A stretch of 64,000 nt of DNA. It comes from Chrysophaeum taylorii (Eukaryota; Sar; Pelagophyceae; Pelagomonadales; Pelagomonadaceae). The translations under genes and the position numbers were made by a program. Location of the stretch: NCBI GenBank assembly GCA_029834535.1, contig JAQMWT010000446.1:35001-99000 (forward strand). Direction: 5' to 3'. The notes below the pieces were generated by a model. The model was not told the DNA's origin. It worked only from the letters and a program-made list of their open reading frames with translations, and ran no database searches. Positions 1-64,000 of this stretch are shown here, one piece after another (the first letter of the stretch is position 1; each line of letters starts with the position of its first letter).

Positions 1-610
1 GAATTGGATGAGCGGAAATGTGCCGTTTGCGCCGAATATCGAACTTGAGTTCGGTGTCTAAGGCAGTGGAAGGCGGTGCGTCGTCATCCTGGTGCACAGC
101 AGGGTTACTTGGAGGTGCATCCTCATTATCACGAGTAGCGAGAGTATCTTCGTAGGACGACGATATATAGTTTAACGACATTTCGGTCAAGCCAGTTGCT
201 GGAATGCACACTCATAGAAGATTGTGCCAAAGACAAGGTATCTGTGCTGCACGTGGTGGAGGCTTGGTCAACGGTCATGAAATTGATACATAGGATTTCT
301 TCGTCACTGCAGCAGTATGTTGGAAGGTAGGGTCCAACATAAGGATTTAATATCGGCGACGATGAGCGAGGTGCTTGTACAGAGTGCTTTACGTACCGGC
401 AGGCAGAGCATTGCTGGGCATGTCACAGCAAAGGTCATGGCGTAGAGACAAGAGGTCGACTGTTGTTTGGTGTGGTTGTTAGCACGAATCAACTCCGGTC
501 GAGTGGGTAGCGTAATTTCCCGTTGCGAGGGTCGAGTAAAATAATATTGGCATACCCTCGGACGGTTGGCAATGGAGCAAGCATTGGCGGATTTTAGAGC
601 GAGTTTGCGG

Positions 611-1000
611 TCACTTCCACGAAGGCCCTATATAGCGACTATGAGATATGTGATGATCTTCCAGAGCAAAAAGAGAAACCTTGAATCGGTTGTCGGTGGC
701 CTTGTAGGTAAGGCAGCCAGGCATCACGAGAGCGCATCTGGACACGGGTTTTGTATGGCGGTGCCACGGTGGTAGCGGAGCCAACTTGGGAAGGGCTTGA
801 CTATCCACGTAACCATAAACGGCTCCAGATATATGACCTGTCCCGGTCGCGGGGAATGTCGGCCAGTGAACGATACGTGCTCCCAAAGGCATGTTGATGG
901 GGGTCTTGGTTGGTGGCGTTCTCTATGGTGAGGTTGCCGTCGGAATGGTGGCCCCAGTTAAGAAGTAGTAGTTGTGTGATGTTGATGAGGTTGCGCACAA
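611..1000 (-). mobile_element. E1 possible 2OG/Fe(II) dioxygenase-like (TET/JBP-like) region
   Basis: Downstream of the methyltransferase-like region is 'NWGHHSDGN', an H-x-D-G motif, followed by a short stretch ending 'NRFKVSLFAL', like the last strand (R-x-x-S-x-x-F) of double-stranded beta-helix dioxygenases. E2 has an H-L-D-G motif and an equivalent beta-strand pattern at the same place. The region is decayed and the similarity is weak, so this is a hypothesis supported mainly by the parallel in the two elements. Confidence 0.35.
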
Positions 1001-1399
1001 CCTGTGTGACGGTTGGTTAGTTTCGAAAACGGTTATGTAATAGGACACAGGTGGGTGAGTTATATGTAAGCTAAACAACGTTACGATGATTGTGTTCAAA
1101 AACGCGCGATGGTTGTTGCAGGCTAATGGCTCCATAGAGGAGCGTTTAAAGCACAACTGATGGTACACTGATTGAACAGAGTGAGTACGTTGCTCGTGAG
1201 CCTGTTGTGAGTGGAGGCGAAGTAGTAACATATTGAGGATTCAAGGTCAGCCACAGTAAGCTGAGCAGACCTGTGCGAGAGTAAGGTGCAAACGTTTTAG
1301 GAACGATATATGGAGGATCGGGGAACACCCGGATCCAGTCTTTGGGATGTGGTTAGGTAGCCAAAGGCGCTTGGGAATAGCTTGTAGATCATCCACGAT

Positions 1400-1975
1400 C
1401 TTTAGGAAGGGGCGTGATGGAGGATGGGCCACGATGATAGTTTAATTGGTCCAGTAGAATATCTGCGGGCGACGCATATCCACCTTTCTCTAGATTGGTA
1501 GTCGCCACATAGGTAGGTCGGGAACCTATCAACAACATCGACACAGTAATCAAGGGTAGTATAGATAAGGTTGGCCACTGTGATGTGGTCTTGATGACAG
1601 TACTTATGCGGAGGCGTCATCTCAGCCAGTAGTACCAAGGGCTGGAGTAGCTTGATGACAGACAGCATGCTGTCGAAAAGAGAATCGTCCAGCAGACTGT
1701 GTAAGTCTTCTGACTTTGTTGTTTTAGTAAATTCCTGTTTGTGCAGGGAGGAGTGATCTCAATTATATCACAAGAATGTGCGCCTTTCCTCGGTGAGATT
1801 AGGTGAAGATGGTTAATAAAGGCGGGGAGAGATTCAAATAATAGTACAGTAGGAAAACGGTGGCGTAACATACGAACAAGCGTATCATCAGACTCAACAA
1901 ACTTTACATTGATATTTAAGCCTAAGTCATTAGTGCTTGAGACAGGAACGCCGGAGTTGACAAACCAGAACAAAG
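1400..1975 (-). mobile_element. E1 C5-cytosine DNA methyltransferase-like region
   Basis: Adjacent open stretches carry recognisable signatures of the C5-MTase family in the right order: an acidic S-adenosylmethionine-pocket segment 'VKFVESDDTLVRMLRHRFP' (motif II region), 'DIIEITPPCTNRN' (motif IV, Pro-Pro-Cys with the catalytic cysteine), 'QPLVLLAEMTPP' (motif VI position) and 'YQSRERWICVARR' (motif VIII, the Q-S-R-E-R segment). The same domain occurs at the same place in E2. The region is decayed. Motif identity is seen directly; that the ancestor was an active methyltransferase is inference. Confidence 0.7.
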
Positions 1976-2169
1976 TAACATGACAGAGGGTTTGCGGAGA
2001 TTGGACTCTTGCGAGAGAAAACTGGGCGTGCGAGTAGTCAACTTAATGGCTGCGTATTTTGCTGAACAAATTTGTTCTGTTTCCGAAGATTGAGAACCAA
2101 AGGGCGAATCCACGGCAGATCTGGTAAAACTCGTTGGAGTAATTGTAGTATGCCAGTAGATCCCTGTTT

Positions 2170-2820
2170 TCATGGTATCGCTTGAGGGGAAATGCAAGGG
2201 AGCGACGTTCCAGCCGCTTGTCGCGCGCGATGTTGTAAGTGATACAAGGGAGCGGGTAAATTAGCTGCGACATAGTGTATGGGTATACGTACATCTTTGT
2301 CTATGCGGCTCGTGACAGCGCTGAGCTTTGGCTCAGCTCGATCGTTGAACACGGTGGTAAGATTGGTCTGGTTCCATTCGAGCATGCTCAGGATAGCGAG
2401 ATGTCGGTCATGCACTGGTTGAAGACATAAAGCGAAGTCGATCTTAGCGTAGCCAATTTGTGGATGATCTGGTAGGGGAATAACGATGTTGCGTGTTAAC
2501 ATCATGTGTGATGCCCGTTGTTGTCCTGTTGCCGTCTGAATAACAATCGGAGCGTATGTAGAGTCCAACGGAATTATATGATTGGGTATAGCGAAATCGT
2601 AGGTGGACATCAATGAGATGGTAACACAAGAGTCAAAATATAGGAAAGAGCAATGTGGAGGGACACTGTTTACCTTCATGTAGTTGGTGAGGAAGGCGTT
2701 TTCCGAATGTGGGCAAGTAGTGCAGAGACTAGCGGTAAAGAAGTTCTTCAGCAATAACAGATTCGTTGGAATAATGATCGGTTGAACAGGTGGTGATGGC
2801 TCGTCAGCCTCATCAGCCAT
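2170..2820 (-). mobile_element. E1 retropepsin-like protease region
   Basis: A 216-residue open stretch contains 'LYFDSCVTISLM', which resembles the active-site segment of retroviral-type aspartic proteases (D-S/T-G-A), and a later hydrophobic 'LAILSMLEWNQTN' that resembles the second conserved segment (I-L-G-x-x-x-L) of that fold. It lies directly downstream of the gag-like region and upstream of the methyltransferase-like region, the same order as in E2. Confidence 0.5.
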
Positions 2821-2833
2821 GCCGTGTTTTTCG

Positions 2834-5328
2834 TCAATGACGATAGAGAGGTGTGATCGGCACCCCTTTTGGTTTCGGCTTGTGATGGTAGATTGAGGGC
2901 AGATTGGACCTGTGAAGATAGCGAGGACAATAATGCTGGTGGTAAAGCCGAGATGGCGGAAGCGGGAAAGAGGTTAGACAAGCGGGAAAGAGGTTAGACG
3001 CAGTATTGGAAGAATTACCCTGTGTGTTTGTAGTAGGAGGAGTTGTTGTTGGGGTGGGAGCAGTAACGACAGTATGGTGTTGTGGCTCCACGTAGTTTAG
3101 CGACTTTTCGGTCGAGGATAGATGAACGTCTACATCATAAATGATGTCTTCTGCAAACATGAGCTGTTCGTTTAGACGAAGTAAACTACTGTTGTCCTCA
3201 GTAGATGTTGTTGACAGGATATCGGCTGATTGTAGCAAGGTCTCAAATAACTTGTTGATATTACGTTGTAGCTGAGCCGTGGTATCATTATCTATCACAT
3301 GCTTCGTGAGTTCGCTACACTGCTCTCGCAGGGTGTTTAAGGTGTGGTTTGTTCGATCTAATAATTTCATGTTAGACCGAGAGGACCTGTCAAAAGTGCG
3401 GGGGTAAATTGGACGGTCATGGGACTGTCCGGCAGTTTTCTTGGTGACGTAAGAATCACCAGGACGATAATACGATAAATCGCTACGAGAGAAAGGCTGG
3501 CGAGCATCATTAGAGTTACGCAAGCGTCTAGCATTAAACGTGGAAGATGTACCAGGTTGGGACGAAGTGATGAAGGCGAGTGTGTTAGCAGTTTGAGTCA
3601 GACTTTTGTCCGATGAGTCCAAAGTATGTGTAAGGAGTAACTTTGGCTTTGGTTGAGATGATAAACCTTCGACATAGGGTTGCCAAGAAACAGGGCGTTC
3701 TAAGCGTCTTTTGTTCGACCCATTTGATACGACATTGTAAAGGTCTAATGCGTATTCTAAAATGTAGCGTGGGTTGGTAGGGTGACACAATCGTTCAGCT
3801 TCTGGTACAGGTCGAGATGAAGATCGGGTTTCGTACATATAACACCAATCTACCCAACCACGATCGTAGCGGTTGTTGCTGGTATTATCGGCATAGTGCC
3901 GATGTATCTCTTCATAGATTTTTCTGCAAAGAGTGCCAAAGTCGAATTGAAGGTCAGTCTCTTCCTGGTTAAGTTGGTAAGAGATTTGCCTAAATGCTAG
4001 GACAGCTTCGATAAATACATGGACATACCAGTTAGGATTATAAACAACAGAGTTAAATTGCTGTTTCAAATAAGACACATCAGTAGTCGTAACAGACTCG
4101 TAGTGATTAAAGGCGATGAGCATAATAGCTCGAGCCTTGTTGGGTAAATGGCTTTTGTTGTATATCTCGTTGATGGCGGGCCAGGCCGCAAGTGCCGGTT
4201 TTCCAACACTTTCAAGATTGAAGTAAGTATGTAAAAATGTAGCGTACGTGTTCTGGTAAGTGTGCCAGTCAGCTGCAGTTAACGAGAACATGGTAACCGG
4301 GGCACGAACACGAGTGTCGAAAGCTAGTGCCTTCGGGTGCGCGCGATTTAAGATTCGTTCCTCTTCTAAGAAACGAGCGTTGATTTCAGGACGTAATGCC
4401 TTGACTTCATAGTCGTAACAGACGGTAGTTAGCTGAGCTACTTCTGCATCAGGTAAGTGGGGAAAAGCTTCGTTGGTGAAATGCCATTCCTGATACTCAG
4501 GGGGTAACTCTAACTAACTAACTTCAGACCTCACCCGAGCATGGGAGCCAGGCCGGACCGACAGGTGCCAGTCCGGAATCACGGGCCTGTAGACGAGGAG
4601 CGCCGAAAGGTCGGTCGGCGGAGAGTGACCATCGAGCTTGTCGCCATGCGACGAGGAGACCGCGATGTGACTGACAACCAACTCGTCGATAACCTTCCGT
4701 CTTCGCCCCCCGGCCATACCCCGTCCCACTGCGAACGTTCCGGCTGCCAACCGGCCCGCCCGGGAGGCGAATAGGTGCCAACCTACGCCGGGAGGGCGGA
4801 TGCCCTCGCAAGGCTCAGGATTCATGAGGCACCAGGGGGTAACTCATCAACAGTTAAACGGAGATCAGCAGCCCTATCGGTCTTCCATTCAAGGAAAGCG
4901 CGATCGAGAATTTGATTCCGGAGGATTTCGTAGTCCTTGCATGACCGAGTATATGCTTCATACGAGTCGTACTCGAGGAAAGCATCGGCATGACTGGACC
5001 GTAGTAATTGCTTGATATGCTTGATTTGCAAGGATACCTTGCGGTTCTGAAGCTGAAAGCGGTTGCCCTCATTAAGAAACTCAACTACAGGAGCTTCCAG
5101 CTTCAATATATCCGCACCTGTGATCGCCTTAGGTGCGGCTCGTGCTGCGTGTTCTGCCATAGCAGTTGACGGGGAACCTGTGGGTTCAGTCACGCAGTTG
5201 ACACTGTCTAGACATTCTAAGGGGGGTCTGTCTATCGGTGTGTACTCATCGATTTTTCGATGGAAAATGTGTCTATATGACGACTGTGCAAGCTGTGAGT
5301 CCAGAGTAGTGTCGCTAAGCGTAGTCAC
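2834..5328 (-). mobile_element. E1 gag-like region
   Basis: Two long open stretches (about 485 and 168 residues) lie either side of a SINE-like insertion. The larger has an alpha-helical, tryptophan- and tyrosine-rich character (for example 'DWHTYQNTYATFLHTYF' near its start) and a Ser/Arg-rich C-terminal part, as expected of a capsid-type region followed by a basic tail. There is no recognisable zinc knuckle. The assignment rests on position: it directly precedes the protease-like part and holds the place of gag. Sequence similarity to the gag of E2 is not obvious by eye, so the two elements are far apart. Confidence 0.6.
4511..4832 (-). repeat. SINE-like repeat copy S1 (5'-truncated, perfect 13-base target duplication)
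   Basis: A 322-base insert flanked by the perfect direct repeat cagggggtaactc (4498-4510 and 4833-4845). Read on the minus strand it starts GTGCCTCATGAATCC and ends in a (GTTA)n tail. It lacks about 45 bases present at the 5' end of copy S2, the pattern left by target-primed reverse transcription. It lies inside the gag-like part of E1, so it is younger than E1. It contains a roughly 100-codon open stretch shared with the other copies, which reflects recent common origin rather than a proven protein. Confidence 0.9.
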
Positions 5329-5340
5329 TCAGGCAGCTGG

Positions 5341-5784
5341 TTAGTTTTGGTGCTCTCAAGGAGCTTGTTAAGTGCATTGCCATGGAATGTACGAGTGGAC
5401 GTACCCAAAATATTCCATAACATGTGTGCAAGAGTACAGGTTAGCCAATTACACACACACCAACATTGACATGACAATACGATGCTATGAACAGGTGCAC
5501 ACAAGGTTACACGATCACGTGTGCAAAAGGATATTATATACAGCCCAATGGTAACGGCGATATATTGACAAGCGTGTCACATGTCGAGGCTAGGTCGGCG
5601 CGGTAACGACCCAATACCCATAGGTTACGTGCATGTTGACACATGGTTTCTCAGGGACCCGCCTGGGCCCATAACCTGCAGAGCATTTAGCAAGCAGTGG
5701 TAAGTCACCTGGGAAACCATCCATTCTCATCGTGAACGTCTGGAAAGGTTAATTCGGGGAATGAAGGTTATGTTCCCTATATCC
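5341..5784. other. Gene-free interval right of E1; may include its unpaired LTR
   Basis: No gene seen. This is where the 5' LTR of E1 should lie, but the partner LTR is outside the window, so no boundary can be set. The stretch 5440-5530 is rich in short ACAC and CACGTGT words. Confidence 0.4.
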
Positions 5785-6142
5785 CTTACCCTGATCGCCG
5801 ACCGCATGGTTGCGATGGAGGACGGTGCCTCATGAATCCTGAGCCTTGCGAGGGCATCCGCCCTCCCGGCGTAGGTTGGCACCTATTCGCCTCTCGGGCG
5901 GGCCGGTTGGCAGCCGGAACGTTCGCAGTGGGACGGGGTATGGCCGGGGGGCGAAGACGGAAGGTTATCGACGAGTTGGTTGTCAGTCACATCGCGGTCT
6001 CCTCGTCGCATGGCGACAAGCTTGATGATCACTCTCCGCCGACCCACCTTTCGGCGCCCCTCGTCTACAGGCCCGTGATTCCGGACTGGCTCCTGTCGGT
6101 CCGGCCTGGCTCCCATGCTCGGGAGAGGTCTGAAGTTAGTTA
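5785..6142 (+). repeat. SINE-like repeat copy S2 (full length, 13-base target duplication)
   Basis: A 358-base insert between perfect copies of gttccctatatcc (5772-5784 and 6143-6155). It begins CTTACCCTGATCGCCGAC and ends GAAGTTAGTTA. With S3 (14042-14403) it defines the full-length family. No convincing tRNA-like A and B boxes can be read at the head, so the origin of the 5' region is open. The variable-length tail and long target duplications indicate mobilisation by LINE machinery. Confidence 0.9.
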
Positions 6143-6155
6143 GTTCCCTATATCC

Positions 6156-6589
6156 GCAGAACACGACAGGCGGCATCTAGAACTACACGAGAAAGGTTAA
6201 GTGTATAGTGCTACATACCTCGGGACGCGCTAGACCATGATGATGAGCGTAGGCAACAAATCAGAGGACTATTTGATTGTGTAGAAAGGAAGAAGAAAGG
6301 GTAAGGAAGAGATCACGTTGTCAACGGACGGATAAGGGTAAGAGGCAGCAGATTTCTCTGCATTAAGGAGAGTTCTTAATTTGAATCTATAATTATTTAA
6401 TTTCTGACAAGGCGAATTTAGTCGTGCACTAGAAACTTTCACACACCGTCGTCGAAAGTGGATCTTCGCGATTTTTCTGCGCGTAGAGGGGCCCAAGACG
6501 CGTCGTTTACGCACATAAAAACCACCTGTTGCTCACACACCCCGGCCCCTGAATTTCGGCGCGCTTAGGTGGGTCTTGATTGTAGATCT
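6156..6589. other. Gene-free AT-richer interval
   Basis: No supported gene or RNA. Short open stretches here have no protein-like composition. It lies between SINE copy S2 and the TGTCATTTGGTCA repeat cluster. Confidence 0.5.
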
Positions 6590-6805
6590 ATTTTTTGACC
6601 AGATGACATTTGTTGGATAACCGAATTTCGACGACATGTCATTTGGTCACAAAAAAAAAATGTCATTTGGTCATAGTTCATCCGTTGTGTGACCAAAAAA
6701 TGACATTTTTTCTGTGACATTTTGTGACCAAATGACACTAGTGACCAAATGACATTTTCCGGTTGACCCAGGTACTGCCCCGTGGTTGACCAAATGACAC
6801 CAATC
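6590..6805. repeat. Cluster of inverted TGTCATTTGGTCA / TGACCAAATGACA repeats
   Basis: At least five copies of a 13-14 base word occur: in the TGTCATTTGGTCA orientation near 6638 and 6660, and in the GTGACCAAATGACA orientation near 6723, 6741 and 6785. Opposed copies can pair into long hairpins. The block lies about 250 bases beyond the 3' end of the ammonium transporter gene. It may be the ends of a decayed MITE or a 3' regulatory or satellite block. Confidence 0.7.
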
Positions 6806-7057
6806 GGTAAAAATAAAACAACAACAAACAGGCAAACAAACAGACATGTCCCACATAGAAATAAGGACAATGAAATCGCGGATGAAGCGACAAAGTCAAG
6901 GCGGTGCCTGTCAGGCGTGGTACGTCGCCTCGATGGACAAAAATTCCATGGTGAGGTCGTCTTTGTCGTCGGTAGCGGCGGGTCTTGTTTTGTCCGTTTA
7001 ACGTATCGGCTGCGTGGCTACGTTCGTCGTCGCGGGGGGCGTTGCACGGTCATTTGC

Positions 7058-8554
7058 TTAGGACGTCTCCGGCGGTTCTTCCACGGTGATCAAATCATTG
7101 CTCTTGAGAAAGAAGAAGACGAGGAAAATGACGGCGGACGTCCAGGCAATGACGGCCAGGAGGTAGAGGACGGAAACACCAAGGGAGGCACCGGTGCCGC
7201 CGTAGAAGATGCCCTGGCAGCGTTTTGCTCGACGCGCGTCGTTTGGGTCGATCGCGAGCTTGTAGTAGTATTCCGTTCCGAAGAGACCAGGCGCGAGGAC
7301 GCCCCAGATGCCGGTGGCACCATGGACTGGAAAGGCGTCGACAACGTCGTCGATTTTGAGGTAATTGAGTAATCGGGAGGAAGCGTAATAAACGAAGGCG
7401 GCAGAGGTGCCGACGAGGACGGCCCCCCACGTGCTGATAACAGCACAGCCCGCCGTGACGGCAACGAGACCCGCGAGGATGCCGTTGACCGGGTAGAAGG
7501 TGTCGTAGGGAAGGACGTCGGTGCACACGTTGTAGCCTCGTCTCCAAGAGCCAAAGAATTCGTGCGTGTCGGTGATCGAGGCGTGAAGCGCGGCGATGGC
7601 CGAGGTCGCGAGGCAGCACGTGGCCGCCGATAGTGTGGTGTTCATGATGGCGTGCGCGGCGAGGGCGCCGTTTCCGGCCAGGAAGATCGTCGACACGCCG
7701 TTGAAGGCGAACCACCCGTACCACAGGATGAGAGCGCCTAAGACGCGAAAGGTGGCCGCGGAGGCACTCGGGCCCAAAAACTCGTCTGGATCGTTTTCTT
7801 TCTTAAACCGAGCGTGCCGCGCGTGAAGGAAGATGGGTAAATTAATGACGAGGGCGGCCACTCCCCCAGTGACGTGGACAACGCCCGAGCCGGCTACGTC
7901 GACGACGCCGCATCCGCCGACGAGCCGGCGACTTCGGTAGGGCGAAAAGCGTCCGTCGTCCGACCACGCCATGTGCGCGACCACCGGATACACGAGGGCC
8001 GTCAAAAACACGACGTAGCAGATGTAGGCGACCAGCTGGCACCTGCCCGCGACCGCGCCCGAGACGATCGTCGCCGAAACGCTCGCGAACGCCCACTGGA
8101 ACTGCCAAAAGGCCTTGCCGTGCGTCCGGGCGAAGGTCGTGCCCGTGAGCGGGTTGTCCTTGGACCCGAGATTCTCGTAAAAAAAACCCGACCCCCCGAT
8201 AAACCCGTTTTCCCCAGTTTCTCCGAAAGCGTCCGTGCCGTACGCGAACGCGTGACCGCACGCCCACCACAGCACGGCGGAGATCGATGTGTCGAAGATG
8301 TTCTTCAGCAACACATGGCCCACGGACGCTTCATAGACCGACCCGGCCTCCAACATCGCGAACCCTGCCTGCATGAAAAACACGTTCGACATGCCGAACA
8401 ACAGCCAGTACGTGTTCGCGTCCTCGAGAAGGACGAAATCACTATAATCCGTGCTACTACTAGTAGTGGTCGACGCATTATTCACCACCGCGGCGCCGGC
8501 GTTGCCCACGCCGACGCCACACGACACCAACAACAACGACGCTTGCCGCCACAT
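7058..8554 (-). CDS. AMT: Ammonium transporter (AMT/Mep family)
   Basis: A 498-residue integral membrane channel for ammonium uptake at the plasma membrane. After an N-terminal hydrophobic segment (1-20), as in many algal AMT1-type proteins, there are about eleven hydrophobic segments. Conserved family blocks are visible: 'FFMQAGFAMLEAG' (59-71), 'FQWAFASVSATIVSGAVAGR' (152-171), the substrate-recruiting Asp219 in 'DVAGSGVVHVTGG' with pore His227, 'LILWYGWFAFNG' (275-286), and the second pore His411 in 'DAFPVHGATGIWGVL'. The twin-histidine pair and the aspartate are intact, so the protein should be functional. Length fits AMT1 proteins (450-520). The ATG at 8554 gives the signal-like segment and is the only sensible start. 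Tandem short repeats flank the gene on both sides (6590-6805 and 8734-8791). Regulation by nitrogen is common for such genes but not visible here. Confidence 0.95.
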   Translation of the reverse strand: MWRQASLLLVSCGVGVGNAGAAVVNNASTTTSSSTDYSDFVLLEDANTYWLLFGMSNVFFMQAGFAMLEAGSVYEASVGHVLLKNIFDTSISAVLWWACGHAFAYGTDAFGETGENGFIGGSGFFYENLGSKDNPLTGTTFARTHGKAFWQFQWAFASVSATIVSGAVAGRCQLVAYICYVVFLTALVYPVVAHMAWSDDGRFSPYRSRRLVGGCGVVDVAGSGVVHVTGGVAALVINLPIFLHARHARFKKENDPDEFLGPSASAATFRVLGALILWYGWFAFNGVSTIFLAGNGALAAHAIMNTTLSAATCCLATSAIAALHASITDTHEFFGSWRRGYNVCTDVLPYDTFYPVNGILAGLVAVTAGCAVISTWGAVLVGTSAAFVYYASSRLLNYLKIDDVVDAFPVHGATGIWGVLAPGLFGTEYYYKLAIDPNDARRAKRCQGIFYGGTGASLGVSVLYLLAVIAWTSAVIFLVFFFLKSNDLITVEEPPETS

Positions 8555-8733
8555 CTCTCTGTATTATTTTTTTTTTGACGTGTTGCGAAGCAAGTCGCGT
8601 CAAGATGATGATAATTCAACCCAACCAAAACTGCCTGCGAAAAATTATATTGAAATATCCAACAAAAACCAAACTTACCTTTATTTTGCTTTTATTAGAT
8701 CAAACCAGGTTAGATCGGCTCGGCCAATGACGG

Positions 8734-8791
8734 TACTGGGGCCAGGTGAACTTCCTAGGACCAGGTCAACTTACTGGGACCACGTCAACTT
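8734..8791. repeat. Three tandem 19-20 base units upstream of the ammonium transporter
   Basis: Units 8734-8753, 8754-8772 and 8773-8791 share the pattern CTGGGACCAGGTCAACTT with one to three changes each. They lie between the divergent starts of the ammonium transporter (8554) and the orphan gene at 8870, so they are candidate regulatory sites for either gene. A related GGTTGACC word recurs at 6762-6792 on the other side of the transporter. Confidence 0.7.
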
Positions 8792-8869
8792 ATTTGTTTG
8801 TTTTAAAAGGTCGACTGCTAATAGTGGGAGGTGCGTGCGTGGTGTGTTTTCCGGGAGACACGACAGACA

Positions 8870-10363
8870 ATGAAAGAAGAAGAACGCGAGTCGAATACCG
8901 TGAACTCGAGGAACTCGGGTTCCAATGCGTCGCGGTCGTCGGCAAGTGGAAATTTACTGTCGGGACAGCCGCCGAGAGATGGTGGTGCACAGCCGTATAA
9001 CAGGTGCTTCCACGCGTATGGGGGATTCGATGCGTTCGAGCGAGTCCAGAAGCACCTCGACGCTGCGCGAGATCTCATGCCAAAAGGAATCACGGGCGCG
9101 AAACACGTCAAAGTGTGGAAAATCATCCACGAAGGCGCCCGCCGAAGTGCGATGCCGGGGCCCCACGAACCAGAGCGCGCGAGGACGCTAGCATCCCGCG
9201 CGCGGCACTTTCTCTGGGGCTCGACGACCTTCGTGACTCAGGTATCGCACTTTGATCGATGCGCAACTGTGGCGATCGTGCCGCGACTCAATCGGTGCTT
9301 GATCGTCGTGCTTGATAAAGAAAAAATTAATCCGATGGCTCACGCCAACAAGACGTTCGCCCGCCTCGACACATTTTCCCAGCGCGCCGTGCCTATCTCC
9401 GACAACTGGCTCGGCAACCAATTGAGGGACGTCTGGGATCGAAGGGCCTCGCGCCTCCTCGAGCGCTTCAGAGCACAATTTCCCGGGGGTACGCCGAGCG
9501 TCGAGGCCGAGTGTAGGTTTGATCCCGCGGTCATGGATACCCTCATCGAAGAGGCTGCAGCAAACGCCCACCGCATGGTAAATTTTATGAGATTGCCCGG
9601 CGAGAAGCCGGTGATCAGGCCGACTCGAGAAGACCTTCTCCCGAGGACTCGAGATCCGAGGTTTGACCAGTTGCCAGTGATCGACGTCGAAGTCCAGATC
9701 TCGCCCCTGACCTCGGGCCTCGTCAGAACTGCCGTCAAGGCTACTATTGGGAGTAGACGACAATTCGAATACGAGATCAAGACAACAGACGCCCGCATCT
9801 GGCGAATCGTGCGCACCTACACCGACGACGATAGACGCGATTGGCAAACCTTAACCGGGGGAACCCGCATCGCTCGTTGGCTCGTGCTCCTCGTAGAGTG
9901 GTGTGCCAAGGACGACACCTCGTGGTGGGGGAAAGTCAATGACGACAAGAGCTGGTGTCAATACACGAACCTCTTTCGCTACGCCCCGACCCTCCTCATG
10001 CATCTTGTCTCCCTCAACATCATGCCCAACCTCGTCAGCGACGATGGCATGAACCTCGTCCTCACGCGCGTCAAGGAGCACGAGCTCACGCCACTCTTCG
10101 TCCGCCAAGTTCGGCAGGACCACGACGATCATAATGACCCCAACAACGCGAACGACATCCCCGACTACGTCACCACCGATTATGATACAGCCCGGGTCTT
10201 GGGCCCCGAGGCTACGCGCAGGATCGAATTCACTACCAACAACCAAGACTGCATGCCTTGCTGTGTCTTGCCTGGCACCTCGACTCGTGGCTACAAACGC
10301 ACCGTCATAGTCTACGAAGAAGGCGGAAATGGAGACCGGCTCGGTGATTTTGACGTTGTCTGA
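8870..10363 (+). CDS. Orphan protein, 497 residues
   Basis: I do not recognise this gene. The first ATG in the frame is at 8870 (reading MKEEERESN); the open frame extends upstream only through non-ATG codons. The product is soluble, with no signal peptide or membrane segment, rich in Arg and Asp, and has a Ser/Asn-rich head (residues 1-40). A Trp-rich segment in the middle ('WLVLLVEWCAKDDTSWWGKV') and an acidic His/Asp/Asn patch ('DHDDHNDPNNANDIPDY') stand out. The long uninterrupted frame and GC-rich codon use resemble the neighbouring host genes. It is divergent from the ammonium transporter across 315 bases. It could be a host gene or a cargo gene of an unknown element; no transposase or nuclease motif is evident. 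Confidence 0.7.
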   Translation: MKEEERESNTVNSRNSGSNASRSSASGNLLSGQPPRDGGAQPYNRCFHAYGGFDAFERVQKHLDAARDLMPKGITGAKHVKVWKIIHEGARRSAMPGPHEPERARTLASRARHFLWGSTTFVTQVSHFDRCATVAIVPRLNRCLIVVLDKEKINPMAHANKTFARLDTFSQRAVPISDNWLGNQLRDVWDRRASRLLERFRAQFPGGTPSVEAECRFDPAVMDTLIEEAAANAHRMVNFMRLPGEKPVIRPTREDLLPRTRDPRFDQLPVIDVEVQISPLTSGLVRTAVKATIGSRRQFEYEIKTTDARIWRIVRTYTDDDRRDWQTLTGGTRIARWLVLLVEWCAKDDTSWWGKVNDDKSWCQYTNLFRYAPTLLMHLVSLNIMPNLVSDDGMNLVLTRVKEHELTPLFVRQVRQDHDDHNDPNNANDIPDYVTTDYDTARVLGPEATRRIEFTTNNQDCMPCCVLPGTSTRGYKRTVIVYEEGGNGDRLGDFDVV

Positions 10364-11644
10364 CCTCGTGACCATCGTCACGCGCCCTTCGAGCTCAAGA
10401 CTTCGACGCCTAGCAAAGTCTCCGTCGACTCCCGAGCTCGCATTATTGATGAGGCAATTAAGTATACCGACGGGCCTACCCTCGTCAACAAGATCATCCG
10501 GTGAGGACGATAAAGTATAGTCAGTCCTTGGGGCCACGTGTGACGCGATCTAACCTGAGCAGCCTGGCTAGGGAGCTATAAATAAACAACGCGCCCACAA
10601 ACAACCCGGTTTCCGCTTACGGGCGCGAAGGGGACCTCCCCGATTTCGATGAGATTCTACCAATTAAAAATTGTTCTAAAGCCAGCACAAACGTCCCGGC
10701 GTCGAGGCGCGCGCCATTAAGAGCTCGCGCGCGACGTCATTGCAGCTGCCTCGGAATTGGGTGGCTAGAAATTCAACTGCGCATCTCTCTCTGGAGATCC
10801 GATGGGACGTCAGAACGTAGGAAGTGGTCTAGATCCACGGGCGTCACCAGGGGTGGGCGACCAGACGGAGCTCCCGCAGCCGACAAACAAGTCGCCGGGG
10901 GAAATCAATGGCCACAGGCAACTTCGACTTTCAGCTCGCTCCTGCAATCAATCAATCGATCGATCGATCGGTCAATCAACGATTGGAAATGCGGCTTCCA
11001 TTTCGTCCACTTGGCCAGCGCCCTGATTCCGAGACGCGAAGATCGTCCTCGGCACGGCCATCGACGTGATGTTCGTTCAATGCACCTTACCCTTCTCGTT
11101 CGAGCGCTTCGAGGCGGATCTTCGCGCTTTCCTAGCGCGTGACGTCTGCGAGGCGTCCTTACTTTGAGCAAACAAGCTCTCCACCGCGTGGATGGCTTCG
11201 TGACCTTCGCGATACTTGGCATTCTCGAACAGCACGCGACTTTCTCGTTGCCAGCTTCCTCGGGCTGCTGTCGCCGGCCTGAGTCTAGGGTACTCGCATT
11301 CTGGGCACTGACGCCGTCCTCATGGCTCCCCGGGTCTTGTTTACCGTACCTCTCGGTTTTTTACAGGGGTAGTTTAAACCTGTTTTTTTCAGCGTTGGAA
11401 ATTCACTGAGCTCACTTCACTAGGTTCATTGAATTTGGTTCACTTCACTTCACTTCACTTCACCGAAAATTTTCGTCCGAAGTCCAATGTTCACTTCACG
11501 TTCATTCACTTCGGCTGACGGCCTGACCTTGACCCCGTCTGATGAGCGAAGTCGAGCCGCCCACCTGGAGGTGGAGGATAATGTTGATGATGAGGAGGAA
11601 TTTAAACGCGGAACAGAAGGAGGAAGTTCACAAGAACGAGCCGA
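10364..11644. other. Gene-free interval with TTCACTTCACTT repeats, probably the left part of a hAT element
   Basis: No gene supported. 10948-10980 is an ATCG-type microsatellite. At 10850 lies CAGGGGTGGGCGA, which looks like the CAGGGGTGGGC terminal repeat common in hAT transposons, but no matching right end was found. 11398-11515 is packed with TTCACT/TTCACTTCACTT direct repeats just upstream of the hAT-like transposase, as expected of subterminal transposase-binding repeats. Confidence 0.45.
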
Positions 11645-13090
11645 TTGCGACGTCGATGTTGTGACGTGAAACACACCCGGCAAAAGTGGACGATCAACCA
11701 GGTTTTTCCAAGGTGTGGGACTGCGTGCGCCGACCGAAGGAAAATCACCCTGAACGCGTTGACCAGTGGGAAGGCGACGACGCATGTGTGTATCCGGTGC
11801 TGGGAGCGCCTGAAGGTGACGAGAGACTTCAAGAAAGGCACATGGCAGACGACCAAGCCTCTTGCCCACTTAAAAGCTGCGCATCCGGAGGACGACCTGG
11901 GACGTCGACAGCTCACCAAGAAACAGAAGACAGACCAAGAAAAGGAGGGCGTTATGACGGCCGTGGGCGTTGTGGCAGCCTCGAAGGGTAATTCGGATAT
12001 TACGAGATACTTCATGGCCATGCCCAGCCAGGCAAAGCACTCTTCCCTGATGGCGTTCTCGGCTCGGCACTACGTGTACACGTCGCAGCGGATTTTTTCC
12101 AAGCGCACCTTTGACGACGAAGATCATCGCAGCCTAATTGAGGCGTATTACCGCGGCGGTGGCGGGAAAGGCAAGTGCCCGTTCATGACTCGAAAGGCGC
12201 TGTTTGAATGGGTGGACGCTGAATATCGTTGCTTTGTTCGAATCTTGAAGCACGTCGTTACGGAGTGTTATGAATCCATTCGCCCAGGTGCTGCATGGAC
12301 GGCGGGACACTCAAGGATAAGTTCAAGCGACAGGCCATTGGCCCATCCTTCATCTGGTCCGATTGGAGTGGCGTTGAGACGGTGTGCGTGGGCCTCGTTC
12401 CAGCTGACGACGGAACCGATTCCGGCACGGCTTCTCTGCTCCGTTCTGTGGTCGCGGAGCGTGCGGGAATCGATATCGATTTGGCGGCCGCAACAATTGT
12501 TCAAGACCGGGCTGCAATTGGCGTCGCCGAAGAATTTTTTGTTGAGGTCGAAGCGTGTGTGACATGCATGATATCTCAACAATCTCGGCAGCGGCATGTG
12601 GCGACTTGACACGATCCAGAGGCAAGCAGGTAATTATTCCATTCCCAGCAGGCCAGGAGCTGCTGAACAGTGCCCACGATGGAGCCTAGTACTTTTCTTA
12701 CGGCACACACGTTTGAAGGATCTGCATGCGCTTTTGCCATTACAGCCGGGGAAATAAATCGCTGAAGCTCAAGCTCGACCTCAATAAGACGAGGTTCCGG
12801 GCGCGATACCAACTTTTTCGTTCCTTGCTGCGTATGCGCCACGTGCTCAAACTGTACGCGGCTACCAACATTGGATTCCCCTGGACAATCAGTGATGAGC
12901 AATGTTTCGCCGCTTTTCTGACCTTTACAATCCGGTTTTGCTCTCGCAGTGAATTCCGTGCTCAGCACCTGCGACGCTATCTGCAATGTTCTTACGTGTC
13001 ACTGCGACGCTATCTGCAACGTTCTTACCTGCCACAACTGTTTCGCCACTATCGCCAACTTCTACCGCAGTCTATTCGAGTATGACGAGC
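11645..13090 (+). pseudogene. hAT-family transposase relic with BED zinc finger
   Basis: The first frame (11645-12562) contains a BED-type zinc finger: 'CIRCWERLKV' followed about 28 residues later by 'LAHLKAAHPEDD' (C-x2-C...H-x4-H). After a frame change near 12290, the +1 frame holds 'SFIWSDWSGVETVCVGLV' and 'IVQDRAAIGVAEEFFVEV', which fit the RNase H-like core of hAT transposases (beta-strand block, then the D-N/R-A region). From about 12715 a further frame reads 'KDLHALLPLQPGK' and 'LKLDLNKTRFRARYQLFRSL', then 'RHVLKLYAATNIGFPWTISD', the C-terminal helical region. At least three frame changes or stops break the gene, so it is dead. There is a 32-base tandem duplication at 12965-13030 at its end. 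Confidence 0.7.
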
Positions 13091-14041
13091 GAAGCTCGCC
13101 GCTTGCTCCTCCAACGTTGGCCCATATGGCAACTTCGTTCTTGCGAATGCGAAAACGGGCCACTTCCTTATCTGCCACAGCAGGCTGGCATACAGCAGCC
13201 TGGTCTACTCGTGTTCGTTCCTTACACCGCTGGCGCGTCCGAAGCCTTCCATTTTCGCGTACAGGACGCGGTCGTGCCCATGGCAACTTGCTCGCACCAC
13301 AACAACCAAACACCCACGTTCGCATCAAACCTGTTTCCACCTGTTTTTGCTTCTGTCGACTCCGACCATCGTCATAACCTGGTCACCATGCACCATGCAA
13401 CATATCTGCCCAAAGGCCACGTTCTCATCAGACGTCTGATACACCGCCATCATATATACCAGCCCGTGTTCCCGCTATCTTTACCCCGCTGCGATTCTCA
13501 GTGGCACCAATCGTCTAACGCACGTCATCCCAGGCACTTTTGTCGCTATTGTTCTTCAAACCTCGATTTTGCTGACAGTTTCGCTTATCAGATTTCCTGC
13601 AATGTCAACCACCGAAGGAACTTCAACGTTGTTCTGACTTTCTCGAATCACACTTCCCAGCTCTCGTCTACTGTTGCCCCATTGTCACCTGTTCCTGCTG
13701 TTGCCCGATTGTCACCTGTTCTTCCGCTGTTGCCCCCTTGTCCCCTGTGTTTGATGAGAATGCGCCGGTTTCACTGGGACTGATCACCCCATCACGTGAA
13801 CCGACCATTCTACGAGCTCATGAACTCCGACGAACCAAAGAGAGAAAACAACAAACAGTGCACAACAAAGTCGAGCCAACCAGAGCCGACAAAACAATAA
13901 GCATGCAAAACAAAGTCGAGCCAAACGGAGCCAACCGCGCAAAGTCGACAAAAAGCGCACATTATTCAGAAACAAATGGAGAGCCAACTCAAACCGACAA
14001 TACTGGCGTTTTGGCACGCACTGTCGATTCTGTGTCATCCC
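13091..14041. other. Gene-free interval with small direct repeats
   Basis: The open frames here have no recognisable motif and read in several frames. 13672-13740 holds degenerate copies of 'ctgttgccc...ttgtcacctgttc'. 13860-13945 has a near-repeat of CAAAGTCGAGCCAA. The interval probably consists of decayed transposon sequence between the hAT relic and SINE copy S3. Confidence 0.4.
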
Positions 14042-14403
14042 CTTACCCTGATCGCCGACTGCGGTTGCGATGGAGGACGGTGCCTCATGAATCCTGAGCC
14101 TTGCGAGGGCATCCGCCCTCCCGGCGTAGGTTGGCACCTATTCGCCTCCCGAGCGGGCCGGTTGGCAGCCGGAACGTTCGCAGTGGGACGGGGTATGGCC
14201 GGGGGGCGAAGACGGAAGGTTATCGACGAGTTGGTTGTCAGTCACATCGCGGTCTCCTCGTCGCATGGCGACAAGCTTGATGGTCACTCTCCGCCGACCG
14301 ACCTTTCGGCGCTCCTCGTCTACAGGCCCGTGATTCCGGACTGGCACCTGTCGGTCCGGCCTGGCTCCCATGCTCGGGAGAGGTCTGAAGTTAGTTAGTT
14401 AGT
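14042..14403 (+). repeat. SINE-like repeat copy S3 (full length)
   Basis: Begins CTTACCCTGATCGCCGAC like S2 and ends with three AGTT units. Internal sequence is nearly identical to S1 and S2, so the family was active recently. Flanking TGTCATCC (14033-14040) and TGTCATTCC (14404-14412) look like a slightly diverged target duplication. Confidence 0.88.
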
Positions 14404-14445
14404 TGTCATTCCGTGTACGTTAATTATTCTAGCTTTCGTTTGTTA

Positions 14446-14494
14446 GTTCATTATGTCTTTAAATGTCGACTGCTAAGAGGGTTCATTATGTCTT
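14446..14494 (-). repeat. Micro-retroposon: 21-base insert inside a 14-base target duplication
   Basis: GTTCATTATGTCTT occurs at 14446-14459 and again at 14481-14494, flanking the 21 bases 14460-14480 (taaatgtcgactgctaagagg). Read on the minus strand the insert ends CTCTTAGCAGTCGACATTTA. That is the same end carried by the 67-base copy at 52186-52252, so this is an extreme 5' truncation of the same retroposon. Confidence 0.8.
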
Positions 14495-14499
14495 CCTTC

Positions 14500-14885
14500 C
14501 CATCCAAATCCTGCACGTCGGTTACAAGCCCTTGCCACAGAATATCATTCCCTCGGTCAGCTCGGTTGCTCGGATGTTGTTCGCGTTCCTTCTACTTTTT
14601 CTGGCACCATCTGCCCTTTGAAGTGGGTCCACCGCACGAAGTATGAATCTGGCCGCTTCAAATCGTACACTGCTCATCTCGTTGTCCGCGGTTACACCCA
14701 GGTTCACGGCATTGCTTACCACGACACGTACCGTCCTGTAGATGTCATCTCTGCTTTCATACAAGCCCCGGTCTGGCGTTGCTGTTCACGACTGGGATTT
14801 GCATAAGTTGGATGTCAGCTCCGCTTTTATCCAAGCTCCCATTGACGAAGACATCTATGTCTGGCCACGTAGTCGTATCGTCGGA
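14500..14885 (+). mobile_element. Ty1/copia reverse-transcriptase fossil (fragment)
   Basis: Conceptual reading shows Ty1/copia RT signatures: 'CPLKWVHRTKYESGRF', 'HLVVRGYTQVHGIAYHDTY' (the usual K-A-R-L-V-A-K-G-Y-x-Q...Y-x-x-T-F segment) and 'LHKLDVSSAFIQAPIDEDIY' (the D-V-x-x-A-F-L-x-G core). It is only a fragment without LTRs and is broken in several places. It is not closely similar to the RT of E2. Confidence 0.75.
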
Positions 14886-14927
14886 GTTTGAAAAGGGCAA
14901 TGTACTGGAAGCGCAAAGCTCGCGACA

Positions 14928-16456
14928 TGTCCGGCGCCATCGGCTCTGCTGGCGGTTCGGGCGGCACGGTCGCCAAACAAAACAATACGAAGCGAGTCGT
15001 GGACGCGTTTCTGGCGGGAAAAGGGATGCCGTCTTGGGGTTCGTTGGACGAGGCGACAGCCTGCAGTAGAGAGCTGTACCACGAGCTCGCCCACTATCTG
15101 GTCAACGTGTACAAGTCCGAGGGGTCCGTGAACAGGGGCAAGGCTCCGCCGCATGGTCATCGACCTGCTCCAACTCGACAGCTCGAGTCCGGCCGAATTC
15201 CTGCCGGCTGGGTCGCTCTGGCCGATGACCGAGACCACCTTCGCGACTCTTGTCCTCTGGTACGAGCAGCGCGAGCGGGCGGGGCAGGCATCGTCGGTCA
15301 TCACGAAGATGCGGGGCCATTACGACGCTACCTTCTTTGGCGGAGTGGCAAATGCTCACGAGGTCCTCGTCGCCTGGAGCCGGGCGCTCCAAGCTCGCTT
15401 CAAGTACGACAACCTCCATCTGACTGGGTGGATCCCGGCCAACGCGCCGCCTCCTGCGTTGAAAGCGGAACTGGTGGAGCTCCGGGCGGAGGTGCGCGGA
15501 CTCCGGTCGGAGTTTCAGCAGCTACTAGCCCTCGTGCGACCAAGCCTCGGCATCATCGCCGCCCCAGCCATCCCGTCGCCTCCAGTCGCCGCCCCGTCGT
15601 CTGCTCCCTTCACTGCAGAAGAGGAGCTCGACCCTCTGCCGCCCTTTGTGAGTCTGTGGTAAGGACCTGAGACTCCGTCACCACCGCCGGTGCTTCCTGC
15701 GACTTCGTCTCCGTCTCCTGCGTTGGGGCCAATTTCGTCCTCGATGCAGGGAGAAACCCCGGGACCAGCTGTGACCTCGGCTGCGGCTGAGGCTTCCGCT
15801 CCGGCGACGGCAAGGCCGCCCGTGTCTTCCTCTCCGTCTCGTGCATCAGCGCCGATTACTTCCGTAATGGTGTTGCAACCCCTGGTGCCAGCTGCGACTG
15901 CGCCCGCGCGCGCGACTGCGCGCATCCTCCCCCCTTGCCGCGCCCAAGCTCGAGCTCCGACGCTGGTGGAGACGTTGAAAGGCATCGCCGCTATCGACTA
16001 CTACCTCGATTTAAGCGCCGATAGAACGCTCATCCCCTGAACCTCTCGCCCAGGGACGAGAGGCGAGCAGCGTTGGCTGTCGATTGGTTCGACAAGATGG
16101 CGACGGATGACGAGGGCTTGAGCTTCGCGGACTCGACGGTGGAGCGCGGAGCACAACGCGCTCAAGTCGCTTTCCTCGGTCGACTCATTGTCGAGCGCCT
16201 CCAAGACGCCTTCTGCGCCTACCGCAAACACCACCCCAACTCCGGCTTCAAACTACCCAATACTCTCCTTTCCAAGAACCTCGACCAGGAGATCGGGATG
16301 AACTGGATCTCGGACCGGCTAGACCAGCTCTACAAACTCAAGGACCCTCCTCACAACTTGCGCATTGTGGCCACTCCCCATAACTTCGCCGACTTTCGCG
16401 CGGCCTCCCGGTCGGAGAACGCCCGCGCAGCCAAAAGGCAGAGGACCACTTCCTAA
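14928..16456 (+). pseudogene. Unrecognised alanine/proline-rich protein gene, frame-broken
   Basis: I do not recognise the product. Protein-like sequence runs through consecutive frames. From 14928 it reads 'MSGAIGSAGGSGG' then 'MPSWGSLDEATACSRELYHE'. It then shifts frame near 15131-15153 to 'MVIDLLQLDSSSPAEFLPAG' and a coiled-coil 'LKAELVELRAEVRGLRSEFQ' (about 15462-15525). A Pro/Ala-rich linker follows (15690-15960, beyond a stop at 15660), and a last frame 'SPRDERRAALAVDWFDKMAT' to 'NARAAKRQRTTS' runs to 16456. Read in sequence these look like one gene with about three breaks. Introns are possible but no good GT-AG pairs restore it obviously. The 3' part is duplicated in tandem (16293-16735). 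It may be a cargo or DNA-binding gene of a mobile element. Confidence 0.5.
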
Positions 16457-16735
16457 AGTGTCTCTGCTCTGCCGCGGTTCTCCCTCCTCCTTTGCCCCCG
16501 AGTTCGGGATGAACTGGATCTCGGACCGCCTCGACTAGCTCTACAAACTCAAGGACCCTTCTCGCAACTTGCGCATTCTGGCCACTCCCCAAACCTTCGC
16601 CGACTTTCGCACGGCCTCCCCAACCCAAACAACCTTCGCCGACTTTCGCGCGGCCTCCAGATCCGAGAACGACCGCGCAGCTAAAAGGCAGAGGACCTCT
16701 TCCGCCTAAAGGTGTCTCTCCTCAGCCGCGGCTCT
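16293..16735 (+). repeat. Imperfect tandem duplication (about 211-base offset) of the 3' end of the preceding gene
   Basis: TCGGGATGAACTGGATCTCG occurs at 16293 and 16504, and the following roughly 200 bases match with scattered changes, including the AAAAGGCAGAGGACC end. The second unit carries a further small duplication of 'ccttcgccgactttcgc' (16594 and 16631) and an in-frame stop, so it is non-coding. Confidence 0.8.
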
Positions 16736-17149
16736 CGCTCGTTTGCTAACTACTCCTAACTTTCGCCACCACCTCTGTGAACTGTGGACGATATGGGTGT
16801 AAGGCCGTGAACCGTTACCGGGGTAACCACGTACTACAGAAGGGTAAGGGTCCGCCTGCGGCGGAACTTTTGGTCGCACTGAAGTTGTTTGTGGTTGTGT
16901 GGCGAGCGAACGGCCTTCCTCGTCCAGCGACTCGATCAAGAGCGCGGACGCGAGCGGCGAGCCTAGATTCGAAGGTGAGCCTGGTAGGCATAATTTCCTG
17001 TGACGCCACAGGTGGTGGAGGAATACGAGATTCGAGCGACCATGTCGGTCGCAGCGGATTCCAGAGCGCTACACTATAATGTGTACAACACTGGAATTCC
17101 TTACTCCTTTCACATCTTTTCTACTTGAGGTTTTTTTTTCTCTCCACAC
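16736..17149. other. Gene-free interval
   Basis: No gene, RNA or repeat of note was seen between the tandem duplication and SINE copy S4. Confidence 0.4.
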
Positions 17150-17542
17150 ACCTCTCCCGAGCATGGGAGCAAGGCCGGACCGGCAGGAGCCGGTACGGAA
17201 TCACAGAGGAAAATCACACAGTTGGGGCAGAGGCGAGGGACCAGGACGGACTTGTTGATGGTGGACCGCCACTGCGGACCGCGGTCTTGTGCGAGGTCGT
17301 GCAAAAGCGTCGCAGGCCGCGGACGTGTTGGTCCACGAACAATCGACCTGCCCGTCGCGTTCTGCCCTACCGAGCGAACCCCATGATTCCCAGCGCGGAC
17401 TTTTTTTCCGGGTGCTAACCGGCCAGCCCTGGAGGCGAGCAGGCACCGTCTCACTCCGGGACGGCCGGGGCCGCCGCAGGGAGCAAGCGTGATAGGCGCC
17501 GTCCTCCATCGCATCCATACGGTTAGCGATCGCAGGGTTTGG
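17150..17542 (-). repeat. SINE-like repeat copy S4 (diverged, near full length)
   Basis: The minus strand matches the family head (TGCGATGGAGGACGG) and the 3' part (CTCCCATGCTCGGGAGAGG). The middle is more diverged and contains extra sequence, so this is an older insertion or a different subfamily. It ends about 90 bases before the lipase start. Confidence 0.75.
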
Positions 17543-17635
17543 GTTTGTAAACAAAAAGAAATTCGATTTGTAAACAACACAAAAAAAAATAAAACCCTTC
17601 CTTCCACGTCTTGAAGGCGTGTGTGTAAACCAAAA

Positions 17636-18505
17636 ATGGTCTTTTTAGGCCTAATGATGATGATTGGCGCGGCGGGCGCGTACGACGAGAGCACGGCGAT
17701 CCGCGCCCTCCAGCTGTCCGAGGCTGCGTACTGCACGGGCTCGGTCTCGGAGAACAGCTCGTTGCCCGAGGGAGCGACGGTGACTGCTGTGGTCTCGCAG
17801 ACGACGAGCGGCGGACGCGCAATCGTCGGATACGACACCTTCGACGAGACCGTGTTCGTCGCGTACAGAGGGTCCGAGAACGTCCAGAACTGGATCGAGA
17901 ACATCAAGTTCATCAAGACTTACCCCTACGAGGGGTATCCCGACGTCGGAGTCGAGCAGGGCTTTTACGATTGGTACGCGGATCTCAACGACGCGGGCCT
18001 TCTCGACGCGGTCAAAGAGCTCGCCTCCTACTCCTCAAACCTCAAGGTCACGGGACACTCGGCGGGCGCCGCGTGTGCGACGCTTCTAGCCACTGACGTC
18101 TCCCTCGGTCTCGCGTTGACCGATTTCGACTTGGTCTCGGCAACTACCTTTGGTTCTCCGAGAGTTGGTCAGTCCGATTTTGCCGACCTCTACGCAACCT
18201 TTAAGCACACCAGCCTCCGCGTCACCCACTACCACGACATCGTCCCCCACCTTCCGCCCGAAGACATGACCTTCCACCACGTCGCTACCGAAGTCTTCTA
18301 CAACGAGGCCAATTCCGCCTATAAAGTCTGCGACGGTTCGGGCGAGGATAACTCCTGCTCGAACGCCTGCGCCGACACCTTCTCCTGCACCTCGGTCGAC
18401 GACCACCTCTACTACATCAACATCACTCTCGGGGTTGACGGCTGCCCCTCCTCCAACCGCCCCAAGATTTTTTTTCATCCCCGCGCCGCTCAAAAACCCG
18501 AGTAG
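17636..18505 (+). CDS. Secreted triacylglycerol lipase, class 3
   Basis: A 289-residue alpha/beta-hydrolase of the fungal-type lipase (class 3) family, which hydrolyses acyl esters of glycerolipids. The ATG at 17636 gives a hydrophobic signal peptide (MVFLGLMMMIGAAGA, 1-15), so the protein enters the secretory pathway. The nucleophile elbow is G-H-S-A-G at 140-144 with catalytic Ser142. The acid is probably Asp201 in 'YHDIVPHLPP', and the base is His257 in 'VDDHLYYIN', the spacing typical of the family. 'VFVAYRGSENVQNWIENI' (73-90) is the conserved lid and oxyanion-side block. A Cys-rich stretch (232-251) before the histidine probably forms disulfides. Length is normal for the family, and no frame damage is seen. 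SINE fragments lie on both sides. Confidence 0.93.
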   Translation: MVFLGLMMMIGAAGAYDESTAIRALQLSEAAYCTGSVSENSSLPEGATVTAVVSQTTSGGRAIVGYDTFDETVFVAYRGSENVQNWIENIKFIKTYPYEGYPDVGVEQGFYDWYADLNDAGLLDAVKELASYSSNLKVTGHSAGAACATLLATDVSLGLALTDFDLVSATTFGSPRVGQSDFADLYATFKHTSLRVTHYHDIVPHLPPEDMTFHHVATEVFYNEANSAYKVCDGSGEDNSCSNACADTFSCTSVDDHLYYINITLGVDGCPSSNRPKIFFHPRAAQKPE

Positions 18506-18557
18506 TACCCACTAACCTACTTCCTTCTCCTCATATATATCGAGGACGACGACGCCT

Positions 18558-18585
18558 CTTCGAACGAACGAACGAACGAACGAAC
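18558..18585. repeat. (CGAA)n microsatellite
   Basis: Six to seven CGAA/AACG units lie 50 bases beyond the lipase stop codon. Confidence 0.9.
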
Positions 18586-18696
18586 GGGGAAATTGGGCCT
18601 CTTCAATTCTCGGGCACCACGTCCTAATAATAATATCCACCACCGCCGGTGACGACGGCCCTTGCTCAGTCCTCCTTCGGCGTGGTGGTTGAGGCG

Positions 18697-18803
18697 CGCC
18701 GTCTCTGCCCTAGTTGCGTGATTTTGCTCTGTGTGATTCCGGATCGGCTCCGGCCTGGCTCCCATGCTCTGGGGCTCCCGAGGTGTGGTCTGAAGTTAGT
18801 TTG
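18697..18803 (+). repeat. SINE-like repeat copy S5 (3' fragment)
   Basis: Only the 3' third of the family is present (GTGATTCCGGATCGGC... CTCCCATGCTC...GGTCTGAAGTTAGTTTG). This 5' truncation is typical of retroposed copies. Confidence 0.75.
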
Positions 18804-19888
18804 TTTTCATCCTCATCTAGTACGCCTGCCTGCACGGTGCTACTATTGTATCATTTCGCTTGTGACATTACCCTACCTAACATGCTCCACATCTTTGAGG
18901 TCGTCTTTTCGATCGAGCGACTGGTGTGCGTTGCACGTTATTGTCGTGAGGTTTGCCGCACTATAGTCTTCTTCGTCATTGGCAATTTCACTCCCAACAC
19001 GATGACTTTTCGTCTCCATCAGCTACGTAGCGTAGCTGAATAATATTTTTTGCTAGAGCAGTCTCTATCTTCCCTCAATCATCATCAGTGTGAAGGCTAG
19101 CAGACGCCTATGCTGTGAAAGTGTGCTTGCTGCCATCTTTCTGCCTCTGAGAGCTCTGTCCAACGCTCTCCAGAGATTTCTTTGACTCCGCCACCCTTGG
19201 GTTTCAGAGGCTGGTGGTGCAGGGAGAAGTCTAACGCGAGCCCAAGACTACGGACGGAAACTATATATACATGGCGGTTATTTAAGCATCATCAACAAAT
19301 GTGCTTTGCTGACGAGGAGAAGCGCTGCGAAATATCTCGCGGATGGGCTTTTTTTTTCTTCAGTCTCGTACGTCGGCGAAACGTCGAGCGGCGCGTGACT
19401 CCAAGACGGAGTTCGGCGGCGGATAATGAATTGATCGTGGTTACCTCCAGGTCAGGCTGCTGGCCGTCGGCACAAACACATTTTCCTTCGTCGTCTTACT
19501 TAAAGCGAGCGAGCGAGCGTCCAACGACGAACGGCGTTTCGCACAACGTTCGCGAAATCCGAATACACAAATAGTGACGTGGGGCGCCGCCCGCCGCAAG
19601 GGAAGTCCGTTGTTCCGCAAGGTCGAGTCGGTGGGGTTAAATTCAATCCGATCCGTATTACCACACACGTCCCTGATGTCCCTCCACGCACCAAAACCTT
19701 CCCATTTATTACAACTTTTAACTTCAAGTTAAAAGTTGTAATAAAGGTTCCGACTCTTGTAATACAAGAGTCGGAATCTTTCATTTTGAAATCTTGCATT
19801 CCGAAAGATATAATTATCCGTGTGGGATAGGACCGTTGGGTGTCTGTCTGTCGCAAGAAGAAAAGCGAAGAAAAAGAAAAGAGCCATC
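18804..19888. other. Gene-free interval containing two tandem perfect palindromes
   Basis: No gene supported between the SINE fragment and the next gene. The short open frames at 19182-19574 and on the opposite strand lack protein character. The palindrome pair at 19705-19776 is listed separately. Confidence 0.5.
19705..19776. repeat. Two adjacent near-uninterrupted palindromes
   Basis: 19705-19745 is a 41-base palindrome with 20-base perfect arms around a single central base. 19748-19776 is a 29-base palindrome with 14-base arms (TTCCGACTCTTGTA) around one base. They are separated by two bases and lie about 110 bases upstream of the ATG at 19889. Both can extrude as cruciforms or fold as RNA hairpins. 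Confidence 0.9.
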
Positions 19889-21023
19889 ATGCAGTTGGCG
19901 TCGTTCCTCGCCTTGAGCGCCGTTCGAGCTGATGGTAAGTGCACTGATTAGTAGTAGACTCCTCACTTTGAAGTTGGCAGACTCGTGGGTGCACGCTTAC
20001 AACGCGGGCTTCGTCCGCGTCAAGGCGTCGGGTTTGTTTGAGGCCACAATGGATGCAGCCTCGCCAGGACTATTGAGAGACGTCGTGCGGAGCCTGGGCG
20101 ATTGCCCCGCGACACCAGAGACGTATCCCTTTCCGTCCGAAGATGGCCTCGTGCTCGGCGAAATATTGTCGCGGGGCGCGGCGCGACTCGCTTTCCAGTT
20201 TCCTTCGACGGGGCTCGACGAGCAGGCAACGATCGACTTCCCGAAGGCTATCTGGGAAATACTAAAGGCCGTCGTACACGAAATCTCTATCGCTTACAAC
20301 ACGTCTCTCGTTCTCGACTCGACGGACTACGCGGGATCCGTCGCCGCCGTCGACGCGGTCGCGGCCGGCGATGCCGATTTCACGGACTTCTTTCTCCGCC
20401 AATGGACTTTGATTCCGAGCGAAAAAGTGCAGCGCCGCACGCGAGTCACTCCGGGATGTACAGCTTGGGTTGCCACTTTGTCCGTGAGCTGGAACTCGAC
20501 GCGCGACGGTTGGGTAACGCTCCGAGACGTTCGCGACGCCGGCCCGAGCGTAATTATTCCTGTGTATTCGACGATGCAGGCCTTTAAACTAGACATCGGC
20601 CGTCTCCTGCCGAACGCCACGCTCCTCGATCGGCCCGAACAAAACTTTGAAGCCAACGCGAGCGACACGTTGGACGTCGTCGCAGAATTTATGCGAGGCG
20701 GCACGACTGCCCTGATGGCAGCCCGCTCAGACTTGGCGGGTGTCACCACGCTGACCATTCCTCAGCTCCTTGGCGTCGATATTGATTTCAACCTTGACGA
20801 TATTAGCGACATGGAGCTGCGCGTCGACCTCCCGGTAGGACCCTTTCTCCGCGATCAACCGAATCTGGAAGATTCCCTCTCCTGGCACAAGAACTTCGAC
20901 CCATCGAAAACGTGCGAATGGGTTGCGAACAAGCTCCCAAAGCGCTGCTTCGTCAAAGGCAACAACGGGAGCGAGCGTGCCTTTGAAGCTTGTCAGCGAG
21001 CGTGCCTCGGCGTTGGACTCTAA
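19889..21023 (+). CDS. Secreted protein with periplasmic-binding-like domain and C-terminal cysteine motif, one 46-base intron
   Basis: Exon 1 (19889-19934) encodes MQLASFLALSAVRAD, a signal peptide. A GTAAGT donor at 19935 and a GGCAG acceptor ending at 19980 define a 46-base intron. Joining 19934 to 19981 keeps the frame, giving 362 residues. The mature part resembles the type-2 periplasmic solute-binding fold: 'LVLGEILSRGAARLAF' near the start, a 'VDAVAAGDADFTDFFLR' segment like the L-x-x-G-x-x-D pattern of SBP family 3, then a second lobe. The C-terminus reads 'DPSKTCEWVANKLPKRC' followed by 'ERAFEACQRAC', a four-cysteine motif I associate with secreted stramenopile proteins. The role is probably binding a small extracellular ligand; the ligand is unknown. 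The signal-peptide exon separated by a tiny intron is a common layout for secreted algal proteins. Confidence 0.8.
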
Positions 21024-21551
21024 GATTCGCGGAGCGTACATCGACCACTCCCATCAAACTCAACTTCTCTCCGGTCGTCGACCTTTAAATTCCACGAGTG
21101 CATCATCACGGTGGTTCGACTCCTCATCGGCCAAAATTAATTAATTAATTACTTTATCTATTATTACGACGTGTGAAGGCCTGGCACAAACAAACTAACA
21201 AACAAAAAGGACTGCTGCTAGAGGAATGAAAAAAGAACTCCAATTCGCAAAAGCAGCAGCAGCAGCAGCAGCCTGGCTGGAGTAGTACGATTCTTCTCGG
21301 AGTGTGCCGCCCGAGTCCGAGTCCGAGTCCGAGTCCTCGTCTGCCACGCAATGTCTGTCCCCTCGCACCATAGACAGTAAAAAAAATCATCATCTCGCGA
21401 AGAAGCGCGTCCGAAAGAAGGAAGCAGACGCGAAACTAACAGCAGGCAGGAACTGCCCTATTTTTTCTTTGATGATGGTGGTGGTAGTTAAGCATCTTTC
21501 CGTTCGAGTTGGCGGTCCTACGACGGAAGAAAATAAAGCGAACACACAACA
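21024..21551. other. Short intergenic interval with simple repeats
   Basis: Holds (AGC)n at 21255-21272, (GAGTCC)n at 21310-21335 and TTAATTAATTAATTA at 21137-21150. No gene seen. It separates the convergent 3' ends of the secreted protein and ferritin genes. Confidence 0.6.
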
Positions 21552-22172
21552 TTAAGTCATTACCCATTTCCAGACCGCAAAGCCCGAGGGCCCGACGCGC
21601 ACGAGATCTGCCACGTAACGCGCGGCTTGGTCAACGGCTCGGATCTGGTGGTCGAGGAAGCCGTCGAGATAGTCTTGACATTGAGGATCGTCGTGCTTGC
21701 CACACGCCGCGCGAACCGCCAACAGCGAATCGTAGACCTTCTTCTCCATCGCCAAAACGCTTTCGAAGGCGACGAGGGCGTCAGACTTGTCCGATGTGGC
21801 GGGGAACTCGTGCACCGGCGGCGCAAATTTCTTGAGGTCGACGACGCCGCCGCGCATGATTTGGTATTCCATCAATTTTTGCGCATGTCCAAACTCCTCC
21901 TCGGCGCTCTCCGAGAAGAAGTTGGCGCTCTTCTTGAGATTCACCGTGTCGCGGTGCGCATACGCGAACAGCGCGTGGTATTGGTATCCAGCGGAAAACT
22001 CGAGTGCGATGTGCTCGTTCAACAGAGCCTCGCTCTCCTCGTGCCAGTTCTGCCGTGACCGGGACTTCTGCTCCAGCACCTCGGTGAGGACCACGTCCGA
22101 CCGAAGATTTTCGAACAACGCGCTCGCCCTCGTCACCACGAACGACACCTCGAGGAGAAGAAACAGCTTCAT
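21552..22172 (-). CDS. Ferritin
   Basis: Iron-storage four-helix-bundle protein that oxidises Fe(II) and stores it as mineral in a 24-subunit cage. With the ATG at 22172 the product is 206 residues and begins with a hydrophobic targeting segment (MKLFLLLEVSFVVTRASA), suggesting entry to the ER and possibly a plastid or other secretory compartment. Upstream in-frame ATGs only add a non-targeting extension. Ferroxidase-centre residues are present: Glu58 in 'EHIALEFSAGYQYHAL', the E-x-x-H pair Glu93/His96 in 'SAEEEFGHAQ', Glu143 in 'VLAMEKKVYDSL' and Gln176 in 'FLDHQIRAVDQ'. It is an H-type, catalytically competent ferritin. Helices A-D are complete and the length is normal. No iron-responsive RNA element is evident. 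Confidence 0.93.
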   Translation of the reverse strand: MKLFLLLEVSFVVTRASALFENLRSDVVLTEVLEQKSRSRQNWHEESEALLNEHIALEFSAGYQYHALFAYAHRDTVNLKKSANFFSESAEEEFGHAQKLMEYQIMRGGVVDLKKFAPPVHEFPATSDKSDALVAFESVLAMEKKVYDSLLAVRAACGKHDDPQCQDYLDGFLDHQIRAVDQAARYVADLVRVGPSGFAVWKWVMT

Positions 22173-22324
22173 TGACTCGATCAAGGCTGACGTGGCCAAT
22201 TCCTCGAACAACCAGTATGTTCAACCTGCATACAACTTCCAGTTCTCACCTTCAACGGAAATTCTACGATTACCTTTTTCGATTTTTGCGAACTAACTAC
22301 CACGCTCATCCCGCCGCGATTATA

Positions 22325-22618
22325 GAGTCACCGGGTGTGTAGGCGAGGGGCGACGGAAGGCGAGTCGGCGGAGAGTGATCGTTCGGCTTTTGTCGCCATG
22401 CGACGCGGAGAATGCGATGTGACCGACGACCAACTCGTTGCTAACATTTCCGTCTGAGTGGCAATACCCCGTCCCAAAGCGAACGCGCGCGTTCCGGCTA
22501 CCAACCGGCCCGCCCGGGAGGAGAACAGATGCCTACCTACGCCGGATTCCGGCGGATGCCCTCGCAAGGCGCAGGTTCAGAAGGCACCGTCGCCACCGTG
22601 CGCTTAGCGACCAGTGTA
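22325..22618 (-). repeat. SINE-like repeat copy S6 (second subfamily)
   Basis: The minus strand matches the family through the body, but its 3' part reads CCTACACACCCGGTGACTC instead of the CGTGATTCCGGACTGG sequence of S1-S3. Copy S7 shares this variant, so at least two subfamilies exist. It lies 130 bases before the left LTR of E2. Confidence 0.8.
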
Positions 22619-22752
22619 AGGTGTTTGAACGAACAATAAATTAGATGTCGACCTTGTCGGGGTTATCTGCTGCTGCTGCTGAGAAGAAGCGACGCGACAT
22701 CGCCAGCTCGAGTAAAGCGTGGTCAGGTTTAGAAGGGCGGACGGGAGGAATT

Positions 22753-22959
22753 TAGAGATAGAAAATCTGAATTAGGGTTAGTACCCCCTATTCTAGGGCT
22801 AGTTTCCTTAACTTTGCCACCTTTGATTTAAGAAAAAAACGCTGTGTGTTATTCACACCGGCTGTCCTCCTCGTATTAGGAGATAAATTCGAGGACAGAC
22901 TACCACTGTTCTCACGCTCTGCTGCTGAAGGGTAACACAGTTGTGATTACTGTTCTCTA
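22753..22959 (+). repeat. 5' LTR of E2
   Basis: 207 bases starting TAGAGATAG and ending TTCTCTA, so the LTR termini form a 6-base inverted repeat TAGAGA/TCTCTA rather than the common TG...CA. It matches the 3' LTR at about 97 percent. No convincing initiator-tRNA primer-binding site follows it. Confidence 0.93.
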
Positions 22960-23053
22960 GGTATTGGGCACCAGTAGTCCCGGCGGTATCGGCAGAGCCT
23001 CAGGATTTCCAGAAGAGTCCCGTCACTCCCTGACGTTCCTGAACCCAAGAAAA

Positions 23054-24805
23054 ATGCCAGCCAATCAAGAACTCCAAAGGGAGATGAAAGGACAACAAGT
23101 CCGTTTCAAAATAGACATGCAACAACAAGCTCAAGCGTACGAAGCTCGGCATCAAAAAGAGATGCAAGACCAAGAAGCTCGCTTGATGGCTCAATTAAGC
23201 GCGTTGTCCGCCCAAGTGCAATCAACGCAAGCACCACCACCTGCCGTCGCTGCTGCGGCTCCGCTTCCCACTCCGGCTCAGCAAGATCCCAAGACTAAAG
23301 TTAACACCCTTAGTGACCCACAAAGCGCCGTCCTCAAGTCAATGGACAACGCGCAAGTCACACCCCAAATGCTTTCGTTTCGCGTCATGCAGTTGTTCGT
23401 CGAACATCTGATGCCTGAAACAGGCATAACTCAGTACTTCCTACAGGGCTTCTACACGTGGGAATCCGTCTTGCGCGGATCTAATGATCTCGCTGACACT
23501 CTCCTAAGCCACTGTATCGACCACCACTCTACCGCCGGGAACACGCAAGATTTCCAAGGCCGTTACGTCTACCACAAGGGTGTCTACCGCAAGTTCGGCA
23601 AGCACTTCCTGGAGAACGTCTACGAGCCAAAGCTCCAAGAACTTAAAGATAAAGACAAGGACCCGACCGATATGACAAAAGGCAAGTTGTATCCGATCAC
23701 CCAACCTCACCTCCAAGGAAAAGAAGCCGACTTCATCGTATATCTCCGCGAGACCGTACACCCCCTCTTTCGCCGTTTCCTACATGCCGGTAGCGACTCC
23801 GTCAAGCACCCAGCATACGACGAAATCGATGCACTCGGATCTTCCTATCCGATAGGACTCGAATTTGTGCTTCAAGTTCGCCTAGCACTCGACAAGCACA
23901 CGGGCCAGAACCACGTCCACCATGCGCATTACGTCTATAATGCCTTTCTGGACACGCCGTTCAACCCGGAAATACATGAGCCTGCTCACTACATTGACTA
24001 CATGCGCCATGTCCAGCAGCAACTGCGCCAGATAACAACCGATGCTTCTCTCCAACTTTCCGACGATAAGATTCTCGAGGAAATCCACCAAATGCTTCGC
24101 TTTAAGTACCCTCCAAGTTTGCTTGACTCCCGCGCCCCAACACACATCAAGGGCTTCGCACGTCTTGCTAACTGTCTGCGCACTCCCAACGACTCGCTGT
24201 TACTCGACGAAGACAAGGAAGCCATCCACCACCTTCCTAAGCTCATCGCTCGCATCACCGTCATCTCCACGTTTGAGCGCAACTTTTGGGCTCACCTCAA
24301 GCCTCACCCAACTCTCAACTTCAAGCCTTTGCGCTTCGTCACTGACTTTGGTCGTCTGCCAACAAAGGACAAAGACAACCCCCGTTTTCGCTCCCGCCGT
24401 CATGGTCTCCACCTCACCGAAGACGATGATGACACCTCTCCCTCTGAAGACGACACCCCACCGGACCCCGATGAAGACACCGACCCCGTCGCTGTTTTTC
24501 TCACGGAGGCCAACCTTGATCAAGATGAAGACAATGACCTCATTCACCAACTCCACGCCTACCGCAAAAGCAAATTTAGCGGCACCCCAAGAAGGCCCCT
24601 CCTAACAAAAAGCCTCCAAATCCTCGCTCCCCGTCTTACTACGACATCAATGACAGTCCTAAGCCCAAGGCCACCCCTGTCACCCCAACGAAGAACAAGC
24701 AACGTCCCCGTGCTACTCCTGTCACCCCTGACAAACGCGAGCACCCGCATCTTCGCAAGGTCACCTTCCCACACAACCTCATCCACCCAAACCATCTACT
24801 CCTGA
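23054..24805 (+). mobile_element. E2 gag region
   Basis: Begins at MPANQELQREMKGQQ with a Gln-rich coiled-coil head, followed by an Ala/Pro linker and a helical capsid-like part containing 'FYTWESVLRGSNDLADTLLS'. The C-terminal part is acidic, then Thr/Pro/Ser-rich. Its position immediately behind the 5' LTR identifies it as gag. Confidence 0.75.
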
Positions 24806-25379
24806 CCAACGCTTCAAGGTCCCCCTTCGTGAAGTCCGTCGCAAGCTCCAAACCATACGGAATCTTAGCCAAGCCGGTCGCCAACATACGTCCAGCTCCG
24901 AGCGCACGAGCAAGCTAATCAACCTCATCGCCAACATCTCCGACGAGATACTTCTCTCGGAAGCCGAAAACGATGCCGCAGAATTTCGCCCGATGTTAAC
25001 GTCCGATCCCCAGGACGATCCACCTGATGAGGGCAAAGTCGAAACCGATGAACAAGATGAAAAAGGACACCTCGGTTTCTATGACGACAACGGTCAGCTA
25101 GACCTCTACGACGACACCATTCCCGAAATCAATGATGAAGATGACTCCGCCGAAGACTACGCACAACGTCACAGTGACTATATGCGTGCTCTCCACCAGA
25201 GTCGGCTTTTTCGCTGATGGTTGCCGACGACGCCTGTGCCGCCAACCACATCTTACTCCATCAGGCACCAAACCTCAAGATGACGAAATTCCCGACATCA
25301 TCAACCATCTCACGCAGAGTCGCAGATTTTATTGGTGCAACTTACACTCCAGGAAAGACCTCAAAGAAGACTAACTCGC

Positions 25380-25800
25380 TACACGGCTGCAATGGACCCG
25401 GCACTGAAACTTCATTGATTGACGGTGGCGCATCTTTTTGCTTTACGCGCACAATACAACAATTTGTTCCTGAGTCCATACGCCGGATTCCCGAACACAA
25501 CCATTCATATGGGACGAGGCACCCTTACCAGCCACATCATCGGTGTTAAACCGTTGTATTTGCAGGCTGCGGGTCTTTCATCAAAAGATACAAAAGACTC
25601 AACCGGTTACGCTTTGTATCTCGTATTCATGGTCGTCCCGCAATTCAGGAAAGGTCTCCAAGTTATCGCAACATCTCCGCTTAAAGCTCTGCATGTACTA
25701 GCCACCGATCCGCCACGCCCCCACGAGGCATATCTGTACGAACTTGTGAAGTCCTCCACCTTCGATCGCACGATTATAAGACTCTTATAGGAAAAACCGC
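25380..25800 (+). mobile_element. E2 retropepsin-like protease region
   Basis: 'SLIDGGASFCFTRT' resembles the D-S/T-G-A active-site segment of retroviral-type proteases. It lies between gag and the methyltransferase domain, matching the layout of E1. Confidence 0.5.
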
Positions 25801-26092
25801 CGTCGTACTCGCCACTCGCAAACCAAACGGCCTATTGTCCCTGCCGTCCCATCCAAAGCAAACATTCACCACTGTGCTCAGTTTCCACACAAGACAGAGA
25901 ATGTCACTCAAGGATGAGATTCCACACATCATACAGCATGTCGCCAAGACACGCTCTAAATCGCACATGCTTGATTTCCACAAGTTACAGAATCATTCCC
26001 TGTACTTAAACGAACTGCTCAACCTCCAACATACTGTCGTCCACTACGCCTTCAATGGCTCCGCAGACCTCTCTGCGCAAACACAACCCCCT

Positions 26093-26625
26093 CCGCTCAA
26101 AACAGCCATTATTGCAGGTGGACTTCACCAGGAAGGTTTCGACACTTTTCGCAAGCGATTCGACAAACGCCTTACTGTCGTGGTCACCTGCGAAATTAAC
26201 GATATAATGCGCACCCGTGCGCAACAACTCTTTCCGCACGCTCAGCACTATGCGGACCTAAGGAAACTCAATGCCGCACTCCAAACCGGCAAAATACGAC
26301 TACCTCCATTCGACTTGGCAGTTTTTACATTGCCCTGTCAACATCTGAGTGTAATGAAAGAATACGACGGCTATGCCACTCCGGTCACCGCCGACCTTTT
26401 CGTCCAAGAACAAATCCGCTTCGTTCGTTGCACGCTCCCGACCTACGCCATTGTCGAGAACGTACCTCCCAACCCCCGAACTCATCACGAGTATGCTCAA
26501 CTCGCAAAAGGTTATCAGCGCTTAGGCTACTTCCGACACTCCGGTGTCTACAATGCCTCTGCTTTTGGTGATGTCATCAGCAAGACACGCTATCTCGCTG
26601 TGTATGCCCGACACCCGCTCACCGG
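26093..26625 (+). mobile_element. E2 C5-cytosine DNA methyltransferase domain
   Basis: Within a 756-codon open frame beginning at 25835, residues 88-262 show the C5-MTase motif series: 'AIIAGGLHQEGFDTF' (motif I, S-adenosylmethionine loop), 'VVTCEINDIMRTRAQQLFP' (motif II), 'YADLRKL' (motif III), 'FDLAVFTLPCQHLSV' (motif IV, Pro-Cys-Gln with Cys168), 'YAIVENVPPN' (motif VI, Glu-Asn-Val at 208-210) and 'NASAFGDVISKTRYLAVYAR' (motif VIII). The spacing is compact. Such a domain would methylate cytosine in DNA. Capture of cytosine methyltransferases by retrotransposons has been reported in some algae and dinoflagellates; here it stands between protease and integrase. Confidence 0.85.
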
Positions 26626-27009
26626 CTACAACCTCGAGAAAACCGCTTCTACTTGGTTAACCTCGCCTCCGAGCATGGTTCCTCTCCTGGACCCCAGTCA
26701 CACCATCCCTGACGATCTCTGGATCGCCAAACCCGCCCTTCGTGGTACAGTGCCCCGCTCCACCTTGGACTACTACCAGCACAAGGCCACCCACTCCTAC
26801 AAGCCCGCCAACGCCTCGAAACTCTCGATTTCCGAGAATGCCCGCATCTGCCAAATGCTCGCACGCTTCACCAAGCCCTTCACGGATCTCGGTCTAGATG
26901 CCGACGGCACCCCCTACGCCACGATGGAGTACATTTCCCACCTCCTGGTTTTCACATTGCTGCACAATCATTTATCGCAACACCCAACTCTCGCCGCTTG
27001 GAACACCCT

Positions 27010-27250
27010 CCGCTGTTTTCATGCCTCAGAGTCTCAATGTGCTTACCATTTGGATGGAGCCATCACCGGCACCGCCGCTACTGCCGTCGCATGTGGCTAC
27101 TTCCCGCGCGCCTCCCTCACCCTACATTCCAGGCCCCCTCAGATATTGGACTGTTCCCATCAACCCGCAGTCTTCTCCCCAACGCACCCCTTTTCCCTGG
27201 ATGTTCCCAAGGGCACCGCCTTTCTGGTCGTCGCCTACACCACCTCCTTG
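27010..27250 (+). mobile_element. E2 possible 2OG/Fe(II) dioxygenase-like (TET/JBP-like) domain
   Basis: In the same open frame as the methyltransferase, residues 395-470 contain 'CAYHLDGAITG' (H-x-D-G, His405/Asp407), a run of beta-strand-like segments, 'AVFSPTHPFSLDVPKG' with a candidate second iron-binding histidine (His451), and a final strand 'TAFLVVAYTT'. This order (H-x-D, about 45 residues, H, strand) is that of the double-stranded beta-helix in 2-oxoglutarate dioxygenases, including the TET/JBP group that oxidises methyl-pyrimidines. E1 has a comparable H-S-D-G region in the same place. The match is by eye and weak; another beta-barrel fold is possible. Confidence 0.4.
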
Positions 27251-27489
27251 GCCGCCGCTCACAGCTGCTCGCGCCCGTCCACTTGGGTCCACTATATGAA
27301 TCGTTCGCATCCTGGCTTTGCCGCGATCGACTCACGAGGGCGAATTACTCTCGATGACCCCAAGGGACTCATTATGTCCAAAGCACGTCCCACTTACGCG
27401 GACTATGTCGGCCACATCGGAGACACGCTTCAGAAAAGCACCAAGTGTTACTCGGTCACTGGCTCGTACCCAACCAACACGAGCTACTC

Positions 27490-29560
27490 CAACGCCTTGC
27501 TGCTGATCTCTCCAGACCACATCCGCTATGCGACCCTCAACGAAATCGCAAAGTTTGGACACCACTCGGACCCGGAACTGCTCCGTCTGTTCCAACAGCA
27601 CCCGCCGTACTTCGCGTTTAAGGCACTGGCCAACGCCGTCCCGCACAATATGCTGCAGGCAAAGTACAGCGCTGTTCTCGCACTCCACGAATCGCACCAC
27701 CACGTGAACTTTCACATCGAATGGGCAACAATACGCAATGGCATCCCCAGCCCAGGAGACATCACCCAGGTTGCAGACTTCTTCATGAGCATCTCCAGCC
27801 GTCTCTTAGCAGAGGAGGACCTCAACCTCACCTCCCTCTTCAATGCCATAGCAGATGCTCACCATGATGCGATCCGCAAACCAAGCAAATCGAAAACCTC
27901 GAGACGCTTCTTGCAGAGGCAACCGTTGCTAAAATCCGAGTCGACAAGCGACCCAGCCCCCCCAGCGCTTCGACTGCTGCTCTGCCTCCCTTGCACAAGC
28001 CCGGCACCATTCAGCACGCCAACAGAGTGCTTTTGGTCACTCGCTGGCACCGCATACACCACCAGCAACCAGAGATTCTTCGCCGCACGATTGCCGCTAA
28101 TGTAACGAATCTTCGCCCAGGTGATGATCGGTATCTGCAAGACTGCAGCGAATGCAAGCGCTGTCAATCGCATGTCAGCTTCCGTCACAAGAACACTTCC
28201 TGGTCACAGGATGAACTGGCCTATGCTCCTGGCCAACACCTCCACATGGATGTATCATACCCGAGCATCAGCAAGTGCTACGGTGGATTTCGTTACATCA
28301 TGCATTTCGTGTGTATTATCTCAGCACACAAGTGGGTCTATTTCCTGCGGAAACTAGACGCACAGGATGTTCTGGCCGGCATCCTCTATGTGGTCAATGT
28401 GATTAAGGTCGAATTCGATGTCAACGTGAAAATCATCTCGTCTGATGCATTCTCAACTTTCCGCTCTGAAGCTTTCCACCCCGTCAAGGTGCAACTTGGC
28501 ATCCAGTTTCAAATCCTTTTTCGCCACCTCCACCAGCGGAATTTTGCGGAAAACATCATCAAGGAAAACACCCGAGGCACCGTAGTTCGCCTCCTCAACC
28601 TCCGCAGTGTACGCATCGAGGGAAAGTCTATTGCCGCCGAGTATTATCATCCATTTGCTCTACTCCATAAGATCCAAGCCGACAACCAGCGCTCTCATGG
28701 ACTGCCCTCGCGCACAAACATGGCATGCACCGTTCCCCGGCGTATTATGTCACCCATGGCACCGCTCTTGAAGCTCCTCCCCTTTGGCGAACCTGTCACT
28801 TTTGTCTACCCTCAAAGTCGCAAGCTGGAACCCTCCAGCGTCACCGCTTCTTACTTTCACAGTAACAACTATCTCCCGAACCTCCCCGGCACGGACCGAT
28901 TTATCCGTGATGTTCACAGCTCCATCTTGCTTGTACATCAGGGGCGATATGGAAAAATCGTCACCTCTAACGACTTTCGTGTTGACGCAGACATGCCAGT
29001 CAACCGTAACAAGGAGATCGAACGGATCAAAGCACTCGCACAGATCCCAACAGAGGCACGGCAAGAGGACCCGCTACCAGCTATAAGCGAACAGCAAATG
29101 CCGGAAGTTAGACAGGAATCGCAAAATGAGGGCGAGACTCACGATGACGAGCACGATGATAAACCTAGCGATGACGACGAACACAAAGAACCGGATCCAA
29201 CTCCCGCTGCTGATTCAAGTCCCGTCAGCGACGAGACACCTGAACAGGATTTTTCGTTCCTCAACCGGCCACCTCCGCCGGATGGTAGCATTCCGATGCC
29301 CAAACGAAAAGATCGCCTAGAGGTTGTTCTCGACGATTCAGGTTTTACCCCAGTTCTCGTGCATCGCAACCAGAGCGATAAGCTCAAAGCAGATCTCAAG
29401 GACGAACGTGGATTTCGCATCCCTAAGGATCAACTCTATATCGTGAAACGTGTTGACGATGGAAAACTCTTCACCAGACGCATTATCGCCTCAGAGTATG
29501 GTCGCAACTGGAAATACCAGCAGGAGCAATCCACGGCTCACGCCACAGCCAACATGTCCA
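27490..29560 (+). mobile_element. E2 integrase region
   Basis: A pre-integrase His/Cys segment ('FGHHSDPELLRLF' to 'CSECKRCQSH') precedes the catalytic core with 'LHMDVSYPSIS' (first Asp), 'IISSDAFSTFRSEAF' (second Asp) and 'RNFAENIIKENTRGT' (Glu). This is the DDE layout of Ty1/copia integrases. An acidic, Pro-rich linker then leads to the RT. Confidence 0.8.
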
Positions 29561-30199
29561 GCACATTGATGTTCCTCATCAGTGTCAGCGCTCTGCACCA
29601 GGGCCACGCCGCCAGCATCGCATCTGATCTCAACATTCGAAGAGATGCTAAGCCGCCAAATGATGTCCCGAAAGGATGTCTCCTAGCAAGTACCACACAA
29701 GACTATGGTATCATGGGCGGCACCGCACTGGATTTGCAGAGAGAAACCGACGCAGAACTCTTGTATGTTGACTTCCCAAGGAAGCCGTACCACTCATCTA
29801 GATTGGTTGACCACCTCGATAACGACAATTCTGTTCTCGAGAAATATGTGTGCCACGACGAACTGTCGCCGGCAGAGTATTATGCGCGTCAATGGAACCA
29901 AGAGCTCTGTTGTATGGGTCCCTCTCTTTTGTGGGACATCTCCGCGCATCCGCACTACCACCTAGCTTCTCGTCACAGGCATGCCTTCATGCATGATTCT
30001 GGCGAACTCGGACACCTCTTCCTAAGTCAAAGTGATCCGAATCAAGATATTCTCCAAGAAGTCATGGACTATGACTTGCAGCACATCGATCACGTCGTGT
30101 TACAACTCGTGACTGCTGAAGATATTGTCTATGAGCCTGAAAAGATTGTCGAACTCAAAGGACTCAGCGAAGAAGATAAGTTAAAGCACATTGCTTCGA

Positions 30200-31060
30200 T
30201 TCGCAAAGAAATTGAAGGCTTATGCTCCAACGGTGTCTTTAAACTTGAACCTTCACCGCCAGACCGTTCGTCTATCTCGACGAAACTCGTGCTGAAGATC
30301 AAGTATTTTGCTGACGGCACTCCAGACCGCTATAAAGCTCGTCTAGTCGCCCGAGGTTTCTTGGCACGTGTAGGCATTGACTTTTATGCCACATCCTCCC
30401 CAACCGCAATGCTCGCCACCAACCGGCTACTGCTCGCCATCGCTGTGAAGCACAAGCTCCCGGTCGCGCACGCGGACATTCCTCAGGCATTCATCCAATC
30501 GGCACTCGATCGCCCAGTATGGATCGACTTCCCTCGAGGAATACGTGTCTCGCAAAATCTTATCCAGCAGATACAGAAGAACCATCCAGAGTCGAAGCTC
30601 GCTCTCCGACTCGTCAAGGCTCTCTATGGCCTCAAACAGTCAGCTTTGTTGTGGAACATCAAACTCGACTCGTTTCTTCGACAACATGAGTTCGAACGCT
30701 CACAAGTCGACACTTGCCTCTATATCAATTGGGATCGATCTATCAACAAATGGGTTCTACTATCCGTTTCAGTCGATGACCTATTGATCACTGGTACCAA
30801 CACTGCCAAAATTACATCTCTTCGCACTGCTCTGGAGAAGGAATATGGCAAAGGTACGTGGCATGACAACATCAGATCCTTTCTTGGCATCGATGTTCAC
30901 TACAATGTCTCCGCTGGTCATCTCACTATGAATGTAGCAGCGAAGATCACCAAGATGCTTGCTGAGCATAAGCTCAACCTACATAGTCTGGACGTCCCCT
31001 ACTCGGACATCCTCATTCAAAACCTTCTGCTAAACTTCTCTCAGACTTGGCTCCTACCTT
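30200..31060 (+). mobile_element. E2 reverse transcriptase region
   Basis: Typical Ty1/copia RT blocks: 'YKARLVARGFLARVGIDFYA', 'LPVAHADIPQAFIQSALD', 'LVKALYGLKQSALLWN' and 'LLSVSVDDLLITG' (the Y/V-x-D-D active-site block). Confidence 0.92.
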
Positions 31061-31755
31061 AGACGTATTACGCCAAAATTTTCCTCACTACTGTGGCACT
31101 AGCATTTACTTGTCTGTCACATGTCGGCCTGATATCACCACTTTGTGCAACAAATGCTGCAAGGGCATGCACAACCCCGATCAGACCCACCTTCTGCACT
31201 TATATGTTTTACTTCGCTACTTAAAGGGCACTCCGAATGATTCACTCGACTATTCATCCGACAGCCCCTCTATTACCCCCTTTATTCAGCATCTGATCAA
31301 CCGCTATCCTGAACTGCATCACCTTCGTTCACCCATTATTTGTTTTACTGATGCAAGTTTTGCTGATCGTTCTGACCCTCGCTTGCGATCCAATTCTGGT
31401 GCATGTATCTTCGTCTTTGGCAATCTCGTATTTTGGTCTAGCAAACGACAAACTCTTACTGCCAAAAGCACCATGGAAGCTGAACTCATCGCCGCCAGCG
31501 CAGCCGCCGATGAATGTCGCTGGTTTTACAAGCTTTTCTCCTCTCGCCCTTATCTGTTTTCGTGTGATCAAGCTCACGCTATTCCCCTGCTTATTGATAA
31601 CGCTAGCGCATTACATGTCGCTAATCACCCTAAAGTCAGTGCTCCTTCTCGTCATATCAACTTACGAGAATTTCGCATTCGTGACTACCAAGCTAATTCG
31701 ATCATTACACCTCTCTGGTGTCCTACTCACTACCAGGTCGCTGATCATTTTTGAA
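31060..31755 (+). mobile_element. E2 RNase H region
   Basis: 'CRPDITTLCNKCCKGMHNP', 'ICFTDASFADRSDPRLRSNS', 'TAKSTMEAELIAASAAADEC' and 'LIDNASALHVANHPKVS' are the usual Ty1/copia RNase H signatures, ending 'CPTHYQVADHF' about 220 bases before the 3' LTR. Confidence 0.9.
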
Positions 31756-31974
31756 AACTCCTATCACGCAATTTCTTTCACAAGTTCAAAAACGCCTACA
31801 TTGTTCACACACACCTCCTCCTCACCGCCATCTCATCAAGTTACTCTTTCAGCTACTCTTCCACCGTACGACTCACCCCCAGAACACTCTCTACATTCTT
31901 GTCGATGGTAAGACGCTCCCTGCTTAATTTTGATCCATTTGATTTCGCTCACCGAGGTTCAATGTGTGAGGGCG

Positions 31975-32175
31975 TAGAGATAGAAAATCTGAATTAGGGT
32001 TAGTACCCCCTATTCTAGGGCTAGTTCCCTTAACTTTGCAACCTTTGATTTAAGAAAACGCTGTGTGTTATTCACACTGGCTGTCCTCCTCGTTTTAGGA
32101 GACAAATTCGAAGACAGACTACCACTGTTCTCACGCTCTGCTGAAGGGTAACACAGTTGTGATTACTGTTCTCTA
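31975..32175 (+). repeat. 3' LTR of E2
   Basis: 201 bases, colinear with the 5' LTR, with the same TAGAGA...TCTCTA ends and followed by the target duplication GAATT at 32176-32180. Confidence 0.93.
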
Positions 32176-32354
32176 GAATTGAACGTCCTCCGGTGTCGAG
32201 AGCATTTTTTTGGGAAGGGGCAGGAGTGAGGTGCACCGCACGGAGGAAAAGAGAATGAACAGGGTCGGTGAAGGGATGTCGGGGGAACCCGTACGGAATG
32301 GAGAGAAAACCCTCATAAATTAAACCTCGAGCCGCGCAACTTGGTGTCGATCGA

Positions 32355-32545
32355 GGAAAAATATAGAGGGACCGGTTTGATGAGTTTCTCTTCAAGTTTG
32401 ATCAATATGGTGCATGTTTGTGGAATGATATATATATGAGGTTGATCATGTTTGCAACAGTTTGATCAATCAAAGCTTGGTCACGTAGTAAGTATTAAAG
32501 TTTGATCAATAGATAGTTTATTAAGGTTGATCCTATGTCATGTAA
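32355..32545. repeat. Dispersed AGTTTGATCAAT / GGTTGATC repeats
   Basis: Between E2 and SINE copy S7 the word (A/G)GTTGATC or AGTTTGATCAAT occurs about six times (near 32375, 32396, 32442, 32460, 32501 and 32525). TGATCA is self-complementary. The block is AT-rich and its role is unknown. Confidence 0.65.
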
Positions 32546-32817
32546 GCGGCACCCGCTCTCCCGGCGTTGGTTGGCATCTGTTCGCCTCCCGAGAGGGCCG
32601 GTTGGTAGCGGGAACGTTCGCAGCGGTGGGGTATGGCCGGGGGGCTCAGACGGAAAAGGTAGCGATGAGTTGGTCGTCGATCACATCGCGTTCACCGCGT
32701 CGCATGGCGTCAAGCCGGATGATCACTCTCCGCCTACTCACCTTTCGTCGCTCCTCGCCTACACACCCGGTGACTCTAATCTCAGCGCCATGGCGCTGGG
32801 ATTAGCCTATAGTTAGT
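32543..32817 (+). repeat. SINE-like repeat copy S7 (second subfamily)
   Basis: Matches S6 through its 3' part (CACCCGGTGACTC), shares the body with S1-S3, and ends TAGTTAGTTTG. The head is shortened relative to S2. Confidence 0.8.
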
Positions 32818-34154
32818 TTGTAACGTCGGGTAAGTTTGATTTTTCTAAACATAGTTAAAAAAAAAGTGTGATCACTACGGCTCAAACTTCCAAATCACTA
32901 CTTCGGCACCCAAACTCAACGAAGGAGATCCTAAGACACGCAGGCAGATTCAGGTAGCGAGGGCAGCGACGCGCGGCCTCGCCAGCAGTTTCCCACGGCT
33001 TTGAGTGGTTAAGCTGAGCCCATTCTCGCACCTTCCATCGTAGGAGCATCCCATACCGAGGCGTGGTTGCCGGGGTCGCCTGCCATTCTTCGGCAACAAG
33101 CCGGTCACCCCTTTTTGGATCCCGGAATCCGAGACGGAGAGCGTCCTTGTCGGAGTCAAGAGCGCGCGACTCGACAATCTCGAGCAACGGCGAAGGACCA
33201 CTTACCCCGTACAGATGTTCTTCGCCGATCCGGAGTTAGCTGTTCAGACGTGACGCGGGACCGCAACGCGAGTACCGTTACGTACTCGCACGACCGGAAC
33301 CGACAGCCACCTTACCGTCCTCCTCGAGCGTCCCGACACCCCAGGCCTGCCGCGAGATCTCCGCTGCATCGTTGAGCTGCAGGAGGACGTTGGAAGAGTT
33401 GTTAACCAAGCTCGCGCTCAAAGTCGGCATTCCCTTGATTGTCAGGGAGTTGGGAAAATCGACTGGAAAGAGCGAGGCATCGGCTTCCTACCCACCCCGT
33501 CGTTCGAAAAGAACTCCGACGCCTCGCCTTATGGAAAGGCCTCGGGATGGTTGACGGCATCCACAACATTGTTTCGGCGGGGCGTGAGAATGGCGCGCTA
33601 GAAGAGACGGCAGACAGACGCAGACAGACAAGGCTTTCTGAACTTTACTTTTTAGAAGCAAGGAAGGAAAATAGAAATTACCTATAGGACAGCAAGACTG
33701 CTTCTGGTTTTTCTCGCGATAAACGGAGTCATGGTTCGTGCCTTCGTGACGAGCGACCGCGGACCGCCACGCGTACCGCGTGGACGACACAAACCGTCCG
33801 GCGGCCAGCGAGGCGGGAGACCACCCGCCGCGCCCATCATCGCCGAGTTCCAAAGCTCGAAGATGGCGGGGAACGAGCGGATGAGGTACGGGACCGCCCG
33901 GTTGATCGTGTCGTGAAGGGCGAGCAGTTCGACAAAGAGATGCCTATCTTGGTGAAGAGGGGTCGAAAGGAGCATCGGCCGCAGAAGAAGCACCTGATTT
34001 GAGAGGTGCAGCAGGGGGCAGCGTCCGATGCCATCTCGCTCAGACGAACCTTGACCTCCAAGCGGTTCTGATCTTGAACCCTACCTACATTATGTCCCTT
34101 TCACTGATCAAGATCTGGATAGATCTCCAGACTGACCCCAGATCTGGATTGACC
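32818..34154. other. Gene-free interval
   Basis: Several overlapping open frames on both strands (32882-33187, 33372-33687, 33682-33993) lack recognisable domains and none is clearly preferred. The minus-strand reading 'HLFVELLALHDTINRAVPYL' near 33870-33930 looks protein-like but is short and isolated, possibly a gene or transposon scrap. Confidence 0.35.
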
Positions 34155-34156
34155 AA

Positions 34157-34188
<32 letters not shown>

Positions 34189-34190
34189 GG
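34155..34190. repeat. (AGTT)n tail-like microsatellite
   Basis: Eight AGTT units follow ATCTGGATTGACCA. This is the same tail motif as the SINE-like family, but the upstream bases do not match it. It may be the tail of a different element using the same LINE partner. Confidence 0.7.
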
Positions 34191-34418
34191 AACTGTAGTG
34201 ATTAAAGTTCTGGAGGATTATTTTATTTTTTTAAAGTAATCAAACTTAAATGGTGGTTGCAACCTTCTTGACTTCCCCCTTATCATTATGGTCAGCAACT
34301 CCCGGAGAGCCAGAATGGATGCTCAACGGAAGAATGAAGGAGGGGGAGAAGACCAAAGAAAACCGACCGCAGAGAATGGAGAAAATGGCAAAGCAGACGC
34401 GAGAAAAAAAAAGCCGCG

Positions 34419-35078
34419 TCAAGCTGGGGGCTGACGAATTTGACCCGTATTTACTAAATGGGTTTCATTTTCATCACTATCTTGAACACACGCGTCAACC
34501 AAAAGCTGGAGGAAGTCAGCGCGTTCGTCAACCTTACCACGTTCGACGGGGCGATTCTCGAGGGCGGCCCGAGCGTCGCGCGCGGTTTTCTTGTCTGTCG
34601 TCTTTTCGAGGTACGGCAGCCGCATAAATGGTCGCAGGGCGACGCCGCAGTCGTAAAGATGCTCTAGCCCCACGGGTCTATCCTGGAGCTCTCGATCCAC
34701 CCGGCGCTTGCGATCTCGGCCCCCTTTTTTCTCGTCTTCCCCCGCCGCGATTCCGTCGTCGCGATGCCGCCCGGCTTTCTTCGCGGGATCTTCGTGCTTT
34801 TCTGCCACCCGTCGCTGGTCCGCGTCGAGCTCCCGGCGCTTATACTTGTCAGCCTGCGCGCGACGCTGGCGTAGCTGCTCCGCTTCGAGCTCAAATCGTT
34901 TCTGTTTCTTCGCCTCGTTTACTATAGCACGACGCTGGCGTTTGCGTTTCGCGTCGAGATCGCGGAGCCGTTGCTTGTCAGCTTCGCTTGCCCTAGCACG
35001 ACGTTGGCGTTGCTGCTCCGCTTTGCGCTGCTTCGCGGCCGCCTTTTTCGCCTCATCACTACTCTCCGCAAGAGACAT
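34419..35078 (-). CDS. Basic coiled-coil repeat protein, unknown function
   Basis: A 219-residue product from the ATG at 35078 (MSLAESSDEAKKAAAK); an upstream in-frame GTG is less likely. Residues 10-110 hold three to four degenerate repeats of about 22-24 residues with the core R-Q-R-R-A followed by an E-A/D-K-Q-K/R-R-L/F-E/D-L-D/E-A pattern, strongly charged and alpha-helical, probably a coiled coil. The C-terminal half (120-219) is less repetitive and includes 'VGLEHLYDCGVALRPFMRLP', which could be globular. There is no signal peptide or membrane segment. High Lys/Arg content suggests a nucleic-acid-associated or nuclear protein, but that is inference. A short retroposon end (CTCTTAGCAGTCGAC) abuts the start on the opposite strand. 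Confidence 0.6.
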   Translation of the reverse strand: MSLAESSDEAKKAAAKQRKAEQQRQRRARASEADKQRLRDLDAKRKRQRRAIVNEAKKQKRFELEAEQLRQRRAQADKYKRRELDADQRRVAEKHEDPAKKAGRHRDDGIAAGEDEKKGGRDRKRRVDRELQDRPVGLEHLYDCGVALRPFMRLPYLEKTTDKKTARDARAALENRPVERGKVDERADFLQLLVDACVQDSDENETHLVNTGQIRQPPA

Positions 35079-35084
35079 AACCCA

Positions 35085-35113
35085 CACCCTCTTAGCAGTC
35101 GACCTTTAATAAG
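35085..35113 (+). repeat. CTCTTAGCAGTCGAC retroposon end
   Basis: CCTCTTAGCAGTCGACCTTTAA at 35091-35112 matches the shared 3' end of the micro-retroposon family (14460-14480 and 52186-52252). Its target duplication is unclear. It sits immediately upstream of the coding start at 35078. Confidence 0.6.
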
Positions 35114-35259
35114 ACAAGGGTTGCTTTTTGAGGTCGACGTAAGAGGGGGGGTTGTGTGGCCTGCGGGATGTGCAGTCTTCATTCCATTCACGCTGTTGGA
35201 CAAAAAAACAAAAAACTTGCTGCTGTCTCTCTTCAGAAAGAAAGAAAGAAAGAACGAGC

Positions 35260-36345
35260 CTAAGAAGCCAAGGCAAGGTTGGTGATGAAGGTGCGGCAGA
35301 GAGGGCATCTCTTGGGACTCGGGAGACGCTGGCCGCAGGGCGCGCAGATGGCGACGTGGCCACAGGGGCGGAGTTGGGTGAGGGTTGTGTCTTCGAAGCA
35401 GACCACGCAGTCACCGGTCGACGAGGTGCCGGTCGTTATTGCGTCGTCGAGCAAGACGGGCCACAAACGGAAGGTCCCAGAAGAGCCGACGGAAGTAATT
35501 ATCCAGTCGCCGCGGACGCCGGCCGCGAGGTCCGTAGTCTCGGCGGGACGCGCCCTGTAGTCGACGGAGTGGCCCTTGTTGCCGCGCGCTCTCACGCCCT
35601 CGCTGTTCAAGGAGCCCAGCTCGTACGATTTGGTGAAAAAAATATTAGAGTGCGCGTGGCGACCTCTGATCACAAACTCGCCGACGTCGTCGACGCCCGC
35701 ACCCCCCACGACGCCGTCCTCGCCGAATCGCAGCTCGAACTCGAGCAGGGCGTGTTGCTGCCCCCTTTGCGCGTAGTACCCCCGCCACTTTCCGGTCGGA
35801 TACGACGGACCCGTCCCGGTTCCGACGACGAGAGCCGCGCGCTCTCGTCGCCGACTCCAGACGATAGCCGCATGCTCTCGTCGCCGACGCCACAAGCAGC
35901 AGCAGCAGCAGCAGGCCGCGAGGACGAAAGCGAGACGCGTCCACGATACGTCGCAATTAGGAAGCGTCCGGTGCCAGAAGCAGTTCGCGCACCGGTCGCC
36001 GCACGCCGCGCAACCCGCCGGACATAGCAGGCACTCGCCCTCAACAAAACGGTACCCCCGCACGCCCAGCATCGACCCTTCGAAGCACTGGACGCAGGAA
36101 TCGACGTTGCACCGTTTGCACCCGTAGCCGCACGGCAGGCAAGTTCCGTTGTCGAGGCGAAACCCATCGCTGCACACGGCGCACCGCCACAAATCCAACG
36201 GATCGCACGACTCGCAGTTCCGAGCGTAGCACTGCTTCTCATCAGAGGTTCCCGAGGAGTCCGCAAGATTCGGGTCGTCGTCGTCGTCATAAATGCCCTG
36301 CCCGGACACCGCCACCACCACCACCACAACGAGAAGGATCCACAT
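35260..36345 (-). CDS. Transmembrane RING-finger protein with Cys-rich ectodomain (putative E3 ubiquitin ligase)
   Basis: A 361-residue type I membrane protein. A signal peptide (1-16) is followed by an Asp-rich stretch and a Cys-rich region (39-131) of repeated C-x2-C and C-x2-3-C pairs, like furin/growth-factor-receptor Cys-rich modules. A short hydrophobic segment 'LAFVLAACCCCCCLW' (138-152), including six cysteines in a row, is followed by Arg-rich stop-transfer residues. Residues 175-300 look like a beta-rich cytosolic domain ('GKWRGYYAQRGQQHALLEFE'). The C-terminus (313-350) is a C3HC4 RING finger with Cys313, 316, 328, His330, Cys334, 337, 347 and 350 all present. Such RING proteins recruit E2 enzymes to ubiquitinate substrates; the ectodomain suggests control by a lumenal or external signal. 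Neighbour GPR107-like gene is on the same strand. Confidence 0.88.
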   Translation of the reverse strand: MWILLVVVVVVAVSGQGIYDDDDDPNLADSSGTSDEKQCYARNCESCDPLDLWRCAVCSDGFRLDNGTCLPCGYGCKRCNVDSCVQCFEGSMLGVRGYRFVEGECLLCPAGCAACGDRCANCFWHRTLPNCDVSWTRLAFVLAACCCCCCLWRRRREHAAIVWSRRRERAALVVGTGTGPSYPTGKWRGYYAQRGQQHALLEFELRFGEDGVVGGAGVDDVGEFVIRGRHAHSNIFFTKSYELGSLNSEGVRARGNKGHSVDYRARPAETTDLAAGVRGDWIITSVGSSGTFRLWPVLLDDAITTGTSSTGDCVVCFEDTTLTQLRPCGHVAICAPCGQRLPSPKRCPLCRTFITNLALAS

Positions 36346-36777
36346 TACCGGTCCGTTTATTTTGCTTGTTCTCTGATGATGAGGGAGGGTTTTAACTCAA
36401 AGGTGCGCGCGGGAGTATAGACCAGACCAGCGAGCTGACGGGGGATCGATAGTCCATATCATAATATACTAAAACTCTGTCTAGGGAAGAAAACCTCACC
36501 CCGATCCCAGCAGGACGTCACCCTTCGTCGCACATACGTCCGGCGGCAGCATGCGTACGACCTACCAAGGCGGGGCCCTTGGTCCTCTCTTCGCCTGCCC
36601 CACGACTCGGCGATGACCCCGACGAGGTCCCGCGTACTAACCCCCGCCCGTCAGGCACATCCCTCCAACCCCAGAAACCCACCCACATCCTTCATGCCCT
36701 CCCCCCACACCCCCCTCTTAGCACTATAGGAAAGAAAAAGATCGAGAAGAAAAAACAAAGTCCCCAAAAAAAAGTAA
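36346..36777. other. Intergenic interval with a retroposon-like copy at about 36648-36725
   Basis: 36648-36725 reads AAACCCACCCACATCCTTC... to CCCCTCTTAGCACTATAGG. It matches the minus strand of the 67-base retroposon at 52186-52252, with the last bases diverged. No clear target duplication was seen. The rest of the interval holds no gene. Confidence 0.6.
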
Positions 36778-38079
36778 CTAGTCGGAGGGGGAGGGCCTCT
36801 CGGTGAGTTCGACGAGGTCCTTTGCGCCGTACTCGGCGTCGAGGATGTCGTCTTCGTCTGGGGAGTCTTCCTCGCGCTTGAGGGGGAGGTAGGGATTGTC
36901 ATCTTGGGGTCGAAATTTGAGGCCGGTGATGGTGTAGAAGAGAATAGTCGCTGCCTCGGAGAAGAGGTAGCGGAGCCAGAGGAGGTTAAAGGGGAGGGTT
37001 GCCGCGAGGAGAAAAACGACGATGCGAGTAAAGTAGATGTAGGAAACGACCATAATGTAGAACTGGCGGAAAAGCGTGAGCTTGGCGATGTTGTCCCTGG
37101 TCTTGCCGTCGGCGGCGGCCGCCTGCCGGAGGTGGCGAATGGACCAGACGATGGGAAAGAGAATAGCGCAGCAGCAGAGGATGTCGACGAGGTGCAAGAC
37201 GTCGCGCCACGTGAGCCACCGTTGAGAGCCGGGCGATGTTTCCTCGAAGACGACGAGGGCAACGTTGTCGACGACTTGCAACGCCAAGACGACGGCGATC
37301 GTATACTTCTCGCGGTCGTTCAGGTAGGGTTTAACGAGGGACCAGCCGGTGCCGATGAGAAGGATGACGACAAAGAGAGTCATGCCCTTCAACGACGCGA
37401 AAGCGTAGTACACAAACTGCCAACCTTCGCCCCGCCCCGTCCGATCGACGACGTGATATCGCATCGACTGCGAGATCATCGCGAGGGACTTGAAGATGAG
37501 GAGAACGCCCATCATCCAGTGGATGTAGTGGACGGTGCGCGTGACGAGAAGCGCGAACCAGCTGATCGTCAACGCGAGGTAAAGCCCCGCGCAGATCGCG
37601 AACAACGACGGCAACGCCGCGTCGCACGCGCTGAGGAACGAAGGGCCGGGGTTCCAGAACTTGGCTTCGAGCTCGAAGGACGTCAAGGCCGCCGCCGGGC
37701 TGCACCTCGCGAATATCAGCGAGTACAGACCTTCTTCGGACTTGGATACGACGTGCTCTCTGCGTAGCGCAACCGAACCCGTCGCCTCTACAGAAAAAAG
37801 CGAATCGCGATCCAACAGACATAAATCCTGCTCCAACAGCTCTTCGAGCTCCTGCTGCGCAGCGCTCTCGCTCGCCGCGCGTCGCATCACGAACCCGACG
37901 CGAAACCCGTTCCGACTGCTGCTCACTTTCAAGTTCGAAACGCTCACGTTCATCCTGCCTCCTTCGACGAAGCAGAACGACTCGATCCGGTACAAAGCCC
38001 GGTCGTCGCGCTCGATCGACAGCGAGTGCACCATCGACCAAGCCCCGCGGGCCAACAACAATAACACCAGCAACAACAT
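36778..38079 (-). CDS. Lung-7TM / GPR107-GPR108-like seven-transmembrane protein
   Basis: 433 residues with the ATG at 38079, which places a signal peptide (MLLLVLLLLARGAWS) at the N-terminus. The frame extends to 38151 but would only add a Cys/Trp run encoded by a CAG/CCA microsatellite. A lumenal domain (about 16-150) is followed by seven hydrophobic segments (155-385). Family signatures are clear: 'FAICAGLYLALTISWF' (TM1), 'VHYIHWMMGVLLIFKSLAMI', 'GEGWQFVYYAFASLKGMTLF' and 'GTGWSLVKPYLNDREKYTI'. These proteins act in Golgi and endosomal trafficking in animals and plants. The cytoplasmic tail is acidic with a Pro/Ser end. No frame damage is seen. It runs head to tail with the RING gene, 433 bases apart. 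Confidence 0.9.
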   Translation of the reverse strand: MLLLVLLLLARGAWSMVHSLSIERDDRALYRIESFCFVEGGRMNVSVSNLKVSSSRNGFRVGFVMRRAASESAAQQELEELLEQDLCLLDRDSLFSVEATGSVALRREHVVSKSEEGLYSLIFARCSPAAALTSFELEAKFWNPGPSFLSACDAALPSLFAICAGLYLALTISWFALLVTRTVHYIHWMMGVLLIFKSLAMISQSMRYHVVDRTGRGEGWQFVYYAFASLKGMTLFVVILLIGTGWSLVKPYLNDREKYTIAVVLALQVVDNVALVVFEETSPGSQRWLTWRDVLHLVDILCCCAILFPIVWSIRHLRQAAAADGKTRDNIAKLTLFRQFYIMVVSYIYFTRIVVFLLAATLPFNLLWLRYLFSEAATILFYTITGLKFRPQDDNPYLPLKREEDSPDEDDILDAEYGAKDLVELTERPSPSD

Positions 38080-38151
38080 AATATCCCAACAACACCACCA
38101 CCACCAGCAGCAGCAGCAGCGAGACCGACGACGGTTCTTCCCAAGCCGCAA

Positions 38152-39126
38152 CCCTCTACAACTGGAACCTTCTTTTTGGTTATCTTAGGGTAATAATAAC
38201 CCTACCCTAATGGGTGATTGATTTTAGATTTTGTTTTATCCTCGACGCCACCCAGCCAGCCAGCCTTCTTGGAGGCCGATCGATCAAAACCAAAGCCTCG
38301 GTTGATAACCCGGCGCCGGGAGCTGGCCGCCAGCAACGCAGCATTTGCTGCGCGAGAAGGAGAACGAACGAACAATCTCTCGAGGCAGTTGCTGCGCGAG
38401 AAGGAGAACGAACGAACAATCTCTCGAGGCAGCGCGCGTGCAGCATGAGTCGGAGATCGAAGAAAAGCGCGCTCTGGATGACGTGGACGAGGAATGGATG
38501 GGGCGATGTCCAAAAAACTCCTCGAGTTGTCAGACAACAAGCTGCCGAAAGCTCCGGGATAAAACGAACAAGTTGCCGAGGGGGAATTGAGCGCGCCCCG
38601 CCGTCGCGCGTGCGACCAGCGCCAAGCCGCCGCGTATGTCGAGTCGCCACTGTTCTCTGTAGACTGGCGAGGAGGCTGCGAGCACAGTTATGTGCGCGCG
38701 CCAAACTTTATCCTAGGTTGGGCACGGCGAGTCCCCTAGCGCGACCGACCGACCGACCGACCGACCGGCCGACCCTCGCAGCCAGAAAAAACGCGAGACC
38801 AGAGTGCGAGTGCTTGTCGGAGGACGACGCGTTGCGGGCAGGGGCTGCGGGCACCTCGCTGGACGTTGATGGAATCGACTGTATTCATTCATTCATTCAT
38901 TCATTCATTCATTCATTCATTCATTCACGGTTGCGTCAGTCAGAGACGCATTCGAGGCACGACTGCTGCTGCCCCCTAGCGCCGAAGAGCGGGGGACCAG
39001 CCGAGCTTCGGCTCGTCGCGCATACTCGAACAACGCGTTGTCGATCAGGTTCAAAAAATAGTGCGACAAGATCCGCACAGAAGGACCGCCAGCTCCAGAA
39101 GAAGATGAAAGAGGAAGCCGTCGAAC
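38152..39126. other. Repeat-rich intergenic interval
   Basis: A long plus-strand open frame (38214-39218) is judged spurious because it runs through simple repeats. Contents: an exact 44-base tandem duplication (38345-38432), (GACC)n at 38741-38771 and (ATTC)n at 38885-38929. Such low-complexity blocks may be unstable. Confidence 0.7.
38345..38432. repeat. Exact 44-base tandem duplication
   Basis: Units 38345-38388 and 38389-38432 are identical by eye (TTGCTGCGCGAGAAGGAG...GAGGCAG). Identity implies a very recent duplication or ongoing homogenisation. Confidence 0.9.
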
Positions 39127-42045
39127 TCACGAAACCAACCGCGGGATGTCGGCGAAGAAGAGGGGCTCCTCGTCTCGAACGTTTTTTCGGCGGGGGCTGG
39201 CGAAAATTTCTCGGATGACGCCCGTGTCGCGCGCGCGGGTAAAGGTGCGGTAGGGCCAGACTGTTCCGTCGACGCGGACTTCCTCGATCTTAAGAGTATC
39301 GACGACGTCGTCGTCTCTGATCATCGATACGACTCGGCGTTGGTCCTGGGGACCCACCCACCGTCGCGCCTTGTCGAGAACCTTGGTCAGCTCGTAGTAA
39401 GAGACTTCGTAGTCTTCGGGTACGAAGAAATCCGTGCCGTGGATACGGTTGTACGTGTCCAAGATTCTTCCGTTGGCGTGAACGCGCGCGAGGTACCAAA
39501 AGTTGAGAGCCGCGGCGGCCGTCGTCGCGACGAAGTAGACGATCGTCGCGTAAAATACCCCGACGATTCCGCCGTTCTCGTCGTCTCGCATGCGGCGCCA
39601 TAACTTGAAAGCGTCGCCCTCGAAACATCTGCAGGAGCTATCGGTGTAGTCTTCTCGGCAGCCCGATCGCGCGTCGCACGAGTAGTTGAAGGTGGCGACG
39701 TCTACGGCAAATACTAAGAGGGGATCGAGGACCGTCGCGATCCCGAACGAAGCGAGAAAGTGAGAGACGACCTCGGGAAGGTCGAGTGCGTACCGTCGGA
39801 ACAGCCACGCCGCGGCCGCCATAAAACCGAAAGCAAAAACAACGGCCAACGGACCGAAGCCGACGACCGCGACTTCGCCCAGAGCCGTGAGCGACTCCGG
39901 CGCGTACTTGAACTCGAGCGCGTACGCGCGTGCTCTGAAGCCGTAAATCGCGACGTTCATGACCGACGCGAGCAGGACCCATTGGCCGAGATAGTGAGCG
40001 TACATTCGCACCCATAACGCCAACGCCAGAAGAATTGTCTTGCGCCACCAGTCGCCGTCGAGATGGTGGCACCGACTCTGGTGCGTCGGCGCGATGTCCT
40101 GGACCATCTCTTGCCACAGAAACCGGAGCTTTGCCCTGGCGACGACGAAGGCTGGGGTCCTGGGGTTGATGTCAGACACGATCTGGGGGGTAAAGTCGTC
40201 GAGGTTCGCCTCCTCGAAGCGAGCGAACCCCTCCTGATGATGATGATGAAAGGCAGCAACGGATGTGGTGGTGGTGGTGGTGGTGGTTCGACCAAAAACG
40301 GCCTCGTAGTTCGCTCCGTCTTCGAGTCCACGCGGGAGGCCCTGCTGCTGCTGCGTCTCAACCCCGCAGGTCTTGGCGCCCGGAGGCGCCAAGACGCTCG
40401 GCGCGTCGTCCGAAACCGCCACCGAACGCGCCTTGGAGGAGGAGGTGGAGCCGCTCCGGAATATCGAAGAACGTCGCCACCACGCCATCGTCTCTTTTTG
40501 ACAACGAACCGGAGGAGGATCGTCCTTCTTCTTGTTTTGATGGACGAGCTTGTTGACAAAGTCGCACTCGACGACGACGTCGTATTTTCTGCTCTCGTCG
40601 TCGTCAATCGTCTCGCGCGGCATATGCCTGATTTCGACGTAGAGATTCCCGAGCCACGAATCGAGCGACTCGCTCACCGCGCGCTCGAGCATCGAGAACC
40701 TGTCCATGCTGCGGTCGACCTCGCCGCGCAAAAAAGGGAGCTTGAATTTGCCGCGGACGACGGAAACGTCGGGGGCCATCATCGGAAGGGCCGTCCAGCC
40801 GACAACGCGGTCTCGCGGCTCTTTGTGGTCGGCGAGCCGGAAGAGCTCGAAGACGAAGGTATTGCCGGGCTGGAGTTGGCGCCTCGACGGGCAGAGCGCA
40901 AACACAGATTGGTCTATGCCGATTGTCGCGTCGTGGAAACGACCGCCGTGCTCGACCGGTCGCGTCGCCGCGGGAAACTTCTGGAAACCAGACTTCCTCC
41001 ACTTTAGCGGCCGGCCCGCCAACCTGTCATGCATCGACAACAACATCGCGTAGTCGCCTCGCGGGAGTCTGTCCTTCACAGCCCGGAGCACGTGGACGCG
41101 GATCTCCACGGGTTTTGGGAACAGTTCCCAATTCGCTTCGTACCGCCTCGTTGGTCCTAGCGTCCCGAAGCGCTCGAGGACGTACCCGCGTCGCGCCGCG
41201 ACGGCTTCGAACAGCTCGTCTCGCGCGCGGGAGAAGTGGCGTCGGAGCCCACGCTCGCGCACCGTGTGCTCCGCGGCATCCGCGGCGGCCCTTTCGGCTC
41301 GACGCTTCTCGGCCTCGCGTTCGGCGGAAACGACTCGCTGTCTCGCGGACTGCTCGCGCCACGCGAGATCCAGCTCGCGTCGCGCGTAGTCGTCCGAGAT
41401 TTCTCGCAGCTTGGTCGCCCGTTCCTCCTCGCGCTCGCGCTTCAAGCGCTCGACCTCTGAGACCGGGACGAGTCGAACCATCAGTGGTTCTTCTTCTGCT
41501 TGGAACGGTCGAACCTCCGACTCCTCGACGCGCCTTCGGCATTCGTCGATGGCCGCCCGCATGCCCGACGCGAATAAATCATCCGTTGACGGTGCCGGCG
41601 CGCACACACCTAGGACCTCGATCGGCGGCGGCGGCGGCGGCGCGGGCGCTTCCTTCGGCTCGGGGTCTATAATAGTCAATCGGCCAAAGCTCCGTCGCGC
41701 GGGCGCTTCCTTCGGCTCGGGGTCTATAATAGTCAATCGGCCAAAGCTCCGTTGCTCTGCCTCCCGCTCCCTCAGCAATTGGCCCGCGAACCCGGGCGAC
41801 ACCTCCCCCATCTTCGCTTCCAAGTCCTCCTGGTTGAGCCGCATGTGGTCGGCCTTGATGCTGTGAAACCGCGCCTTCGCCCGCTTCATCGCCTCCAGCT
41901 TGGCCGACAACATCCCGACCGTCCGCAGTTTGCTCCGAACCCCGCCCTCGGCGACCCGTTGCCACATGGGACTCCGGCTTCTCGAAGACGCCGGCGTGCC
42001 CCTCGGCGACGCCGAGAACTGGATCGGCCCGACAACGGCGACCAT
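39127..42045 (-). CDS. Large C2-like domain protein with C-terminal multi-pass membrane region, unknown function
   Basis: 972 residues from the ATG at 42045 (MVAVVGPIQF); the frame runs 31 codons further upstream without a better start. Residues 40-290 are charged, with long helical segments ('EVERLKREREEERATKLREI') and an exact 19-residue tandem repeat (R-S-F-G-R-L-T-I-I-D-P-E-P-K-E-A-P-A). Residues 313-445 look like a C2-type beta-sandwich ('VEIRVHVLRAVKDRLPRGDY', later 'NTFVFELFRLADHKEPRDRV'). About residues 675-850 hold four or five hydrophobic segments ('TILLALALWVRMYAHYLGQW', 'VFYATIVYFVATTAAAALNF') with a Cys-rich loop ('CDARSGCREDYTDSSCRCF'). The layout, a lipid-binding head on a membrane anchor, resembles C2-multi-TM proteins of protists with flagella, but I cannot name the family. 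It is divergent from the CXC/F-box gene across 272 bases. Confidence 0.8.
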   Translation of the reverse strand: MVAVVGPIQFSASPRGTPASSRSRSPMWQRVAEGGVRSKLRTVGMLSAKLEAMKRAKARFHSIKADHMRLNQEDLEAKMGEVSPGFAGQLLREREAEQRSFGRLTIIDPEPKEAPARRSFGRLTIIDPEPKEAPAPPPPPPIEVLGVCAPAPSTDDLFASGMRAAIDECRRRVEESEVRPFQAEEEPLMVRLVPVSEVERLKREREEERATKLREISDDYARRELDLAWREQSARQRVVSAEREAEKRRAERAAADAAEHTVRERGLRRHFSRARDELFEAVAARRGYVLERFGTLGPTRRYEANWELFPKPVEIRVHVLRAVKDRLPRGDYAMLLSMHDRLAGRPLKWRKSGFQKFPAATRPVEHGGRFHDATIGIDQSVFALCPSRRQLQPGNTFVFELFRLADHKEPRDRVVGWTALPMMAPDVSVVRGKFKLPFLRGEVDRSMDRFSMLERAVSESLDSWLGNLYVEIRHMPRETIDDDESRKYDVVVECDFVNKLVHQNKKKDDPPPVRCQKETMAWWRRSSIFRSGSTSSSKARSVAVSDDAPSVLAPPGAKTCGVETQQQQGLPRGLEDGANYEAVFGRTTTTTTTTSVAAFHHHHQEGFARFEEANLDDFTPQIVSDINPRTPAFVVARAKLRFLWQEMVQDIAPTHQSRCHHLDGDWWRKTILLALALWVRMYAHYLGQWVLLASVMNVAIYGFRARAYALEFKYAPESLTALGEVAVVGFGPLAVVFAFGFMAAAAWLFRRYALDLPEVVSHFLASFGIATVLDPLLVFAVDVATFNYSCDARSGCREDYTDSSCRCFEGDAFKLWRRMRDDENGGIVGVFYATIVYFVATTAAAALNFWYLARVHANGRILDTYNRIHGTDFFVPEDYEVSYYELTKVLDKARRWVGPQDQRRVVSMIRDDDVVDTLKIEEVRVDGTVWPYRTFTRARDTGVIREIFASPRRKNVRDEEPLFFADIPRLVS
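41641..41754. repeat. 57-base exact tandem repeat inside the coding region of the C2-like gene
   Basis: Two units, 41641-41697 and 41698-41754, in frame, encode the duplicated 19 residues R-S-F-G-R-L-T-I-I-D-P-E-P-K-E-A-P-A. They are identical at the DNA level by eye, so recent. Copy number may vary between strains. Confidence 0.9.
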
Positions 42046-42317
42046 ACTAGGAGGAGGAAGAAGAAGAATCCATTGTAACCGCCGGCACCACGATGCTGTT
42101 CCTGGAACTGTACTAACCCTATACATTATTAAGTACAAAACAACAATACACTTGAAGAAGAAGTAGAATCATCATTCATCATCATTATTCAAAGTATTAT
42201 TAAGTCGTCGTCGCGTGTGATTCGATTGATGATCGTAAGCCCTCGGTGTGTGATTTGAATTGGCGAGGGCGCGCAACGCAACTGTGATTCTTATTAGTTA
42301 AGTGATTTAAAAAAAAA
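42046..42317. promoter_or_regulatory. Bidirectional promoter interval (272 bases)
   Basis: Separates the divergent start codons of the C2-like gene (42045, -) and the CXC/F-box gene (42318, +), so it must hold both promoters. It is AT-richer than the genes, with TCATCATTCATCATCATTAT at 42171-42190. No canonical TATA box is obvious. Confidence 0.5.
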
Positions 42318-43790
42318 ATGAGCTACGCCTCCCCGAGTCGCACGATAGAGTCGCCCTTCAGCGGGATGGCCGGGTCGGTGACGTTCTCGGGCGCGTCGCC
42401 GACGGACTGGAACCCTCTTCGGTCGCCGGGTCGGCGGCGTCACGCCAAGTTGCCATCGCTCGAGACTCCGACGAAAAACGACCTCGAACAGGCCGCTGTG
42501 GTTATGCGTCAGATATCGGCGCCGCCGGCGCCGCGCAAAAAAGCGAAGCGGCGGGCGCCGACCGAGAGCGTGTACGAGGAGGAGGTGCCGGTGACGCCCG
42601 TGGAGCCGCGGAAGCGCGCGCGGCACGCGCCCGCCAAGCCGTGTAACTGTCGGCGGAGCCGGTGCCTCAAGCTGTATTGCGAATGCTTCGCGGCGGGGGT
42701 CTATTGCAAGCACTGCAACTGCGGGGACTGCCTGAACGAGCCGAAGATTTCGATGGCGGAGATCGAGAAACGTTCGCGGTTGCGGCAGGAGAGGGACGGC
42801 CCGGATTCGCCGAGGTTTGCGGGCCGCGTCAGACACTGCGACGGCGGCACGCCCGACGCTCCGAAGCGAAAGCACCACAAGCGCGAGGGGTGCTTCTGCA
42901 AGCGGTCCCGGTGCTTGAAGAAGTACTGCGAGTGCTTTGAAGCCGGGTTGGTGTGCGACGCCAAGTGTCGGTGTTCGGCGTGCCTGAATTTCGCCGGCAG
43001 TCTCGAACTCTCGCAAGCTCGCGCCAAATCGAAGACTCCCGTCGACGACGAGGAGCGGAAATGGGGTCTGGTGACGACCCGGGCGATCGAGCGCAAGCAA
43101 AAGGCGGCGGAGGAGGCATTGGCGGCGGCCAACGCGGCGCGCGACGTCGCCGACCGGGCGACCGACCTCGACGACGCGGCCCAAGTCGCTCTCAGAATAG
43201 CGACCGCCGCCGCGACCGAGGGCACGCGCGCCTCGTACGCGCGCCGGCAGTCGGAGCGCGACGAGCTCCGCATCGCGAGGGCGGTAGCCACGGCAACCTA
43301 CGGGGCCGTGCTCGAGACGCAAGACGAGGCGATGGCGACCGACGCGGCCACCTGGGGACACGTCGCCGCTCGCGCCGCGCAGCAAGCCCGGGCCGCCGGC
43401 CGCGACGAGGCTCAAGTCCAAGCAGCCGCGCACCAAATCGCGCGCCGGCACGCACTCGATTCGAGGGGGGGCGCCGAGGATCTCTCGAGACGAGCGAAGG
43501 AGCTAGAAACGCGAGCGCAGGACTTAGCGAAAGAAGCCCTCGCTTCGCGCAATACGCTCGCTCCCAAGCAGCTTCGCGACAAGTTTGAAAAGCACGCCGC
43601 CCACGTTCGGCGCCTCAAGGCCCGCGACGGCGACATGGCCCCCGGCCTTCCAATCCACAGACCCCTCGCCGTCAAGATTCTCCAGTGCCTCCCCTCCGAA
43701 GACCTCTACGGATCTTGCTTGGTCAACCGCGACTGGACCGACCTCGCCCTCGACAAAGCCCTCTGGTCCTTCTTCCAAGACGATTCTTGA
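42318..43790 (+). CDS. Tesmin/TSO1-type CXC (CRC) DNA-binding protein fused to a C-terminal F-box-like domain
   Basis: 490 residues, ATG in an A-rich context (AAAAAAAATG). Two CXC repeats form a CRC domain: residues 107-141 ('CNCRRSRCLKLYCECFAAG' then 'CKHCNCGDCLN') and 188-224 ('CFCKRSRCLKKYCECFEAG' then 'CDAKCRCSACLN'), joined by a 46-residue linker. In LIN54, tesmin and TSO1 this domain binds CHR-type TTTGAA/TTYRAA sites in cell-cycle gene promoters. Residues 250-440 are a very Ala/Arg-rich helical region, probably coiled coil. The last 47 residues ('AVKILQCLPSEDLYGSCLVN', then 'RDWTDLALDKALW') fit an F-box, which would tie the protein to SCF ubiquitin ligase. CRC plus F-box in one chain is unusual; the CXC part is certain, the F-box probable. 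Confidence 0.88.
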   Translation: MSYASPSRTIESPFSGMAGSVTFSGASPTDWNPLRSPGRRRHAKLPSLETPTKNDLEQAAVVMRQISAPPAPRKKAKRRAPTESVYEEEVPVTPVEPRKRARHAPAKPCNCRRSRCLKLYCECFAAGVYCKHCNCGDCLNEPKISMAEIEKRSRLRQERDGPDSPRFAGRVRHCDGGTPDAPKRKHHKREGCFCKRSRCLKKYCECFEAGLVCDAKCRCSACLNFAGSLELSQARAKSKTPVDDEERKWGLVTTRAIERKQKAAEEALAAANAARDVADRATDLDDAAQVALRIATAAATEGTRASYARRQSERDELRIARAVATATYGAVLETQDEAMATDAATWGHVAARAAQQARAAGRDEAQVQAAAHQIARRHALDSRGGAEDLSRRAKELETRAQDLAKEALASRNTLAPKQLRDKFEKHAAHVRRLKARDGDMAPGLPIHRPLAVKILQCLPSEDLYGSCLVNRDWTDLALDKALWSFFQDDS

Positions 43791-45724
43791 ATTATTTTTT
43801 TTCTTCGACGACTACCGCCCTTCTTCTTCTTCTTCTTTCATTTGTAGTCGTCGTCGTCGTCGTCGGAACTACCACCGCGCTTCCCAGAACACAAAATATA
43901 AATAACTTAACTTGGCGCGCTGGCCAGTCATCAGCCGAAAAGATTCTCCTAATGCTCGCGGGGTTCCGATTTTTTTTCTTAATTCGCCAAGCCGCCACGG
44001 CTGCTGCTGCCAGCGAGCGGTCTTACGTAGACGAGCTGAGGCGCCTCCACGTCGCGATCTTCACGCGGTCCGCGTTGCGGAGATTTTACTTCCACCCAAG
44101 TATCATAATAATAGCCGCCTGCGAACAATATCCAACTGTCTCTACAAGATGTGACGCCAGCGAAGCGATCGCCGCCGCAACGAAGAGCTGAGGTACATCT
44201 ACGCCGCGTTAGCGGCAAAGAAAGAAAGAAAGAAAGTCCTGCGAATCGACAAAAAGACCCGCGCAGCGTAAGCGAGGTTTTGCGAATTGAATAATTCTTC
44301 TCGACTCCTATATGCTTCGGCTCCTGAAACAAAAAAAAATCTGGCATACCACACCGTTGGACGCGAAAGAACAACAACCACCCGAGGCCGTCGTCATCTG
44401 GTTGGCACTGCTGGCTCGCGTGCGGTGCGGCGGGCGTCCTCTCGATGCCGCGTTTCGCGCTCTTTGTCACCCGCGACTTTACCGCCGCCGCCGCCCAAAA
44501 GTCCTGGCTACAGAGAAAAATTTCAGACTCGACCGTCGCGATCAGAGGTGTTGGAAACGTGCTCTGTTGTCGCGTCGACTTACCGGTGTCGTTGCGCCTA
44601 TCAGCTTCGTGAAAGAAAGCCACGACGGCATTTCACATCAATTCCTCGAAAAAAAAAATCGTCCCGGTGCCACTCTCTCTTGGAGGCGGTGGCTCGTGCT
44701 CTAATTCGAACAGCACCCCTTAAACTTTCGCCCTGCGCGTACGACGTGGTAGCTACAATCACGACAAGCTGAGACATCGGCGAGCTTGAACAGACAGACC
44801 GTGGAGGGTGCAGTGCGCACCTACATCGCGCTGGCTTGTCGCGAGAGAGAATCGACGGTTCGAATCAAAGGAAGGACTCCAGCAGCAAGGAACGGAGATT
44901 GATTTTTAAGGAGCACCCGCCTACTTTATGACGTCATGCATGTCTTTCCGAAAAACACAATATCCTTTGGCCAACGCTAGAAGAGCGTGTCGCGACGTGC
45001 ACCCTTCTCAGGTCGTCCCTTCGGTCCATGCACCTTGGCAGCACTCGCTCTAGGCTTCCCTGAGCAAGAGACGCGGTGAGGCGGGAATCTTTTGACATGG
45101 CTGTACATTGCGAGCGACAAAACCTTTATTTTGGCTCGTTTCGGAGCGCAGCGTCGCTCCCCGAGGCCTGCATACGAGATCCAGCAAACCAAGTCATCGG
45201 CGCACGCCACCGAGCCCCCCCGGCAATCCCGTACGTACGCGGGCTCGTTCTTTCGTTGCTGCGTGCTCGACGACGAAGTTTCGTCTCTGCGTCGACGACG
45301 ACCCGGTTGTTGCTGCGGTGCTTGAACGACGCGCCTGGTCCGATAGCCATATAAAAATGCTTCTTCTCGAGCGACGCGGGGTTGCTAGCGTCGCCGAACT
45401 CTCCCACTATCGATCCTCGGCATCAACCGCAAACACAGCAAGCCCGAGATCCTCTACCATCAGGAACGCGCTCGAGCATGCAAAGCTTCGGGCCGCCGCT
45501 CGACGAAATTAAAGCCTTCGTCATGGAAAAGAAAAAAAATCACCACCGAAGTCATCGCTCGACGTGCACGTCGACAAACGTTGCTGTCGGCTCGCGTTCG
45601 TCCCGCCCTGGCTTCATCAAGAATTTCGAGCGGCGCGCCTTGCCAGTGCAGTGTGGCCCAAGGACGACGCCACCCACCAAGGTACGCGAGGCGCAGCAGA
45701 AGAGGACGAGATCGCGCGGAAGAG
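43791..45724. other. Gene-free interval, possibly containing the head of another decayed OPR-type gene
   Basis: Contains (TTC)n at 43826-43840, (GTC)n at 43848-43865 and (GAAA)n at 44217-44235. On the plus strand 44450-44640 resembles 47600-47850, which adjoins the N-terminal end of the OPR/RAP pseudogene: shared 'cgctcttt(c/g)tcac', 'cggtgtcg(t/a)' and 'atcagcttcgtga'. It could be the 5' remnant of a further copy. No complete gene is supported. Confidence 0.4.
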
Positions 45725-47760
45725 CTAGCTGCGGGGAAGCTTCAAAAAACCTTCCCATTTCTGAAGAAGTGCCAAAATCGCATTCAAGTCACCACAGGTA
45801 ATTGCGGTTGCACACATTCGTCGGAGCCTGACTCGGAGGTAAGAGTCCTGCTCTTGCTCACTATTAAGAGCGTCCCACTCAAAGAACGGAATGTGGGCAA
45901 CGTCCCAACCGAGCGGCCGCAACAGTCGGGACTTGAAGCGCGTAGGCCCGTTCTCGACCCTCTTTCCTCTTAGGAAGTGGGATGGTCCGTCGACTCCGAT
46001 CGCGCGCTTTTCTTTTCGTCGGGTTGAGCCATGCCGAGAGACAACAAATCAGAGGTCGCGTTCTCAAAGACGTGCGTCCAGCCAACTCGATCGAGTGCGG
46101 TCGCTCGATTTGAAGCCGGGAAGGTGTAGGGTCACGACTTTGGGTACGCCATCTGAAGCAACGGCCTGTGGTTTAATACCGAGAAGCTCCGGTCAGGCCA
46201 CTCGAGTTGAGCGTGCATCAATGCGAGGTGCAGCTGCGAAAGGCTTCAATCATCTCGAACGTCGAGATAAGTGACACGTTTGCAAGCTGGGCAAAAAACT
46301 CGGGGTCATTTTTCCAGTCGACGCAGGCAAATGCCCACGCGATGCTGGCGAGATTCTGTTGATTTAAATCGCCAAGCCGCGAAGTAGCCATGTCAGGGAT
46401 CGCCCTGAAGAGCTGAGGCGCCACCAACAATGCCAGCTGTCGCGAAGGCCCACGATGTGTTGGCAAATCCCTGCGGATTGAACTGATTCAGCTGCGAAGA
46501 TGCAACACTGGCAATCGCCTCGAGGAGCTGAGGCGCCACCAACAATGCCAGCCGTCGGGAATGCCCACGATGTGTTGGCAAGTCCCTGCGGATTGAATTC
46601 TCCCAACCGCGAAATTACCATGTCAGCGATCGCCGCGAAGAGCTGAGGTGCCTTAATACCAGCCGTCACAAAGGCCCACAATGTGTTGGCTAGTCCCTGC
46701 GGATTGAATTCGCCAAGCCGCGGAGTTGCCATAATATCAGCGATCATTGCGAAGAGCTGAGGTGTCCCGATGCCCGCCGTCGCGAAGGCCCGCGCGGTAT
46801 CGTCGAGGTTCTGCCCGCGGATTGAATTTGTCCAGCCGCAACAAGGCAAAGTCAGCGATCGCCGCGAAGAGCTGAGGTGCTTTGATACCCGCGGTCGCGA
46901 AGGCCCAGGCAGTCGTGGCAAGACCCTGCGGACTAAACTCGCCCAGCCGCGAAGAAGCTGCTTTGGCAACCAGAACGAAGAGCTCAGGCGCCTTGATAGC
47001 TGCCTTTGCAAAGGCCCACGCCGTGTTGGCGAGGTTCTGTGGAGATTGAACTCGCCCAGCCGCGAAGATGCCGCGGCGGCGATCGCATCGCCTCGCCGCG
47101 AAGAGGTTTGGCGCTTCGATAGCCGCTGTCGCGAAGGCCCACGCAACGTTGGCGAGGCCCTGCGGACTGAATTCGTTCAGCCGCCGCGAAGATGGCCATC
47201 GCCGCAAAGAGCCCTGGTGCCTCGATGTCCGCTGTCGCGAAGGCCCAAAAGCTGTGTTGGCAATGTCCTGCGGATTGAACTCGTCCATCCTCGAAGTGGC
47301 CACGCCAGCGATCGCCGCGAAGAAATGAGGTAGTATAAACTTGGTGCGTACCGTCGCAAAGGCCCACGCCGCCGCCGCGTTGCCGCGAGGTCGTCCGCGA
47401 CGGTTTTTGCACCGCCTCGCATATCACAGTTTCGGCCTCCAAACTTGACAACACGATGTACTGCGGTCGCCAACATTGAATTTCTCGCCTCGAGCCGCAA
47501 ATATTGAGAGAATCGTCTCACGACTCGCACCGCTGCCCGTTCGCGCGCGGCTCGAGCAAGTGCGACGAAGGTAGGGGCGGCGGGCTTTGTCTAGGCGATG
47601 CGTCTCGCGCTCTTTCTCACTCACTTGTCGCGCCGGCGACTGAAAACGGCGCGGGTTTTGACCGTGGCGCGGCCGGTTTGCCAGGCAGTCGTCGTCTCGG
47701 CGAAAGAGAACGACTAAAAGAATCAACCGCCACGACCAGCACGCTCGCGGCACACGTTGT
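45725..47760 (-). pseudogene. OPR-like repeat / RAP-domain protein gene, frame-broken
   Basis: The minus strand encodes, across several frames, about nine or ten units of a roughly 38-residue repeat with the core 'LGEFNPQGLANTLWAFVTAG' and 'KAPQLFAAIADMV' (best preserved 46364-46830, continuing to about 47300). This is the pattern of octotricopeptide/Tbc2-like organelle RNA-binding proteins common in algae. At its C-terminal end, 45850-46010 reads 'IGVDGPSHFLRGKR' then 'SRLLRPLGWDVAHIPFFEWD', a RAP domain (I-x-V-D-G-P-x-H-F...G-W-x-V-x-x-I-P-F-F-E-W). The N-terminal part near 47424-47550 reads 'ETILSIFAARGEKFNV', also typical. Frames change at least four times, so the gene looks dead unless many small introns or sequence errors explain it. 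A functional copy would act on plastid or mitochondrial transcripts. Confidence 0.75.
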
Positions 47761-48908
47761 GCGCATGGTCAGGGATTCGTCGTCTCGTCGACTGTTGTCG
47801 GTGTCGATCGTTGTGGCGCCAGTCATCTCGCCATCGATCAGCTTCGTGACGCTCGTAGTATATCTTGACAGCGAGTCTTCGCCATCCGTGAATCCGCCGG
47901 CCGCCAGTCCTCTCCTTGAGTAAGGCCCGTCGAGTACCTATATTATTTTACCACGCCTCCTGTGGAGACATGCTCCTCTCGCGTGGAGGGTAGTCGACTG
48001 TTGAGAGGAGGGCGGGTGCGAGCGGGGGCGCGGGCGTTGAGGGGCGTTGGTGGGTTGTGCGGAGACGCGAGGATATGCCGGAAAGGCGGAGGGTTCGCCT
48101 GTGGTGGGTGTTTAAAAGGCCACTGAAAAGAAAAGAAAAAAAAAGGCGTGAGACAGCGCGCGCGAAGTGGTTTGGGAAGGTGTGAATGGCTGGCGAGGTC
48201 AGAGACACCAGTACCCAGTGGGCGGTACCTGGAAGGTGGATGTGGAGGGTGCAGCAGAGACGCCGAAGGGGGAAAAAACAGTGCATCGCGCTAGCTGGAG
48301 GAGAATTGAAAAAATTGTTCAACCCATCTCTCGAATATGCAATAAGAAGGAAAGGAGAAATAGAATAATACAGCACGCCCTTTTCCCCCCTCACCACTCC
48401 TGTCTCTTTGAAACTTTTTTGTCTCCTGCGCCTTCCCTTTCCACTTTCACGAACTCATTCGACATTTCTTCTTATTATGGTTACCAACTCTATCCAAAAA
48501 GAGTCAGGATGGGTGAGCGCGGAGATAGAGAAAACAAAAACCACCATTGAGGAGGGCGAAGAAGAAGCAAAAAAGCGCAAAGCAGGAAGCCAAGGAAGAA
48601 AAAGAAGATGAAAAGAGAGAAGAAATGCACGTTTTAGAGTCGGCTACTCGCAGCCCAATAATATACGACAACGGCTTATTGTACAACTCTAATAATACTA
48701 CTAGAGTGAAAAACTAAGCCCCCCGCAATGATTCTTCGTGTGCTGGCACACTTCAACTCGCCGCTCGTGGCAGCTGCGGGCATGTCTTCTGTGCAATAGC
48801 CCGTCCTGAGCGGAAGATGCTGCGGCTGCTGACCCTGCACGTGTCCACGAGCTGGCAGCGCGTGGCCGCGGTTCCTGGACCCAATTGGTGGTCTAGAGAG
48901 AGAGGTCA
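47761..48908. other. Gene-free interval
   Basis: No supported gene. 47985-48125 on the plus strand begins GTCGACTGTTGAGAGGAGGG and continues G-rich with TGGTGGGT words. It resembles a diverged copy of the 52186-52252 retroposon, but no target duplication is clear. The rest is A-rich at 48480-48620 with no repeat family recognised. Confidence 0.4.
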
Positions 48909-49467
48909 TCAGGCGACTCGCATTGAAACAACAACCACAGCTAGCCTTGGTTGCTGCGCAGGTGCAAGCATTTGGTCTCGCTCACCGTCGAAGGCTTCCC
49001 ACTCAAAGAACGGAACGTCGCCAAGCCGGGGCGGTGTGTTTTTTTCGTCCCTACGTTGATAGATACGCCAATATCTGCCGTTGGTTTGACAACAGGGATT
49101 GAGATGATTGTGCGAGCTTAGGATCAACGAGCGCGTCCAGGCCGGCGATGAAATCGGCGAAAAATTTGGTGTCCTCCTTCCAGTCGACTGTTGAATGCCA
49201 AGCCGTCGCGAAGGCACGCGCCACCAGTGGTGGCGAGCGCCTGCTGATTGAACTCGCCCAGCCGCGATGAGGATGCGCTGGCGATCGCTGCTGCGAACCA
49301 TCGCCGAGACACTGGTCTCTCATCAAACCTAAGTGGCTGCGTCGTCCAGTCCGAGGACGTGTTGATTTTGAGAAGTACCCCAATATCAAGGCTGGAGTCC
49401 GTGCGCGGCTGCTGACACGATGAAGTCCACCTCGAACCCATGGCCAACAAATGACATCGCTTGCCAC
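48909..49467 (-). pseudogene. Second OPR/RAP gene fragment
   Basis: The minus strand carries 'AAIASASSSRLGEFNQQALA' (one repeat unit), 'STVDWKEDTKFFADFIAGLD' (compare 'ACVDWKNDPEFFAQLANVSL' in the 45.7-47.8 kb gene) and 'DVPFFEWEAFDGERDQ' (RAP end). It is therefore a shorter, decayed relative of the gene at 45725-47760 in the same orientation, consistent with a tandem duplication followed by loss. Several frames are involved and most of the repeats are missing. Confidence 0.7.
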
Positions 49468-50221
49468 TGACGGTTCAAGTCGTTGCGGTTCGCTCGAACT
49501 TTTTCGATTGTTTCGAATTTTGTGTACACATCGGAAAGGTATTCATTCATTCATTCATTCATTCATTCACCATCGCGGTGGGTGGAATTGAATTGTCCCA
49601 AAACAAAAAAAATGCGGGAGATCCACACGTCCAAAAGAAGTTGCGCCAAAATATATACGCATTTCCAAAGTCAGACCTTGGAGGAGGAGGCCGCGAGGGC
49701 GGCTGTTCGTGTTGTTCATCACGACGAGCTGCACGCTAATAACAAAAGCGGCGGCGGCTCGAGAGGGGCGTTTGCGCGAGTTGGAAGCCGCTCGAGCGCG
49801 TCGTCGGTTTAAAAGGGCGAGATACGAAGCTGTCAATGCTTGACTCCCTTGCCGCCCAGAGAGACCAGTGCCTTGCACGTCGCTGCGGCGGGTCGTCGCC
49901 GCGGCCTTGCCGATAGACTATAGAACGCAGCAGTTGCAGCTTTTGGTTGTTGCAGCAAAAAAAGTTCAAAGAACTTGAACACAGAGTATGCATGACCGGT
50001 GGTGCCTAATGACTGTCCGGAGGATCACCGGGGACTCCGAGGAGGGGGAAGTGTAAGTCCAGCGGGATCTCTGGAACAAGCCCATCTCATTAAAAGTAAG
50101 AACCAAAGGCACCTCCGCGCTGGAGACTGTGTCGTCGTTGTTGTTGATGTCATGATGAATGAGATGGGGTGGTTATGACCCGGACGTATCACCTAATATT
50201 CTAGGAGGTGGGATCGAAAGA
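49468..50221. other. Gene-free interval with an (ATTC)n microsatellite
   Basis: 49541-49569 is (ATTC)n, the same motif as at 38885-38929. No gene was found in the rest. Confidence 0.5.
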
Positions 50222-51847
50222 CTAGAGGGCCGCGAGACGATATTGGGCGCGGAGCTGACGCCAGAGAAGGGCAAAGCCCGAGAGGGGCGTGTCTCGGAGG
50301 AGCCACGGAACGAGAAGGTCGCGGTCTCGAGAGTCGAGGGCGAGGTCGAGGGCTCGCGCCGCTCGCCGGCGGTGCTCGCGCTTGCCGTGTTCTAAGGACG
50401 CGGCGTGCGCGATGGGGTCGAGAAGCGAAGCACCCTCGTCCAGGGGGGCCCACCACGTGTGATCGTGGAGGCGCGAGACGCGCGCGCACAGAATGGCGAG
50501 GCCGTCGGCCCTTTTTCTCAGACACGAGTCTCCGGTCGTCGCGAGCTTGACGGCGATCAAATCGTCGCGCTCGGCTAGGACGCGGTGCGCCAGGTCTCGA
50601 GCGCGGCGGCGCGTCGCGTCGTCGATGCGATGCGTGACGAGCGCGACGGGCGGCCACGCCTCGGACGCGAGCTCGAGGACCCACGGCGCGTCGTTCGCGC
50701 TCAGCTCTACGACTTCGCGGCGGCGCGTCTCGTCCGATAAGGGCGGAGTGTAGGCCTGGACGGCGCGGCGCACGCGCACCGTGCGTCCCGTTTTCTGGCG
50801 CCACGCGAGTGCTAGAGCTTCGAACGTCGTCGGCTTCTCGCCGCCGCCGCCGCCGTCGCCGGCGGCAAAGAGAAGCGAGCTCACCGCCGTCGAGACGTTG
50901 AGAAGAGTCGCAGCGAGCTCGTACTCAAAGCCCGGGGCCCTCGACAGGTACGAGCACGCCGGGAGCCCTTGGCACCGCGCGTACCACTGGTCGTCGTCGT
51001 CGTCGTCGTCGTGCTCCCCTTTGAAGAATTCGAGGACCTCTCTGACCTGAAGCTCGACGCAGTCCTTCCTTTTCGGCGCGCCGGCGTAGCTTCTCTCGCG
51101 CACGGGGCGAGCTCTTCGCGCGCTCGGGATCCCCAAAGCCGCCAGGAGCTCGCAGGCCTCGGCGAGATTAGCCGGCTCGGAGGCCGTTGACGGCTCCTCG
51201 GCGAGCAACCAAGCGTCGTCTTCGAAAGGACGAAGACAAGGAAACTCGTCGTCGAGACCGCGAAGAAAATCGAGGACGCAGCGGCGAGAGGTCGAAATCT
51301 GCCATGCAAACCGGACCCACAGCGCGACGCCGAGGCTACCGCTCTCGCGCAGGAGTCCGGCGAGCTTCAGGTAACGCGCCAAGCTCACCCCGGACCGCTC
51401 GCCGCGAACCCTGTTCGACTCGATGCCCTCCAAGCGCAGGGCTCGCGTCGCGTCCTCCTTGGAGAGGACCGCACCCAGCACCCGGCCGCACGCGCGGGAC
51501 GAGAGCCAGGCGGCAGGCTTAGACCGCGATTTCAGCGGCTTGGTTGTTGAAAGCGAGAACAGTTCTCGCGAGAGGACGCACGCCGCCTCCATTCTCGACG
51601 CGGGCGCTCGGTCAAGGAGCGACCCGCAGGCCACCATGTTTGCGACGGGGACCTCGGCCGAGGCGGCCACGGCCCCGAGGGCCGGCGACGCCTCGAGGGC
51701 GCGGTGCATCACGCGCATCGTCGACCCCGGGTGGAGCATTGGATCGATCCGCAAATGGGGGTTAAGGCATGAATCTTGAACTCCTACGTCCGTGAGGTAC
51801 AGCCGCCTGATGTCCCGAGAACAAGCAGCAGCGCCGGACATCTCCAT
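50222..51847 (-). CDS. Orphan Arg/Ala/Leu-rich protein, 541 residues
   Basis: I do not recognise this product. The ATG at 51847 starts MEMSGAAACSRDIRRLYLTD. There is no signal peptide or membrane segment. The frame is uninterrupted and GC-rich like other host genes here. Notable features are a poly-Asp run (about 282-289, 'EHDDDDDDDQWYARCQGLP'), a Gly run ('GDGGGGGEKPTTFEALALAW') and an Arg-rich helical C-terminus. Leu- and Ala-rich helices through most of the length suggest an all-alpha scaffold. 'VALVTHRIDDATRRRARDLA' and 'WWAPLDEGASLLDPIAHAAS' in the C-terminal third have the look of a conserved domain, but I cannot assign it. An (AAG)n microsatellite sits just upstream of the start (51857-51889). 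Confidence 0.65.
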   Translation of the reverse strand: MEMSGAAACSRDIRRLYLTDVGVQDSCLNPHLRIDPMLHPGSTMRVMHRALEASPALGAVAASAEVPVANMVACGSLLDRAPASRMEAACVLSRELFSLSTTKPLKSRSKPAAWLSSRACGRVLGAVLSKEDATRALRLEGIESNRVRGERSGVSLARYLKLAGLLRESGSLGVALWVRFAWQISTSRRCVLDFLRGLDDEFPCLRPFEDDAWLLAEEPSTASEPANLAEACELLAALGIPSARRARPVRERSYAGAPKRKDCVELQVREVLEFFKGEHDDDDDDDQWYARCQGLPACSYLSRAPGFEYELAATLLNVSTAVSSLLFAAGDGGGGGEKPTTFEALALAWRQKTGRTVRVRRAVQAYTPPLSDETRRREVVELSANDAPWVLELASEAWPPVALVTHRIDDATRRRARDLAHRVLAERDDLIAVKLATTGDSCLRKRADGLAILCARVSRLHDHTWWAPLDEGASLLDPIAHAASLEHGKREHRRRAARALDLALDSRDRDLLVPWLLRDTPLSGFALLWRQLRAQYRLAAL

Positions 51848-51858
51848 GAAGAAGAAAT

Positions 51859-51889
<31 letters not shown>

Positions 51890-52172
51890 ACCTCGGTTTG
51901 TAGTACGTCTTTCACGCGTGCGAAAATCGCCTCCATCCCGAGCTCCAGAAGCATGGCGGCGGTGTGCTGACCCCTGTCCGTGGTTGGATAATAATCTGCT
52001 GCCGCAGAAAGTTCCGTTGGTGCGCGAACCATCACTTTGTGATGGCCCGACGACATTAAAATATTAAAAAAAAAAATTCTAACGGCGCTCGACCAAAGTG
52101 CATCCATTCCCTGAAGATGTCTTTCACTCTTACATATTGTTTGGCCAGGCACAACTTGCGGCTCCGCGGATA
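51848..52172. other. Intergenic interval with an (AAG)n microsatellite
   Basis: (AAG)n at 51857-51889. No gene seen between the orphan gene start and the retroposon at 52186. Confidence 0.5.
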
Positions 52173-52265
52173 CCCCAGTGGTCTTTAAAATGTCGACTGC
52201 TAAGAGGGGGGGGTGTGTGTGGGGAGCATGAAGGATGTGGGTGGGTTTGTGGCCCCAGTGGTCTT
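52173..52265 (-). repeat. Short retroposon (67 bases) with perfect 13-base target duplication
   Basis: CCCCAGTGGTCTT occurs at 52173-52185 and 52253-52265 and flanks a 67-base insert (52186-52252). Read on the minus strand the insert runs from CCACAAACCCACCCACATCC to CTCTTAGCAGTCGACATTTTA. Its 3' end is shared with 14460-14480, 35091-35112 and (diverged) 36700-36725. Confidence 0.85.
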
Positions 52266-52679
52266 GGTCGAAATTCCAAGATTTCGAACGACGCAATACT
52301 AGGGTCGGATAAGGAACTCGGGGGTCCCGCGCCGGGGCCGAAAATCCCCAAGGATTGGCGGGCTTTTTTGTCCGTCGCCAAGTTGACCCAACAAATGGTG
52401 CCGATTTTATCTTGGAACGAAGTCCGTAGCTGCCGATTTGGCGAATCTACTTGGGAGTGAGGTATTTTGGCGCCTCGGTGGAGGCGGGGGCCTAGGTGGC
52501 TCTACTCTGCACGACGCCATCGGCTCCAAATACAACAACCGGCGCATCGGGAATGTCCGTAGGCCCAATGAGGGTCGTGTGGGCGTTTAGACGGCGCCTT
52601 TTGTTCGCTGGGGCCAGTTCTAGTGTCCTCGTCTTTCCGGGCGTCCTCGGGAGACCGGCGTCGGGGCCCGCGAACGCAG

Positions 52680-55600
52680 CTATGCGTAGTCGTCGTCGTC
52701 GACGTCCATCGCGTCCTCCTCCTCCTCCTCGTCGTCGTCGTCGTCGTATTCGTTGTCCTCGGACACGAAGCGCCAGGAAGCCGGCTTGGAGCCGTTGAAG
52801 AAGGTGGGGCGGTTCGCGAGGAGCCACCCGCTGAAACCGTCGTCATAGGAAACGAAGATCCAACCCAGCCCGAGTTTCTTGCGACCGTCCTTGGAGTTCT
52901 CGTCGGATACCGCCTCGATGGTGCCGGGCATCCAGTAGCAGCCCGGGTGCCCCGACAACTCCCAGAGAACCTCGACGCGTGACCCGACCAACGCCACGTC
53001 AATCGTCGGTAGCTTCGAGCGGCCACTCGTTGTCCGCGTCCGCTTCCTCGGATGGCGAAAGGCGCGGCACTCCTCAACCTTGGCCTTGAGCTCGTCAACG
53101 CTCAAGTGCCGCCTCGCGTCGAGTTCGAGACGCTGGGCCGTCGCGGTCCCGAGCACTGGCAGCTGCCGTCGGCGCTCGCCGGGACTACCGCCTCGGCGAC
53201 CAACTCGCGGGAGTTGGTCTTGATCTGCTCGTAGACGTACTCGAGGTGCGCGGTGAGGAATTCGATGTTGGCCTTGGAACCGGCCGAGCCGATCGTCGGG
53301 TCCTTGCCCGAGGTGTAGGACTTGGGTTTGAGGTCGCCCATGCCCATGCCGACGACGTACCTGTCGATGTTCTCCTTGAGGACCTTCGACCGCGCAGCGT
53401 CGCTCGAGATCTGCTTAAGTGCCGCATCAAGTCGCTTCTTGACCGTCGAGAGCAGGGTCCTCCCGACGAGGGCCTGCTCGTCGACGACAGGCTTGACTTT
53501 CATGGCCTCCTGGGCCTTGGCGTAGTCGTTCACCTGGCGCTCGAGGGCCTTCTCGACGAACGCGGCGGCGCGACGGCGATGGTGCTCCTTCGCCGCCTCC
53601 GCGCGCGCGGCAGCCTGCTCCTTGTGGTTCTGCCGACCACGACGAGCCGCCTCCATCAACACTCCTCGAAAGTCGTCGCCGAGCGTGGCGAGACGTCCTC
53701 CACCAACTCGATCGCGCATTCGAGCCTTCGTCGTCGTTCGACCAGCGACCTCGTCGGCGACGCGTCGCCGGCGCTTGGTCGTAAAACTCGTGGCGGCCCG
53801 GTCGAACATGTGGTCCCGTTGGCACGCGACGACCCCGACGCAGTTCACGACGCTCATGTTGACGTAGGAGGCGTTGTAATACTTCAATACGCCAAACTCG
53901 CCTTCGACCTCGTTCGAGTTCCGCCGCGCGCCGTCGAAGGCCCTCCGGAGCTCCGACGTCTGGTTGACCGCCGCGAGGTCGCCGTCGCCGACGTAGCGCA
54001 TAGACTGCCCCCTCGAACGTGCGGCGCATGCCGCGGCCCCAGGCCCGGAGCGCGTCGAGCATGGTCTTGGCCTCTGGATCATTGGTGTCAGTCGGAGCGT
54101 AGAGCCGCGCCCGAACGGCCGCGACGTCGCGGATCGTGGACTGGCCGTCGACGGACAGCTTCGCCGACCCGGCCCGCGTCTCGAGGAACTGGGCGTAGGT
54201 GGCGATCTCAGTGTCGAAGGCCTCGTAACCGGCGGTCGCAACGAGTTGTGGATTATCCTGGCAGACTTGGAAGAAGGCATGCACTCGCTCGAGAACGCCC
54301 GCCATGTCGAGAACCGACCAACCCTCGAGGGCGTCCGATGCGGCGAAAAATCGGAAAGGCACCGTGAGCTTGTCGTCGATGATCGCTCGGGCTCGAATGG
54401 CTCCGGCGACCTCCTGCGAGGACAAGGTCGAGAAGAGGTTGTTCCTGAGGATGTTCTGCGGCGCGTAGCTCGCGTTCTCGAGGAACTCGACGAGAAACGG
54501 GAGGTTGTGGAAGATGACCCAGGCCGCGTTGGTGCACGCGTCCTGCCGCGTCCCCTTGTCCGTGCGGCCGAGCGTGAGGTAGAGCTCCGACGGGTGCTTC
54601 TCCTCGAGGAATGCCCGGAGAGGGGTCCCGAAGCCCTTCCCGTAGCGATCCACGCTCGCCGATACACTTGGACAAGGCATGAATGACCTTGTTCAACTCG
54701 CCGGTGAGGCGCAGGTGCTTCGCCTCCGAGCTCTCGATGCTATCCTTCAGCAGCGTGTCGAGCATCTTGGCCTCCTCGGCGGCGCCGCCGTCGAGCCATG
54801 TGTTGCCTGCTCAACAAATTGCTGGTGGGACGGCACGACGTACCGAGATGTCGCTGGCAGTTCCCGTGAAAGACACGAGTCTTCGCGTCGCGCTCGTCTT
54901 GCGTCATCAAATTCCACAGCTCTTCCCCGATCTCCTTCTGCACCGCCGCGAGGACATGCTCCTGGAGCTCGCGGACCGATGCGATGGCGGCGGAGGCGTT
55001 GTCGGTAACGATGGCCCGGCCGGCGAGATTCTGCACGCCGGCGCTGCCGGCGGCCGGGAGCGCCTCCGCAGCAGCGTCGGCTCCGTAGAGCTCCTGGTAA
55101 ACTTGATTAACGAGCTGGAGCGCTCGATTCAGGTCACCAAACCGATCGTTGATCGCCTTGGCCTCGCCAGGCGCGCTCTGGTCGGAGATCTCGCTCGCGC
55201 CCAGCGTCCAGTTCTCCGTCACGCCGCCGCGTGTGACGCGAAGTTGGGTAGTCGCGATCTCCTTGCCGTCGAGCGGCGACGCGTCCGTCGCCGCGTCGAC
55301 GACGTCACCGTATCCCACGGCGAGGGCGACGGCGGCCTCGTGAAGGACACCCATCTCGGAGCGCAGGTCGCGAATGAAGCGTGCGGACGGGAGCTCCATG
55401 TCGCGCACTCGCTCCGGGCCAACGACCGCCTCGACGACCGAGACCAGGACCTCGGGGATTTCCGCAGGCGCAACCCGCGAGGCGAGCAGTTTCATACACA
55501 GCACCCTGAGCTTCGAGTCCCACGGAGTGCCCTTGCCGGACGGCTTCCGCGGTACCCACACTTCGGCGTTCTGCTTCTCGAGGACCGCGACCCGCTCCCG

Positions 55601-56816
55601 CAGCCGCTCGATCTCCTCCTCCCGGGCCTGGACGCGGTCCTCGGCAGCCGCGAGCTTTATCTCCATTTGCTTCGCTTCCTGGTTGAGGGCGGCGTAATTG
55701 TTCTTGAGTTGTCGCATGGCCCGAGGGTCCGATTTCTTCAGTCGGTTCCTCTCCCGAAACTCGGCCGCCGCCGCAGCCTGTCTCGCCGCCTCGTTCGACT
55801 GGGCCTTGGTCGCGTTGAGCTCGTCGATGGCTCGCTGCAGCCTCGCGGCATCGCGGTCGCGCTGCTTCTCATTGGAGGCCTGGTGGCGTTCGATGCGGAC
55901 CTGGAGCCGTGCCTCCCGACGTGCGGCATCCCGGACCTCGTCCTCGTACTTCCACTTGGCCTCGAGACGCGCCGCGTCTGCCTTGGCGGCCGCCATTTCC
56001 GCGGCGAAGGCGTCGGCGTGGGCTTCTTTCGTCTCGCGTTCGGCGGTGACAGAGCGAGAGTGCTGAGCCGTCTTGGCCGCCGTGAGCTTGTCGACCGTGC
56101 TCCGGAGTTTCGACACCTCCTTCTCGAGCTCCGAGATCCGCACATTCGAGTCCGACGACGACGACAGTGTGGAGATAACCGATGACCCACTCGATCCAAG
56201 CGTCGGACGCGCTGGCCGTCCGGGTGGTAGTCGCCGAATCGGGGGTGTCGTTCTCCTTGTCGGGCTTGGCCTTGACGTGGGAGAACGGGACGCGGATCTC
56301 TCCCTGCTGAATCGTTTTCACGTCGTATGACTCGACCCGACACACAGTGTTGTTGTAGATTAGGCCCAGGACAACGCCGTTGCCGCCCTGGATGTTGTGC
56401 CCCGCCGAGAAGTCGTGCTCGATGAGGACCTCGTCCCCGCTGCGGATGGTTGTCTTGAGAGTCCTAGTTAGCGACGCGGAGATCCGGGCGAGAACGGCCT
56501 TCGCGCCCTTCGTCGTGTGTAGCTTGCTCGGGGTGAAGTCGTCCCGGCACATTTTCGAGCACACGTAGAACTTGTCGGGCAGCTCGCCCTCGATATTCAG
56601 GAGTCGCTCCAGGTCGAGCGGCTGGCCCCTGGCCGTCTCGTCGGCGTCGAGCCTCGCTACGCAGCACACGCACTCTCCCCTCAAGAGGTTTTTTCGCCGT
56701 TGACGTTTGGCAGCGGGTTTTTTCGACACTTTCGTCAACTCAGCCGGGACCGAAGGGTCCACAGGGGTTACAGAAGGACCCGGGGCCGACTCTTTGCTCG
56801 TTTCGGCCGATTCCAT
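52680..56816 (-). pseudogene. Transposase-like gene with zinc-binding head, coiled coil, RNase H-like core and Tudor-like C-terminus, frame-broken
   Basis: Starts at the ATG at 56816 (MESAETSKESA). Parts from N to C: a basic stretch 'KKPAAKRQRRKNLLRGE'; a Cys cluster 'CVCC' with 'FYVCSKMCRDDF', probably zinc-binding; an SH3/Tudor-like segment 'SGDEVLIEHDFSAGHNIQGG'. After a frame change near 56150-56250 there is a long coiled coil (56140-55560). Then a core has 'VDAATDASPLDGKEI' and 'IVTDNASAAIASVRELQE' (candidate first and second acidic catalytic residues) and 'FHGNCQRHLG'. Further frames carry 'TLGRTDKGTRQDACTN' and helices to about 53200. A final Tudor/PWWP-like domain follows (52780-53010, 'SRVEVLWELSGHPGCYWMPG', 'WIFVSYDDGFSGWLL') with an acidic tail. 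At least four frame changes or stops make it a pseudogene. Confidence 0.65.
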
Positions 56817-56843
56817 GGGTGGAACGCCGATTTTGTGATTTTG

Positions 56844-56868
56844 CAGGCTATGTTTGAAACATAGCCTG
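56844..56868. repeat. 25-base palindrome near the right end of the DNA transposon
   Basis: CAGGCTATGTTT and AAACATAGCCTG face each other around one base. It lies between the transposase start and the right TIR, so it could be a subterminal binding site or part of the promoter. Confidence 0.85.
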
Positions 56869-56961
56869 AGACAATCCACTTTTGAATGAGGGTTTCTCGT
56901 TTGGTGTTCGAAATGTAGGCTAGGGCCTAGTTTTGAGCTTTCTTATCCGACCCTAGCAATA

Positions 56962-57920
56962 CCGAACGCGGCTTTTATTTTATTTTATTTTATTTTATTT
57001 CATTTCGTTGTGGAGGTCTTGAAGCTGCCCCGGGGAAAAAAAATAGCAGGGCGCACCCAAACATCTCGTCATGGAGAAAAAAAAAAAGCAAACGCGACTC
57101 TTTTTCTGGGGGCATTGTTTGTTTTAGAGACCGAGAAGTCGTTATCGCAGTTGGCGACAATCTTGTCCTCTTGACGATATCTTCTTCTTCTTCTTCTTCT
57201 TCTTCTTCTTCGAGTCTCCTCCTCTTCAAATCGCCTCATGATTGGCGGAACTTGAGCTTGCTGGCCCGCCTCGACAACGCCGTGGTCGTCGCCACGCATC
57301 CAGACTTGCCGCGCTTCAAGCCATCAGAGAAGATCGCGCGCTCTTGACTGCTCTTCTCTCGGAGGAGCGGGCGACAAGCAGCAGCAGTGTGAGCGAGCTC
57401 TTGAAGAAGACGACGACGACGATGGTGCCCTCGGATCCAAAGGTCGACGACAACGTCTGGTTGCCGCCGAGTGGTGTGGGGGCGGATGCGATGGGAACCA
57501 AAAGGAGTTTGTCGCGGTCGGCGGCCGTCGAATGGGTCGAGTGGTTCGGTGGCAGACGCGCGAGGTTGAAGCTCGCGTCTCGCGGTCCTCAACGAGTGAC
57601 TTAACGGATATCGGTGGAACAAGAACACGCGCTCGCGCGCAGCTGGTGGTGGCCATCCATCTTGAAGTCCTCAAGCGGGCGCGTGCCAACGGGTGTCGGT
57701 GGAGTACGTGCTCCAACGCAGCTCGGCCCGGGAAAATCTCAACGTCCTCGAGCGGGACGCGCGCGAACGGGCGTCCGTTGGACGGAACCACGTCGCGTCC
57801 CTCCCGAGGGAATCATCATCCCGTCGTCGTCGTCGTCGCGGCGCAATAATAACGCGGAGGACACACACAAATCTGCTTTTATAATGCCGCGCTGGCTGTC
57901 GTCGTCAAGTTTTCTCAAGA
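56962..57920. other. Intergenic interval with simple repeats, no confident gene
   Basis: (TTTTA)n at 56973-57000 and (TTC)n at 57180-57212. Open frames exist on both strands between 57236 and 57890, but the longest plus-strand one lacks an ATG at its beginning and none shows a domain. A small gene convergent with the myosin cannot be excluded. Confidence 0.4.
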
Positions 57921-60900
57921 TCAAGATTTTCCACGGCCATAGAAGAGCTTGTCGAAGAAGGAGGGCGGGGCGAGGGCGTCGAGGCGGCCCTCGGCATCTT
58001 TGACGGCGTCGAGGTGGGTGTCGCGCATCTGATTTGCGCGTCGGAGGGCTATTTTGAGAGAAGGAGCGTCGTTCGATTCGAGGAGGGCGTGCTTGAGGTC
58101 GATCTGGTCGTAGACGCGGGCAACGAGTTCCTCGGCAGCGATTATCTGCGCGACCTCGAGACCAGGAATTTTGGTCGTCTGCACGAGATTGAGCTGAGCC
58201 TCGAGGTCCATCGCGTGTGGCTCGGTGGCGCCGGAGGATGTCTCGAGGGCCGCGCGGGCCTGCTCTACGAGCGCGACGAAGCGGTCCTTGACCTGCGCGG
58301 CGCGCTGCATGACGTCGAGCTGGTCGAACGCAGCCTCGACGGCGGCGTCGTCGTCGTTGGTCGAGGTCTGGAGGACGTCCCGAAGCTCCAACGGAACCAA
58401 AGCGTCGTAGGCTGTGTTGTTGAGGGTGTCGCCGATCTCCTTGAGGTGGAGCCTCTTGCGGTTGACCGAGGCGCGGCGCACCATTTTCATGCTTCGTTCC
58501 TGAGACTTGTTGTTAAAGCAGAAAGCCAGGATGTCGTCGGGGGCGGGAACGACGCCGCTCGGCGGCGTATTGTCGGTGTTCAGGAGGGCGGCGACGAAGG
58601 CGTCGACGGAGGGTTTCAGCGCGTCGGAGACGACAAAAACGTCGGCTCCGCCGCGAGCCATGTCCTCGAGGAGTGGCTTGAGGTCGTCCGACGGATGGAA
58701 GGTACGCAGGCAGAGGAGGGCGAGGCGCCAGGCTCGATACGCGGACGTGCCGCTCGGATTGTCGGTGACTTGCATCGCGAGCTGGAGGAAGATTTCGTCG
58801 CGGATTTGGTAATCATCGTCCTCGGAGGAGAGGCCGCGGCGGAGGAGATCCTGGGCCATCGCGGCCGGGTACGACATGCAGATATCGCCGCAGAATCCGA
58901 GAATGTCGCGGTGACACGTCTTGGCTACCTCGTTTAGCCGATCGTCGAGGCGACAAAGTGACCTGTTGAGCGGCGTGGTCTGGTGAACGAGCCTGACTTC
59001 GCCGGAGCGGAGTCGGGGGAATGCCCCCAGACCGGTCATCGTCTCGATCGTCGCGACGACGTCCCTCGCTTCTCTGACGAGTTCTCGCGGCAAATTTTTT
59101 TCGTCGATTTTTATAGCGTCGGAGATCGCGCGCTTCGCAGCTCGCAGCGCTTGGACGTTCGTAAGACGGCCGCCGCCGAGAATGTCATTTTTGGCCGCGG
59201 CGATTTTGTCCGCGAGCGCAGCTTCCGCAGCTCGGGCGTCTCTGATTTCTTTCAGCAAATTCGCCGCCTTCTCGCGGAGCTCCGGGTCGTCTGCTGCTGC
59301 TGCTTCTCGTAGTTTTGATTCGTCTTTTTCCAATATCGCCTTTTCGAGCGCGTTGTTCGCGGCTATTCTGGCGCGAGCTTCCACCAGGACCTCGCGCTCC
59401 TCCTGCTCGTCCGTGCTGCCAGCGACGAGCTTTTTTTCGAGAATCTTCGCTGCCTTCTCTAGATCCTTCCGTCCGCGCGCCGCGCGGCACGCCTCGGCGG
59501 CCGCTTTCGCATTTTCTCGACTTTTGAGAATCTTGCTCGCGCGAAAAACGGCGTCGGAATCGTAAAACCCAGCCTCGAACATCTTCGCGAGGAGGAGATT
59601 CGGGTTATCCAACGACGACGACAACGCGGCCTCGAGTTCCTCCTTTTTTTTCCCGCCGCCGCCGCCGCCGGCGGCGGCCTTAAACAAAGCCGGCTCCTTT
59701 GTTGTTGTATTCTCTACTCTCAACCGCGCCCTCGCCTCGATGGCCTCGGGGAGGTCGCTTTCTCCGACCGCTGCCAGCGCGGCCTCGATCTCGACCGCGT
59801 CGACGGCCTTCTCGAGCCGGTCTCGCGCTGCGCGTTCAATCTCCAGCACCGTCGCCAGATCAGAAGCTTCCTTGGCTTCCTTCGACTCCGAAGCGTCGTC
59901 TTCTTCCAGAAGGTCCACGAGTTCGGAAGGATCGCGCGACCACTCGGCTTTTCGGCACGCGCGGAGAAGAGCGCGGTTCGCCTCGCGGAGGCGAACCAGC
60001 CGCGCGAGGCGTTTCTTCGCGCCTTGGACCTCCAGTCCTAGAGTGGAAGCTCGGACGATAGCAACCTCCAAACTCGAGACGTCGTCGGTCTGGAGGGCTG
60101 CCAGACTCTCGCGAAGATCGTTTTCAAATTTTGCGGCGAGGGCGACGGCCTTTTCGGGACATCCCGGACAATTTTTTCTCGCCGCGGCGATGCGGTCGGG
60201 GTCCAGCGACTCGACGGCGTCCACGAGGTGGTCGGCTTTGGCGACGCGTTCCCTCGCCTTCCGCGATCTCTCGACCGCCTCCTCTTCTTCGGGCCCAAAA
60301 ACGAGCGTTTTTCTCAGCTCCTCGACGCCCTCGACGTCGTCGCCGGCGAGGAGGAGCTCTTCGCGCCCCCGAAGGGCTGCGAATATCCTCGCCTCCCCGG
60401 GAAATTCCTTTTGCTTTGCCAAAAGGTCCTCGTATTTCAGAGGAAGAGAAGCAATCAATTTCGACTTTTTCAGGTCCGCGACGACGCGCTTCGCCCTTTC
60501 CTTGAGCTCGGGGGTCGCAACCTTCGAAATCAATTCCTCGTCACACGCCTTGCCCTCCGAGAGAAGTCTCTCGACCTCCTCCTCGCATCGAATCCTCTCC
60601 TCGGCCCTGGCGACTTCGACCGTTCCCGCGAAAGGTACGTTCGCGACCGCCTCCCGGAGTTTTTCGCGGTCGGTCCCGACCAGAGCCTCGCGAAGCGCTT
60701 CTAGGCGGCGTTCTTCGTCCAAAATCTCCTCGCGGACCTTCTCGGCAACCTTGATCTGGGGGACGACGGGAGTCTCGCGAAGATTCAGAAAATTCGCGAG
60801 CGCGGCGTCGAGTTCGGCGAGGTCTCGCGCCGCGATCGCAGCCTCGAGCGCCTCGAGATTGGCGAGGAGTCGCTTCCCTTCTTCCACCACAAGCCTGTCC

Positions 60901-63854
60901 TCCGAATCTTCTGCTGCTTCGTACATGGCGCTCCTAAGAGCCTCGACGTCACGCGCGGCGATCGCCTTTTCGAGCTCGCTCCGTTTCTCGAGAACTACGA
61001 GCCGCTCCCTCGCCTCCTCCGCGAGCTTCTGGTTTTTTCGTCGTCGCAATTTTTCCACGTCGGCGACCGCCTCCCGGAGTTTTTCGCGGTCGGTCCCGAG
61101 CACCAGAGCCTCGCGAAGCGTCTCTAGGCGGCGTTCTTCGTCCAAAATCTCCTCGCGGACCTTCTCGGCGACCGCCTTTAACGGGCAATCGTCGTCGTCG
61201 TCGTCGTCGAGAAGAGGATTCGAAAGCGCTGTATTGAGGGTATCGAGTTCCCGCGACTCCGTCGCCGCGACGATCGCCGCCTCCAGCTCCTCGAAGCACG
61301 AGAGGAGACGCTTCGCTTCTTCCACCAACGAATCCTCCGAATCTTCTTCTTCTTCATAGATGGCGTTCCGAATAGCGTCGACGTCGCGCGACGCGACAGC
61401 TTTTGCCAACTCTGTCCGCTTCTCCAGACGCCGCAGGCGCTCCTTCGCTTCCCCGAGAAGCAGGCGGCCGCCGCGCTCTTCTAACTTTTCTCCTTCGGCT
61501 ATGGCCGCCCGCAGCTCTGCGGCGTCCTCGGTCGCCGCCCGCAGCCTCGCGGCAATTTTTGGTTCCAGCGTCAGCACGCGCGCGAGCTCGCGAGCCGACT
61601 CGTCCTCGTACTCTTCGAGAGCTCGTTCGAGGGCTGCGAGGTCGCGGGCCTCGGCGGCCGACTGCACGGCCAGAAACCGCCGCGCCGCGACGAGAAGACT
61701 GCTCGGCGGCATGATGTAATCATCAGTTTCCACCAACTCCTTCACCCTCGCGACGTCCCTCGCATCCAGAGCGGCCTTGATCGCCGAGATCCGGCGACGC
61801 GACGCCCGTCCGCGATAGATCGCCTGGAGCTTTGCGAACCGCAGCCCCAACGCGGCGTCGCGCTTCCGGTCGAGTTCCTCCGACGACTTCAAAAAAATTT
61901 TCGTCTTCCCCACGACGTACTGCTTTTTCTTCTCCTCCAACAACGCCTCGACGAGCTCCGAGGCAGAGTTGCTCTCGAAACGACGAAAAAGACAACACCG
62001 GTACCTGCGGAGGAAATCGGGGAAGGGGAGGCGCACCGGGTAGCCCTCGCGGCGGATCCGGCAGACCTCCAGCACGCCGGCGCACCGCATCTGGCCGAGG
62101 ATCATCTTCGCGTCGAATTTGTCGGGGACCTTGAGGCTGTTGGGCTTGAGGCAGCGGACGAAGTGGGGCTGACAGGCTTCGAGCGTCGCGGCGAGGTCGT
62201 CCAACTGCCTCCTAAATTTGCCGCAGATCGTGGTCTTGTTTTTCGAGGAGGTGGTGCTGTCGCCGTCGTCGTACAACGCCCGCATCACGGAATTCTCAAA
62301 GTCGCACGACACCTCCATCAATCGGTCCCTATTCTTGTCGACAAAGCCAGAGACGTCGTAGAACACGACTCGAGCGTAATGGACTATCCCGAAGGTAATC
62401 GGACTAAACCTCGGCACCTCAAAGCCCGGGTCCTCGCGGTGCCGGTGCCGCAGCTTCGAGAGGAGGGCCTCGTCGTTCCCGCGCGGGACCGATACCTCCT
62501 CGTCGATCATCGCGAAAACTCCGTGCCTCTTGTGTTCGAGGAGCTCGAGCGTCTTAGATTCTCGGTCGTCGACGAACTCCAAGCTCACGCCTTCGCGCTC
62601 GTACTCGATAAGCTCCTTCGAAAACACGTAGTCGTTGAAAAAGGCCTGGAGCTTCTCGTTGCAGTAGTTGATGCAGAGCTGCTCGAGGGAATTTGTCTCA
62701 AAATGCTCGAACCCGAAGATGTCCAGCACCCCTATCGTCGTCGTCGTCGAGATTTCGCCGCCGCCGCCGCCGATCGCGTCGTTGATGCGAGATACGAGAA
62801 ACTCGAACAAACGCGAATAAGTGGCCTTGGCGATCGCGTCCCTCGCGGCCCGTGCTTGAGCTGGCTTGAGTGGCTTCCGGATCACCGATCGCGCACCAAA
62901 GGTCCGCGCGACTAGACTTTCTTTCAGAAGTTCCGGGTCGCACCCGAAACACCTCGACGCTTCGACCGGATCGTCGCAGTCTGCGACGTCCTCTCCGCGG
63001 AACTCGATGTCCCCCAGCCACAGGACTCCTTTCGCGACGGCCTGGACCTCCTCCTTCTCGATCCCCATCGCGTCCATCGCAGCGTTCACCTCGTCGATAT
63101 CGCGGTCGTTCGGAAATCCGAAAAAAAACTTATGGTCGTCGTCGCCGCCTCCTCCTCCTAGCTTGTAGAAGACGTGAAAGTTCTTCTCGCCATCCGCGAC
63201 GCGCGATACCCGCGATTTCTCGAGCAAGTAAACCACGATAGACGCCGACGATATCGCATGTTTCTGCATCTTGAGCTCCGTCCATTTCCCAAATCTCGAG
63301 GAATTATTGTTTCTGACCGTCTTCGCGTTTCCAAAAGCTTCCGTAATCGGATTCGACTTTAGAATCAGCTCGTCCAGGCCCGACGCGAGATGCTGGAGCA
63401 CCAGCTTCGTCGCCTCGGTCTTCCCGGCCCCGGACTCCCCGGAAATGCAAATGGCCTGCGACGACGAACCTTCTCCGAGCGCGGCGCGAGCTTTCGCGCT
63501 GACGTCGAGGACGTGCGGACCGCGAGGAGGAGAATACGCCACCTTCTTGAAGGGGTTCACCGAGATCAAGATATCCGACACGTACGTGTAGATCTCGTCC
63601 CGGCCGTAACGGACGCGAAGCGCGTGGAGCAAGGCGAACTCGTCGAGCGCGTTCAGCGTCGTCAAGTCCCTCGGACCCTCAAAACACTGCGGGTCGCAGG
63701 GGGGGGGCTGCGCTGAAATAATTTCCGCGTCCCGGACCACCCCCGCAACCTCCACGCCTCCCGCAACCACCATCCCCGGCACCACGACCTCCTCCTCATC
63801 CTCGACCCAAACCCACGACGCCCCCCCACCAAGCGACGACGACGACGACGACAT
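57921..63854 (-). CDS. Unconventional myosin with long helical tail and C-terminal MyTH4 domain
   Basis: 1977 residues from the ATG at 63854 (MSSSSSSLGGG); the frame runs upstream through 35 unlikely codons. An actin-based motor that hydrolyses ATP. The motor head (about 45-665) has P-loop GESGAGKT (138-145), switch I NNNSSRFGKW (181-190), switch II DIFGFEHFE, the relay block 'CINYCNEKLQAFFNDYVFS', and 'HFVRCLKPN' before the converter. One IQ-like motif follows ('RFAKLQAIYRGRASRRRISA', about 667-687), a light-chain or calmodulin site. The tail (690-1590) is a highly charged helical region with an internal duplication of about 115 residues. A MyTH4 domain lies at about 1620-1735 ('QIRDEIFLQLAMQVTDNPSG', 'WRLALLCLRTFHPSDDL'), a microtubule- or membrane-binding module in other myosins. 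No FERM domain follows; about 240 residues of helical sequence end the protein. The class cannot be fixed by eye. The frame is fully open, with no intron evident. Confidence 0.95.
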   Translation of the reverse strand: MSSSSSSLGGGASWVWVEDEEEVVVPGMVVAGGVEVAGVVRDAEIISAQPPPCDPQCFEGPRDLTTLNALDEFALLHALRVRYGRDEIYTYVSDILISVNPFKKVAYSPPRGPHVLDVSAKARAALGEGSSSQAICISGESGAGKTEATKLVLQHLASGLDELILKSNPITEAFGNAKTVRNNNSSRFGKWTELKMQKHAISSASIVVYLLEKSRVSRVADGEKNFHVFYKLGGGGGDDDHKFFFGFPNDRDIDEVNAAMDAMGIEKEEVQAVAKGVLWLGDIEFRGEDVADCDDPVEASRCFGCDPELLKESLVARTFGARSVIRKPLKPAQARAARDAIAKATYSRLFEFLVSRINDAIGGGGGEISTTTTIGVLDIFGFEHFETNSLEQLCINYCNEKLQAFFNDYVFSKELIEYEREGVSLEFVDDRESKTLELLEHKRHGVFAMIDEEVSVPRGNDEALLSKLRHRHREDPGFEVPRFSPITFGIVHYARVVFYDVSGFVDKNRDRLMEVSCDFENSVMRALYDDGDSTTSSKNKTTICGKFRRQLDDLAATLEACQPHFVRCLKPNSLKVPDKFDAKMILGQMRCAGVLEVCRIRREGYPVRLPFPDFLRRYRCCLFRRFESNSASELVEALLEEKKKQYVVGKTKIFLKSSEELDRKRDAALGLRFAKLQAIYRGRASRRRISAIKAALDARDVARVKELVETDDYIMPPSSLLVAARRFLAVQSAAEARDLAALERALEEYEDESARELARVLTLEPKIAARLRAATEDAAELRAAIAEGEKLEERGGRLLLGEAKERLRRLEKRTELAKAVASRDVDAIRNAIYEEEEDSEDSLVEEAKRLLSCFEELEAAIVAATESRELDTLNTALSNPLLDDDDDDDCPLKAVAEKVREEILDEERRLETLREALVLGTDREKLREAVADVEKLRRRKNQKLAEEARERLVVLEKRSELEKAIAARDVEALRSAMYEAAEDSEDRLVVEEGKRLLANLEALEAAIAARDLAELDAALANFLNLRETPVVPQIKVAEKVREEILDEERRLEALREALVGTDREKLREAVANVPFAGTVEVARAEERIRCEEEVERLLSEGKACDEELISKVATPELKERAKRVVADLKKSKLIASLPLKYEDLLAKQKEFPGEARIFAALRGREELLLAGDDVEGVEELRKTLVFGPEEEEAVERSRKARERVAKADHLVDAVESLDPDRIAAARKNCPGCPEKAVALAAKFENDLRESLAALQTDDVSSLEVAIVRASTLGLEVQGAKKRLARLVRLREANRALLRACRKAEWSRDPSELVDLLEEDDASESKEAKEASDLATVLEIERAARDRLEKAVDAVEIEAALAAVGESDLPEAIEARARLRVENTTTKEPALFKAAAGGGGGGKKKEELEAALSSSLDNPNLLLAKMFEAGFYDSDAVFRASKILKSRENAKAAAEACRAARGRKDLEKAAKILEKKLVAGSTDEQEEREVLVEARARIAANNALEKAILEKDESKLREAAAADDPELREKAANLLKEIRDARAAEAALADKIAAAKNDILGGGRLTNVQALRAAKRAISDAIKIDEKNLPRELVREARDVVATIETMTGLGAFPRLRSGEVRLVHQTTPLNRSLCRLDDRLNEVAKTCHRDILGFCGDICMSYPAAMAQDLLRRGLSSEDDDYQIRDEIFLQLAMQVTDNPSGTSAYRAWRLALLCLRTFHPSDDLKPLLEDMARGGADVFVVSDALKPSVDAFVAALLNTDNTPPSGVVPAPDDILAFCFNNKSQERSMKMVRRASVNRKRLHLKEIGDTLNNTAYDALVPLELRDVLQTSTNDDDAAVEAAFDQLDVMQRAAQVKDRFVALVEQARAALETSSGATEPHAMDLEAQLNLVQTTKIPGLEVAQIIAAEELVARVYDQIDLKHALLESNDAPSLKIALRRANQMRDTHLDAVKDAEGRLDALAPPSFFDKLFYGRGKS

Positions 63855-64000
63855 CAATTTTTGCGTAATAAATAAATAGGGCCCACCCACAACACCACAA
63901 TTCAGGGGAAACAAGGCAGTTTGTAGTTTCACACTTAGGGTGGGGTTACTTACGACCACGCTGCTCCTGAGATATGAATGATATCATCAAGGCGACGACG
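63855..64000. other. Upstream region of the myosin gene, window edge
   Basis: AT-richer sequence with AATAAATAAATAGG just upstream of the start codon, probably the 5' untranslated region or promoter. Nothing else is visible before the window ends. Confidence 0.4.

Follow-up and report, generated by a model that had tools for sequence, protein, structure and literature searches.

A Ty1/copia retrotransposon family with a putative C5-cytosine methyltransferase domain between protease and integrase

A Ty1/copia element carrying a domain homologous to C5-cytosine methyltransferases (C5-MTases) over motifs II-VIII, placed between the protease and the integrase, was identified in the window, i.e., the whole 64,000-nucleotide stretch of DNA analysed here. 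This methyltransferase (MT) domain occurs in at least 100 loci of the genome and has been subject to purifying selection. With modest confidence, we favour the reading that the copia element captured a PCQ-type (bacterial/phage HhaI/Dcm-like) C5-MTase, which would be borne in the particle and is predicted to methylate the element's own cDNA.

Structure of the element in the window

As summarized in Table 1, the element displays an RVT_2-type reverse transcriptase (RT), an integrase upstream of the RT, and LTRs with a 5-bp duplication, as in Ty1/copia elements. In an alignment whose ends were set by reading, 195 of 201 aligned bases of the LTR pair were identical, with two 3-base gaps, and GAATT stands on both sides; the preliminary description of this DNA had called the element LTR-bounded, and so it proved to be. 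The order integrase before RT was found in the window and in two further copies (L039 and L040), the rve match itself being below its cut-off. Both the RVT_2 match and this weak rve match were located by Pfam in the frame 27868-31062. Pfam scans of positions 22961-24802 in the gag-like ORF1, of the protease region of the window copy and of the RNase H-side frame gave no match. The motif DGGAS is presumed here to be that of the protease, and HHCC is likewise taken to be the zinc-binding motif of the integrase.

At the ORF1/ORF2 junction CTTTTTCGCTGATGG, the ORF1 stop codon TGA (25215-25217) overlaps an ATG in the ORF2 frame (25217-25219), with a -1 frame relation. Of 30 copies searched, 27 yielded the junction, and 24 of these keep TGATGG. 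The TGA/ATG overlap, as read from sequence, suggests -1 slippage or termination-reinitiation. Compared with ORF2 of L039, the window copy runs in frame 2 over 25178-27967 and continues in frame 1 from 27895, and its protease stretch is broken into the ORFs 25178-25549, 25419-25790, and 25685-28105. The frame is thus interrupted within the protease part and again between MT and integrase, which makes the window copy a defective one with an open MT domain.

Table 1. Features of the Ty1/copia element and their positions in the window
Feature	Position	Strand	Basis or remark
Target-site duplication GAATT (5')	22748-22752	.	read from sequence
Ty1/copia element	22753-32175	+	LTR pair 97% similar, GAATT duplicated at the target (5 bp)
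5' LTR, TAGAGA...TCTCTA	22753-22959	+	direct repeats, LTR alignment
gag-like ORF1, split into several frames in the window copy	22961-25217	+	
Protease region, frame-disrupted in the window copy	25178-25790	+	DGGAS at 25421-25435
ORF1/ORF2 junction CTTTTTCGCTGATGG	25206-25220	+	read from sequence
806-aa open frame with methyltransferase domain	25685-28105	+	ORF list
Family-conserved methyltransferase domain (577 residues searched)	26060-27790	+	
Motif I-like IIAGGLHQEGF	26108-26140	+	hand reading
PF00145-matching part	26222-26605	+	Pfam
Motif IV PCQ, putative catalytic Cys	26333-26341	+	aligned with HhaI
Motif VI ENV, putative catalytic Glu	26456-26464	+	aligned with HhaI
Motif VIII-like SKTRYLAV	26579-26602	+	conservation among copies
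C-terminal conserved block, by-eye IX/X reading (IRYATLNEIAKFG ... ALANAVPHNML)	27503-27694	+	
Integrase HHCC zinc-binding motif	28048-28164	+	read from sequence
Integrase core (rve)	28222-28509	+	PF00665 E 8.7e-4, 20 bits, below cut-off 32.6
Reverse transcriptase RVT_2 (Ty1/copia type)	30232-30975	+	PF07727 E 4.6e-41
RNase H-side frame	31035-31811	+	91% identical to matching L039 frame; named by position
3' LTR	31975-32175	+	direct repeats, LTR alignment
Target-site duplication GAATT (3')	32176-32180	.	read from sequence

Elsewhere in the window, a second retroelement was read at the left edge (2170-4513, minus strand; gag-like 2834-4513, protease-like 2170-2973); of the 8000 bases spanning this edge (C446:28001-36000), 7000 are without letters, so that its pol is out of view. 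A 300-bp direct repeat, 98% identical, lies at 5808-6107 and 14063-14362, 8.3 kb apart. A unit repeated at intervals of about 115 bp or multiples of this, with 62-83% similarity to the reference copy, occupies 46314-47195 on the minus strand and overlaps the open frame 46364-47176, which is possibly a repeat protein gene.

Identity of the methyltransferase domain

The frame holding the domain, which had been described as opening at 25835 and in fact starts at 25685, matched the Pfam family DNA_methylase (PF00145) at residues 180-307 with an E-value of 5.2e-8 (33.1 bits; cut-off 22). The profile search proposed in the preliminary description thus returned a significant C5-MTase match. The NCBIfam model TIGR00675 (dcm) gave E 3.4e-8 for the same frame, below its cut-off. 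Taken singly, 12 of the 14 open copies of alignment A1 matched PF00145 (limit E 10, best 1e-8), as did a 210-aa piece of another copy with E 2e-12.

In an alignment with HhaI, PCQ and ENV of the element fell in register with the known enzyme, and a profile-profile alignment placed them likewise. Comparison by hhalign of A1 with seven phage C5-MTases together with the DNMT2-like protein of the host scored 52.2 over domain residues 37-181, whereas the maximum score in 100 column shuffles was 28.6. Two other copies matched phage DNA (cytosine) methyltransferase genes in tblastn (best E 5e-5 among the matches listed), and tblastn against plasmids returned annotated DNA (cytosine) methyltransferases (best E 1e-5 among the matches listed). 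Single solved structures were matched weakly (E 0.061 with the profile, 0.026 with one copy), the DNA MTases HhaI and HaeIII being nearest. Four lines of sequence comparison agree in predicting a C5 METHYLTRANSFERASE identity over motifs II-VIII (domain residues 37-181), and the earlier claim of a C5-MTase within a copia element is upheld by the PF00145 match, by PCQ and ENV, and by the phage and plasmid MTase matches.

The best plasmid E-value (1e-5, at 32% over 130 aa) belonged to AP017967 and CP113869, plasmids of Candidatus Megaera polyxenophila. The host field of CP113869 names the ciliate Euplotes, and the match is too weak to name a donor.

Motifs I, II, III, IV, VI, and VIII had been read in order; II-VIII are statistically supported, whereas motif I of the element, IIAGGLHQEGF, only approximates FxGxG and lies outside the significant profile match. 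Its residues are each 95-100% conserved in 39-41 copies, and some of the tblastn phage and plasmid matches begin at domain residue 14-17. The span originally given for the domain, 26093-27250, covers the catalytic half, while the conserved domain extends to about 27700. For the C-terminal IX/X-like block, 269 of 500 shuffles reached the score observed against reference C-termini; a profile comparison of the C-terminus of the domain with reference MTases found nothing, and the C-terminal piece matched no solved MTase up to E 10. Because motif I departs from FxGxG and IX/X are unconfirmed, the SAM pocket could be altered. An AlphaFold2 prediction from 26 rows had a mean pLDDT of 30 and was thus without use for fold searches.

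A 2OG-Fe(II) dioxygenase was also considered for the stretch after motif VIII and was rejected: the His of HxD was present in 34 of 42 copies and replaced by Q or K in the other 8, no Arg was seen by reading at the expected place, and no such Pfam family was listed.

With regard to the type of the enzyme, motif IV of DNMT3 is PCN, whereas the element has PCQ, and no DNMT3-named chain occurred among the seven solved matches up to E 10. Phage MTases made up all of the 20 best BLAST lines for the element MT, host DNMT2 and DNMT5 being absent from them. In a tree of motifs II-VIII built with phage and host MTases and without DNMT3 references, the element was unplaced and the host branches were long.

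Copies and layout in the genome

The genome searched was the window's own assembly (70.8 Mb, 697 contigs). The 577-aa domain gave 86 matches (best 76 of 798 candidates scored) and PF00145 gave 57 (best 123 of 474 candidates scored); two of the latter were host genes and 55 belonged to the copia element, namely 31 in loci of the 577-aa domain, 4 others, and the remaining 20 of 20. In total, the element MT was found at no fewer than 100 loci on 85 contigs, a lower bound because further candidates were unscored, with C10/C297 and C25/C521 as possible duplicate contigs within the count. The genome-wide count proposed earlier thus found the domain well represented in other copies of the element, and the MT-bearing element is a family, not a single event. 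A query with the C-terminal half gave 142 genome matches, which were kept apart from the 100-locus count, and LTR matches numbered at least 43 (best 40 of 385 candidates scored).

The layout was assessed in the 30 best 577-aa-domain matches (L009-L038) with 1.5-kb flanks, the window copy included. Protease-side and integrase-side sequences were present in all 30 loci, and in 29 of 30 the best pieces followed one another on a single strand as protease-MT-integrase (PR-MT-IN). Together with the order in the window, this agrees with the position between protease and integrase given in the preliminary description. In the exceptional locus, L019 (contig C489), the strand opposite to the MT carries the best protease-side and integrase-side pieces, and a second copy or an inversion adjoins. 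Protease, MT, integrase, and RT share a single open frame of 1952 aa in L039 and of 1868 aa in L040. L039 also has a 217-bp perfect tandem duplication (406-839), in the gag region by position.

A chance motif match, contamination, or an assembly artefact could be suspected from the weakness of the best single-structure match (E 0.026). The number of loci and contigs, the shared LTRs, the shuffle control, and the long open frames speak against such an origin, which we regard as extremely improbable.

RT loci of the family numbered at least 104 (best 105 of 1493 candidates scored). A listed MT lay within 6.5 kb upstream of 57 of the 104, and 47 were without one. Three of these 47 (L077, L078, and L079, on contigs C71, C3, and C37) were inspected, and each had lost an internal segment including the MT, with left ends at element positions 1425, 1098, and 2956 and right ends at 6195, 6286, and 6380. 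In L079, about 1.1 kb unlike any part of the element fills the gap, beside a short reversed match to an LTR end. For the three inspected loci of the 47, an MT-free ancestor was thus rejected, all three being internal-deletion derivatives. Their left ends differ and their right ends fall within 185 bp (6195-6380); in these three loci, the clustering possibly marks a recombination or template-switch hot spot.

Selection on the domain

Ka/Ks was calculated as the median of pairwise values (Nei-Gojobori) over pairs that shared 60 codons or more and had a Ks greater than 0.03; the pair sets differ between regions, and the RT region yielded no pairs. The medians were 0.18 for MT I-VIII (550 pairs), 0.19 for the protease side (153 pairs), 0.14 for the integrase (251 pairs), 0.23 for the middle (654 pairs), 0.25 for the C-terminal block (452 pairs), and 0.47 for the integrase-RT linker (57 pairs). 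In four copies covering every region, the pooled values were 0.15 for the protease, 0.15 for the integrase, and 0.24 for the pre-MT part, and within the MT 0.27 for II-VIII, 0.43 for the middle, and 0.44 for the C-terminal part. The MT in these four matched copies is thus constrained but less so than the protease and integrase (0.27-0.44 against 0.15), its values being partly inflated because one copy has a local MT frameshift. The MT domain is kept under purifying selection.

The Cys of PCQ (C93) was kept in 58 of 61 copies, the Glu of ENV (E133) in 57 of 62, and the Arg of motif VIII in 58 of 59, counts that are favoured because 20 of the 62 loci were picked by their PF00145 match. In conservation rank among the 577 positions, C93 is 189th and E133 is 319th, so the putative catalytic Cys and Glu do not stand out.

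These data bear on the alternative of a catalytically dead domain with a structural or nucleic-acid-binding role in the polyprotein. The non-canonical motifs I and VIII, the conservation of the putative catalytic residues at no higher a level than their neighbours, and the weaker constraint on the MT than on the integrase in the matched copies are in its favour. Retention of C93 and E133 at the above frequencies despite post-insertion decay, even with the favoured choice of loci, and a Ka/Ks for I-VIII that is close to the protease-side value in the larger set count against it, and we consider loss of catalysis unlikely.

Separately, ORF2 of L016, L024, L027, and L039 showed a synonymous difference of 0.05-0.10 at residues 601-975 versus 0.13-0.19 upstream; this dip suggests mosaic or recombined copies.

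Host genome and CpG signal

One plastid-type rbcL of form ID (red-type) was found in the assembly, with 7yk5, 5mz2, and 5n9z, presumably diatom entries, as best solved matches, along with 84 light-harvesting-protein matches. These fit a red-derived plastid, as in an ochrophyte or a haptophyte; the earlier assignment to a likely stramenopile is compatible with the ochrophyte reading, but a haptophyte would fit too. Vitrella, considered at first as the host, was rejected on account of the form ID rbcL, since Vitrella uses another Rubisco. On contigs C88 and C539, light-harvesting-protein genes stand in tandem, mostly at intervals of about 1.2 kb, and their match scores are nearly equal.

Two host C5-MTases were found: a DNMT2-like gene (L001), assigned by motif reading, and a DNMT5 in an open frame of 2086 aa with a partial SNF2 match (E 3.3e-13). 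A host DNMT1, 3, or 6 may have been missed because the search was intron-blind and scored the best candidates. The MT part of the DNMT5 matched 7r76 (PDB name Rad8), which we take to be Cryptococcus Dnmt5, with E 8.5e-128. DNMT2 is the tRNA type and DNMT5 the maintenance type.

Over the whole of ORF2, pairs of copies showed C/T differences at 4-fold sites at a rate of 0.178 before G, as against 0.088 before A, 0.170 before T, and 0.214 before C, i.e., without a CpG excess. In the part of ORF2 after the MT, the rate was 0.293 before G versus 0.090-0.193 before the other bases; the MT region showed no such enrichment. The element has an observed/expected CpG ratio of 1.02, and five host genes or frames in the window have ratios of 1.33-1.46, a contrast that is no test because composition differs. 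The proposal of cDNA methylation is weakened by the missing CpG-specific C/T excess over the whole of ORF2, and this indirect decay test likewise lent no support to the conjecture of the preliminary description that the element marks its own DNA or alters host silencing.

Copia particles package RNA and tRNA, and the domain might instead be an RNA cytosine methyltransferase acting on packaged RNA, e.g., the primer tRNA or the element RNA. The absence of CpG decay among copies over ORF2 as a whole would be in keeping with this, as would the LINE-borne DNMT of Symbiodinium, with which no DNA methylation was obtained in yeast (an inconclusive result) and for which RNA methylation is suggested in the consulted part of the source (PMC5890265). 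Since the nearest solved matches, all of them weak, are the DNA MTases HhaI and HaeIII and no host DNMT2 is among the 20 best BLAST lines, we judge an RNA substrate improbable.

In a further alternative, the domain would act in trans, marking or silencing the chromatin of the host or of rival elements, or would restrain the element itself. Such roles are discussed as possible for other DNMT-retrotransposons (PMC5890265, in the sections consulted), and the high copy number of the family would suit them. The CpG ratios, higher in the host genes or frames than in the element though differing in base composition, argue against a role of this kind, to which we assign a low probability.

Proposed mechanism

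According to the favoured proposal, that of a captured MTase methylating element cDNA, the polyprotein would be cut by the protease, freeing the MT, which may then travel with the RT and integrase in the particle and methylate cytosines of the element cDNA before or at integration; the position of the domain and the consulted sections of PMC5890265 suggest both the cleavage and the methylation step. Such a mark could be copied on by the host DNMT5. Candidate benefits to the element would be host-like DNA, protection against nucleases or deaminases, and damped expression after insertion.

In Cryptococcus neoformans, DNMT5 maintains methylation, and this species lacks de novo activity (PMC10538959, as far as consulted). 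The copia MT alongside a host DNMT5 raises the question whether a mobile element can start methylation that a maintenance enzyme keeps. In the strong form of this idea, the copia MT would start de novo marks on its cDNA and DNMT5 would copy them in a host with only the DNMT2-like enzyme and DNMT5, so that the methylome would be seeded by a parasite; we consider this unlikely. Long-read data could show the methylation and expression of the family directly, given its at least 100 copies, some of them with open polyproteins. The copia element may thus write the very mark that hosts usually use against mobile elements.

Comparison with known systems

No relative of the 577-aa MT domain with E of 0.001 or less was found in a set of 5.8 billion proteins (about 8000 candidates scored, lengths limited), nor did the 1952-aa polyprotein reveal an MT-domain relative at this threshold in the same set (again about 8000 candidates scored and lengths limited). 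The whole ORF2 as query retrieved 376 copia-like proteins, of which the 120 listed cover 9-17% of the query; PF00145 was found in none of these 120 or of the four long ones rescanned. Viral contigs gave one distant MTase (L056, 27%) and no match with another copy as query. A collection of bacterial and archaeal contigs gave no match to the element MT, which says little because the host DNMT2-like query was also without a match there.

DNMT-retrotransposons have been described in dinoflagellates and charophytes, namely as LINE and DIRS elements of Symbiodinium and as Gypsy of Klebsormidium, and the LTR Copia elements of Symbiodinium are stated to lack any DNMT domain (PMC5890265, in the sections consulted). 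The same sections report that DNMTs of the DIRS class carried out de novo CG methylation in yeast, for which methylation of cDNA was proposed, and that the LINE and Gypsy DNMT domains gave no DNA methylation there, a result that the authors call inconclusive. A single sentence of PMC12344493, citing PMC5890265, states that LTR Copia and DIRS hold DNMT3 members; the portion of PMC12344493 consulted describes no copia element, and the sections of PMC5890265 describe Gypsy, DIRS, and LINE. We found no description of a copia element with a C5-MTase in the open-licence papers searched.

Among the known systems, KnitGypsy-Dnmt3 of Klebsormidium nitens resembles the present family in being an intronless LTR retrotransposon with a C5-MTase inside Pol and in its purifying selection (Ka/Ks below 0.2 for KnitGypsy), and differs in being a Gypsy element with a DIRS-type repeat arrangement and a MTase of the DNMT3 type (PMC5890265, in part). 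The copia element, in contrast, has the order PR-MT-IN-RT, PCQ, and a host with form ID rbcL. SymbioDIRS-Dnmt3 and SymbioLINE-Dnmt of Symbiodinium are likewise intronless, retrotransposon-borne C5-MTases in many copies, but they reside in tyrosine-recombinase DIRS and in LINE elements (PMC5890265, in part). Sola1-1_Ec32 of Ectocarpus is a brown-algal mobile element with a DNA methyltransferase; unlike the copia family, it is a DNA transposon whose enzyme is of the N4-cytosine or N6-adenine type and which has a ParB-like domain (PMC12477816, in the part consulted). With HhaI, HaeIII, and the Dcm-type C5-MTases of phages and plasmids, which are its best solved or annotated matches, the element MT shares PF00145, PCQ, and ENV; identity amounts to roughly 20-32% in parts of motifs I-VIII. 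It is distinguished from the HhaI/Dcm-type enzymes by some 300 extra family-conserved residues after motif VIII and by its embedding in Gag-Pol. Sequence comparison thus provides evidence that the copia family represents a further capture of a putative C5-MTase by retrotransposons, this time in a different superfamily, in an alga with a red-type plastid, and apparently with a different type of MTase.
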